Source of the DNA: Ardenticatenia bacterium
GTDB taxonomy: Bacteria > Chloroflexota > Anaerolineae > 4572-78 > NAK82
NCBI GenBank assembly: GCA_003130875.1
Contig: QEXY01000069.1
Location: forward strand, 1-42,890
Length of the DNA: 42,890 bases
Direction: 5' to 3'
Every line of letters starts with the position of its first letter. Position 1 is the first letter of the stretch. The position numbers were made by a program, and so were the translations under genes. Positions 1 to 42,890 of the stretch are shown one piece after another. Under the pieces are notes generated by a model. The model was not told the origin of the DNA and ran no database searches. It worked only from the letters and a program-made list of their open reading frames with translations.

Positions 1-689
1 CTGGCCACCAGGGCGGCATCCGCGTTTCCTTCGGTCAATACCTCGTAGAAGTGCTCCAGCGCGCCCGCCCCACCGCTGGCGATCACCGGAATGCTGACGG
101 CATCCGCTACCGCACGGGTGAGCTCAATGTCGTAGCCCGCTTGGGTTCCGTCGCGATCCATGCTGGTGAGCAGAATCTCGCCCGCTCCGCGTCTTTCACA
201 CTCAACCGCCCATTCGATCGCATCCAAACCGGTGCGTCGGCGTCCCCCGTGGGTGGTGGTCTCCCATTCCTTGTAGGGGGTATCCAGGCGACGCCGCGCG
301 TCGATGGCCACGACGATGGCATTGCTGCCGAATGCGCGCGCGCCACGGGTGATCAGATCGGGATCGCGCACAGCGGCTGTGTTGATGCTCACCTTGTCGG
401 CGCCGGTGGAGATGATGGCGCGCATGTCGTCGACGCTGGAGATCCCGCCCCCCACCGTGAAAGGGATGAAAACTTTCTCGGCCACGCGCCGCGCCATTTC
501 CAGCGTCAGCCCACGTTGCTCATGGCTCGCGGTGATGTCCAGGAAGACCAGCTCGTCGGCGCCCTCTGCGTCGTAAATTTGCGCTTGTTCCACCGGGTCG
601 CCGGCATCGCGCAACTGCACGAACTGAACCCCTTTGACGACGCGGCCATCCTTGACATCCAGGCACGGAATAATGCGTTTCGCTAACAT
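1..689 (-). CDS. hisF: Imidazole glycerol phosphate synthase, cyclase subunit (3' end outside window)
   Basis: HisF is the cyclase half of IGP synthase: with ammonia from HisH it converts PRFAR to imidazole glycerol phosphate and AICAR in the cytoplasm. The translation starts [15 protein letters not shown], with the first catalytic Asp at residue 11 as in the family, followed by FTVGGGI, the second Asp in [16 protein letters not shown] and the phosphate-binding ASGGAG. About 229 of the usual ~253 codons are present; the C-terminus runs off the left edge. The ATG at 687-689 lies 18 bp after hisA with an AAGGATGG ribosome site. Last visible gene of the his operon; hisI/hisE may lie beyond the window. 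The family assignment is certain. Confidence 0.97.
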
Positions 690-707
690 CGCACCATCCA
701 TCCTTCT

Positions 708-1451
708 CTAGACTTGCGGGCGCGCCAGGGCGAGCGCTTCCTTCAGATCGATTTGGCCCGTATAAAGTGCCCTGCCGATGATGACGCCCTCAATCCCTGC
801 CCATTCCATCTGCTTGGCCTGCTGGATGTCTTCCAGCGACGCAACCCCACCGGATACGATCACCTTCAGCCCCGTCGCCTGAGCCAGTGCCGCACATGCC
901 GTTGTGTTGACCCCGCTCAACATGCCATCGCGCTGGATATCCGTGTACACGACACGGGGTACCCCGGCATCTCGGATGCGCCTGGCCAGGTCAGATAGGG
1001 AGGTGTGACCGGTTGTTTGCCAGCCGTGTATCGCCACCTGGCCTTCTCGCACGTCGAGCGCTACGGCGATGCATTCGGCACCGAACTGGCGAACCGCTTG
1101 ATCCATGATCTCCGGTGCGACGACCGCGACTGTCCCCAGCACCACACGCCGGACACCCATCTGCAGCGCACTTTCGATTGCGTGCAGCGAACGCAATCCA
1201 CCTCCCAGCTGCACCGGGATGGTGATCGTGCCGAGGATGGCGCGCAAAGCGGCCAGATTGGCATCCGCCGCGCCGCTGTCACCCAGTGCGCCATCCAGAT
1301 TGACAATATGCAACCATTCTGCCCCCTGTTGTTCCCAGTGCAGCGCGATGGCAATAGGGTCTTCGCTAAAGACGGTTTCAGCTTGGGGGTCGCCTTGCTT
1401 CAGCCGCACGCAACGACCGCGCCGCAGGTCAATGGCCGGGTAGATGATCAT
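708..1451 (-). CDS. hisA: Phosphoribosylformimino-5-aminoimidazole carboxamide ribotide isomerase
   Basis: HisA catalyses the Amadori-type isomerisation of ProFAR to PRFAR, the fourth step of histidine biosynthesis, in a (beta/alpha)8 barrel. The 247-residue protein has normal length and begins MIIYPAIDLRRGRCVRL, with the catalytic Asp8; the second Asp is in ALDVREG (Asp133). VQLGGGLRS and VSGGVAS are the two phosphate-binding loops. The TrpF-like alternative (PriA) is not indicated, since a full his cluster surrounds it. Its start overlaps the 3' end of hisH by 23 bp, so the two are probably translationally coupled. Confidence 0.96.
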   Translation of the reverse strand: MIIYPAIDLRRGRCVRLKQGDPQAETVFSEDPIAIALHWEQQGAEWLHIVNLDGALGDSGAADANLAALRAILGTITIPVQLGGGLRSLHAIESALQMGVRRVVLGTVAVVAPEIMDQAVRQFGAECIAVALDVREGQVAIHGWQTTGHTSLSDLARRIRDAGVPRVVYTDIQRDGMLSGVNTTACAALAQATGLKVIVSGGVASLEDIQQAKQMEWAGIEGVIIGRALYTGQIDLKEALALARPQV

Positions 1452-2064
1452 CGAGATACTCCAGAAAGTTGCGCAGAATGGTCAGTCCCACACGTCCACT
1501 TTTCTCGGGATGAAACTGCACCGCCCAGATATTGTCGCGTGCCACGATAGAAGGGAAATGTTCCCCGTAGTCAGTAGTCGCGATCAAGATCGTCTCATCG
1601 TCTGTGGTGGCATGATAGGAGTGGGCGAAGTATACGAAAGCGCCGTCCGGCACCTCTTTCAGCAAAGGGTGATCCCGGCGTCGATGTAGTTGATTCCATC
1701 CCATATGGGGCACCGTGAGGGATGGCGAAAAACGAACCACCCGCCCCGGCAACACCCCCAATCCGCGGTGCAATCCCATCTCTTCGCTTTCTGTGAACAG
1801 AAGTTGTAACCCGACGCAGATCCCGAGGAACGGACGGCCACTGTCGATGAATTGGCGGAGCGCTCTGTCCAGGCCATGTTGGCGCAGACCATGCATGCCG
1901 TCGCCGAAGGCGCCCACTCCGGGGAGCACGATCGCATCTGCGCCGAGAACCGTGTCGGGATCGTGGGTGATCAGCGGCGCTGCTCCCAGAAACTCAAACG
2001 CCTTCTGGACGCTGCGCAGATTACCGATGCCGGCATCCACAATTGCGATGTGCATTCCTGACAC
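1429..2064 (-). CDS. hisH: Imidazole glycerol phosphate synthase, glutamine amidotransferase subunit
   Basis: HisH hydrolyses glutamine and channels ammonia to HisF. The class-I glutaminase triad is visible: Cys83 in GICVGLQLLF and His185/Glu187 in QFHPEKSG, with the oxyanion-strand motif LPGVGAFGDGM near residue 48. Length (211 aa) is typical. Two starts are possible: GTG at 2062-2064, preceded by GAGG at good distance, and ATG at 2053-2055, which gives the more family-like MHIAIVDAGIGN but has AGGA almost touching it. I keep the GTG. The stop overlaps hisA; hisB ends 18 bp upstream. Only the start is uncertain. Confidence 0.95.
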   Translation of the reverse strand: MSGMHIAIVDAGIGNLRSVQKAFEFLGAAPLITHDPDTVLGADAIVLPGVGAFGDGMHGLRQHGLDRALRQFIDSGRPFLGICVGLQLLFTESEEMGLHRGLGVLPGRVVRFSPSLTVPHMGWNQLHRRRDHPLLKEVPDGAFVYFAHSYHATTDDETILIATTDYGEHFPSIVARDNIWAVQFHPEKSGRVGLTILRNFLEYLDDHLPGH

Positions 2065-2082
2065 TCAAACCTCGCGGATCAC

Positions 2083-2679
2083 CTACGTCTCGATGACGCG
2101 CTTCGTGCTGGGTATTTCGCCGGCCAGAGAGGAATCCGGACGCGTTGCCTGGTGTAGTGCGCGTGCCAATGCTTTGAAAAGTGCCTCGGCGCCATGATGG
2201 TCGTCTGTGCCGGCAAGGAGATGGGCATGCACGTTCATCCGACTCTCCGCTGCCAGGGAATGGAAAAAGTGGCTTATCAAACTGGTCGCCATCGTGCCCA
2301 CCCGTGCGGTATGGAACTCACCTGCGAAGACACAATAACCGCGCCCGCCAATGTCCACGGCCACCAGCGCCAGAGCCTCGTCCATCGGCACGATCGCATG
2401 TCCCATCCGTGTGATTCCGGAGCGATCTCCTAAGGCATTGCCCAGTGCACGCCCCAGCGCAATCCCCACATCCTCCACTGTATGATGCTCGTCGACCGCC
2501 AAATCACCCGTCGCCTGAAGCTCCAGATCGAAGCGCGCGTGACGCGCCAGGGTGTTCAACATGTGGTCCAAAAAACCTACGCCGGTGTGGATATCGGCGT
2601 ATCCACGACCGTCCAGGTTGAGCTGCACCTCAACACGGGTTTCTGCTGTCTCGCGACAGACCTTGGCAATGCGCCCCAT
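2083..2679 (-). CDS. hisB: Imidazoleglycerol-phosphate dehydratase
   Basis: Monofunctional IGPD (198 aa) dehydrates imidazole glycerol phosphate to imidazole acetol phosphate, a Mn-dependent step. Both duplicated metal-binding motifs are present: DEHHTVED in the first half and DDHHGAEA in the second, plus GFLDHML and the C-terminal STKR. The N-terminal histidinol-phosphatase domain found in enterobacterial HisB is absent, as usual outside the proteobacteria, so a separate phosphatase is needed elsewhere. The ATG at 2677-2679 has an excellent AGGAGGT nine bases upstream. It lies 13 bp after hisC. Confidence 0.97.
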   Translation of the reverse strand: MGRIAKVCRETAETRVEVQLNLDGRGYADIHTGVGFLDHMLNTLARHARFDLELQATGDLAVDEHHTVEDVGIALGRALGNALGDRSGITRMGHAIVPMDEALALVAVDIGGRGYCVFAGEFHTARVGTMATSLISHFFHSLAAESRMNVHAHLLAGTDDHHGAEALFKALARALHQATRPDSSLAGEIPSTKRVIET

Positions 2680-2692
2680 TTCTTAAGACCTC

Positions 2693-3790
2693 CTACAATT
2701 CGCGCAGGGCTTGGATCAGACGCTCTGTGTCTTTGGGGCGTCCGACGGTGAAGCGCACATGGTCGGTCAGGCCAGGGGTGTGATAATAGCGGATCAAGAT
2801 GCCGCGTCCGGCGAGCTTTTGCTTAATCTCGAATGCGTCACGCCCCAGCACCTTACATAGGATGAAATTCGCATAGCTCGGATAGGGTTGCAGGTATGGA
2901 ATGGTCCGCAGCAACCCCATCATCCGTTCGCGCTCTGCGACCAGGCGGCGGACGTTGTCCAGCAAATATTCTCGATCCTCCAAAGAGGCGATCCCGGCCA
3001 CTTGCGCTGCGACGTTCACGTTGTAGGGCTGTTTGATCTTCCACAGATGCTCTACAAGCTTCAAAGGAAATGCCCCATACCCAAGCCGCAGACCTGCCAG
3101 GCCAGCCCACTTGCTGAACGAGCGTAACACGACCAGGTTGTCGTGATGGGGTACTAAATGGATATGGCTGTGCTCCAGGCCGGCGAACTCCACATACGCT
3201 TCGTCCAACACGACCACCACCGGCAGGCGCAACAGTTGGTCTATGGCCTCATCTGAAATCAGCCCCCCATCTGGATTGTTCGGCGAGGTGACGATGACAA
3301 GCTTGCAACGTGGTTCGTGTTGCACCGCTTGGATGATAGCCTCTACGTCCAGGGTGAAATCCGCGCGCCGCGGCACGTTGCACACACGAGCCCCGTTGAC
3401 CGCGGCATCAAATGGATAAATCCCAAATGTCGGAGGGCAATTGACGATCACGTCGCCCGGTTGTAAGAGCAGACGCATCACCAGGTCGATCAGCTCATCT
3501 GCCCCATGGCCTGCCAGGAGGTATTCCATCGGCAGCTGCACGTAATCGCTCAACGCAGCGCGCAGGAGCCGCGATTCGGGATCAGGATAGATGTGCGGAT
3601 AGGGCATCGCGGCCAGGGCCTGACGCACTTTGGGCGAAGGGCCATAGGGATTCTCGTTGGCGTCCAGCTTGGTGATCTGCTCCGGCGGCCGGCCCAGCTG
3701 CGCGCTCAGCACCTCAAATGGCAGAATGGGCACATACGGTTGCATACTCGCCACATCTGGGCGAATCAGCGCGGTGACATCGAAGCTCAT
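2693..3790 (-). CDS. hisC: Histidinol-phosphate aminotransferase
   Basis: PLP-dependent aminotransferase (class I/II fold) converting imidazole acetol phosphate and glutamate to L-histidinol phosphate. The 365-residue protein shows the substrate strand LDANENPYGPSP, the NNPDGG turn, DEAYVEF and the PLP-lysine motif RSFSKWAGLAGLRLGYG (Lys227), all characteristic of HisC. The ATG overlaps the hisD stop in an ATGA arrangement (3787-3790), implying translational coupling. HisC-like enzymes can also transaminate aromatic amino acids, but the operon position makes histidine biosynthesis the main role. Confidence 0.97.
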   Translation of the reverse strand: MSFDVTALIRPDVASMQPYVPILPFEVLSAQLGRPPEQITKLDANENPYGPSPKVRQALAAMPYPHIYPDPESRLLRAALSDYVQLPMEYLLAGHGADELIDLVMRLLLQPGDVIVNCPPTFGIYPFDAAVNGARVCNVPRRADFTLDVEAIIQAVQHEPRCKLVIVTSPNNPDGGLISDEAIDQLLRLPVVVVLDEAYVEFAGLEHSHIHLVPHHDNLVVLRSFSKWAGLAGLRLGYGAFPLKLVEHLWKIKQPYNVNVAAQVAGIASLEDREYLLDNVRRLVAERERMMGLLRTIPYLQPYPSYANFILCKVLGRDAFEIKQKLAGRGILIRYYHTPGLTDHVRFTVGRPKDTERLIQALREL

Positions 3791-5148
3791 AGATCCTGGC
3801 GACCGTCCCTCTGCAGACGTTTCGCGATGGCAGCGGCGTGAGCTGTCAATCCCTCTGCTTGCGCCAACGTAAAGGCAGCTGCGCCGATGCGGCCCGCTTC
3901 TTCCTTGCTCAATCCGAATAGGCTGATGATCTTGGTAAAATCGCGCACGGTCAACGGCGACGCGAAGCGTGCCGTGCCGAGTGTGGGCATCACGTGGCTA
4001 GGACCTACCACGTAGTCGCCGAGTGCCTCATAGGAGTGCTCGCCTAGGAAAACGCCGCCGGCGTGTCGGATGTGGCCGAGCCATAACCATGGCTGCGCGA
4101 CGTGGAGACAGAGGTGTTCCGCAGCGTAGAGATTGGCCAGTTCGATCGCCTCCTCTAAGCGCGCGCAAACGACGATGCCTCCCTGGGCGCGCAAGCTCTC
4201 TACAATCACTTCACTCCGGCTCAGACTCTCCAGCTGAGCGGCCACCTGTACCTGCACTTCCACCGCGATGGGGTGGCTATTGGTGATCAAGATGGCGCTT
4301 GCCAGTGGGTCGTGTTCCGCCTGGGCTAGCAGATCGGCAGCTACCAGAGCGGGGTCGGCCGTCTCGTCCGCCACGATTAATGTCTCGGTAGGCCCTGCCA
4401 GACCGTCGATGTCCACCCAGCCATATACCTGGCGCTTCGCCAGCGCCACAAAGATATTGCCTGGCCCGACGATTTTGTCCACGCGCGGAATGCTGGAAGT
4501 TCCATATGCAAATGCAGCGATGGACTGGGCACCCCCCACGCGGTAAACGTCCTTTATCCCACAGGCATAGGCGGCGGCGAGGATGACCGTCGCCGGCCAG
4601 CCGTCTTTGCCGGCCGGGCTGGTGACGTAGATTTCCCGCACTCCCGCCACCTGGGCCGGCACTGCGCTCATGATAACCGTGCTGGGGTAAGGTGCTGTGC
4701 CGCCCGGTGCATAAATTAATACCCGTTCCAGCGGCCGCACGATCTGTCCCAGGGCACTCCCGCTGTCCGACCATTCGATCCAGCCGTGTATCGGTTGCCG
4801 CTGGTGGAATGTGCGCACGCGCTCGATCGCGGTGTGCAGGGCAGCGCGCAACTCAGGCGCCAGAGTCTCATATGCTGCCTGGAGCTGTTCTACTGGGACG
4901 ACAAAATCGTCCAGAAGCACCCCGTCGATACGTTGTGTCCACTCGCGGAGCGCCGCATCGCCACGCTGCCGCACATCCTCCAAGATGTGGGCTACCGCCT
5001 GCTCAGGGCTCAGAGCGCGCCCGAAAACACGCTCGATGCCGGCCGTCAGCTGGGGAGTGGGACGAACCTCGCCGCTCAGTTGACGTGCCAGGATCGTCCG
5101 TCGTGCCTCGTCTGAGTTATAGATTCGAATAGGACTTGTCGCTTGCAT
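3787..5148 (-). CDS. hisD: Histidinol dehydrogenase
   Basis: HisD oxidises L-histidinol to L-histidine in two NAD-dependent steps, the last reactions of the pathway. The 453-residue protein carries family motifs in order: IYAPGGTAPYPS, GGAQSIAAFAYGT, KIVGPGN, DIDGLAGPTE, the zinc-ligand segment LLAQAEHDP and AEHLCLHV with the catalytic Glu-His pair. Start: GTG at 5149-5151 is directly followed by ATG at 5146-5148; I take the ATG. It is the first of the six contiguous his genes, 78 bp from the upstream gene. hisG is not in this window. Confidence 0.97.
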   Translation of the reverse strand: MQATSPIRIYNSDEARRTILARQLSGEVRPTPQLTAGIERVFGRALSPEQAVAHILEDVRQRGDAALREWTQRIDGVLLDDFVVPVEQLQAAYETLAPELRAALHTAIERVRTFHQRQPIHGWIEWSDSGSALGQIVRPLERVLIYAPGGTAPYPSTVIMSAVPAQVAGVREIYVTSPAGKDGWPATVILAAAYACGIKDVYRVGGAQSIAAFAYGTSSIPRVDKIVGPGNIFVALAKRQVYGWVDIDGLAGPTETLIVADETADPALVAADLLAQAEHDPLASAILITNSHPIAVEVQVQVAAQLESLSRSEVIVESLRAQGGIVVCARLEEAIELANLYAAEHLCLHVAQPWLWLGHIRHAGGVFLGEHSYEALGDYVVGPSHVMPTLGTARFASPLTVRDFTKIISLFGLSKEEAGRIGAAAFTLAQAEGLTAHAAAIAKRLQRDGRQDL

Positions 5149-5163
5149 CACGTATCTCTGCCT

Positions 5164-5191
5164 ATCATGCTGGATTTTGGCGAATGTTCAA
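5164..5191 (-). promoter_or_regulatory. Possible promoter upstream of hisD
   Basis: On the minus strand TTGAAC (5191-5186) and CATGAT (5169-5164) are separated by 16 bp, a partial match to a sigma70 promoter in the 78-bp gap before hisD. The his genes could equally be transcribed from the promoter ahead of the Trm112-like gene. By-eye match only. Confidence 0.3.
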
Positions 5192-5226
5192 GTGGACGGC
5201 AGGTTCGATCGAAGAACGACAACGCT

Positions 5227-6558
5227 TCACGAACTCGGACGGCCGTGCAACCGAATGGTCAGGAAAGAAGCGACCACTATCGCACCTGTGAATCCCACAC
5301 TCAGGCACGGGATGCTCACCTTGCCAGAGGCATCCCTCGGCGTTGAGGCGGTGCCGGAAGGGGTTGAGCCCGCAGATGGGGAAAGGGTAGGGGATGGCGT
5401 GGGTACTTGTGTCGCTGCCTGTCCCGAATCCGGTGTTTGCCCGGTGGTTCCGGGTCGCTCAAGAGGAGGAGCCCCGATGTGCTTCCGCCAGGCGTTGTCC
5501 AGTTCCCAGGTATCCATGCCAAGCGCCTCACGCAGGGCATCATCATAGAGAGAGCCCTGGGCAAAGATGTTCAGCAGCTTGGCCATCGCTTCTTTGCCGT
5601 AGTTTTGAATGATGAACTCTACCACGAGCCCGCTCTGGGCGTAGGCTTGGTTCGCGAGCTCCGGGTCGGCGGGGAAGCTGCTGGAGAGCGTCTGCAGAGT
5701 CATCAGACGATTTTGTTTCGCATACAGAGCAACCAGGCTGCGATAGCCCCGGAACGGGCTGTCCAGCTCGCCTGACATGTACACCGCCAGCCCCTCATCC
5801 AGCCAGCGTGGGATGTCACCATAGGGGTTGTCCGTGGCTTGATCGATGACAATGTGGGTCAGCTCGTGCGGCACGGCGATCAGGCCGAAGTCCAGGTCGT
5901 TCGGTGAGACATTGATGACAATGACACCGTGCTCGGTGAACGCTTGCCCGCCTGTCCATTCGTGGGCCCCGACTTCGACCGCCTCCAGCAGGTCGCGGTG
6001 GCTCCCGTAAATGAAGATTTTCACCGGCCTCGTGACGCGCACACCCGCTTCGTTTTCGATCTGATCCAGCGTGTGGTTCGCCTGGCGGAACAACGCCTCT
6101 CCAAAGTCGCCATCGCCTCTGTACCAGTATAACGTCAAGCGCTCATTGCTCAACGTCTGCCACGTATGGCGATCGTCCATATACAGATAGGTTTGAGGTT
6201 CGGTTTTCAGGGTGTCGCCCGCTTCATTGGTGATTCGCCACCAATAGCTGAGCTCACTGCCCGGCGGCAGGTAGTCACGTCGTTGATCGATTGTAAAAAC
6301 AGCCTCGACCGACGTGCCTGGCTCGAATTGCGCATCTCCGCGTGCTGTGGCAGGCAGGCCGGCAACCCGATACAGAAGACGCACTTCCTTTATCGGGCTG
6401 TCGCTCTCCAGTTTGACCCGAAATGTAATGTGGTCGCGGAAGGCTGCCTCGACGGACTGGTCGAGCACCCGGATAGGTTCCTGAGCCGCTGCCGTGGGCA
6501 GCCAGACTACGCTCGTTACCAATAAGACGGTGATCAGCAAGAATATAGAATATCTCAT
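5227..6558 (-). CDS. Membrane-anchored peptidase MA-family-like metalloprotease
   Basis: A 443-residue exported protein. Residues 1-25 form a signal peptide (MRYSIFLLITVLL...TAAAQ); about 30-120 is a beta-rich domain with Ig-like spacing; about 135-370 is a zinc-peptidase domain with HELTH (231-235) and, 20 residues on, WLDEGLAVY, giving the His-His-Glu ligand set of gluzincins such as the MA-family proteins. A Thr/Pro/Ser-rich linker (about 385-420) leads to a single C-terminal hydrophobic segment and a short basic tail, so it is probably anchored with the catalytic domain outside. Substrate unknown. The ATG at 6556-6558 overlaps the previous stop (ATGA); a longer in-frame start 60 bases upstream would spoil the signal peptide. 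Confidence 0.8.
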   Translation of the reverse strand: MRYSIFLLITVLLVTSVVWLPTAAAQEPIRVLDQSVEAAFRDHITFRVKLESDSPIKEVRLLYRVAGLPATARGDAQFEPGTSVEAVFTIDQRRDYLPPGSELSYWWRITNEAGDTLKTEPQTYLYMDDRHTWQTLSNERLTLYWYRGDGDFGEALFRQANHTLDQIENEAGVRVTRPVKIFIYGSHRDLLEAVEVGAHEWTGGQAFTEHGVIVINVSPNDLDFGLIAVPHELTHIVIDQATDNPYGDIPRWLDEGLAVYMSGELDSPFRGYRSLVALYAKQNRLMTLQTLSSSFPADPELANQAYAQSGLVVEFIIQNYGKEAMAKLLNIFAQGSLYDDALREALGMDTWELDNAWRKHIGAPPLERPGTTGQTPDSGQAATQVPTPSPTLSPSAGSTPSGTASTPRDASGKVSIPCLSVGFTGAIVVASFLTIRLHGRPSS

Positions 6559-6818
6559 TCGTTCACCTGTATGAGAGGGCCTGGATCGGGGAGTTGTTCG
6601 ATGGGGGTTTGTCTCCACTTGTCACCTTCCTCGATCAGCATCACCGGGATATCCTCCCGGATGGGGTACTTGCGCTGGCAGTCTGGCTCGGTGCATACCA
6701 ACCATTCCCCATTGCGCACCAGTTCCAGCCGACCCGGATCCGGGCCTGGTTTGCGCGTCTCTCCGCTGACACAGTAGGGACATCTCAGAATTTCCAACAG
6801 TTCATGGCTGACCGACAT
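6555..6818 (-). CDS. Trm112-like (UPF0434) zinc-binding protein
   Basis: An 87-residue protein with the Trm112 layout: an N-terminal LLEILRCPYC followed by a second Cys in CTEPDCQRKYPIREDIPVMLIEE, giving a four-Cys zinc ribbon and the conserved YPIRxxIPxML strand. In eukaryotes and archaea Trm112 activates several methyltransferases; in bacteria the small homologues are mostly uncharacterised. The ATG at 6816-6818 is preceded by GGGAGGT at good spacing; an upstream in-frame GTG/ATG extension is less likely. It is translationally coupled to the metallopeptidase-like gene by ATGA. No methyltransferase gene is adjacent. Confidence 0.82.
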   Translation of the reverse strand: MSVSHELLEILRCPYCVSGETRKPGPDPGRLELVRNGEWLVCTEPDCQRKYPIREDIPVMLIEEGDKWRQTPIEQLPDPGPLIQVNE

Positions 6819-6852
6819 GGCTACCTCCCTCAGTACTCTGACACTGCTCAAC

Positions 6853-6881
6853 AGTATACTGCATTAATCTTTTATGAACAA
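6853..6881 (-). promoter_or_regulatory. Promoter for the Trm112-like / peptidase / (his) transcript
   Basis: Minus-strand TTGTTC (6881-6876) and TATACT (6858-6853) are 17 bp apart, 35 bp upstream of the Trm112-like ATG. It sits back-to-back with the transketolase promoter at 6895-6923. Confidence 0.5.
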
Positions 6882-6894
6882 CTCGCCTGCAAAG

Positions 6895-6923
6895 TTGGCG
6901 TCGCAGAAGAGGCGGAATATAAT
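6895..6923 (+). promoter_or_regulatory. Promoter for the transketolase operon
   Basis: TTGGCG (6895-6900) and a perfect TATAAT (6918-6923) are 17 bp apart, about 58 bp before the GTG start of the transketolase N-terminal subunit. Divergent from the promoter at 6853-6881. Confidence 0.6.
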
Positions 6924-6981
6924 GCGGTCTTGTACTGCCTGCTTGATGAACTTGAGGACGAGAAGGAGGTATATTCCCCCT

Positions 6982-7842
6982 GTGAATCGAAACATCCACC
7001 AGCTGGAAGCAATCGCCAATGAACTGCGTTGTCTCGCTTTACGGGCCATTTATCTGGCCGGGTCAGGTCATCCAGGTGGTTCGTTGTCCGCTGCAGAGAT
7101 CGTAACCGCTTTGTACTTTTCGGTGCTGAACATCGATCCCGCATGTCCCGATTGGCCCGAGCGTGACCGAGTGGTGTTGTCCAAAGGACACGGATGCCCT
7201 ATCCTCTACGCGGCGCTGGCCAAGCGCGGTTATTTCCCGCTTGAGGAGCTGTGGACGTTGCGCAAGCTGGGCAGCCGGTTGCAGGGACACCCCGATATGC
7301 GCAAAACCCCTGGCATCGACGCCACCACCGGATCGTTGGGGCAGGGCATTTCGGTCGCCGTCGGCATGGCGTTGGGGGGCAAATTTCAGGGCAAATCGTA
7401 TCGCGTGTACGCGATTATGGGATGCGGCGAACAACAAGAAGGTCAGGTATGGGAAGCCGCTATGTCGGCCGCGCATTACTGCCTGGACAATCTTGTCGGC
7501 ATCGTAGACTACAACACCCTCCAGATCGACGGGTGCAACGCGGAGATTATGGAGATTGCGCCCTTGTCGGATAAATGGCGTGCCTTCGGGTGGCACGTGC
7601 TGGAGGTCAACGGGCACGATATAGCGCAGCTATTGGATGCTTTTGCAGAGGCAAAGAACACGCGGGGTAAGCCGACCGCGATCATTGCCCGCACGATCAA
7701 GGGCAAAGGGGTCTCCTTTATGGAAAACCAAGTAAAATGGCATTCGTCCATCCTGACGAAGGAGCACTTCGAACAGGCGATGACAGAACTGGGATGTGAC
7801 GGCTATTTCGCTGCAGCGTGCAAGGAGACATCCCATGTCTGA
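6982..7842 (+). CDS. Transketolase, N-terminal (TPP pyrophosphate-binding) subunit
   Basis: First half of a split transketolase, which with the next gene moves two-carbon units between sugar phosphates in the non-oxidative pentose phosphate pathway. The 286-residue protein shows GHPGGSLSAAEI, VLSKGHGCPILYA, TGSLGQGISVAVGMALG and DYNTLQIDG. The ThDP/Mg motif reads MGCGEQQEG: Cys148 (codon 7423-7425, TGC) replaces the usual metal-binding Asp of GDG. GTG at 6982-6984 follows AGAAGGAGGT (6961-6970); a longer ATG frame from 6874 would begin upstream of the promoter. The stop overlaps the next start by 8 bp. Transketolase fold is clear; activity with the Cys is uncertain. Confidence 0.92.
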   Translation: MNRNIHQLEAIANELRCLALRAIYLAGSGHPGGSLSAAEIVTALYFSVLNIDPACPDWPERDRVVLSKGHGCPILYAALAKRGYFPLEELWTLRKLGSRLQGHPDMRKTPGIDATTGSLGQGISVAVGMALGGKFQGKSYRVYAIMGCGEQQEGQVWEAAMSAAHYCLDNLVGIVDYNTLQIDGCNAEIMEIAPLSDKWRAFGWHVLEVNGHDIAQLLDAFAEAKNTRGKPTAIIARTIKGKGVSFMENQVKWHSSILTKEHFEQAMTELGCDGYFAAACKETSHV

Positions 7843-8797
7843 GAAGATCCCCAATAACCGTGTTGCGTACGGAAAAGCGCTCGTCTCGGTCGGTGAGACG
7901 CGCCCGAACGTGGTTGTGCTCGAGGCCGACCTCGGCAAAGGCACCCAAACGGTGCTCTTCCGCGAACGTTTCCCGGAGCGTTATTTCCCGGTGGGCATCG
8001 CCGAAGGGAATATGATGGGTGTGGCGGCTGGCCTGGCCACGACAGGCTTGGTGCCTTTTGCCAGCACTTTCTGTGTCTTCGCCAGCATGCGGGCTGTCGA
8101 GCAGTTTCGGAACAGCATCGCCTACCCTCGACTGAACGTCAAAGTGGTGGCCACGAATGCCGGGATCGAGATCGGACCAGATGGTGCCACCCACCAGGCC
8201 ATTGAAGACATTGCGATTATGCGGGCGATCCCGAATGTCACCGTATTGGTGCCGTCGGATCCGGTGATGACCATGAAGCTGATCCCTATGGTGGCGGATT
8301 CGATGGGTCCGGTGTATGTCCGCATCGGACGTCAGGATACCCCTTATCTCTATGATGAGAGTACCTTGCACCTGGAATTCGGCAAGGCGGTTTTGGCCCG
8401 TGAAGGCTACGATGTGACGATTATCGCGATCGGCAATATGGTGTGCCGCTCATTGGCAGCGGCAGAGATTCTCGAGCGCGAGGGCATTTCGGCGCGGGTG
8501 TTGGACATGTTTTCCATCAAACCACTCGACAGCGATGCCATTGTGCAGGCAGCGCGGGAGACGGGTTGCATCGTGACCGCTGAAGATCACAACATTCTGG
8601 GTGGTCTGGGTGGTGCAGTGGCAGAAGTGTTGAGCGCCGAGCTGCCGGTGCCTCTGGTGAGAGTGGGCGTGCAAGATACCTTCGCCGAGTCCGGAGATGG
8701 AGAGGCGGTGCTGCGCGCGTATGGTCTCACGGCTGAGCGGATCGCTGAAGCGGCACGCATCGCAATGGCACGGCGCGATGGTCTCAGACGCACATAG
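7835..8797 (+). CDS. Transketolase, C-terminal (pyrimidine-binding) subunit
   Basis: Second half of the split transketolase (320 aa), supplying the pyrimidine-binding domain and the C-terminal domain. Recognisable segments are VLEADLGKGTQT, FPVGIAEGNMMGVAAGLATTG (the Glu of AEGNM activates the thiamine aminopyrimidine), STFCVFASMRAVEQ, GATHQAIEDIAIMRAIPN and the C-terminal TAEDHNILGGLGGAV. The ATG at 7835-7837 lies inside the end of the upstream gene (ATGTCTGA overlap) behind AAGGAGA, so the subunits are coupled. 1-Deoxyxylulose-5-phosphate synthase is a relative but is a single longer chain. Confidence 0.94.
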   Translation: MSEKIPNNRVAYGKALVSVGETRPNVVVLEADLGKGTQTVLFRERFPERYFPVGIAEGNMMGVAAGLATTGLVPFASTFCVFASMRAVEQFRNSIAYPRLNVKVVATNAGIEIGPDGATHQAIEDIAIMRAIPNVTVLVPSDPVMTMKLIPMVADSMGPVYVRIGRQDTPYLYDESTLHLEFGKAVLAREGYDVTIIAIGNMVCRSLAAAEILEREGISARVLDMFSIKPLDSDAIVQAARETGCIVTAEDHNILGGLGGAVAEVLSAELPVPLVRVGVQDTFAESGDGEAVLRAYGLTAERIAEAARIAMARRDGLRRT

Positions 8798-10079
8798 TAA
8801 TGCCCTCTGCAATTGGGGCGCGCATCCTCCAGCGAGCGAGATCTCGTTGCGCATCCTGATGCTGGCACCCACAATGTTCTTCGCGGACTATGGGTGCCAT
8901 GTGCGCATCTTGGAAGAAGCCAATGTCTTGCAACGGATGGGGCATCAGGTCACCATCCTGGCGTATCCTAACGGGCGCGACATCGCCGGTTTGCATGTTG
9001 AGCGCTGTTGGGGCGTGCCGTTCAACTACCGGATCATTGTAGGGTCGTCGCGACACAAAATTTATCTCGATGTGATGCTCGCGCTGAAGTCCCTGCGCTA
9101 TGTGTTGCGCAACAGGCCGCACATCATCCACGCCCATCTGCACGAAGGTGCACTTTTGGGATGGTTTCTCAGCCGGCTGACGGGCGCACCCCTGGTTTTC
9201 GACTTTCAGGGCAGCATGACGGCGGAGATGATTGACCACCATTTCCTGCGCGGTCCGGACAGCCGATTCTATCGCCCGCTGCGTTGGCTTGAACGACGTA
9301 TCGACCGGGCAGCGCCGGTTGTGCTCACCAGCTCCCTGCATGCCTCCAGGCTCCTCAACGAAGAATTTGGCGTGCCCGCCGAGCGGATCATTCCGCTGCC
9401 GGACTGTGTCAATCCGGAAACCTTTTCGCCTGAGATTATCGCTCAAGAAGAAAAAGCCCAGCTGAAGCATGCGTTGGGAATACCGCCCGATCGTCGGATC
9501 ATTGTATATCTGGGTCTGTTGACCGAGTATCAGGGCATTGGTCTCCTGTTGGAAGCGGTGCGCGAGATTGCCGGTCGCCGTGCCGATTTTCACGTGCTGC
9601 TGATGGGCTTTCCGCACGCCTCTTATCAGGCGCGTGCGACGGAGATGGGCATTGTCGACCGTTTTACCTTCACCGGCAAGGTGGCTTATGAGGACGCGCC
9701 GCGCTATCTGGCGCTGGGCGACGTCGCCGTGGCGCCCAAGCTCTCCGCGACCGAAGGGAGTGGCAAGCTGCTGAATTACATGAGCATGGCGTTGCCGACG
9801 GTGGCATTCCCGGTGCCCGTCAGCCGGGAGTATCTGGGGGAGTGGGGCATGTATGCGTCGGAATGTTCCGCTACAGCACTGGCCGCCGCTCTGGAAAAAG
9901 CGCTGGATATGGGCACGGCCGCACGAACCCAGCTGGGATTGCGATTGCGGGAACGTGCCTGCAGTCTCTACTCATGGCGTCGCGCGGGGGAACAACTGGT
10001 GGAGGTGTATCGCGGCCTCCTGGAAGGGAGAGCGGGTCTTGCCTATCACCAGAGTCCCATCAGCCGTTTTCCCTCCTGA
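8778..10079 (+). CDS. GT4-family glycosyltransferase
   Basis: A retaining, GT-B-fold glycosyltransferase (433 aa from the ATG chosen) that probably transfers a sugar from a nucleotide donor to a lipid or glycan acceptor. It shows the N-terminal LRILMLAPTMFFADYGCHVRI strand, HIIHAHLHEGALLGWFLSRL, the donor-domain start IIVYLGLLTEYQGIGLLLEAV, and ATEGSGKLLNYMSMALP, a variant of the EX7E donor-binding motif. Start is uncertain: ATG at 8778 overlaps the transketolase end by 20 bp, while TTG at 8847 would start just before the first Rossmann strand; neither has a strong ribosome site. Donor and acceptor cannot be read from sequence. Confidence 0.85.
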   Translation: MVSDAHSNALCNWGAHPPASEISLRILMLAPTMFFADYGCHVRILEEANVLQRMGHQVTILAYPNGRDIAGLHVERCWGVPFNYRIIVGSSRHKIYLDVMLALKSLRYVLRNRPHIIHAHLHEGALLGWFLSRLTGAPLVFDFQGSMTAEMIDHHFLRGPDSRFYRPLRWLERRIDRAAPVVLTSSLHASRLLNEEFGVPAERIIPLPDCVNPETFSPEIIAQEEKAQLKHALGIPPDRRIIVYLGLLTEYQGIGLLLEAVREIAGRRADFHVLLMGFPHASYQARATEMGIVDRFTFTGKVAYEDAPRYLALGDVAVAPKLSATEGSGKLLNYMSMALPTVAFPVPVSREYLGEWGMYASECSATALAAALEKALDMGTAARTQLGLRLRERACSLYSWRRAGEQLVEVYRGLLEGRAGLAYHQSPISRFPS

Positions 10080-10137
10080 GCACCGGTCTGTCGGCAGTGT
10101 TCCAACGGCACGAAATTTGACGTGAGCCTGGCATAAG

Positions 10138-11163
10138 ATGTCTTGCTGTTCACCTGATCTCCCGGCCGTATCCTCGGATGCGCCGACGGTCTCGATTGTG
10201 ATCATCAACTGGAACGGCAAAGAGCACCTCGCGTGCTGCCTTGCTGCGCTGGCGGCACAGACCTATCGGGATTTCGAGGTGATCGTCGTAGATAACGGCT
10301 CGACAGACGGCTCGGTCGCTTTTCTCCGCGAACGATATCCGGCGGTGCGTCTGATTGGCAATGACCGCAACCTGGGATTTGCGCGCGCCAATAATCAGGG
10401 CATTGCCGTGGCACGCGGCCGATACATCGTCATTCTCAACAACGACACCCAGGCGGAGCCACAATGGCTCGAAGCGCTCGTGAACGCGGCTGAAAGACAT
10501 CCGGAGATGGGCGCCTTTGCTCCACTTGTCTTGTTCAACGATCGGCGCGATGTGATTGACTCGGCAGGGCTGACGGTCTCCGTACTCGGTCATGGCATCC
10601 AGAACCTTCTGGGCGAACGGGTGGAAAGAGTCCAGGGTGCTTGCGAAGTTTTCGGAGTGAGCGCAACCGCCGCGCTGTTTCGCAGAGAAATGTTGCAGGA
10701 TATCGGCCTTTTTGACGAGGACTACTTCATCTACTATGAAGATGTGGATCTGGCCTGGCGAGCACGCCTGCGCGGTTGGCGTTCGCTCTTAGTGCCTGAG
10801 GCGGTCGTGTATCATGCCCACTCGGCCACGGTTGGCCGCGGCTCCCCTTTCAAGAAGCGTCTGCTGACCCGCAACCGATTGTGGACCATAGCTAAGGATT
10901 ATCATTTCCCCGCGATTGTGTTCTTTCTGCCGCTCATCCTGGCGTTCGAGGTAGGTTTCATTGTCCTGTCTCTGCTCAGGAGGGATGTGGCACCGGTGAC
11001 GGGGTTCTGGCAGGGGGTGACCGGACTACCCGGCGCGCTGAGGAAGCGTACCTCCATCCAGTCAAGCCGCACAGCTTCTTTCCGCCAGTTGGCATCGTTC
11101 ATGCACTGGTTCAACTCCCCGTTTTCCACCTGGCGTCTCCGTCGAGACCTCGGACGTCTTTAG
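10138..11163 (+). CDS. GT2-family glycosyltransferase (rhamnosyltransferase-like)
   Basis: An inverting GT-A glycosyltransferase of 341 residues. The fold signature is clear: SIVIINWNGKEHL, VVDNGSTDGS, NRNLGFA-type NDRNLGFARANNQG, the metal-binding LNNDTQ (DXD-like), a FGVSATAALFRREM acceptor region and YYEDVDLAWR with the catalytic-base Asp. This pattern is typical of WbbL-like rhamnosyltransferases, but sugar specificity is inferred only from family resemblance. One hydrophobic stretch (about 257-280) near the C-terminus suggests membrane association. It lies 58 bp after the GT4 gene, so both probably serve one surface-glycan pathway. Confidence 0.88.
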   Translation: MSCCSPDLPAVSSDAPTVSIVIINWNGKEHLACCLAALAAQTYRDFEVIVVDNGSTDGSVAFLRERYPAVRLIGNDRNLGFARANNQGIAVARGRYIVILNNDTQAEPQWLEALVNAAERHPEMGAFAPLVLFNDRRDVIDSAGLTVSVLGHGIQNLLGERVERVQGACEVFGVSATAALFRREMLQDIGLFDEDYFIYYEDVDLAWRARLRGWRSLLVPEAVVYHAHSATVGRGSPFKKRLLTRNRLWTIAKDYHFPAIVFFLPLILAFEVGFIVLSLLRRDVAPVTGFWQGVTGLPGALRKRTSIQSSRTASFRQLASFMHWFNSPFSTWRLRRDLGRL

Positions 11164-11246
11164 GAATAGCGTTCGGATCCTCCCATCGGGCTTCGCGCTG
11201 CATCGTCTGGTACTCCTGACCCATTCCCCACAGCAAACGTTCCCCC

Positions 11247-11252
11247 TATAAT
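11247..11252 (+). promoter_or_regulatory. -10 element upstream of the secreted protein gene
   Basis: A perfect TATAAT lies about 52 bp before the ATG at 11305. The -35 position 17 bp upstream reads TTCCCC, a weak match, so this is a candidate only. Confidence 0.35.
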
Positions 11253-11304
11253 GCAGAGTAGGGAATACTGAAAGGTGTAGATGGCAATCTAAGAGGAAGT
11301 GGTC

Positions 11305-12558
11305 ATGATAAGGAAACGCACGTGGAGAGCACTTGTGTTATGCTTTGTAATGGTCATTTTGGCCATGGTATCAGGCAGGACCGACCATGTGGCTGGAGCT
11401 ATATCTCGGGAGCGTGACACCGAGGGGCGCTCCATTCCCCACCTCTCTGATGCGCGATCTGGCGTCGAAGACCTACCCGCACCTCAGACAGAGCCTCTCA
11501 GCGTGATCATCGTGGCGCCCTCGGCGGAAATGGGGGATTTCGGCGCCAACCGTGGCAATGTGTGGGATATGGCGGAATCGAGCATCGTTGACATCGTGGC
11601 TCAGACCGAGCCTTTCTGGATGGAACGCCGCCCGGCTAGTGAAGGTACCATTGTGCGCGGTTCCACCGGTAGCCAGGTGCTAGCAATGATGTTCTGGGCT
11701 TCCTCCCAAGATACCTTCCCTACTCACCAATACCACCACCTGGTTTACCGGATGAAAATCCAGGCACCTCGGACATGCTGGACGAACGGACGTGTGGCAT
11801 ATGCCAGGAACTGGCCTCGCTGGTATGGTTCTCAAGTGTCCAGCTTTCCTTTTGTACCCCATGTTCCACCGTTAAACTGTCCCTATGGTAACTTTTGCAT
11901 TTATTACTTGGACCTGGCACGCAATAATAATTATCCTGGTTGGCCAACCTGGATGGGGACGAAATCCACCACTGATCCGTCCCCTTGGCTAAGAGATCCG
12001 GTGAAGGCGTTTGGTATCGTGCCCAATGAAGTGTGCGTGGATCAGAACGGAAAAGTGACAGCAGTACCGGAGTACTTCGACTTGGATTTCGTTTATCTCA
12101 CCGGAGATATCGTCGCGCGTGCCGAGGATGGCTATCGCTATCAGCTACGCTACGATCTCAACGCACCAGGCGCTCAAAGGGTGACCGTGACGATCCGCTA
12201 CCAGGAGCTGCACGAGCTACGCCCACCCGGCCAGGAACCTCCCTGTAACGCCGATCTGTTTGCCAACAGCTGGAAGGACTTCAACCCTCCCGCGCGTGAT
12301 ACGATCAATCTGATCGCACCTGAACCTCCCGAGCCGGCGGGCGAAAATCGCGTTTTTCTACCCGTAATTGCACGAGCCACTGGTGCGGGGCTGGGAAAAT
12401 GGGGCTATTGGCTGGACTTCTCGGACGGCACCCGTTTTCAGGATGGTAAGAGCTATTACCTCTGCATCGAAGCATACGATGGAGCGCGCCGTGCATACCG
12501 GGTGAGCAGTGCACCTGTCATCCGTGTGCCGCGCAGCCCATGGTTCGGCCCTAACTAG
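11305..12558 (+). CDS. Secreted protein of unknown function with internal VFLPVIA motif
   Basis: I do not recognise the family. The 417-residue protein starts MIRKRTWRALVLCFVMVILA, a clear signal peptide, and the rest is hydrophilic and rich in Trp, Tyr and Pro. About residues 70-130 include SVIIVAPSAEMGDFGANRGN; the middle (about 150-225) is aromatic-rich with several Cys; about 260-320 (DLDFVYLTGDIVARAEDGYRY) looks like beta-sandwich. Near 340-352 an acidic Pro linker precedes VFLPVIARA, a motif I associate with exported Chloroflexota proteins, followed by a ~65-residue beta-rich tail. The ATG follows AAGAGGAAG; a GTG two codons earlier is less likely. No enzymatic motif seen. Downstream gap 12559-12769 shows nothing clear. 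Confidence 0.7.
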   Translation: MIRKRTWRALVLCFVMVILAMVSGRTDHVAGAISRERDTEGRSIPHLSDARSGVEDLPAPQTEPLSVIIVAPSAEMGDFGANRGNVWDMAESSIVDIVAQTEPFWMERRPASEGTIVRGSTGSQVLAMMFWASSQDTFPTHQYHHLVYRMKIQAPRTCWTNGRVAYARNWPRWYGSQVSSFPFVPHVPPLNCPYGNFCIYYLDLARNNNYPGWPTWMGTKSTTDPSPWLRDPVKAFGIVPNEVCVDQNGKVTAVPEYFDLDFVYLTGDIVARAEDGYRYQLRYDLNAPGAQRVTVTIRYQELHELRPPGQEPPCNADLFANSWKDFNPPARDTINLIAPEPPEPAGENRVFLPVIARATGAGLGKWGYWLDFSDGTRFQDGKSYYLCIEAYDGARRAYRVSSAPVIRVPRSPWFGPN

Positions 12559-12769
12559 GCTGTTGGGCTTATCCGGTATTCCTGGCACGTCCATATAAGG
12601 TCCTGTGACACCGTTCCCTGGCCTCGCCAGCCTTTTCTCAGCGGATAAAGCGGATCAAGCCATGTAACCCCTGAAACACCCCGTTTTCGCATTTTCGGCC
12701 TCAGGTGGACAGGAACGCAGCCAACAGGTAGAATCACTCTGAAATCCTGAGCAGCGCCGGTCTATCGGC

Positions 12770-13969
12770 TTGCGCATCACATCGGGTTCTGGGTTGCACC
12801 ACCTGTTGTGGAAGTCATTTAGTCGGTTGGCCATAGGGGTCGTGCTGAGCTCCGTTGTGCTCAGCTGCATCCCCGCGATGCCCCCCTTGCCCGCTGTGCC
12901 TCGCGCGGAACGGGGCCGGCTGCGTGTGGCCATCCTGGCACCGTTGAGCGGAGAGCTGGCCACGTATGGCAGAATCGTACGCCAGGCTGCGGAGCTGGCG
13001 TTTGACGAGTGGAACGCACGCCATAGCGGGGGGATTTTCATTGAATCTATCGCGGAGGACACCCCATGCGATGCCATGCACGCGCGTCAGGTGACAGAGC
13101 GCATCATCGCTGCGGGGGTGCGCTTCGTCGTGGGTGGAATCTGTTCCGAGGCGGCGATCCCTATTGCCAGTGTAGTAGATAAAAGGGGCGCCCTGTTCAT
13201 TGCCATGAGTGCCACGCATCCATTGGTCACGATTGACGCGCAGGGCAACACGCGTCCACGGGTCTTTCGCACAACCTTCACCTACGCTCAACAAGGACGT
13301 GCGGTGAGCCGCTTCGTCTTACAGACGTTGCGCCTGGATCGCGTCGCAGTGGTCAACAATCCGGAAAGTCCATTTGCTCGGGAAGTGGTGGCCGCCTTCA
13401 ACGAATCCTTCACTCGCCGGGGCGGCTATGTTTTGAGCATAACCGTTGATCGCGGTCAACCGTCTGATTTCATCGAGCATCTGGATGCGCAGATGATGTC
13501 CGATGTCCAGGCGGTGTATGTGCCAGATGATTATGCTGCTGTTGTGCGCGTGCGCGATGCGTTATGGCAGAAGGGTATCAGCAGGCCTGTGTTGGGCAGC
13601 GATGGGTGGAATATACACGCTGTCCGCCTGGCTGCTGGGGAAGATGTCTACCTGGTGGCGCACTATAGCGCGCAGGTCGCCGATCCGACTGCACAGCAAT
13701 GGGCGGCGCGCTACCGTGCGGCTTTTGCCGTGGAGCCCGATACGTTGGCTGCCCTGGCGTACGACGCAGCGATGCTGCTCGCTCAGGGCATCGAGCAGTC
13801 CCAGAGCACCTCGCCAGAGGCAGTGGCAGGTGCGCTCAGTGTGGTGGATTATGAGGGCGTTACAGGGCGCTGGCGCTTCGATGTACAACACAACCCCCTC
13901 AAACGAGCTTTTTTCTTGAGAGTTCAAGACGGCACGCTCCAGTTTGCAGGCAGTGCCGATGTCGAGTAA
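12770..13969 (+). CDS. Periplasmic-binding-protein-type lipoprotein (branched-chain amino acid ABC receptor family)
   Basis: A type-I periplasmic binding protein (LivJ/LivK-like, Peripla_BP_6) of up to 399 residues. The N-terminus has a hydrophobic stretch ending in VVLSC, a plausible lipobox, so the mature protein is probably lipid-anchored. RLRVAILAPLSGELATYGR, GIRF-like GVRFVVGGICSEAA, FRTTFTYAQQG, RVAVVNNPESPFARE and PDTLAALAYDAAMLLAQGI follow the fold order of the family. The first possible start is a TTG at 12770-12772 without an obvious ribosome site; a slightly later TTG is possible. No permease or ATPase genes for this class are adjacent, so it either serves distant components or acts as a receptor. 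Ligand unknown. Confidence 0.8.
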   Translation: MRITSGSGLHHLLWKSFSRLAIGVVLSSVVLSCIPAMPPLPAVPRAERGRLRVAILAPLSGELATYGRIVRQAAELAFDEWNARHSGGIFIESIAEDTPCDAMHARQVTERIIAAGVRFVVGGICSEAAIPIASVVDKRGALFIAMSATHPLVTIDAQGNTRPRVFRTTFTYAQQGRAVSRFVLQTLRLDRVAVVNNPESPFAREVVAAFNESFTRRGGYVLSITVDRGQPSDFIEHLDAQMMSDVQAVYVPDDYAAVVRVRDALWQKGISRPVLGSDGWNIHAVRLAAGEDVYLVAHYSAQVADPTAQQWAARYRAAFAVEPDTLAALAYDAAMLLAQGIEQSQSTSPEAVAGALSVVDYEGVTGRWRFDVQHNPLKRAFFLRVQDGTLQFAGSADVE

Positions 13970-14009
13970 GGGTTGTCATGCGATCTAACTCTGAGGAGGA
14001 CTCGATACG

Positions 14010-15590
14010 ATGACGCAACGTATGAAGATCACCTACGCCACAATGTCTGCCGATAACGAGGAGCTCCAATCCGCCTTTGATCGCGCGATCGATCGCGTGA
14101 TCTCGACGTGGTTGGGTGTTGATCTGCCGATGTTTATCGATGGCAGGCGGGTGTCAAGTGACCACGTAGGGCAGAAGTTCAGCCCTATGGATACCACTCT
14201 GCACTTGTGCAACTTTGCCCACGGAACAGCCGAGGATGCCAGAAGAGCGATTGCCGCGGCGAAGAGGGCGTTTCCCGAGTGGCGCAGGGTGCCATGGCAG
14301 GAGCGCGTCGCGCTCATCCGCAAGCTGGCCGAGCGGATCAGCGAGAACAGCCTGGAACTGGCCGCGTTGATGATCCTGGAAGTGGGCAAGAGCCGTCTGG
14401 AGGCATTGGGTGAGGTTGAGGAAACCGCGGATCTGTTCCGCTACTACGCCAATTCGATGGAAAAGAACCACGGGTTCATCCACGAGCTGGGCAAGCTGAA
14501 TCCGGATGATCCGCACGAGCGCAATTTCAGCGTGCTGCGACCCTATGGAGTGTGGGCCGTGATCTCCCCTTTCAACTTCCCCATGGCCCTGTCCGCGGCA
14601 CCCATCGCAGCGGCTCTGCTCACCGGCAACACCGTGGTGTTCAAGGGATCCTCGGAAACCCCTTATACCAGCTGGAAGGTGGCGGAGCTCTTCGCAGAGG
14701 CCGGTTTACCGCCGGGGGTGTTCAATGCCTTGAGCGGCCCAGGCGGCACAGTGGGGCAGGAGCTGCAGGACAACCCCGACATCTGTGGATGGACCTTCAC
14801 CGGCTCGTATCAGGTCGGCATGCAGCTGTACAGAAAGGCAGCCAGCGGGGTCTATCCGCGGTTCGCGATCATCGAAATGGGCGGCAAAAACCCGGTCATC
14901 GTCTCCAACACCGCGGACGTGACCAAGGCGGCGACGGGGGTGGTACGGGCGGCATTCGGGCTGAGCGGTCAGAAATGCTCCGCCTGCTCGCGCGTTTACG
15001 TTCAGAAGGGCATCTATGATGCTTTCAAGACCAAGCTGGTCGAGATGACCCGTGCCCTTAAGGTGGGGGTGCCGACACATCGCGACGTCTTTATGGGAAG
15101 TGTCATCAATCGTGCGGCGTATGAGAACTACCAGAGATATGGAGCGCTCGCGCGACGTGATGGAACGGTGTTGGTCGGGGGGCGTGTCCTGACGGAAGGA
15201 CCTCTGGCACGCGGTTACTACGTCGAACCGACCATCGTGGAAGGGTTGCCCGAGGATCACGAACTGGTCAAGACAGAGCTCTTCCTGCCGATTCTGCACC
15301 TGGCACGGGTCGAAACGCTGCACGAAGCGATGGACAAAGCGAATGACACGATCTACGGTCTTACCGCCGGATTCTTCGGCGAAGATCCGGCAGAGATTGA
15401 ATGGTTCTTTGAGAACATCGAGGCAGGTACGACGTACGTGAATCGCGCTGCGGGTGCTACGACAGGTGCATGGCCGGGTGTGCAGGCGTTTGGCGGGTGG
15501 AAGGGAAGCGGTTCCAGCGGTAAGGGGATCGGCGGTCTGTACACCCTGGCACTTTATATGCACGAACAGAGTCGCACCATCATGGGGTGA
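14010..15590 (+). CDS. Aldehyde dehydrogenase, 1-pyrroline-5-carboxylate dehydrogenase type
   Basis: NAD(P)-dependent aldehyde dehydrogenase of 526 residues, closest in layout to P5C dehydrogenase, which oxidises glutamate semialdehyde to glutamate in proline catabolism. Motifs: SPFNFPMALSA, GNTVVFKGSSETP, FTGSYQVGMQLY, EMGGKNPV with the general-base Glu, and SGQKCSACSR with the catalytic Cys, preceded by the long N-terminal arm of P5C dehydrogenases. The usual EEIFGP reads TELFLP, so the Gly after the cofactor-binding Glu-x-Phe is Leu. The C-terminal VQAFGGWKGSGSSGKG matches the family's substrate loop. ATG behind GAGGAGG (13992-13998). No proline dehydrogenase neighbour is seen, so the substrate is not proven. 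Confidence 0.85.
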   Translation: MTQRMKITYATMSADNEELQSAFDRAIDRVISTWLGVDLPMFIDGRRVSSDHVGQKFSPMDTTLHLCNFAHGTAEDARRAIAAAKRAFPEWRRVPWQERVALIRKLAERISENSLELAALMILEVGKSRLEALGEVEETADLFRYYANSMEKNHGFIHELGKLNPDDPHERNFSVLRPYGVWAVISPFNFPMALSAAPIAAALLTGNTVVFKGSSETPYTSWKVAELFAEAGLPPGVFNALSGPGGTVGQELQDNPDICGWTFTGSYQVGMQLYRKAASGVYPRFAIIEMGGKNPVIVSNTADVTKAATGVVRAAFGLSGQKCSACSRVYVQKGIYDAFKTKLVEMTRALKVGVPTHRDVFMGSVINRAAYENYQRYGALARRDGTVLVGGRVLTEGPLARGYYVEPTIVEGLPEDHELVKTELFLPILHLARVETLHEAMDKANDTIYGLTAGFFGEDPAEIEWFFENIEAGTTYVNRAAGATTGAWPGVQAFGGWKGSGSSGKGIGGLYTLALYMHEQSRTIMG

Positions 15591-15634
15591 GGTGACAGGT
15601 GTCCGCTCCTCGCTGTGTCGTGTCTGAGGGGAGG

Positions 15635-17119
15635 TCAGGTGGCGTTGCGGACGGCTTCGAGCTCCAGTTCCAGGCCCAGGATGCGAGCCAAGTAGCCCAG
15701 AATAAATTTGTGACGCACCGTGATGCGGATACTACGTCGCCAGGCGGCCCAAATCCCGCCGCAGGTGCGCCCGCGCGAGTCGTGTGCCAGGACGCCGACT
15801 GCCATAGCCGGGGGATTTTCTCCACCCTCTGCCGGTAAATCCGACAGCGCGGTTATGGGCAAGTTATGTGACATCAGCTCGCTGGCCTGGACGAGAGATG
15901 TCCATTGGAGAAGACGCACCAGATGCGCCGCTGTCTTGGTGGATACTCCCAGGCACCCGCCTAGTTCGGGTGCTCCCTTCTCATTCCAGCGCACCCACCC
16001 CACTGCGCTCGCACCCAGCACGGTGCGCATTTGGGTGAGCGTGCTGGCATCCTGGAACGAGACGGCAGGACCAAGACGGGCAATCGCTTCATAGAGACGC
16101 GTGACCTCGATCTCACGGGTGGCGAACGCGTTGTCATCGTGCCATCCCCTTTCTGGCTCTGGCGCGTCTTGTTCTTCTGACTGATACACGCGAACTCTGT
16201 TTCGGCCTGCTTGCTTCGCTTGGTAAGCGGCTGCATCGGCTGCTTGCAACAGCGCTTGGGCCGTTTTCTCAGCCAGCTGATCGAGCGAAGCGACCCCCAA
16301 GCTGGCAGTGAGTTCGCTCACTTCCTCTAACGCCGCGGCGGTTGGCGTGTCTGCCAGGGCACGGGTGACTGAGGGCCATAGACTCGCCGCAATCACCTGG
16401 CGCAACCTGCGCGCTATGTTCCGCGCCGCGGTGCGATCCACTCCCGGCAACACGATGACAAACTCTTCGCCTCCATAACGTGCCGGGATATCCGTGGCGC
16501 GCACTTGAGCCCGGAGGAGATCGGCCAGCTCCTGCAGCACGCGATCTCCCACAGCATGCCCAAATGTGTCGTTGATATTCTTGAAATGGTCGAGGTCAAG
16601 CCAGATAACGCTGAGAGGCTCTCCAGATCTCGCAGCGACTGCCACTTCGCGCGCCAGCACCTCATCCAGCATATAGCGGTTGGGGAGCGAGGTGAGGCTG
16701 TCGCTGGTGGCAAGACGCTGTAATTGTGTTTGAGACCTGACCCAACGCAATCCCACTTCGATGCGAGCGCGCAACTCGTGCAATGCAGCCGGTTTAACAA
16801 TGTAGTCATCCGCGCCTGACTCCAGGTTGACCACATAACTCTCCCGTTCATCCTTCGCGGTCAGGATGATCACATAAATGGGATGCAGGGTGGGATTGTT
16901 CTTCAATTCCCGGCACAGTGCCGTTCCATCGATCCCGGGCATCATGAGGTCTGTGATGACCACCTGGGGGTGCTGTTCAAGCGCCTGGCGGAGGGCATCC
17001 TGACCATTGGTCGCGACTGCGACCTGATAGCCATCTTTACATAGTGCGTACTTCAGCAGCCGCACCATGTCGGGGTCATCGTCCACCACCAGCACGCATG
17101 CCTTCTCAGCCATACCCAT
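15635..17119 (-). CDS. Response regulator with GGDEF diguanylate cyclase and C-terminal GAF-like domain
   Basis: Cytoplasmic signalling protein (494 aa from the start chosen). Residues 8-125 form a receiver domain with acidic pocket VVDDDPD, phospho-acceptor Asp57 in VVITDLMMPG, and Lys in YIVKPA. A GGDEF domain follows (about 137-313) with GGEEF at 216-220, so it should make c-di-GMP, and an RxxD inhibitory site (RATD, 207-210) five residues before it. About 335-494 is a GAF-like domain. ATGs at 17119 and 17113 are both possible. The neighbouring histidine kinase is divergent and is the obvious candidate partner. Convergent with the aldehyde dehydrogenase, 44 bp apart, with no clear terminator. 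Confidence 0.9.
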   Translation of the reverse strand: MGMAEKACVLVVDDDPDMVRLLKYALCKDGYQVAVATNGQDALRQALEQHPQVVITDLMMPGIDGTALCRELKNNPTLHPIYVIILTAKDERESYVVNLESGADDYIVKPAALHELRARIEVGLRWVRSQTQLQRLATSDSLTSLPNRYMLDEVLAREVAVAARSGEPLSVIWLDLDHFKNINDTFGHAVGDRVLQELADLLRAQVRATDIPARYGGEEFVIVLPGVDRTAARNIARRLRQVIAASLWPSVTRALADTPTAAALEEVSELTASLGVASLDQLAEKTAQALLQAADAAAYQAKQAGRNRVRVYQSEEQDAPEPERGWHDDNAFATREIEVTRLYEAIARLGPAVSFQDASTLTQMRTVLGASAVGWVRWNEKGAPELGGCLGVSTKTAAHLVRLLQWTSLVQASELMSHNLPITALSDLPAEGGENPPAMAVGVLAHDSRGRTCGGIWAAWRRSIRITVRHKFILGYLARILGLELELEAVRNAT

Positions 17120-17426
17120 CACTATGCCATACAACATCGTATACGTCAAGGTGATGTCATTTGGGGAGGGAAGCGGGGTCACGCCCAGTCCGTGCGTGCA
17201 CAAACGACGCGCATGCACCGCCAGGCACACGGAGATCGCGGAGAACGACGACACGGGATCAAAAAACCTCGCGGTCTCTGCGATGAAAGAAACTTTCTGC
17301 GAGCCCGCCCCCAATTGAAATGCACCCATTTGAGCGCGTTGTGATGACACTCCTATGGCAACGTGTTATAATGCTGTCAAATTGGCAGACCGCTCATGAC
17401 CATACGAGGAAAGGCGCTCTCGGATA
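17120..17426. other. Intergenic region between divergent signalling genes
   Basis: No gene is supported here. It contains the kinase promoter at 17344-17372. On the minus strand, TTGACG (17149-17144) lies 17 bp from CATAGT (17126-17121), a weak promoter match so close to the response-regulator start that transcripts would be nearly leaderless. The remaining bases show no strong repeat. Confidence 0.5.
17344..17372 (+). promoter_or_regulatory. Promoter of the histidine kinase gene
   Basis: ATGACA (17344-17349, five of six to TTGACA) and perfect TATAAT (17367-17372) are separated by 17 bp, 54 bp before the ATG. Confidence 0.65.
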
Positions 17427-18992
17427 ATGTTTTCAGATTATCGTTTGCGGCAACGCGATTATCTGTTGCAAATCATCCACGCGATGACTGCCCAGCTCGA
17501 CCTGCCCTCCTTGCTCAAGCTGATCCTGCAAAGTGCCGTGGAGATGTTGAGTGGACAGGTCGGGTTGATCGTGTTGCGGCGCGAGGACGGCTCGTTCTAT
17601 CCGCGCGCCAGCTATGGCTTGGCCATCCAGGCGATCCATCTGCTGGAGCCTCTCTGGCGCGACCTGCCACGTCACGCCACCAGCCGCAACTGGCACATCC
17701 CAGACCTCTCGTTTCGCCTTGACCTCGCTTCGGCGGCGGTGGGTGTCCCGCTGCGCCAGGTGATCGCGTTGCCGATGGTGATCGGCGATGAAGTCATCGG
17801 CATCATCTATGTCATCCGTTCCTTCGGTGCGGATTTCACCCTCAGTGATCGTCAGCTGTTGGCTGATTTCGCGGACCAGGCGGCAATCACCGTGCAGAAC
17901 GCCCGACTGTATCAGCAGGTGGAAGAAGAGCGTGCCCGGCTGAACGCCATTATTGAGAACAGCGGTGACGGCGTGATGATCCTCGACCCCGATCGTACCA
18001 TCCGCATCTGGAATCGGGCGCTGGTGAACATGACCGGGGTGCCCGCTGAGGATGCCATTGGACGGCATTGCTACGAAGTTCTGGACCTGAAGACCAGAGA
18101 CGGGGTGAGCGTATGCCACACTGCGTGTCCCCTGGTGCATCTGCCGCCGGACGGGCGTTTGTATGCCGAAGGCGACACACGTCGCATAGATGGCGTCAAG
18201 GTGAGTCTGGCCGACAACTACTCACCCCAATATGACCGTGAGGGAAACATTGTCCAGGTGATCGCTAATGTGCGGGATGTGAGCCGCCTGCGCGATGCGG
18301 AGGAGATGAAGAATATGCTCTTGTCCGTGATCTCCCACGAATTGAAGACCCCGGTGAGCGTCATCAAGGGCTATGCCGGCACGTTAGCCCGCCAGGACGC
18401 CAACTGGGACCGCGAAACCCTGACCGAGGGGCTGCGGGTGATCGAAGAAGAAGCGGATAAGCTCAACGAGCTCATCGACAATTTGTTGAATGCCAGCCGC
18501 TTGCAGGCCGGGGGCTTGAAGTTACAGTTTACCTACATCGACTTGCCGTCGCTCGTGGAAAAGGTGGTGCAAAAGATGCGTGCCCAGACACAACACCATA
18601 CTTTCTCGGTGGACTTTCCACCTGATTTTCCCCCGGTCCAGGCAGACTATGAACGCATGCGGGAAGTGCTCACCAATCTGATCAACAATGCCATCAAATA
18701 TTCTCCTGCCGGGGGGTTGATTCGAGTCAGCGGTAGCGTGCGTGGCCACGAGGTGGTGGTCAGCGTCAGCGACGAGGGCGTGGGGATTCCGGAAAACGAA
18801 CAAGACCGCATCTTTGAACCTTTCAGCCGGGTGGACAGCAGCCTGACGCGTCAAACGCCGGGGGCAGGGTTGGGCTTGTTCCTGGTCAAGTCGGTCGTCG
18901 AAGCCCACGGCGGGCGGGTGTGGGTGGACAGTCAGCTGGGTCGTGGCTCGACTTTCTCGTTCACCCTGCCTCTGGTGGAACGCCGACCTTGA
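17427..18992 (+). CDS. Soluble GAF-PAS sensor histidine kinase
   Basis: A 521-residue kinase with no membrane segment. Residues about 10-165 form a GAF domain, about 170-290 a PAS domain with C-terminal PAC features, then a HisKA dimerisation helix with the phospho-acceptor His304 in [12 protein letters not shown], and a HATPase domain with N box ([15 protein letters not shown]), G1 (DEGVGIP), F box (IFEPFSRVD) and G2 ([11 protein letters not shown]). The PAS domain has clustered cysteines (HCYEVL at 214-219 and VCHTACPL at 229-236), a pattern seen in some PAS sensors and possibly metal or redox related. It presumably phosphorylates a response regulator; the divergent GGDEF protein is the nearest. 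Stimulus unknown. Confidence 0.93.
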
Positions 18993-19017
18993 CTTTTGAG
19001 AATTTTGCAGCTAGAAT
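18989..19017 (+). promoter_or_regulatory. Promoter of the first peptide-binding protein gene
   Basis: TTGACT (18989-18994) and TAGAAT (19012-19017) are 17 bp apart. The -35 overlaps the stop codon of the kinase gene, and the ATG of the binding protein is 64 bp after the -10. It suggests the transporter locus starts its own transcript. Confidence 0.65.
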
Positions 19018-19081
19018 ATCCCCAACCTTAACCGATTTATTGGGTTGTTCCGAGTCTTGTATGTTTGAGGGAATCTGATCG

Positions 19082-20800
19082 ATGTCGCGATCCAAGCGTT
19101 GGGTGCCGGTGGCGGTCGTGGCCGCTTTGATCTGTCTGGTCGGTTTTTGTGTCGTGCTGGTATTGGGTGGGCAGTCCCTGGTGCAGCAGCTGGCATCCGA
19201 CGTGACTTTCACCCAATGGTTCGAGCGCGTTCTCACCCCGTCGGCGCGCGGGGCAGAGGGGGAAAACATCCCACGCTTTTCCCCCGCAGGTCAGCCCGTG
19301 TTGCGCCTCCCTGGGGGCGATCCTCCCACCCTGGATCCGCAGCTGAGCGGCGATTCCACCTCGGCTGAGTACATCGTTGAGATCTTCAGCGGCTTGGTGA
19401 CGTTCGACCGTGACCTGAACCTGGTGCCCGACCTGGCAGAACGTTGGGAGATAGATGCATCGGGCACGCAATACACCTTTTTCCTGCGCAAGGATGCCAC
19501 TTTCCACGACGGCAAACCGGTGCGGGCACAGGATTTCAAATGGTCCTTTGAACGTGCCTGTGACCCTCAGACACGATCGATCACGGCAGACACCTACCTG
19601 GGCGATATCATCGGTTGCCGGGATAAGCTGCGCGGTCAGGCCAACCAGGTGAAGGGCGTGGAAGTGCTCGATGACTTCACGCTGCGCATCACCATCGATC
19701 AGCCGCGTGTGTATTTCTTGTCGAAGATGAGCTTTCCTGCTGCCTTTGTCCTGGACCGGGAGAACGTCGAACGCGGCGGCCGTACCTGGACGGCCTCTCC
19801 CAACGGCACAGGGCCTTTCAAGCTGGCCGAGTTCAGGCCGGGCGAGCGCATCGTCCTGGAGCGCAATGAGCGGTATTACCGAGAGCCCAAACCCCTTCTG
19901 GAGCGGGTGGTGTTCGTCCTGGCCGGCGGGTCTGCGATGGTGATGTATGAACAAGGCGATCTGGACATGACTCCGGTCGGCCTGAACGACATGGAGCGCG
20001 TCTCCGACCCACTCAACCCGCTCAACCGCGAGCTGGTGCCGGTGGAAAGCTTGGGGGTTTATTACATTGAAATGAACACTCGCCAGCCACCCTTTGATGA
20101 CATAAAAGTCCGCCAGGCTTTCAATCATGCATTGGATCGCGAGCGCATTATCAACCTAGTGTACAAGAAAACCAGGAAGGTGGCTTGGGGGGTTATTCCG
20201 CCTTCCATGCCGCATTATAGTAACCCCGAGCTCAAACCATTGGGCTTCGACCTGGAGAAGGCACGCCAGCTGATCGCCGAATCGAAGTATGAAGATGTCA
20301 CCGAGTTCCCCGATATCACCTTCCACGTGTTAGGGGCGGGGGGCACGACGGGACGCCTCATCGAAGCCATCGTCGCTTCGTACCGGGAAAACTTGGGAGT
20401 GGAACTCCAGGTGCAGCAGACCGATTGGGCGACTTACCTGCGTGACCTGAACGACCCTAACAACACCAACCAGATGTGGGGTGGCGAGGCAGGCTGGATC
20501 GCCGATTATCCTGACCCACACAACTTCCTGGACGTGTTGTTCCGCTGTAATAGCCGGCAAAATCACAGTTTTTACTGCAACCCAGAAGTGGATCAGCTGC
20601 TGGATCAAGCCGCAGTAGAACAAGATCCTCAGGTGCGCGAGTCACTGTATCGTCGTGTAGAACAGATGGTGATCCACGACGCGCCATGGGTGCCGCTTTT
20701 CTTCGACGTGCAATATTGGCTGGTCAAGCCATATGTGCAGAATGCCTGGCTGCCGCCGATGGTGGCGCCCAAATTCCAATACTACACAATGGAGCGCTGA
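19082..20800 (+). CDS. Oligopeptide/dipeptide ABC transporter substrate-binding protein (SBP family 5), first copy
   Basis: Extracytoplasmic receptor of 572 residues that captures peptides or similar ligands for a Dpp/Opp-type importer. An N-terminal hydrophobic segment (about 8-30) anchors or exports it; no convincing lipobox is seen. The mature part carries family-5 landmarks: GGDPPTLDPQLSGDSTS, LVPDLAERWEIDASGTQYTF, FHDGKPVRAQDFKWSFER, ASPNGTGPFKLAEF, DDIKVRQAFNHALDRE and GWIADYPDPHNFLDVLF. ATG behind GAGGGAAT. The ATPase genes follow after 179 bp. Ligand specificity cannot be assigned; members of this family also bind nickel, glutathione or sugars. Confidence 0.92.
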   Translation: MSRSKRWVPVAVVAALICLVGFCVVLVLGGQSLVQQLASDVTFTQWFERVLTPSARGAEGENIPRFSPAGQPVLRLPGGDPPTLDPQLSGDSTSAEYIVEIFSGLVTFDRDLNLVPDLAERWEIDASGTQYTFFLRKDATFHDGKPVRAQDFKWSFERACDPQTRSITADTYLGDIIGCRDKLRGQANQVKGVEVLDDFTLRITIDQPRVYFLSKMSFPAAFVLDRENVERGGRTWTASPNGTGPFKLAEFRPGERIVLERNERYYREPKPLLERVVFVLAGGSAMVMYEQGDLDMTPVGLNDMERVSDPLNPLNRELVPVESLGVYYIEMNTRQPPFDDIKVRQAFNHALDRERIINLVYKKTRKVAWGVIPPSMPHYSNPELKPLGFDLEKARQLIAESKYEDVTEFPDITFHVLGAGGTTGRLIEAIVASYRENLGVELQVQQTDWATYLRDLNDPNNTNQMWGGEAGWIADYPDPHNFLDVLFRCNSRQNHSFYCNPEVDQLLDQAAVEQDPQVRESLYRRVEQMVIHDAPWVPLFFDVQYWLVKPYVQNAWLPPMVAPKFQYYTMER

Positions 20801-20979
20801 ACACGGGGCCTGTCATACCGAACGAGTCGTCTCATCTACACGGCCTCCGGCGTGATGGGTTTTATCATGCCGGAAGCTCTCCCTTATTCGTCTCCATCTC
20901 GCGCTGCAACACCGGTAACCGGGTGGCTTGCGCGCACCTACTCGATTCTCTGTTTTACACACAGGGGGATGATTGATCC

Positions 20980-21963
20980 ATGCTGCTTGAGGTAAAGGAT
21001 CTGCGAACACATTTTTTCACCCAGGATGGGGTGGTCCACGCGGTCAACGGCATCTCCTACCACCTGAATGAGGGTGAGACATTGGGCATCGTGGGGGAAA
21101 GCGGTTGTGGCAAGAGCGTGGGGGTGCTCTCGCTTATGCGCTTGATCCCGATGCCGCCTGGCAAGATCGTCGGTGGGCAGGTGCTCTTTCAGGGGCGTGA
21201 CCTCATGCGCATCAGCGACGAGGAAATGCGCGCTGTGCGCGGCAACAAGATCGCCATGATCTTCCAGGATCCCATGACGTCGCTCAACCCGGTGCTCACC
21301 ATCGGGCGTCAGGTCAGCGAAGCGCTGGAGCTCCATCTGGGCATGAGCAAGCGTGAGGCACGCCGCCGCACCATCGAGCTGCTGGAGATGGTGGGCATCC
21401 CGATGGCCGCGGCGCGTGTGGACGACTATCCCCATCAGTTCAGCGGGGGCATGCGCCAGCGCGTTATGATTGCCATGGCGCTCAGCTGCAATCCGCAGCT
21501 GCTCATTGCCGATGAGCCGACCACAGCTCTGGACGTGACCATCCAGGCGCAGATCGTGGACCTGGTGAAGAAGCTGCGCGACGAGATCGGCATGGCGATC
21601 ATCTGGATCACCCATGACCTGGGTGTGGTAGCAGGGTTGGCCAACCGGGTAGCGGTGATGTATGCCGGTTACATTGTGGAAGAAGCGCCTGTGAAGGATC
21701 TCTACAAGGATCCGCGCCATCCCTACACGGTCGGTCTGCTGGGTTCTCTGCCACGCCTGGACGAGGTGCGCCGGCGCCGGTTGACCTCGATCGAGGGTTT
21801 GCCACCTGACTTGATCGAGCTGCCCAAGGGATGTCCCTTCTATGAGCGCTGCAGCTATCGCATCGATCATTGTCTAGCCGAGAACCCACCTTTGGAACCG
21901 GTGGCGCCGAATCACAAGGCTGCGTGTTGGGTGGACGTGACCACAGGCCGGCCACGGATATAA
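20980..21963 (+). CDS. Dipeptide/oligopeptide ABC transporter ATP-binding protein (DppD/OppD-like)
   Basis: Cytoplasmic ATPase subunit (327 aa) powering the importer. Walker A is GESGCGKSV, the Q loop is [12 protein letters not shown], the signature is FSGGMRQRV, Walker B is [13 protein letters not shown] and the switch His lies in [10 protein letters not shown]. The C-terminal extension includes [14 protein letters not shown], the Cys cluster typical of Opp/Dpp ATPases (4Fe-4S-binding in several members). Pairs with the next gene to form the heterodimeric motor. ATG with AGGGGG about 11 bases upstream, a rather long spacing. Confidence 0.95.
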
Positions 21964-21988
21964 ATCTGGATAGAGGTAGCGGACGCTT

Positions 21989-22972
21989 ATGGCCAACAAC
22001 CATGTCTTGCTCGACGTTCAGGGCCTCAAGATGTATTTCCCGATCACCCGGGGCATCGTGATCCAACGTCACGTGGGGGACATCAAGGCGGTCGACGACA
22101 TCAGCTTCCATGTCAAGAAGGGTGAGACGTTGGGATTGGTGGGTGAGTCGGGCTGCGGGAAATCCACTGCCGGACGTGCCATTTTGCAGCTCTATCGTCC
22201 CACTGCCGGGCACGTTTACTTCAAGGGTGAGGACCTCACCCAGTTGAAGGGTGAAGCGCTGCGGCGCAAACGGCGCGAGATGCAAATGATCTTCCAGGAT
22301 CCTTATGCCTCGCTCAATCCACGCATGACGGTGGGCAGCATCATCAGCGAGCCGTTGGAGGTGCACAACATCTATCCATCGCGCAAGGAGCGTCAGGAGC
22401 GTGTGCAGGAGCTGCTGCGGGTGGTGGGTCTTAACCCGTATTTCATCAATCGCTATCCACACGAGTTCTCGGGCGGTCAACGCCAGCGTATCGGCATCGC
22501 GCGCGCCTTGGCGGTCAACCCGGAATTCATCGTGTGCGATGAACCCATCTCCGCGCTGGACGTCTCCATCCAGGCGCAGATCATCAACCTGCTGATGGAC
22601 TTGCAAGCGCAGTTCGGGTTGACCTATCTCTTCATCGCCCATGACCTGAGCGTGGTGCGTCACATCAGTGACCGCATCGCGGTGATGTACCTGGGCAAGC
22701 TGATGGAGCTGGCCGATCGGGATGAGCTATATAACAATCCCTTGCATCCCTACACCCAAGCTCTGCTGAGCGCTGTGCCGATCCCGGATCCCTTTGTTGA
22801 AGAACGTCGTCAGCGAATTATCTTGCAAGGTGACGTGCCCAGCCCGGCCAATCCGCCCCAAGGGTGCAATTTCAACACCCGTTGCCCCAGGGTGATGGAT
22901 ATCTGTCACACTGTAGACCCGCCCTTCAAAGATGTGGGCGGAGGGCATTGGGTGGCATGTTACTTGTACTAG
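21989..22972 (+). CDS. Dipeptide/oligopeptide ABC transporter ATP-binding protein (DppF/OppF-like)
   Basis: Second ATPase subunit (327 aa), 25 bp after the first. Walker [11 protein letters not shown] loop [12 protein letters not shown], signature FSGGQRQRI, Walker [14 protein letters not shown] and switch region [11 protein letters not shown] are all intact. The N-terminal insertion before Walker A ([21 protein letters not shown]) and C-terminal [14 protein letters not shown] Cys cluster are typical of OppF/DppF. Downstream, 22973-23169 contains no recognisable gene. Confidence 0.95.
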
Positions 22973-23169
22973 ACAACCTGTGGGAAAGGAGGTGGTCGAA
23001 GAAGCCCCTACCTCGTTCGCAGTGGCTGGCGAGCACAATGGGTGTGCGCCAGATGTGCGAGCGTCAAAGCCAAGGGCGGCCAGCACACGGTTCTCAATCG
23101 TGAGAGTCAAAGATCTTTTCATCCTTCAATGGGAAGCCAGAAAACAGGTAAGTTGAGGAGGGAGGAATT

Positions 23170-24927
23170 ATGTCCTCAAGAAAAGTGGTGGTAGCGTTAT
23201 TAGTTTTGTTGGTGGTGATCATAGCAGTTGCTGCATGGTTTTTCCTGATACGAGGCGTTGGGGCTCCTACTGTTGTGAAGATTGGCAAGATTGACCCTGC
23301 GAACTTGCCGGCGAAGGAGACACTTAGCTCTGCTCTATTTGGTGCAGGTGATATCCCCACGCTCGATCCCTCGCTGGCCGAGGACACCACCTCGATCCAG
23401 ATGGGCCTGGAGCTGTTCGTCGGGCTGACCCGCCTGAACGAAGAGACTGCCCAGGTGGAACCCGGCATGGCCACGGAGTGGAAGGTCTCCGACGACGGGC
23501 TGGTGTATACCTTCACCCTGCGCCAGGGGATTCCATGGGTCCATTATGATCGTGAAGCGGGCGAGGTGGTCGTGGTCAAGGACGAGCAGGGCAATCCGCG
23601 CTACGTCACCGCCCACGATTTCGTGTACGGCGTCAAGCGCACGCTGGATCCCAAGACGGGTTCCAATTATGCTTACGTGAACTGGATCATCAAGAACGCG
23701 CAGGCGGTCAACGGCGGCAGCGAGTTAGGCGATCAGGATCCGTTGTACGGCAAGGTGGATGAGATCGGGGTGCGCGCGCTGGATGACTACACCATCGAGT
23801 ACACGCTCACCCAGCCGGCCTCCTTCTTCCCTGGCATCGCCAGCATGTGGATCAACTGGGCACAGCCCAAGTGGCTGATCGAAGAGAAAGGCGATAAGTG
23901 GATCGAGCCAGAGAACATCCAGAGCTATGGTCCCTACGTGCTGGGCGACTGGACACACGATGTGTCGGCAACGCTGGTGGCCAATCCCTTCTGGCCCGGC
24001 ATCGATTCGGTGCCCAAGCCCAGCATCAAGTACATCCACTTCACCATGCTGGACGAGTCCCCTTCTTTCGCCAACTATGAGGCCGGTCTGGCGGATGTCG
24101 CGGGAGTGCCGCTTACCGAGCTGGATCGCGTCAAGGCGGATCCGGTGCTCTCCAAGGAGCTCAGCATCAACCCCGAATTCTGCACCTACTATTACGGCTT
24201 TAACGTGACCAAGCCCCCCTTCGACGACGTGAACGTGCGCAAGGCGTTCTCCTGGGCGGTCAACCGCAAAGCCATTGTCGAGAACGTGACCAAGGGGGGG
24301 CAGGAGCCGGCGCGCTGGTTCTCGCGTCCTGGCCTGACCGCCGCGCCCGACCCGGCCAAGGGGGATGACTTTGGTCCGCCTGCCGAGGGTGACCCGGTCA
24401 AGGCGAAGGAGTTCCTGGCCGCCTCCAAGTACGGAGGCGCCGATAAGCTGCCCGAGATCACCCTGATGGTCAACCAGGTGGAAGGTCACGTGAAGATCGC
24501 CGAGGCGATCCAGCAGATGTGGCAGGAGACGCTCGGCGTCAAGGTGAACCTGGTCACCCAGGAGTGGAAGGTCTATCTGGACACGCTGGACAGCGACCCG
24601 CCACAGGTATGGCGGCTGGGCTGGTGCTATGACTACGCCGATGCCGACAACTTCGCCCGCGGTGTCTTCCGCTCCGACTCGGGCAACAACCATACCCGCT
24701 GGAAGAACGAGAAGTTCGATCAGCTGGTGGACCAGGCAGCCGTCGAGACCGACCTGCAAAAGCGGCATGACCTGTACGTTCAGGCCGAGAAGATCTTGGT
24801 GGAAGAGGACGCTGCCATCATCCCCATCTACTGGTACACGCGCGTCCAGGTCACCAAGCCCTATGTGACCCGCACGTACGGCCTGGGCGGCCACGAGGCA
24901 TACGAGAAGTGGAAGATCAACAAGTGA
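23170..24927 (+). CDS. Oligopeptide/dipeptide ABC transporter substrate-binding protein (SBP family 5), second copy
   Basis: A second extracytoplasmic receptor (585 aa) in the same locus. Residues 5-27 form a hydrophobic export/anchor segment. The body has GAGDIPTLDPSLAEDTTSIQ, VEPGMATEWKVSDDGLVYTF, YVTAHDFVYGVKRTLDP, NIQSYGPYVLGDW, DDVNVRKAFSWAVNRK and RLGWCYDYADADNFARGVF, diagnostic of family 5. A strong AGGAGGGAGG precedes the ATG, and the body uses strongly GC-ending codons, which suggests high expression. It differs enough from the first copy to have another ligand range. A 14-bp hairpin separates it from the permeases. Confidence 0.93.
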   Translation: MSSRKVVVALLVLLVVIIAVAAWFFLIRGVGAPTVVKIGKIDPANLPAKETLSSALFGAGDIPTLDPSLAEDTTSIQMGLELFVGLTRLNEETAQVEPGMATEWKVSDDGLVYTFTLRQGIPWVHYDREAGEVVVVKDEQGNPRYVTAHDFVYGVKRTLDPKTGSNYAYVNWIIKNAQAVNGGSELGDQDPLYGKVDEIGVRALDDYTIEYTLTQPASFFPGIASMWINWAQPKWLIEEKGDKWIEPENIQSYGPYVLGDWTHDVSATLVANPFWPGIDSVPKPSIKYIHFTMLDESPSFANYEAGLADVAGVPLTELDRVKADPVLSKELSINPEFCTYYYGFNVTKPPFDDVNVRKAFSWAVNRKAIVENVTKGGQEPARWFSRPGLTAAPDPAKGDDFGPPAEGDPVKAKEFLAASKYGGADKLPEITLMVNQVEGHVKIAEAIQQMWQETLGVKVNLVTQEWKVYLDTLDSDPPQVWRLGWCYDYADADNFARGVFRSDSGNNHTRWKNEKFDQLVDQAAVETDLQKRHDLYVQAEKILVEEDAAIIPIYWYTRVQVTKPYVTRTYGLGGHEAYEKWKINK

Positions 24928-24970
24928 TGGATCAGGGTACGCATACGCATCCTGGATTGTAGCCATGTTC

Positions 24971-25006
24971 GCTCCCTTCCTCTCCGTATCCCGAGAGGAA
25001 GGGAGC
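24971..25006. repeat. Perfect 14-bp inverted repeat between binding-protein and permease genes
   Basis: GCTCCCTTCCTCTC (24971-24984) pairs perfectly with GAGAGGAAGGGAGC (24993-25006) around an 8-base loop. No U tract follows, so it is not a standard terminator. It is well placed to act as an mRNA-stabilising or partial-termination element that lets the binding protein outnumber the membrane subunits. Confidence 0.8.
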
Positions 25007-25040
25007 TCTGCTGATGGGGATAGCGTGTGAAAAGGAAACT

Positions 25041-26045
25041 ATGGGACGTTATATTGCGCGTCGGTTATTGTGGCTGCTGGTGGTGATCTTCTCGGTCTCG
25101 GTGATCACCTTCGTGATCGCCCATGCGGTGCCCGGAGGGCCTTTCTCCCGCGAAAAGAAGCTGCCCCCGGCGGTGCTCAAACAGCTCAATGAGAAGTACC
25201 GCCTGGACGACCCATTGTGGAAACAATATGTGGAGTATATGGGGGGCATCTTTATCCCACGTCTGACCTCTGGCGAGCCGAGCACTTCCTATCTGGAAGA
25301 TTATCTGATCAACATCCCGTTGGGGGAGTATACCTTGCGCTGGATGAATTTTGGCCCTTCCTATAAATCGCAGTCGCGCACGGTCAACGACGTCTTTCGG
25401 GAAAATCTGCCCGTGTCAGCGGAATTGGGGTTCTACGCCTTCCTGGTCGCTTCGGTGATCGGCATCCCGTTGGGCATCGTGGCGGCGCTGAAGCAGAACA
25501 CATGGGTGGATTACATCGCCATGGGGATCGCCATTTTCGGCGTTTCGGTGCCGGTGATCGTGCTAGGGCCGGTGCTCATCTGGCTGTTCGCCATCCGGCT
25601 GCCGATCTTTCTGCCCAGCGGATGGGGTTCCTGGCGCGCGGAGGTGCTTCCCTCGATCGCGCTGGGGTTGGGCAGCTCGGCAATCATCGCGCGCCTGACG
25701 CGTGCCAGCTTGTTGCAAGTGATCCGCGAGGATTATATCCGTACTGCCCGTGCCAAGGGGCTGATGGAGCGCGTGGTGATCATCCGCCATGCGCTGCGCA
25801 ATTCTTTGATCCCTGTGGTGACGGTGATGGGGCCTATCTTCGCTTTCCTGGTCACCGGCACGTTTGTCACGGAGACGATTTTCGGTGTGCCTGGCATGGG
25901 GCGCTATTTCGTGACCAGCATCACCAATCGCGATTATCCGGTTATTATGGGTACGATCCTGTTGTTTGCTGTGGTGATCGTCATTGCCAATCTGATCGTG
26001 GACTTGTTATATGCGTGGCTCGATCCGCGCATCCGTTATGACTGA
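25041..26045 (+). CDS. Dipeptide/oligopeptide ABC transporter permease (DppB/OppB-like)
   Basis: Inner-membrane permease of 334 residues forming half of the translocation channel. It begins MGRYIARRLLWLLVVIFSVSVITFVIAHAVPGGP, the typical first transmembrane helix followed by the PGGP motif; the remaining helices lie after about residue 120. The ATPase-docking EAA loop reads IRTARAKGLMERVVIIRHALRN and the C-terminus DLLYAWLDPRIRY is characteristic. ATG at 25041 follows AAAGGAA closely; an in-frame ATG nine codons upstream (25014) has poorer context. The hairpin at 24971-25006 precedes it. Confidence 0.95.
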   Translation: MGRYIARRLLWLLVVIFSVSVITFVIAHAVPGGPFSREKKLPPAVLKQLNEKYRLDDPLWKQYVEYMGGIFIPRLTSGEPSTSYLEDYLINIPLGEYTLRWMNFGPSYKSQSRTVNDVFRENLPVSAELGFYAFLVASVIGIPLGIVAALKQNTWVDYIAMGIAIFGVSVPVIVLGPVLIWLFAIRLPIFLPSGWGSWRAEVLPSIALGLGSSAIIARLTRASLLQVIREDYIRTARAKGLMERVVIIRHALRNSLIPVVTVMGPIFAFLVTGTFVTETIFGVPGMGRYFVTSITNRDYPVIMGTILLFAVVIVIANLIVDLLYAWLDPRIRYD

Positions 26046-26076
26046 GCAGCCGTTGTCGATCGGGGGTTAGACAGAT

Positions 26077-27156
26077 TTGGGAGCATTATCGCCGGCAGCC
26101 GCAGCACCGCGTGTGAAAGCTTTGACCCGCCCACCCACCAGTTTGTGGGTGGATGCCTGGCGCCGCTTGCTCAAGAACAAAGCGGCGATTCTGGGCCTGG
26201 GGATCATCGTGCTGGTCTTCATGGTGGCAATCTTCGCGGACGACAGCGTGGTGGCGGTGCTGGCGGGTCGCGAGCCACAGCCACTTTTGGCGCCGATGCA
26301 CTTCGCCAAGCAGAGCTTGGAGAACAACAACGCGGTGCCCTCCTGGCTGACGCACGTTTTTCCCACCTTGAAGCCGGTGGGCACCGAAGGGGGCTATGCC
26401 AAGATCAACGACACGTACCTGTTGGGGGCCGATTATAACGGGCGCGACCTGCTCAGCCGCATCATTTACGGCACGCGCGTCTCGCTGGCAGTCGCCATTG
26501 TCGGTCCGTTGGTGAGCTTGGTGGTCGGGGTGAGTGTGGGCATCGCGGCTGGCTACGCCGGCGGTCGCACCGACAACTTGATCATGCGCTTTGTGGATAT
26601 CATGTATGGCTTCCCGGATTTGCTGTTCATCATCCTGCTGATGGCGCTCTTCCGCTCCACCACCGGCGCGGCGGAAGCGGGCACGCTGCGCGCCGTGTTG
26701 ACCGGCATCGACAATGCGATGGGAGGGATGTTTTTCATCTTCGTCGGCATCGGGGTCACCGCCTGGATGTCTATGTCGCGCCTCACGCGCGGGCAAATCC
26801 TCTCCCTCAAACAGAAGGAGTTCATTGAGGCAGCGCGTGCAGTGGGTGCCAAGGATGGACGCATCATCTGGCGCCACATCCTGCCCAACATCCTGGGGCC
26901 GATTGTGGTGGCACAGACGCTCAATATCCCGCAGTATATCAGCACGGAAGCATTTCTGAGCTTTATCGGGTTGGGGGTGCAGCGTCCGACGCCCAGCTGG
27001 GGCTCGATGATCGCCGACGGCGCCTCGGCGATCCGCACGTACCCCAACCAAGCGATCTTCCCCGCGCTCGCGCTGGCAGCGATTATGTTCGCCTTCAATT
27101 TCTTGGGCGATGGCTTGCGCGATGCATTAGATCCGCGCCTGAAAGGAACGGATTAG
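26077..27156 (+). CDS. Dipeptide/oligopeptide ABC transporter permease (DppC/OppC-like)
   Basis: Second permease subunit (359 aa), partner of the preceding gene. It has the N-terminal WRRLLKNKAAILGLGIIVLVFMVAIFAD helix, the family motif LLGADYNGRDLLSRIIYGTRVSL, the EAA docking loop FIEAARAVGAKDGRIIWRHI, and the C-terminal NFLGDGLRDALDPR. The loop between first helix and LLGADYNGRD is about 80 residues, longer than in most DppC proteins. Translation appears to start at TTG (26077-26079), with a GGGGG tract roughly 12 bases upstream; no ATG fits better. Confidence 0.94.
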   Translation: MGALSPAAAAPRVKALTRPPTSLWVDAWRRLLKNKAAILGLGIIVLVFMVAIFADDSVVAVLAGREPQPLLAPMHFAKQSLENNNAVPSWLTHVFPTLKPVGTEGGYAKINDTYLLGADYNGRDLLSRIIYGTRVSLAVAIVGPLVSLVVGVSVGIAAGYAGGRTDNLIMRFVDIMYGFPDLLFIILLMALFRSTTGAAEAGTLRAVLTGIDNAMGGMFFIFVGIGVTAWMSMSRLTRGQILSLKQKEFIEAARAVGAKDGRIIWRHILPNILGPIVVAQTLNIPQYISTEAFLSFIGLGVQRPTPSWGSMIADGASAIRTYPNQAIFPALALAAIMFAFNFLGDGLRDALDPRLKGTD

Positions 27157-27187
27157 ACCATTCCTCTGGGAAGGCGGAGAGGGTTGC

Positions 27188-27817
27188 TTGGAAGATATAG
27201 TTGCTCCCCAATTGCGTGACCTGATCGACGAAATCGAAGTCGCCTGGCTGATGAGCCGCTATGGGCCAAGCAGACGGCTTCATATGTCGGTTGCGATGAA
27301 CGAAACAGAATTCGCTTATTGGTGGCAGAAGCTGGTGCAGCAGCGCAACCGACGGGGCGAGGTGGTGCTGGCCATCCAGCGTGCGGATGGGAATGTGCTC
27401 CTGCACACCAAGTCCTTTTACCCTGCCGGCCTGTATCGCCTTCCGACCGGGGGCGTCTTCCCCTGGGAAAAGGTGCTCTTCGGCGCGCGACGTGAGGCGA
27501 AGGAGGAGACCGGCTTCGACATCCGGATCGTGCGGGTGGCCGGCATCATCACCTATCATTTTCACAATGGCGGCCGCCACATGCCCTTCGTTTCCTATGT
27601 GTTGCTGGCACGCGCAGATGACATGCAGCCGGCCGTAGCGGACACAGAGGAACACATCAGCGATTTTCGTTTTATCCCCCCATCTCAACTGCGGCACATC
27701 GCTCAGACACTGCGCCAGCTGAATGGACCGTTGGCCGGGTGGGGAGCTTTCCGGGCGCCCTCGCACGATCTGGTGGCAGATGCGCTGGACGAGTGTGGAG
27801 GCGAGGTGAAGCGGTAA
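27188..27817 (+). CDS. Nudix hydrolase
   Basis: A 209-residue cytoplasmic protein with an exact Nudix box in residues about 88-110: Gly, five residues, Glu, seven residues, then REAKEETGF, so it should hydrolyse a nucleoside diphosphate linked to some moiety with Mg or Mn. The substrate cannot be read off; an N-terminal ~55-residue helical extension precedes the core. Start is TTG (27188-27190) behind GGAGAGGG; a later ATG would remove part of the N-terminal helix. It lies 31 bp after the DppC gene and may be co-transcribed, though a functional link to peptide import is not evident. Confidence 0.88.
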   Translation: MEDIVAPQLRDLIDEIEVAWLMSRYGPSRRLHMSVAMNETEFAYWWQKLVQQRNRRGEVVLAIQRADGNVLLHTKSFYPAGLYRLPTGGVFPWEKVLFGARREAKEETGFDIRIVRVAGIITYHFHNGGRHMPFVSYVLLARADDMQPAVADTEEHISDFRFIPPSQLRHIAQTLRQLNGPLAGWGAFRAPSHDLVADALDECGGEVKR

Positions 27818-27835
27818 CCCGGAGTTACGAAGGTG

Positions 27836-27903
27836 ATCCGAGCCACGACCGTCAGGGAGCGGTGTAGGGACGGCCGGTCGGTACGGGCGACCAGCCGGTC
27901 GCC
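27836..27903. repeat. Intergenic repeat copy and hairpin
   Basis: Bases 27836-27863 match 33729-33756 at 26 of 28 positions, after which the copies diverge by a two-base indel. It continues into a GC-rich hairpin, GGCGACC (27886-27892) and GGTCGCC (27897-27903) around four bases. A second short hairpin GCCTCT/AGAGGC lies at 27941-27958. The gap 27818-27996 has no gene. Confidence 0.7.
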
Positions 27904-27996
27904 TCTATAACTCTGACGCGCGTAGCTCGGTTTGAGCCCCGCCTCTCCCCAAAGAGGCAACGCACCCTCGGATTCCCCGTTGCCAGAACCTTCTTC

Positions 27997-30366
27997 TTAT
28001 GGGCGCGCCTGAAGCGGAAATGAGCAGAGAGGATCAGGCAGCGTGATGGTTTTCGTGCCATCGTCCAATTGGGCGCGCAGCTGATAGGGCTTCGGCGCTG
28101 CTTCCGGCGGTATGAAGAGGTCGTATTGAGCACGCACGACCTCGTGGGCTTCCCAGCGTGACGTCGGATACTCCACCCCGGCAAGCGGGTACGTGCCCGT
28201 GGCAATTGCCGGATCACTGCCGCCCGCCGTCATTTCCAACCGGACGCGCCAGTCGCTGCGCGGCGGAGTCTCAGCACGCCAATACAGGACAATGTGCAAC
28301 GGGTCACCAGGGTATAGAGCGGTCTCTGGATCCGAATCGTGTCCCAGCTTGAAACATTCCCTGTCGAGCAACTGGAATGGACCGACGCGGATGTGAACAG
28401 GATGCCGCAGCCACAACGCCGCCTCAGGCCATAGCGTCTCCGGGCGCACCACCTCAAAGGAGGTGAGCGTGGCGTAGTCGGCCATGGCGTCGTGCGCGGA
28501 GGAGGTTACCGCCAGTCGCACACCGCTGAGCGCATCGTATAGGCCGACGATCAAACGATGTGCACCCGGCGGCGTCCCCGGTCGAATCCACAACCCATGC
28601 GGATCTACGATCTCCTGGCCAGCTGGCCAGCTGGTGACTGATGATAAGGGTGGAGCATCCCGTTGCCCCACCAGGTGGTTGGCGCTGTCGAGTGCCTGGA
28701 CAAACACCGTGTATGGCCTGGACAGTGGCGCATCGGTCCGCCAGCGCAACTGTACCCGCAGGATGTCGCCCGGATGTGCCGCTGGTTGGCTCGCGACAGC
28801 AGTGGGAAACGCGATGCGATAGCTGGTGAGCGTGATGTGCTCGCCAAAACGTATCCCAGCTGGAAGCCATTCCCCCGCCGGAGGCGTGGTGGCATAAGCG
28901 GCCACCCGCAAGTTGCCCACCCACCGTTGGGTTGCCTCGAAGCAATGCGCTCGCAGCCAGCCCTCTACAATCCCTTCCGGGTCACTCTCGTCTGTGGCCC
29001 AGTAAATGGCATAGAGATACCGGCTGCGTGCAGCGATGGATGCCAGCTCGGCCGTTGTCGCGGCGGCATCCGGTGGCCGGGTGCGTGGCAGCGGATAGAC
29101 GGGGGTATTTCCGCGGTAGTAGTAACCGAAGACCTCTCCTTGGCCAGGTGCATTGAGCAGGATGCCATCCTGTGGCGTGGCAACTGCCTCTAGATAACGC
29201 GCCAGGCTGCGATAGTCATCGCGTGCCCATCGCGGATCGGTGTAGTAGGCGTTCAGTGGGACATAGGCCGCCAGCGCCAGGAGGATCACCCCCACCCCAG
29301 GCATCACCCAACTGCATAGGGCACGCCGTGCCGCGGGCTCGCATGCGCCCGCTAGGGCAACGCCCAACACCATGCACCACGCCGGCGCCGCGGTCAGCAA
29401 GAACTTGAGGTAAGCAGGTTTGAATAACGCGACGGTCAGGCCAAAGGGCAGGATGAGATAGAGCAGCACCAACACCGCTTTGGGCGGAGCGGCGTGGCGG
29501 ATCAAACGTACCAGCCCCACCCCAGCCAGCAACGCAAGCACGACAGACCAGGGTGTAGGGATTCGCGCCCCGACAGGTCCGGCGACGAGTGTGTTCCAAA
29601 CGGTGACCAGGACATCCCCAGAGAGCACGGTGGCCGGCGCTGGCCAGACCGTCAGCTGACGTATCGCGGTGGGCAGCCACGGCAGGTAGAGGATCAGCGG
29701 ACCCAGCTGGCACAGCAACCAGCCGACCGACCACTGTCGGACGTTCTCCGCGTGCCTGCGCGACCAGAGGTAGGCCCACCCTGCCAGGGCGACGGCGCCC
29801 CACGCAATTGGAAATGCGTAATGGGTGTACAGCCCCATGGTCGCACTTATGACGTAGAGCGTAAGCCACCCCCAGCAGGGCGAACGAATATGACTCCCGG
29901 GTTGGATGTACCGGCCTGCTTCGACGGCTGCCCAGGCGGTCGATCCACCCAGCAAGGCTAGCAAGGCGTACATGCGCGCTTCTTGGGCGTAGTAAACCTG
30001 GAACGGCGAAACCGCCGCTGCCACCATCGCGACGAACGCCACTCGACGCCCCAACAATCGTCCGGCCAGACGGTACGTGACGGCGATCAGCAACATATCG
30101 GCATAGGCGGAGAGGGAGCGCAGGGCAACCTCGCTGTCACCGGTGAGACGCATCCAACCGTGGAGCGCCCAATAGTACAACGGAGGATGGATGTCGTAGG
30201 CTGTGCGTGCAGCGATCTCGCCCAAGCTTGCATGGGCCAGTGCAACACTGTTCCCCTCATCGGCCCAGAGGCTTTGCGCAGCTAAACCGGGAAACCGCAA
30301 GGCCATGGCCAGCAGAAGCACCGCGCTGGCCAGCGTGAGATGCCCTGCCCGATTAACTCGATGCAT
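27997..30366 (-). CDS. Multi-pass membrane glycosyltransferase (PMT/ArnT-like, GT-C) with C-terminal beta domains
   Basis: A 789-residue integral membrane protein. The N-terminal half (about 10-375) contains roughly ten hydrophobic helices and the GT-C hallmark LWADEGNSVALAHASLGEIA with the catalytic Asp-Glu pair in the first external loop, followed by DIHPPLYYWALHGWMRLTG and QEARMYALLALLGG. Such enzymes transfer sugars from polyprenyl-phosphate donors to proteins or lipids outside the cytoplasmic membrane. The C-terminal 400 residues are soluble: an alpha/beta part (RWARDDYRSLARYLEAV) and two similar beta-sandwich modules with GDILRVQLRWRTDAP and GDPLHIVLYWRAETP. ATG at 30364-30366 has no strong ribosome site. 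Acceptor unknown. Confidence 0.85.
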   Translation of the reverse strand: MHRVNRAGHLTLASAVLLLAMALRFPGLAAQSLWADEGNSVALAHASLGEIAARTAYDIHPPLYYWALHGWMRLTGDSEVALRSLSAYADMLLIAVTYRLAGRLLGRRVAFVAMVAAAVSPFQVYYAQEARMYALLALLGGSTAWAAVEAGRYIQPGSHIRSPCWGWLTLYVISATMGLYTHYAFPIAWGAVALAGWAYLWSRRHAENVRQWSVGWLLCQLGPLILYLPWLPTAIRQLTVWPAPATVLSGDVLVTVWNTLVAGPVGARIPTPWSVVLALLAGVGLVRLIRHAAPPKAVLVLLYLILPFGLTVALFKPAYLKFLLTAAPAWCMVLGVALAGACEPAARRALCSWVMPGVGVILLALAAYVPLNAYYTDPRWARDDYRSLARYLEAVATPQDGILLNAPGQGEVFGYYYRGNTPVYPLPRTRPPDAAATTAELASIAARSRYLYAIYWATDESDPEGIVEGWLRAHCFEATQRWVGNLRVAAYATTPPAGEWLPAGIRFGEHITLTSYRIAFPTAVASQPAAHPGDILRVQLRWRTDAPLSRPYTVFVQALDSANHLVGQRDAPPLSSVTSWPAGQEIVDPHGLWIRPGTPPGAHRLIVGLYDALSGVRLAVTSSAHDAMADYATLTSFEVVRPETLWPEAALWLRHPVHIRVGPFQLLDRECFKLGHDSDPETALYPGDPLHIVLYWRAETPPRSDWRVRLEMTAGGSDPAIATGTYPLAGVEYPTSRWEAHEVVRAQYDLFIPPEAAPKPYQLRAQLDDGTKTITLPDPLCSFPLQARP

Positions 30367-30548
30367 AGCAGATCAATCTATCCAAGAGGATTCCCACCGG
30401 GTGGGTCAATCGGATCACCACCGTATATTAGCCCTCTGCGCATGGCTGGGCAATTTGGCTCGGAAAGGGCGAAGCGGTGCGGACGGGTTCCCCTCGGAAG
30501 ATGGGACGGCAGATCGGATGCGGTTTCGCGCCACGGCACAGCCCAAGG

Positions 30549-30554
30549 TATAAT
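30549..30554 (+). promoter_or_regulatory. -10 element upstream of the tungstate transporter
   Basis: Perfect TATAAT 41 bp before the first gene's ATG. The -35 position 17 bp upstream (TCGCGC) is poor, so activator help or a different spacing is likely. The gap 30367-30595 also has the palindrome CCCACCGGGTGGG at 30393-30405. Confidence 0.4.
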
Positions 30555-30595
30555 AGCGTGGCCCAAGGCGGCAAGTGCGCACATAACAGGCTCGG

Positions 30596-31495
30596 ATGAA
30601 GAGAGAAGTGCTCATCAACTGCGGACATTGGTTCTCACCTCTTGCGTTCGCATTGCTGGCGATCTTCACCTCGGCGTGCTCGGCGTCCCCATGGATGAGC
30701 GCATCCGCTTCTTCCCGCCCAAGCGACCCCGAGGTCCTGCTGGCGACCACCACCAGCATCCAGGATTCCGGGCTGCTCGATGTGTTGCTGCCCGTGTTCG
30801 AAGAGCGAACCGGTTATGTCGTGAAACCCATCGCGGTGGGCTCTGGGCAGGCGCTGGTCCTGGGTGAGCGCGGTGAAGTGGATGTGTTGTTAGTCCATTC
30901 GCCGGATGCCGAGGTCGCATTCATCGCTGCAGGTCATGGTGTCGATCGGCGGTTGGTGATGCATAATGCGTTCGTCTTGCTCGGTCCGCCGGCCGACCCC
31001 GCTGGGATCAAGGGCGCTCGCTCCGCGGTTGAGGCATTTGAGCGGATCGCGCAGGCAGGCGCCTTGTTCATCAGCCGCGGAGACGGCTCCGGCACCGACG
31101 TGCTGGAAAAGAAATTGTGGACTCGGTTGGGATACGTTCCTCTGGGACAGTCGTGGTATCAGGAGACAGGGCAAGGGATGGGCGCCACCCTCAACGTCGC
31201 CGACGAGAAGCGCGGCTACACGCTCGCCGACCACGGTACGTATCTGGCGCGCAAGAAAGGACTCACTCTTGAGATTATGGTAGAGGAAGACCGGGCGTTG
31301 CTTAATGTCTACCATGTTATCCGGGTGAATCCAGATAAATCGCCGCGCATCAACGCCGCCGGTGCGCGTGCCTTTGCCGACTTTATGGTGGCGCCTGATA
31401 CCCAAGCGCTCATTGGAGAGTTCGGCGTGAACCAGTTTGGCGAACCGTTGTTCATCCCAGATGCGGGCAAGCGGGAAGAGGCGTTGGGTGAATAG
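30596..31495 (+). CDS. tupA: Tungstate-type ABC transporter substrate-binding lipoprotein (TupA-like)
   Basis: Extracytoplasmic receptor for tungstate or a similar oxyanion (299 aa). The N-terminus is a signal peptide ending in the lipobox-like IFTSACSAS, so it is probably lipidated. The mature part starts LLATTTSIQDSGLLDVLLPVFEE, with the TTTS oxyanion-binding motif of TupA, then KPIAVGSGQALVLGERGEVDVLLVHSP, FISRGDGSGTDVLEKKLW and GYTLADHGTYLA. Molybdate (ModA) and WtpA receptors lack this exact arrangement. Its ATG is followed without a gap by permease and ATPase genes. Tungstate preference is inferred from family, not proven. Confidence 0.92.
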   Translation: MKREVLINCGHWFSPLAFALLAIFTSACSASPWMSASASSRPSDPEVLLATTTSIQDSGLLDVLLPVFEERTGYVVKPIAVGSGQALVLGERGEVDVLLVHSPDAEVAFIAAGHGVDRRLVMHNAFVLLGPPADPAGIKGARSAVEAFERIAQAGALFISRGDGSGTDVLEKKLWTRLGYVPLGQSWYQETGQGMGATLNVADEKRGYTLADHGTYLARKKGLTLEIMVEEDRALLNVYHVIRVNPDKSPRINAAGARAFADFMVAPDTQALIGEFGVNQFGEPLFIPDAGKREEALGE

Positions 31496-32194
31496 ATGGA
31501 CCTGATCGTCGAGGGCATAAGCCGGGCACTGGTTTTGCTTTTCACCGGCGATGCCGAGCTGTGGCGTGTGATCGGGCTCTCCCTGCTGGTATCCGGCACT
31601 GCCACGCTGCTCAGCTTGCTGGTGGGCATCCCCACCGGCACCTTTCTGGCGCTCACCGATTTTCCCGGACGCCGCATTGTCGTGAGCTTGGTCAACACCG
31701 GGATGGGACTGCCGCCGATTGTCGTCGGTCTGTTCGTCACCATCCTGTTGTGGCGCAGCGGTCCGTTGGGTGGTTTGCGTCTGCTGTACACGCCTGCCGC
31801 CATGGTCATTGCCCAGTGCGTCATTGCCACTCCCATCGTCACCGGGCTGACGCTGGCCGCGATGCAAGCACTCAACCCCAAACTCCGGTTGCAAATCCTG
31901 GCTCTAGGCGCCACGCGTCTCCAAATGTTGTGGCTGCTTATGCGCGAGGCGCGCCTGCCGTTGCTGGCAGCCGTCATGGCCGGTTTCGGCGGTGCTGTCT
32001 CCGAGGTGGGTGCCTCGATCATGGTAGGCGGCAACATTCCAGGACAGACACGCGTCCTGACCACCGCCACCGTTATGGAAACCTCACGCGGGAACTTTGC
32101 GATGGCCATCGCCCTGAGCTTGGTGCTCTTATGGTTGATGCTCTGTGTGAACGCGTTTCTGACCGTTATCCAGCAACGCAGACGACCACTTTAG
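31496..32194 (+). CDS. tupB: Tungstate-type ABC transporter permease (TupB-like)
   Basis: Inner-membrane permease (232 aa) with about five or six helices. The ATG immediately follows the tupA stop (TAG-ATG), so translation is coupled. Features include LSLLVSGTATLLSLLVGIPTG, MGLPPIVVGLFVTILLW, the EAA-like docking loop LALGATRLQMLWLLMREARLP and the conserved GGAVSEVGASIMVGGNI. The last motif is characteristic of TupB and related oxyanion permeases. Partner of tupA and tupC. Confidence 0.92.
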   Translation: MDLIVEGISRALVLLFTGDAELWRVIGLSLLVSGTATLLSLLVGIPTGTFLALTDFPGRRIVVSLVNTGMGLPPIVVGLFVTILLWRSGPLGGLRLLYTPAAMVIAQCVIATPIVTGLTLAAMQALNPKLRLQILALGATRLQMLWLLMREARLPLLAAVMAGFGGAVSEVGASIMVGGNIPGQTRVLTTATVMETSRGNFAMAIALSLVLLWLMLCVNAFLTVIQQRRRPL

Positions 32195-32217
32195 AGATCG
32201 ATACGTGAACCCGGAAA

Positions 32218-33321
32218 GTGGGAGAGGCGAGAGACAGCGACAAGGCCATCCTGCGGGCTGAAGGGCTGATCGTGCAGCGCGCTGGACGGACCGTGCTCGA
32301 CATCCCCGCTCTCGAGGTAGCACGCGGAGAGGTTGTGGCGATCATCGGTCCTAATGGCGCCGGCAAGAGCACACTTTTGTTGACTTTGGCGTTGCTCTTA
32401 TCCCCGACCGAAGGCCGGTTGTGGTTCGATGGCTTATGGATCGATCGCCAGGTGGATCGGGTGGCACTGCGCCGTCGCATGGCGGTGGTTTTTCAGGAGC
32501 CTTTGTTGTTGGACCTCTCGGTCTATGAGAATGTGGCAGTAGGTCTGCAGCTGCGCGGCGTGTCTGCCGCTGAGCGAGCGCGCCGGACCTGGTACTGGCT
32601 GGAGCGATTGGGCATTGCCGAGCTGGCACGGCGGCCGGCGCGTGACCTCTCGGGCGGAGAAGCGCAGCGCACGAGCTTGGCGCGTGCTTTTGCTTTGGCG
32701 CCTGAGATCTTGTTCCTGGACGAACCGTTTGCCGGCCTCGACGCACCTACCCGTGCCGAAGTGATCGAGCACGTCGGCGCCCTCATCCGGGACACCGGCA
32801 TCACCACCGTGTTGGTCACCCACGACCGTGATGAAGCGCTTGCTCTGGGCGACCGCATCGGAGTGCTCATCGGCGGACATTTGTTGCAGCTGGACCGGCC
32901 GGAAGTTGTCTTTGGCACGCCAGCCAGCCCCGAAGTTGCGGCCTTCGTCGGCATTGAGACGGTGGTGCCCGGCCATGTCATCGCCTATCGCGATGGCGTG
33001 GCCCGTGTGCAGGTTGCCCAACGCGTCGTCGAAGCGGTGGCCGAGATGTACCCAGGGCGTGCGGTGTGGGTCTGCCTGCGGCCGGAAGATGTGACTCTGT
33101 TGAGCGAAGACGCCGCCGGAGAGAGCAGCGCGCGCAATCGCCTGGCAGGTCGTGTCGTGCGCGTCCGTCCGGCGGGAACACAGGTGCGGGTGACGGTGGA
33201 TTGTGGCTTCCCCGTCGTCGCGTTGATCACGCAACCCTCAGCACAGCGGCTGGGCCTGACCCCGGGTCAGCGCGTGGTAGCCTCCTTCAAGGCAAGTGCG
33301 GTGCACCTCATCGGCCGGTGA
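32218..33321 (+). CDS. tupC: Tungstate-type ABC transporter ATPase with C-terminal TOBE-like domain (TupC-like)
   Basis: ATPase subunit (367 aa). Residues about 10-235 form the nucleotide-binding domain: Walker A GPNGAGKST, Q loop VVFQEPLLLDL, signature LSGGEAQRT, Walker B ILFLDEPFAGLDA, switch His in VTHDRDEA. The C-terminal ~110 residues include WVCLRPEDVTLL and SARNRLAGRVVRVRPAGTQVRVTV, a TOBE-type beta domain that in ModC senses oxyanion to inhibit transport. Start is GTG (32218-32220); GGAAAG is very close to it, so start strength is doubtful, but a later start would cut the first beta strand. 23 bp after tupB. Confidence 0.9.
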   Translation: MGEARDSDKAILRAEGLIVQRAGRTVLDIPALEVARGEVVAIIGPNGAGKSTLLLTLALLLSPTEGRLWFDGLWIDRQVDRVALRRRMAVVFQEPLLLDLSVYENVAVGLQLRGVSAAERARRTWYWLERLGIAELARRPARDLSGGEAQRTSLARAFALAPEILFLDEPFAGLDAPTRAEVIEHVGALIRDTGITTVLVTHDRDEALALGDRIGVLIGGHLLQLDRPEVVFGTPASPEVAAFVGIETVVPGHVIAYRDGVARVQVAQRVVEAVAEMYPGRAVWVCLRPEDVTLLSEDAAGESSARNRLAGRVVRVRPAGTQVRVTVDCGFPVVALITQPSAQRLGLTPGQRVVASFKASAVHLIGR

Positions 33322-33540
33322 CGGCATATCGTTCCTATCGCTGAGGTAGCAGCTCAGGCCGGCCCATAGCCGTCCCAAGTGCGAGTAGCATCCGCCGGCG
33401 GTTTGTGCTGAGTGCGCGGCAGCGCTACAACCATCTGACAACCATTTTGGGGCAGTTGTCAAGGGATAGCGATTGAAGCGAACCTAAGGCAAGTTAGGGT
33501 ATGTTCTGCAGGAAACGTAAGGTGACTCACAATTTTGCAA

Positions 33541-33611
33541 AGGCGACGGCGGGATTCGAACCCGCGGTCGGGGTTTTGCAGACCCCTGCCTTGCCACTTG
33601 GCTACGTCGCC
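33541..33611 (-). tRNA. tRNA-Cys (anticodon GCA)
   Basis: On the minus strand the 71-nt sequence folds as a cloverleaf: acceptor GGCGACG/CGTCGCC with discriminator U, as expected for Cys; anticodon stem GGGGT/ACCCC with loop CTGCAAA, anticodon GCA at 33577-33579; T arm GCGGG-TTCGAAT-CCCGC. CCA is not encoded. It is the only tRNA I recognise in the window. Confidence 0.96.
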
Positions 33612-33624
33612 TTGACCGTTTCCT

Positions 33625-33654
33625 ATTATATCATACATACCGATAGCATGTCAA
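33625..33654 (-). promoter_or_regulatory. Consensus promoter of tRNA-Cys
   Basis: Minus-strand TTGACA (33654-33649) and TATAAT (33630-33625) are both perfect, with an 18-bp spacer, ending 13 bp before the tRNA 5' end. Confidence 0.85.
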
Positions 33655-33708
33655 ACAGACCCAGTGCGTGGACGGATGTTCCCCTACTCCCTCGGACTGC
33701 GCGCCTGT

Positions 33709-33874
33709 CATCCGCGCCACGACCATCCATCCGAGCCGCGACCATCAGGGAGCGGTAGGGGCGATCAGCCGATCACCCCCTACCGCGCGCGCGGCTCGAT
33801 TTGTCCCACGCCGGGGCGGTAGGGGCAATCCGGAGGGGTGCCCCTCGCGAGCGAGCACAAGGCCTGCCCCTACG
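33709..33874. repeat. Intergenic repeat and GC-rich hairpin cluster
   Basis: Two tandem 18-bp units, 33709-33726 and 33728-33745, differ at two bases. The second continues into the copy of the repeat at 27836. Next, 33752-33787 forms an imperfect hairpin, GCGGTAGGGG pairing with CCCCCTACCGC around GATC-AGCC-GATC. AGGGGCA at 33823 and TGCCCCT at 33839 give another. The surrounding gap 33612-34058 has no supported gene; the remainder up to asnS shows nothing recognisable. Confidence 0.7.
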
Positions 33875-34058
33875 ATTTGCGTGAATTGCGTGTTGCGAAG
33901 TCCACTGCTTTGCGGCGGATCGCCCGCCGGTCCTCGGAAGACAGGACGATGCTCACCACGTCTGCTCTCGTTCGCCCCTCAGGTATCGCCGGGTCGCCTT
34001 GTGGCTGGGAATGACCGTCTTGAGAGATACCCCGTCTCTGACCCGGCTCCAGCATATC

Positions 34059-35396
<1,338 letters not shown>

Positions 35397-35481
35397 TGGT
35401 TCGCGCTCCTGTTCGCCTTGCCGATCGGTGGATAGCCGCAGCGCAGCCGGTTACGTCAACCGCAGCGCTTGCTCGCTCCCG

Positions 35482-35487
35482 ATTTTA
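35482..35487 (-). promoter_or_regulatory. Possible -10 of asnS
   Basis: Minus-strand TAAAAT about 85 bp upstream of the asnS ATG. The -35 region falls in the T run and is not convincing. Confidence 0.3.
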
Positions 35488-35504
35488 GCACAGTTCACGC
35501 GCAT

Positions 35505-35547
35505 AAAAAAGGGGAAGGCGACCGGTGTTGCCACGCCACCGATCGCC
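35505..35547 (-). terminator. Terminator-like hairpin upstream of asnS
   Basis: Minus strand: 11-bp arms with one mismatch, GGCGATCGGTG (35547-35537) and CACCGGTCGCC (35527-35517), nine-base loop, then TTCCCC and six T (35510-35505). The gap between stem and T run is longer than usual. No minus-strand gene lies directly upstream, so it may insulate asnS or act in its leader. Confidence 0.5.
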
Positions 35548-35902
35548 CGGTTGGAGGGAGTCACGTTTTTAGAGGGAGGATACTGGTTCTCCGATTCTCG
35601 CGTTTATAGTGTAAAAGATTGAGATTAGAAATGCATGAGAAAGTGATTAAGGAGCGGTTAAGATGAAGTGGGCAGCCTTGTGGGCACTACGCGATGGTCA
35701 CCTGTTGGCCCTCGCGGTGCGCCAGTTCCACCAGGGGCTGGTGTCGTCTTCGTACCAGCTTTGGAGGCCATATGTAATTCTAGGGTTTCTTCTGTCCGGG
35801 CAAGCAAGGACGGCTGTCGGAGAATGCTCCACCCCATGGACAGACAGCGCTGGTCTGCGCAGCATAGCATCCGGTATCGTAGTACGAAAACCTTGATAAG
35901 TG
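35548..35902. other. Gene-free stretch upstream of asnS and the pterin dehydratase gene
   Basis: No gene is well supported. A plus-strand frame at 35663-35896 (77 codons) has an AAGGAG seven bases before its ATG, but the peptide has no recognisable family, and alternative frames on both strands are equally open. On the minus strand TATAAA at 35608-35603 could be a -10 for a leader transcript into asnS. Confidence 0.4.
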
Positions 35903-35911
35903 TGGTATAAT
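35903..35911 (+). promoter_or_regulatory. Extended -10 promoter of the pterin dehydratase gene
   Basis: TGG immediately followed by TATAAT (35906-35911), an extended -10 element, 37 bp before the ATG. The -35 region (TACGAA at 17 bp) is weak, as tolerated for extended -10 promoters. Confidence 0.5.
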
Positions 35912-35948
35912 TGGTCAAAGAATCAATCGATCGATGAGGTGTGAAGCG

Positions 35949-36293
35949 ATGGCAGACTTGTATCAGCTAAAATGTACCGCGTGCCGGGGCGATGAGCCGC
36001 CGGTCAGGGATGCCGAGATTCCGGCGTTGCACCAGCAGGTGCCGGAGTGGCAGATCGTGGAGCGCGACGGCATCAAGCGGTTGGAACGTGTGTTCAAGTT
36101 TAAGAACTTCGCCCAGGCGCTGCAATTCACCAACCGGGTGGGCAACCTGGCCGAGGAGGAGGGACATCACCCCGCCATCCTGACCGAGTGGGGGCGCGTC
36201 ACCGTGACGTGGTGGACGCACAAGATCAGGGGTCTCCATCAGAATGACTTTATCATGGCGGCGAAGACCGACCGCCTCTATCAGGCGGGCTAG
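35949..36293 (+). CDS. 4a-Hydroxytetrahydrobiopterin dehydratase (pterin-4a-carbinolamine dehydratase)
   Basis: A 114-residue protein of the PCD/DCoH family, which dehydrates 4a-hydroxytetrahydropterin to quinonoid dihydropterin after aromatic amino acid hydroxylation. The family core [27 protein letters not shown] and the C-terminal [23 protein letters not shown] are present, with catalytic histidines His73, His74 and His91. ATG follows GAGGTG at seven bases; an in-frame ATG five codons earlier is less likely. No aromatic hydroxylase is nearby, and in many bacteria this protein is suspected of other pterin roles. Confidence 0.93.
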
Positions 36294-36365
36294 CACTGGC
36301 TATTCCGAACTGGACAAGGGGTCTTCGGTCATAAGGTTGTTGGGACATGCACCAAGGAGCGAACG

Positions 36366-37277
36366 ATGCGCGTGATCATCACAGGTGGTAGCGGCTTGAT
36401 TGGGCGGGCACTGGTCGCCGAGCTGGTGACGGCGGGATATGAGGTGGCGGTGCCCAGCCGGCGCCCCCAGGAGGTGCAAGGGACTTTGCCGGCCGGGGTA
36501 CAAGTTGCAGCGTGGGATGGGCGCTCAGCGGAGGGGTGGGCGGCGCTGGCGGACGGCGCGCATGCCATTGTCAACCTGGCCGGCTCGAACATCGCCGCCG
36601 GGCGCTGGACGCCGGAACGCAAACAGGCGATTCTGCAAAGCCGCCTGAGCGCCGCTTATGCCGTGGTGCAGGCCGTGCAACAGGCGACCCACAAGCCGCA
36701 GGTCGTGATCCAGGCATCCGCCACCGGTTATTACGGACCGCGCGGCGATGAGACTATCACCGAGGATAGCTCAGCTGGTGATGATTTCCTGGCACGGGTC
36801 TGTGAGGAGTGGGAGCGCTCCTCAGCTCCGGTGGCGGAGATGGGCGTGCGCCACGTGGTGGTGCGCATCGGCATGGTGCTGAGCCGAGAGGGGGGCGCCT
36901 TTCCCCGGATTGTGACCCCGTTTCGTTTCTTCCTCGGTGGGCCTCTGGGGGATGGCCGGCAGTGGTTCCCATGGATTCACATTGCGGACGTGGTGCGTGC
37001 TATGCGCTACTTGATCGAGTCGGATGGTGCGTCCGGCGCCTTCAATCTGGTGGCGCCAACGCCCGTCACCGCGCGTGAATTCGCCCAAACCCTGGGACGC
37101 GTCATGGGACGCCCGGCTGCCATGCCGGTGCCAGCCTTCATGTTGCGGCTGCTGTTCGGTGAGATGGCGACCATCCTGTTACAGGGCCAGCGTGCCATCC
37201 CGCAGCGCCTGCTCGCGCTGGGTTTTCGCTTCCGCTATCCCCAGCTGGAGGATGCCCTGCGCGCGCTGTTGGGATAG
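36366..37277 (+). CDS. TIGR01777-type SDR-superfamily protein (epimerase-like)
   Basis: A 303-residue Rossmann-fold protein of the extended SDR superfamily. It starts MRVIITGGSGLIGRALVAEL, with the dinucleotide-binding TGGxGxIG, then IVNLAGSNIAAGRW, the ATGYYGPRGDE segment with the YxxxK-like region altered as in this subfamily, and VRIGMVLSREGGAFP. The C-terminus (PVPAFMLRLLFGEMATILLQGQRAIPQRL) is the DUF1731 extension. Members include YfcH and the chloroplast division factor-associated GC1/SulA homologue; enzymatic substrate unknown. ATG behind AAGGAGCG. It follows the pterin dehydratase by 72 bp. Confidence 0.9.
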   Translation: MRVIITGGSGLIGRALVAELVTAGYEVAVPSRRPQEVQGTLPAGVQVAAWDGRSAEGWAALADGAHAIVNLAGSNIAAGRWTPERKQAILQSRLSAAYAVVQAVQQATHKPQVVIQASATGYYGPRGDETITEDSSAGDDFLARVCEEWERSSAPVAEMGVRHVVVRIGMVLSREGGAFPRIVTPFRFFLGGPLGDGRQWFPWIHIADVVRAMRYLIESDGASGAFNLVAPTPVTAREFAQTLGRVMGRPAAMPVPAFMLRLLFGEMATILLQGQRAIPQRLLALGFRFRYPQLEDALRALLG

Positions 37278-37585
37278 GGCCAGGGTAAGGAAGCTGGATG
37301 GGCATCCGGGAAGGGTCGGGTGTCTTGTGGGGGAGAGCGTCTTGGCGTGGAGCCGAGTCACGCTCAGCTGCGCGTGTGCAAAATGGCGCGCATGGGCCGC
37401 CAAGCATGCCGAGGACTTTCAGAACACGAAACACATGCCAGAACGCGCCAGGCACGGACTTCCAGCGTTCGAGTTCTCAGCGTCTTCTGCCGCCGAGCAC
37501 CCGGAGCACACAGAACCTCATCATAAGAGATAGGCGCAGGATTCTCCGCGTCCTGGCAGTGCGATAGACCCATGATCGCGCCCTT
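37278..37585. other. Gene-free degenerate sequence
   Basis: No gene is supported. Around 37420-37560 the sequence has a broken CGAG/GCAC/CAGA-type repetitive texture and short overlapping frames of low complexity (for example SASSAAEHPEHTEP), resembling eroded intergenic repeat DNA rather than coding sequence. From 37586 the promoter of the next gene begins; 37615-37729 is its leader. Confidence 0.45.
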
Positions 37586-37614
37586 TTGACAAGGATGCCG
37601 ATGACGCCTATCAT
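37586..37614 (+). promoter_or_regulatory. Promoter of the CpXC-domain gene
   Basis: Perfect TTGACA (37586-37591) and TATCAT (37609-37614) with a 17-bp spacer. The ATG is 115 bp downstream of the -10, giving an unusually long leader of about 110 nt. Confidence 0.65.
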
Positions 37615-37729
37615 ATGGAGCGGTTTGTAACCCACCAAGTCAGCAGAATGTTGCACGGGGGCTGCCACGGGGTGGCGTGTGCTGGGTGCGTATGTGGCAT
37701 GCCCCCAATGATTCAGAAAGGATGGTTCC

Positions 37730-39085
37730 ATGGCAACACGCCAATTGATTATGCCCGTCTTATGTTCGGCGTGCGGAGCACGCTTCACCGCCCCGGTCGA
37801 GGGGATCGTCGATGTGGGCAGCAACCCGGCGCTCAAGTCGCGCTTTCTCAGCGGTCGCTTCAACATGACCCGCTGTCCGCGCTGTGGTAACGAGGCGGTG
37901 TTGAACTCCCCGCTTTTATATCACGACCCGGAGCACGAGCTGGCGCTGGTCTTGATGCCGGTTGAGCTCAACCTCAATCACACCGATCAGCAGCGCATCA
38001 TCGGCGACCTGACCAACGCGCTGATCAACAGCCTGCCACCGGAAAAGCGCAAGGGCTACCTGCTCACCCCGCAGGTCTTCTTCTCGCTGCAAAGTATGAT
38101 GGACCGAGTGCTGCAGGCAGAGGGGATCACCCCCGAAATGATCGAGCGCCAGCGTGCCAGAGCGCGGCTCATCGAGACCTTCTTGCGGGCGCGTGACGAG
38201 GAGACGCTGCGCACGCTGGTCAAACAACACGAAGCGGAGCTGGATTACGAGTTCTTCCAGACGCTGACCGCTTCTGCTCAAGCCATGCAGGCGGAGGGCC
38301 AGCCCGAAATGGCTCGCACGCTGTTGGGATTGCGCGCGGTACTGGTCGAGATGAGCAGTGCGGCGCGCAAGGCAGCCGCGGAAGCGAATGCGGCGCTGGG
38401 CCTCGGCGAGATGATCACCCGCGAGGACCTGCTCGAAAGGCTGCAAAAGGCGTCCTCGGATGAGGAGTTCGAGGAATTGGTGGCAGTAGGGCGGCCGCTG
38501 CTGGACTACTCCTTCTTCCAGGGCCTCACCGCCCAGATCGAGGCGGCCGAGTCTCAGCAGGATGCCGAGACGGCGAACCGCCTGCGCGCGCTGCGTTCGC
38601 GCATCCTGGACACCGCGGCGCGCCAGGATGAGGAGATGCGCAAGGCGGTCCAGGAATCCGCCGAGCTGCTCAAGAACGTCCTGATGGCCGAAGATCCACG
38701 CGCTGTGATGCAGCAGAACAAAGAACGCATTGATGACCTGTTCCTGAGCATCCTGTCGGCCAATCTGCAGCAGGCGCGTGCGGATGGGCGCTCCGACCTC
38801 GCAGCCCGGCTGGAGGCCATCGGCGATATCGCGGCGGACATTCTGGAGGAACGTCTGCCTCCTGAGATCCGCCTGATCCAGCAGTTGATGCGCGCTGCCT
38901 ATCCAGAGGAGACGGGGCAGCTGCTGACCCAGAATCGCGCCCTTATCACCGAGCAGATGCTCGCCGTCATGGAGAATATCCTCCAGCAGCTGGAAGCAGC
39001 ACGCCAAACGCGCGCTGCTGAGCGTCTCCGCCAGATCCTGGAGCAGGCACGCGCGATCAGCCAGATTGCGGTGCAGACGCGCTGA
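37730..39085 (+). CDS. CpXC-domain protein with alpha-helical repeats
   Basis: A 451-residue cytoplasmic protein. The N-terminus is a zinc ribbon of the CpXC type: CSAC (Cys12, Cys15) and CPRC (Cys49, Cys52), followed by a YHDPEHELALVLMPVELNL strand typical of the family. The rest is predicted almost wholly helical and contains recurring units: an ETLRTLVKQHEAELDYEFF block near 155-175 resembles EEFEELVAVGRPLLDYSFF near 240-260, each followed by a LTAxxxxxxxxGQPEMAxxLxxLR helix pair, suggesting internal duplication. No catalytic motif is visible. It ends convergently with the FHA gene two bases away. Function unknown. Confidence 0.8.
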   Translation: MATRQLIMPVLCSACGARFTAPVEGIVDVGSNPALKSRFLSGRFNMTRCPRCGNEAVLNSPLLYHDPEHELALVLMPVELNLNHTDQQRIIGDLTNALINSLPPEKRKGYLLTPQVFFSLQSMMDRVLQAEGITPEMIERQRARARLIETFLRARDEETLRTLVKQHEAELDYEFFQTLTASAQAMQAEGQPEMARTLLGLRAVLVEMSSAARKAAAEANAALGLGEMITREDLLERLQKASSDEEFEELVAVGRPLLDYSFFQGLTAQIEAAESQQDAETANRLRALRSRILDTAARQDEEMRKAVQESAELLKNVLMAEDPRAVMQQNKERIDDLFLSILSANLQQARADGRSDLAARLEAIGDIAADILEERLPPEIRLIQQLMRAAYPEETGQLLTQNRALITEQMLAVMENILQQLEAARQTRAAERLRQILEQARAISQIAVQTR

Positions 39086-39087
39086 GC

Positions 39088-39738
39088 TCAGGGCACGGCA
39101 TATTGCAGCCGATAGCCGTGCCCGCGCACTGTGATAATATACGCGTGGTCCGGGTCGAGCGCGGCGATGCGGTCGCGCAAGCGGCGTGCCAGAGCGTCGA
39201 TGGCCTGTTCGGTGACGCCTTCCACGGCGTCCTCGCCCCAGACGGCGTGCACCACCTCCTCGCGGCTGACCACCTGCCCGGCGCGTTCATAGAGGAGTGC
39301 CAGCATGCGATACTGGGCGGGGGAAAGGGGAGGGTGCAGCTCCTGACCTGCCACCCACACGCTCCGCGAAGCAGGATCGATGCGGATCTGCGGCTGACCT
39401 GATGCCTCGAGCGTCAGCGGCACCGTGGCGCCGGCATCGACAAAGCGCAAGCGCGCCGCAAACGCGATGCCGATCTCATCGCCGTCCACCAAGCGGACCG
39501 GCTGGGTCAGGCGCTGTCCGTTCAGATAGGTGCCGTTCTTGCTGCCCAGGTCTTCGAGGATATAACCCTCCTGCGTGCAGGCGATGCGCGCATGGTGGCG
39601 CGATGCTTGCCGGTCGTTGACCACGACGCGACAATCCGGACCGCGTCCGATGAGCACCTCCGGCGCGTCCAGCAGCCATTGGCGTTGGGGGCTGCTGCCC
39701 TCTTGCAAGATCAACATCGCCACGCACGCCTCGTTCAT
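39088..39738 (-). CDS. FHA-domain / OmpR-type winged-helix protein
   Basis: A 216-residue cytoplasmic protein fusing a phosphothreonine-binding FHA domain (about 5-95: VLIGRGPDC, RQASRHHARI, LEDLGSKNGTYLNG, all key Arg, Ser, His and Asn present) to an OmpR/PhoB-like winged helix (about 115-215: LSPAQYRMLALLYERAGQVVSREE and YIITVRGHGYRL). This suggests a transcription factor gated by Ser/Thr phosphorylation rather than by a receiver domain. No Ser/Thr kinase gene is in the window. ATG at 39736-39738; a longer in-frame ATG 48 bases upstream is possible. It lies 94 bp after the DivIVA-like gene. Confidence 0.88.
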   Translation of the reverse strand: MNEACVAMLILQEGSSPQRQWLLDAPEVLIGRGPDCRVVVNDRQASRHHARIACTQEGYILEDLGSKNGTYLNGQRLTQPVRLVDGDEIGIAFAARLRFVDAGATVPLTLEASGQPQIRIDPASRSVWVAGQELHPPLSPAQYRMLALLYERAGQVVSREEVVHAVWGEDAVEGVTEQAIDALARRLRDRIAALDPDHAYIITVRGHGYRLQYAVP

Positions 39739-39832
39739 CGGAAATCCACTCCCATCATCCCAATCCGGCCTGCCATTCCTATGCATGCGATCCCAATGCC
39801 ATCACTGCGGGAACAACCGGGCGGACGCCTTG

Positions 39833-40348
39833 TCATGTTCTGGCCGGTTTGCCTGTCTCCACCTCGGCCTCAACCGGCGGTGCCGCTTCGCTCTTCCGGT
39901 GGCTGGCGGAGCGTTCCAGCTTGTGGATGCCGTTGCGCACCGTGGTGATGAGGCGCAACAGCTCCTCTTCCAGATTGCTGAGCACTTCCACCACATACGC
40001 ATCGGCGTCCGCACGGATCAGTTCAGCGGAGCGATTCGCCTCGGCGAGCAGCGCTTGCGCCTTTTGCTCCGCCTGCCGCACCACTTCCTGCTGGTCGATC
40101 AGCGCGCTGATCTGCTCCTGCGCCTGGGCGATGATCCGGTCGGCCTCGCGTTGGGCCTGTTCGATCAGCCGTTCCCGTTCGGCGCCCAACTGCCTGGCCC
40201 TTTTCACCTCGTCCGGGATGGCCATGCGCAGCTGATCGATAATATCCAAAAACGTCTCTTCCTGAATGACCACGTTGGAAGTGAACGGGATGCGCCAGCT
40301 CTTGTGGATCAGGGTTTCCAATCGATCTACCAGGTGGAGGATATCCAT
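39833..40348 (-). CDS. DivIVA-like coiled-coil protein
   Basis: A 171-residue protein. Residues 1-40 have a short N-terminal domain (MDILHLVDRLETLIHKSWRI) followed by a long charged coiled coil (about 45-130) with AQREADRIIAQAQEQ and AEQKAQALLAEANRSAELI heptads resembling DivIVA or the F0 b-subunit stalk. No membrane segment or Walker motif is seen, so it is not an ATP synthase subunit. The C-terminal 35 residues are disordered and charged. ATG with AGGGGG upstream. The very strong promoter at 40382-40410 implies high expression. A scaffold or polar-growth role is only a guess. Confidence 0.72.
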   Translation of the reverse strand: MDILHLVDRLETLIHKSWRIPFTSNVVIQEETFLDIIDQLRMAIPDEVKRARQLGAERERLIEQAQREADRIIAQAQEQISALIDQQEVVRQAEQKAQALLAEANRSAELIRADADAYVVEVLSNLEEELLRLITTVRNGIHKLERSASHRKSEAAPPVEAEVETGKPART

Positions 40349-40381
40349 GGCGCCCGCCCCCTTTTCTTATGTTATGTCATG

Positions 40382-40410
40382 ATTATATTATGAGAAGTTG
40401 ATCCTGTCAA
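40382..40410 (-). promoter_or_regulatory. Consensus promoter of the DivIVA-like gene
   Basis: Minus-strand TTGACA (40410-40405) and TATAAT (40387-40382) are perfect, with a 17-bp spacer, 34 bp before the ATG. The -35 lies next to the -35 of the divergent tsaD promoter. Confidence 0.85.
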
Positions 40411-40425
40411 CGGTTGCAGAATACT
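40398..40425 (+). promoter_or_regulatory. Promoter of tsaD
   Basis: TTGATC (40398-40403) and AATACT (40420-40425) with a 16-bp spacer, 48 bp before the GTG start. It overlaps the minus-strand promoter of the DivIVA-like gene, so the two may compete for polymerase. Confidence 0.45.
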
Positions 40426-40473
40426 AGTGAACATGGTATCCTATTTCTTCTGTAAGTGCGAGAAGAGAGTGCC

Positions 40474-41520
40474 GTGAGCACGATCTTGGCTATTGAAACC
40501 TCCTGTGATGAAACAGCCGCGGCAGTGGTCGTGGACGGCCAGGTGATCCGTTCCAATGTGGTCGCCTCGCAGATCGAGATCCACCGCCGCTATGGGGGCG
40601 TGTTCCCCGAAGTGGCCTCGCGCCAGCACATCCTGGCGATCAGCCCGGTGATCCAGGATGCCATGACGCAGGCGCGTGTGGCATGGAACGACCTGGACGC
40701 CATCGCCGTCACCTACGGGCCGGGTTTGGCCGGCAGCTTGCTGGTGGGCGTGAACGCCGCCAAGGGGATTGCCCTGGCATTGGGGCGGCCGCTGATCGGC
40801 ATCAACCATCTGGAAGGGCATCTCTACTCCAACTGGCTGATCACCAACGGCGAGCCAGCAGTGCCGCGTTTTCCGGCGGTGTGCCTGATCGCCTCGGGTG
40901 GCCATACTGAGCTGGTGCTGGTGCGCGACCACCTGGATTATGAGGTGCTGGGGCGCACCCAGGACGACGCCGCCGGCGAGGTGTTCGATAAGGTGGCGCG
41001 CCTGTTGGATCTGGGATACCCCGGCGGGCCGGCCATCGAAAAAGCGGCCGAACGCGGCGACGCCACCGCCTTTGACCTGCCCCGCGCACGGCTGCGCGGC
41101 ACGTGGGATTTCAGCTTTTCGGGTTTGAAGACCGCCGTGCTGCGCATTGTGCAGCGCTACACGGATGGCATCCAGAAGCCGGCGGACGCCCTGGACGCGC
41201 CGCGCGCAGCCTTCACCCTGCCGATCGCTGACCTGGCTGCCAGCTTCCAGATGGCGGTGGTGGACATCCTGGTCGAGAAGACCTGCCAGGCCGCTGAACG
41301 CTACAATGTAGCGGAGATCCTGTTGGCCGGCGGCGTGAGCGCTAACAGCCGCCTGCGACACGAAATGGCCCTGCGCGCCCAACGTCCGGTGCGCGTCCCG
41401 CCGCTGTGGCTGTGTACGGATAACGCCGCTATGATCGGCGCCGCCGCCCATTATCACCTCCTGGCCGGCCGCGTGGATGGCCTGGACCTGGATATTCTGC
41501 CCAATCTACAACTAGGATGA
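40474..41520 (+). CDS. tsaD: tRNA N6-adenosine threonylcarbamoyltransferase
   Basis: TsaD (348 aa) joins the threonylcarbamoyl group to A37 of tRNAs decoding ANN codons, working with TsaB and TsaE. The ASKHA fold is clear: STILAIETSCDETAAAVV at the N-terminus, YGGVFPEVASRQH, the metal-binding HLEGHLYSNW, ASGGHTELV, and C-terminal GGVSANSRLR and CTDNAAMIG. GTG at 40474-40476 is taken as start because of the AGAAGAGAG just upstream and the canonical STILAIETS beginning; another in-frame GTG lies 18 bases earlier. A kinase-like gene follows four bases later. Confidence 0.97.
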   Translation: MSTILAIETSCDETAAAVVVDGQVIRSNVVASQIEIHRRYGGVFPEVASRQHILAISPVIQDAMTQARVAWNDLDAIAVTYGPGLAGSLLVGVNAAKGIALALGRPLIGINHLEGHLYSNWLITNGEPAVPRFPAVCLIASGGHTELVLVRDHLDYEVLGRTQDDAAGEVFDKVARLLDLGYPGGPAIEKAAERGDATAFDLPRARLRGTWDFSFSGLKTAVLRIVQRYTDGIQKPADALDAPRAAFTLPIADLAASFQMAVVDILVEKTCQAAERYNVAEILLAGGVSANSRLRHEMALRAQRPVRVPPLWLCTDNAAMIGAAAHYHLLAGRVDGLDLDILPNLQLG

Positions 41521-41524
41521 TGCG

Positions 41525-42890
41525 ATGCTGATGACAAAACCACACCCAACCGAAACGGCCGTTTCGCGGGTGCGCCGTGCCCGACCGCGCACAACCGCGC
41601 AGATCCGTCTGCCGGATGGACGTCTGTACGAGGCGCCGGTCGGCACGCCGTTGGGGACGTACTTCAAAGCGATCGATCACACTGCCAGGCACGCGCTGCC
41701 CGTCATCGCGGCGCTGGTCAACGGTGAGCTGCGCGAGCTCACCTATCCTGTGGAGCGCGATGCCGATGTCGTCCCCATCACGCTCGCCGATAGCGACGGC
41801 CAGCGCATTTATGCGCGCTCGCTCACCTTCCTGATGATCGCGGCGGTGGAGGAGCTCTACCCCGAAGCGGACATCACCGTGGACTATGCCCTCTATTCAG
41901 GCGGGCTGTATTGCGTCGTGAACAGGCGCGCGCCGTTCACCGCCACTGAACTGCAGCGCATCGAAGCGCGCATGCGCGAGATGGTGGATGCCGACATGCC
42001 CATCGGCAAGGAGCATGTGCCCCTTGAGGAAGCGTTGCGCCACTTCGAGGCCAAGGGCTACACCGACAAGGTCACGTTACTCAAAAATCGCAAGAAGGAC
42101 TATCTGACGCTCTACACCCTGGGTAAGACGCGCGATTATTTCCACGGCTATATGGTGCCTTCGACGGGCTACCTGCGGCAGTTTGCGCTCCGTCCGTACG
42201 GCAGCGGCTTTGCCCTGTTGTATCCGCGCCATGAGCAGCCCGACGTGGTGCAGGAGCTCAAGGAATCGCCCGGCCTGGTCGCGGTGTTCAACGAGTATGG
42301 CGAGTGGATGCGCCTGATGGGCATTTCCAACGTGGGAGCGTTGAACGAGGCCCAGGAAGCTGGGCGCATGCGCGAGATCATTTTGGTGTCGGAAGCGCTG
42401 CACGAGCAGCGTATTGCCCGCATCGCCTCCGCTATCGCGCAGCGTCAGCCGCGCGTGCGTGTGGTGTTGATTGCAGGGCCGTCCTCTTCGGGCAAGACTA
42501 CCTTCTCCAAGCGCCTCTCCATCCAGCTGCTGGCTAACGGCATCCGTCCTGTTCCCATTGCACTGGATGACTTCTTCGTTAATCGCGAGGAGAGCCCGCG
42601 CGACGAGAACGGCCAATATGATTTCGAGTCGCTCCACGTGCTGGATTTACCCCTGTTTAACAGCACCCTCAATCGGTTGATTGCCGGGCAAGAGGTGACA
42701 TTGCCTCGTTTCAATTTTTTCACCGGCCTTCGCGAAGAGGGAAACACGATTAGCATCGACGAGGATGAGGTCATTCTGATCGAGGGCATTCACGGACTGA
42801 ATCCGGAGCTGGTGCGCGAGATCGCGCCGGAGTGCATCTATCGCATCTACCTGTCCGCATTGACGCAGCTGAACATCGACCGGCACAATC
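41525..42890 (+). CDS. TGS/SAD-domain uridine kinase-like protein (3' end outside window)
   Basis: The first 455 codons of a composite protein. An N-terminal TGS-like domain (about 25-90, IRLPDGRLYEAPVGTPLGTYF) and a SAD-like region (about 95-230, ending near GYLRQFALRPYG) resemble the accessory domains of threonyl-tRNA synthetase. Then comes a phosphoribulokinase/uridine-kinase-type P-loop domain with VVLIAGPSSSGKTTFSKRL, ALDDFFVNR, the Asp-rich substrate loop and VILIEGIHGLNPEL. Such kinases usually phosphorylate nucleosides. No aminoacylation core is present. ATG at 41525 is four bases after the tsaD stop, so probably co-transcribed. Function is inferred by family. Confidence 0.85.
   Translation, partial: MLMTKPHPTETAVSRVRRARPRTTAQIRLPDGRLYEAPVGTPLGTYFKAIDHTARHALPVIAALVNGELRELTYPVERDADVVPITLADSDGQRIYARSLTFLMIAAVEELYPEADITVDYALYSGGLYCVVNRRAPFTATELQRIEARMREMVDADMPIGKEHVPLEEALRHFEAKGYTDKVTLLKNRKKDYLTLYTLGKTRDYFHGYMVPSTGYLRQFALRPYGSGFALLYPRHEQPDVVQELKESPGLVAVFNEYGEWMRLMGISNVGALNEAQEAGRMREIILVSEALHEQRIARIASAIAQRQPRVRVVLIAGPSSSGKTTFSKRLSIQLLANGIRPVPIALDDFFVNREESPRDENGQYDFESLHVLDLPLFNSTLNRLIAGQEVTLPRFNFFTGLREEGNTISIDEDEVILIEGIHGLNPELVREIAPECIYRIYLSALTQLNIDRHN

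Follow-up and report, generated by a model that had tools for sequence, protein, structure and literature searches.

Substrates of sortases and exosortases, of the LPXTG and PEP-CTERM types, have at their C-terminus a motif, then a hydrophobic segment, then a basic tail. To our knowledge, the means by which exported proteins of Chloroflexota are retained at the cell surface are largely unknown. Two short NCBIfam models, NF053834 (ultrashort_CTERM) and NF050076 (sort_motif_YLP), share the description 'YLP-box putative sorting motif-containing protein'. The name itself says 'putative', and we know of no experiment in which a YLP-box protein was located on the cell surface.

The cell envelope of Chloroflexota is treated as disputed in passages of the literature (PMC7332563). 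In the available portions of the open-access literature on the motif and on Chloroflexota sorting, no description of the YLP-box was found; as the NCBIfam models exist, curators know the box, and it may be described outside the open-access literature.

Here we examine P0001, a protein encoded within a stretch of 42,890 nucleotides of Chloroflexota DNA (termed the window). Like the proteins to which the two models refer, P0001 is exported-looking, comes from Chloroflexota and carries a motif of the same V-[YF]-L-P-[LIV]-[LIV] kind. It differs from them in that its box is located 62 residues before the end of the protein, in a loop of the last domain, whereas the ultrashort_CTERM name and most examples point to the extreme C-terminus.

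The P0001 gene and its product

The gene and its immediate neighbours occupy the following positions in the window.

8697..10079, + strand, GT4-type glycosyltransferase gene, upstream neighbour (Pfam)
10138..11163, + strand, GT2-type glycosyltransferase gene, upstream neighbour (Pfam)
11291..11299, + strand, ribosome-binding-like stretch AGAGGAAG, 5 bases upstream of the P0001 ATG (sequence reading)
11305..12558, + strand, P0001 gene, stop included, 417-aa exported-looking protein (ORF call and homologues)
11305..11400, + strand, approximate signal peptide, with a basic n-region and a hydrophobic core at residues 6-24 (hydropathy)
12770..13969, + strand, substrate-binding protein Peripla_BP_6, downstream neighbour (Pfam)

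Translation from the ATG yields 417 residues, and a GTG at position 11299 would yield 419. The ORF is real and not a chance frame, because relatives exist at 64, 59, 48, 42, 39 and 37 % identity. By its hydropathy profile P0001 looks like a typical exported protein, in which a hydrophobic stretch at residues ~6-24 is preceded by a basic n-region. After residue 35 there is no second hydrophobic 19-mer (maximum mean hydropathy 0.80). Anchoring of the sortase or exosortase type was rejected for P0001, as the protein lacks the hydrophobic C-terminal segment.

The original prediction, made from the sequence alone, had described an exported protein of 417 residues that is rich in Trp, Tyr and Pro, follows two glycosyltransferase genes, belongs to no recognised family and shows no catalytic signature. 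The profile above, a composition of 3.4 % Trp, 4.6 % Tyr and 9.1 % Pro, and the GT4 and GT2 genes listed agree with the first part of this description. Searches of Pfam, NCBIfam and PDB sequences with the whole of P0001 gave no matches at E<=10, so that the protein has no recognised family and, for that reason, falls in no known catalytic family either. A clear match to a characterised enzyme or adhesin, the result that had been named as contradicting the prediction, did not occur; homology and fold searches returned only fold-level likeness to carbohydrate-binding modules (CBMs), other jelly-rolls and Ig-like domains.

A small family in Chloroflexota

P0001 is encoded by a single-copy gene, and relatives were found in 8 of the 25 genomes of its order, its own genome counted. 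Across the class, the family profile has matches in 13 of 396 genomes, five of them only via distant, larger proteins. A query with the single P0001 sequence gave no match in viral contigs or in the genome-contig scan; the alignment query of genome contigs recovered seven named loci, from metagenome-assembled genomes labelled Anaerolineae, Anaerolineales, Ardenticatenia or Chloroflexi. The family alignment (A1) has 18 invariant columns in eight rows, one of them incomplete, with 31-62 % identity to P0001. On sequence comparison, P0001 thus belongs to a small Chloroflexota family.

Several weaker matches were set aside. L008, L009, L010 and L011 (E about 0.005) were rejected as chance; the motif is absent from all four, and the translations of L008 and L010 were also inspected in judging them. 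Short matches of L117, L120 and L121 to alignment A3 (E 1.5e-4 to 8e-4) were not counted with the superfamily described below, and L117 and L121 serve solely as examples of motif placement.

Two predicted domains

Structure prediction and a fold search, which had been proposed as a check, were run and gave a predicted jelly-roll plus an Ig-like domain. The features within P0001 are as follows.

11542..12114, + strand, predicted N-terminal jelly-roll, residues about 80-270 (AlphaFold model, VIA-align)
12130..12537, + strand, C-terminal Ig-like domain, residues about 276-411 (AlphaFold models, hhalign)
12310..12390, + strand, variable, probably disordered loop in the Ig-like domain, residues 336-362 (model, column conservation)
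12349..12375, + strand, YLP-box R-V-F-L-P-V-I-A-R, residues 349-357 (NCBIfam model scores, column conservation)

An AlphaFold model of residues 61-417, built from an eight-sequence alignment, has a mean pLDDT of 61.7 and a pTM of 0.60. Its N-terminal part is beta-rich, with pLDDT values of 41-71 in blocks of ten residues, mostly below 70; the C-terminal part is predicted better. VIA-align of the jelly-roll region gave rows with Z 8.2-11.5 over 132-161 residues, headed by 7zkq_A, a complex I assembly chain (Z 11.5, rmsd 3.1, 154 residues). Several carbohydrate-binding modules are in the same list (CBM8, Z 9.9; CBM28, 9.8; CBM15, 9.1; CBM11, 9.0; CBM30, 8.8), as are the laminin-IV, ephrin-receptor and MAM domains (Z 8.2-9.6). 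As these latter domains score alongside the CBMs, the jelly-roll fold does not in itself show sugar binding.

The five CBM families and 7zkq_A have the overall fold in common with the N-terminal domain of P0001 as modelled (Z 8.4-11.5), from which they differ at 6-12 % identity, in the lack of a Pfam match for P0001, and in a setting where ephrin receptors score nearly alike. No CBM family matched P0001 by sequence at E<=10 (Pfam, PDB sequences), and Foldseek with the full P0001 model gave no match in the PDB at E<=0.001; absence from the Foldseek and VIA-align lists excludes no CBM or Ig family. From the model, the N-terminal domain probably resembles carbohydrate-binding modules, and we infer from this likeness that it may bind a glycan.

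A separate model of the C-terminal part (residues 256-417) has a mean pLDDT of 71.6 and a pTM of 0.68. In the numbering of that model, strands 23-31, 37-47 and 69-80 lie ahead of the motif and strands 108-116, 128-136 and 141-145 after it; the first strand, 4-11, we assign to the predicted jelly-roll. Foldseek with this model found one PDB match at E<=0.001, to protein 4.2 (TM 0.43), and VIA-align found generic Ig-like folds (best Z 9.2); no function was drawn from either.

Profile comparison gave a closer relationship. The C-terminal domain of the family (A5) matches a set of motif-less Ig-like repeats from distant relatives (A6) by hhalign with a probability of 94.5 % and E 7.4e-8. Seven of the nine A6 repeats match PF10342 (Kre9_KNH) at E<=1, the best being L025 (4.3e-7, above the cut-off), and five of the nine also match Big_7 (best E 0.0098). 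Ig-like copies in L020, L025 and L113 match PF10342 above the cut-off, and the P0001 relative L031 matches it below the cut-off (E 0.53). P0001 itself has no match to PF10342, just as it has none to any other Pfam family at E<=10, and no Pfam family matched L114, L116, L026 or L022 at E<=0.01. By way of repeats that match PF10342, the P0001 profile indicates that its C-terminal domain is related to Kre9/KNH-like Ig domains, a relationship that rests on profile alignment and modelling. P0001 differs from PF10342 domains in its YLP-box loop of ~25 residues and in the domain upstream.

The motif lies within a variable loop

As had been predicted, the motif is internal: VFLPVI corresponds to residues 350-355. 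The original prediction went on to place it before a further beta-rich domain of ~65 residues, which was wrong, since the last 62 residues contain the closing three strands of the Ig-like domain. These strands are well conserved across the P0001 family. In the alignment of A5 with A6, strands align before and after the loop, which as far as V354 stands opposite a gap. Because the strands align on both sides and the loop falls in the gap, the motif constitutes an insertion in a single domain and not a boundary before another one. An HMM search had been proposed to find homologues and domain boundaries; profile searches recovered the small family, and profile comparison puts the motif inside a domain.

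In the C-terminal model, VFLPVI occupies model residues 95-100, within a stretch (91-105) of pLDDT < 50, and residues 81-107 have no secondary structure. Despite its position in this loop the motif is conserved. Among seven family members, the columns for R349, V350, F351, L352, P353, I355 and R357 score 1.9-7.0 (mean BLOSUM62) versus -1.5 to 1.3 for most surrounding loop columns, with P341 and P344 (2.5) and G362 (3.7) as exceptions. A basic residue precedes the box in all seven members, and the second position after it is Arg or Lys in six. Basic flanks are not universal among more distant proteins, being absent in L022 and L113.

Scores against the NCBIfam models are marginal. An excised 35-aa stretch of P0001 scores, at E 0.08, 13.0 bits against NF053834 (cut-off 10) and 12.8 bits against NF050076, below the cut-off of 15; in the scan of its own genome with NF050076, the P0001 site scores 12.7 bits (E 1.08). 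Of five excised stretches (from P0001, L033, L031, L026 and L022), four lie over the cut-off of NF053834, with L031 absent from the matches to that model; L026 alone exceeds the cut-off of NF050076. With E-values of 0.009-0.084 for excised stretches, single scores are weak, and the case for assigning the P0001 motif to the YLP-box rests on conservation and position in the sequences.

Internal and C-terminal boxes among relatives

In every one of the seven family members whose C-terminus is intact, the box stands 61-81 residues from the end; its form is degenerate in L030 (VYMPAV) and L034 (LFLPFL). In six distant relatives (L022, L024, L026, L113, L114 and L116) it lies 45-60 residues before the end, again in the last Ig-like domain. 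The common loop was established from alignment A3 for the family and three of these relatives, and by eye for L113, L114 and L116. Genome G217, by contrast, encodes two proteins, L020 and L025, in which the box is at the true C-terminus; the ends of L119 and L124 are degenerate versions of it, and L118 is cut by the ends of its locus.

Taken as a superfamily of 18 proteins, these sequences have exactly one motif in 15 cases and none in three, and none was found in the reversed sequences. The motif is in the last Ig-like domain in 13 of the 18 and at the true C-terminus in two, with degenerate ends in two more. Repeats of the same protein were left out of the 18, as were L032 and L005 (cut before the C-terminus), L122 (an end fragment of 58 aa) and the short matches L117, L120 and L121; L023 and L027 correspond to the proteins of L118 and L124. 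Of the 18, several have an open 5' side and were covered in part, and the superfamily was gathered with motif-containing profiles, which favours motif-bearing members in these counts.

In the distant relatives, a 'G-x-PWDM' domain and an Ig-like domain form a pair that recurs along the protein. Among these, L113, L114, L116, L022, L026, L020 and L025 are large exported proteins whose 'G-x-PWDM' jelly-roll repeat has no Pfam match (E<=1 or E<=0.01). Like P0001, the multi-repeat Chloroflexota proteins L020, L024, L025, L026 and L113 alternate jelly-roll and Ig-like domains and carry one YLP-box each. Their repeat pairs number at least two (open frames of 528-1123 aa), and in two of these proteins the box is C-terminal, whereas the P0001 family has a single jelly-roll/Ig-like pair.

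The YLP-box in the P0001 genome and in the phylum

The P0001 genome yielded 18 matches to the motif pattern and seven to the reversed pattern. Six of the 18 are at C-termini, 2-4 residues before the stop; five are internal in proteins judged by eye to be exported-looking (L057, L058, L064, L067 and L069, the start of the last lying outside the stretch seen); and seven are in ordinary or spurious frames (L059, L060, L061, L063, L068, L070 and L071). NF050076 added a further C-terminal case, L149. The expectation that the motif would be C-terminal in other proteins of this genome was therefore borne out by six pattern matches and L149.

The seven proteins that end in the box (L055, L056, L062, L065, L066, L072 and L149) are of at least five kinds, among them a clostripain-type protease, a DUF2341/TIG protein, a beta-propeller/DUF11 protein and a repeat protein; the ends of L055 and L066 are similar. 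In L066 a 'choice-of-anchor Q' domain (NF041518), residues 449-497 of 508, ends just before the terminal YLP-box. We take the 'choice-of-anchor' name to denote a domain that precedes various anchoring signals. By analogy, the YLP-box in L066 seems to stand where known anchoring signals are located in other phyla. L066 is on contig C114, and L055, on contig C7, ends in a similar DMGAYE...VYLPVIRK.

Internal boxes occur in several settings. The box is directly behind the signal peptide in L064 (1276-2823), where the protein that follows has a CBM96/DNRLRE domain, before a CAP domain in L058, and behind a Pro-rich linker following a papain-like protease domain in L067 (113-2053). It is mid-protein behind a Pro-rich stretch in L117 and ahead of the main domain in L121. 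L067 is an exported protein that combines a chagasin-type inhibitor domain, the papain-like protease domain and the internal box, after which comes a weak choice-of-anchor J/MAM-like domain, below the cut-off.

Across the phylum, the C-terminal pattern V-[YF]-L-P-[LIV]-[LIV]-x-[K, R or a few polar residues]-stop, in which TGG also passes as a stop, is present in 44 of 301 genomes, with 193 matches versus 30 for the reversed pattern. Matches cluster in a few families, f71 (up to 18 per genome), f81, f107, f53, f6 and f1, the last being that of the P0001 genome. At E<=0.1, matches to NF053834 occur in 21 of 151 Chloroflexota genomes and in none of 14 control genomes. NF050076 at E<=10 is unspecific, with matches in 12 of the 14 control genomes, over the cut-off in two, and only three of 29 proteins picked because they end in the motif have a match at E<=0.01; such short models can therefore say little.

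A 400-kb sample of a motif-rich genome, G450, contains five tagged exported proteins, all with C-terminal boxes and none with an internal one; the sole internal match is in a frame that was not judged exported. The C-terminal form thus dominates there, in a sample biased by the choice of its two contigs for motif places already found. Export was judged in this case by a crude hydropathy rule, which 56 of 290 ORFs pass.

Proposed function of P0001 and of its motif

We propose with modest confidence that P0001 is a lectin-like surface protein held at the envelope by its loop YLP-box. In this model, P0001 would be a non-enzymatic protein exported by the Sec route to the cell surface, where the jelly-roll head would recognise a ligand, most likely a glycan of the organism's own envelope or of its surroundings. 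The Ig-like domain may act as a rigid stalk that displays the box R-V-F-L-P-V-I-A-R on a flexible loop. In docking onto an envelope component, the box would form a short hydrophobic strand flanked by basic residues, and the protein would in this way be held at the envelope.

The box is kept in P0001 without a free C-terminus, which makes it unlikely that this protein undergoes a process dependent on the terminal carboxylate or on a transmembrane helix after the motif. The internal YLP-box accordingly argues against any mechanism that requires a free C-terminus, and docking onto a partner in the envelope is the simplest reading. An internal box that is conserved in a loop and is interchangeable with a C-terminal box among relatives limits the possible mechanism. 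A broader generalization, that the YLP-box is a retention motif independent of position, working at the C-terminus, in an Ig-like loop, in interdomain linkers and behind a signal peptide, we offer tentatively and as one that could well fail. If it is true, the reader of the box would be an envelope docking partner and not a transpeptidase or secretion machine that acts on the C-terminus, and the P0001 family would be the clearest natural test case for a position-independent YLP-box.

A different view is that the motif, as a linker element of the Ig-like domains, has only a structural or decorative role and that its likeness to a C-terminal tag is convergent. The motif is short and hydrophobic, the NCBIfam scores are marginal, L022 and L113 lack the basic flanks, and the ratio of pattern to reversed matches in the P0001 genome (18 to 7) makes chance recurrence possible. 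However, the superfamily places the box either in the last Ig-like domain (13/18) or at the true C-terminus (2/18, both in one genome), with none in reversed sequences, and the family keeps basic residues on the two sides of the box (7/7 before, 6/7 after) while most nearby loop columns are unconserved. We regard convergence as unlikely.

Rivalling docking most directly as a mechanism is cleavage of the loop, with the internal box serving as a proteolytic site at which a cut would release the protein or expose the box as a new C-terminus, on which the usual C-terminal mechanism would then act. The models put the motif in a disordered and probably accessible loop. Those C-terminal boxes that were found without a forced ending stop 2-4 residues past the motif, and nine of 11 end in Lys or Arg. 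Since six of seven family members have Arg or Lys two residues past the motif, cleavage after R357 by a trypsin-like protease would produce a canonical box at the C-terminus. Such a cut would nevertheless split an Ig-like domain whose last strands are well conserved, though these could stay bound, and in L064, L121 and L058, where the box is near the N-terminus or before the main domain, it would cost the protein that domain. Processing of this kind is in our judgement improbable, and we retain docking of an uncut loop as the preferred reading.

Glycosyltransferase genes and other neighbours

The glycosyltransferase genes upstream of P0001 recur beside some relatives. A GT4 orthologue of 65 % identity is adjacent in L033, a GT2 orthologue of 78 % identity adjoins the relative in L028, and in the P0001 genome, G287, G015 and G296 a GT4 gene is next to the family gene or separated from it by one gene. 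The GT4 gene and the P0001-family gene are on different contigs in G161 and G299, and no GT4 was found at E<=1e-30 in G278 or G080.

That P0001 is instead an accessory factor linked to the glycosyltransferases, for example in surface polysaccharide assembly, and not a general surface lectin is very improbable: the GT4 and GT2 genes adjoin in the genus, and a GT4 orthologue alone does so in the distant H5_CFX7 genome, yet a GT4 relative is present in 21 of the 25 genomes of the order against eight with P0001 relatives, no glycosyltransferase is recognisable by eye beside the gene in L030, L031 or L034, and the linkage fails in G161 and G299.

Other neighbours are shared or replaced among relatives. 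A substrate-binding gene similar to that at 12770..13969 is also downstream of the P0001 relative in L003/L029. In L031 (5715-6635) and L034 (900-1913), which are relatives from another family, the gene is by eye near a lipoyl-synthase-like gene and not near glycosyltransferases, so that gene neighbourhoods vary between lineages. In the window, immediately before the glycosyltransferase genes, at 6874-8797, transketolase is encoded by two separate, overlapping genes (Pfam), the first corresponding to the N-terminal part and the second to the pyrimidine-binding plus C-terminal part.
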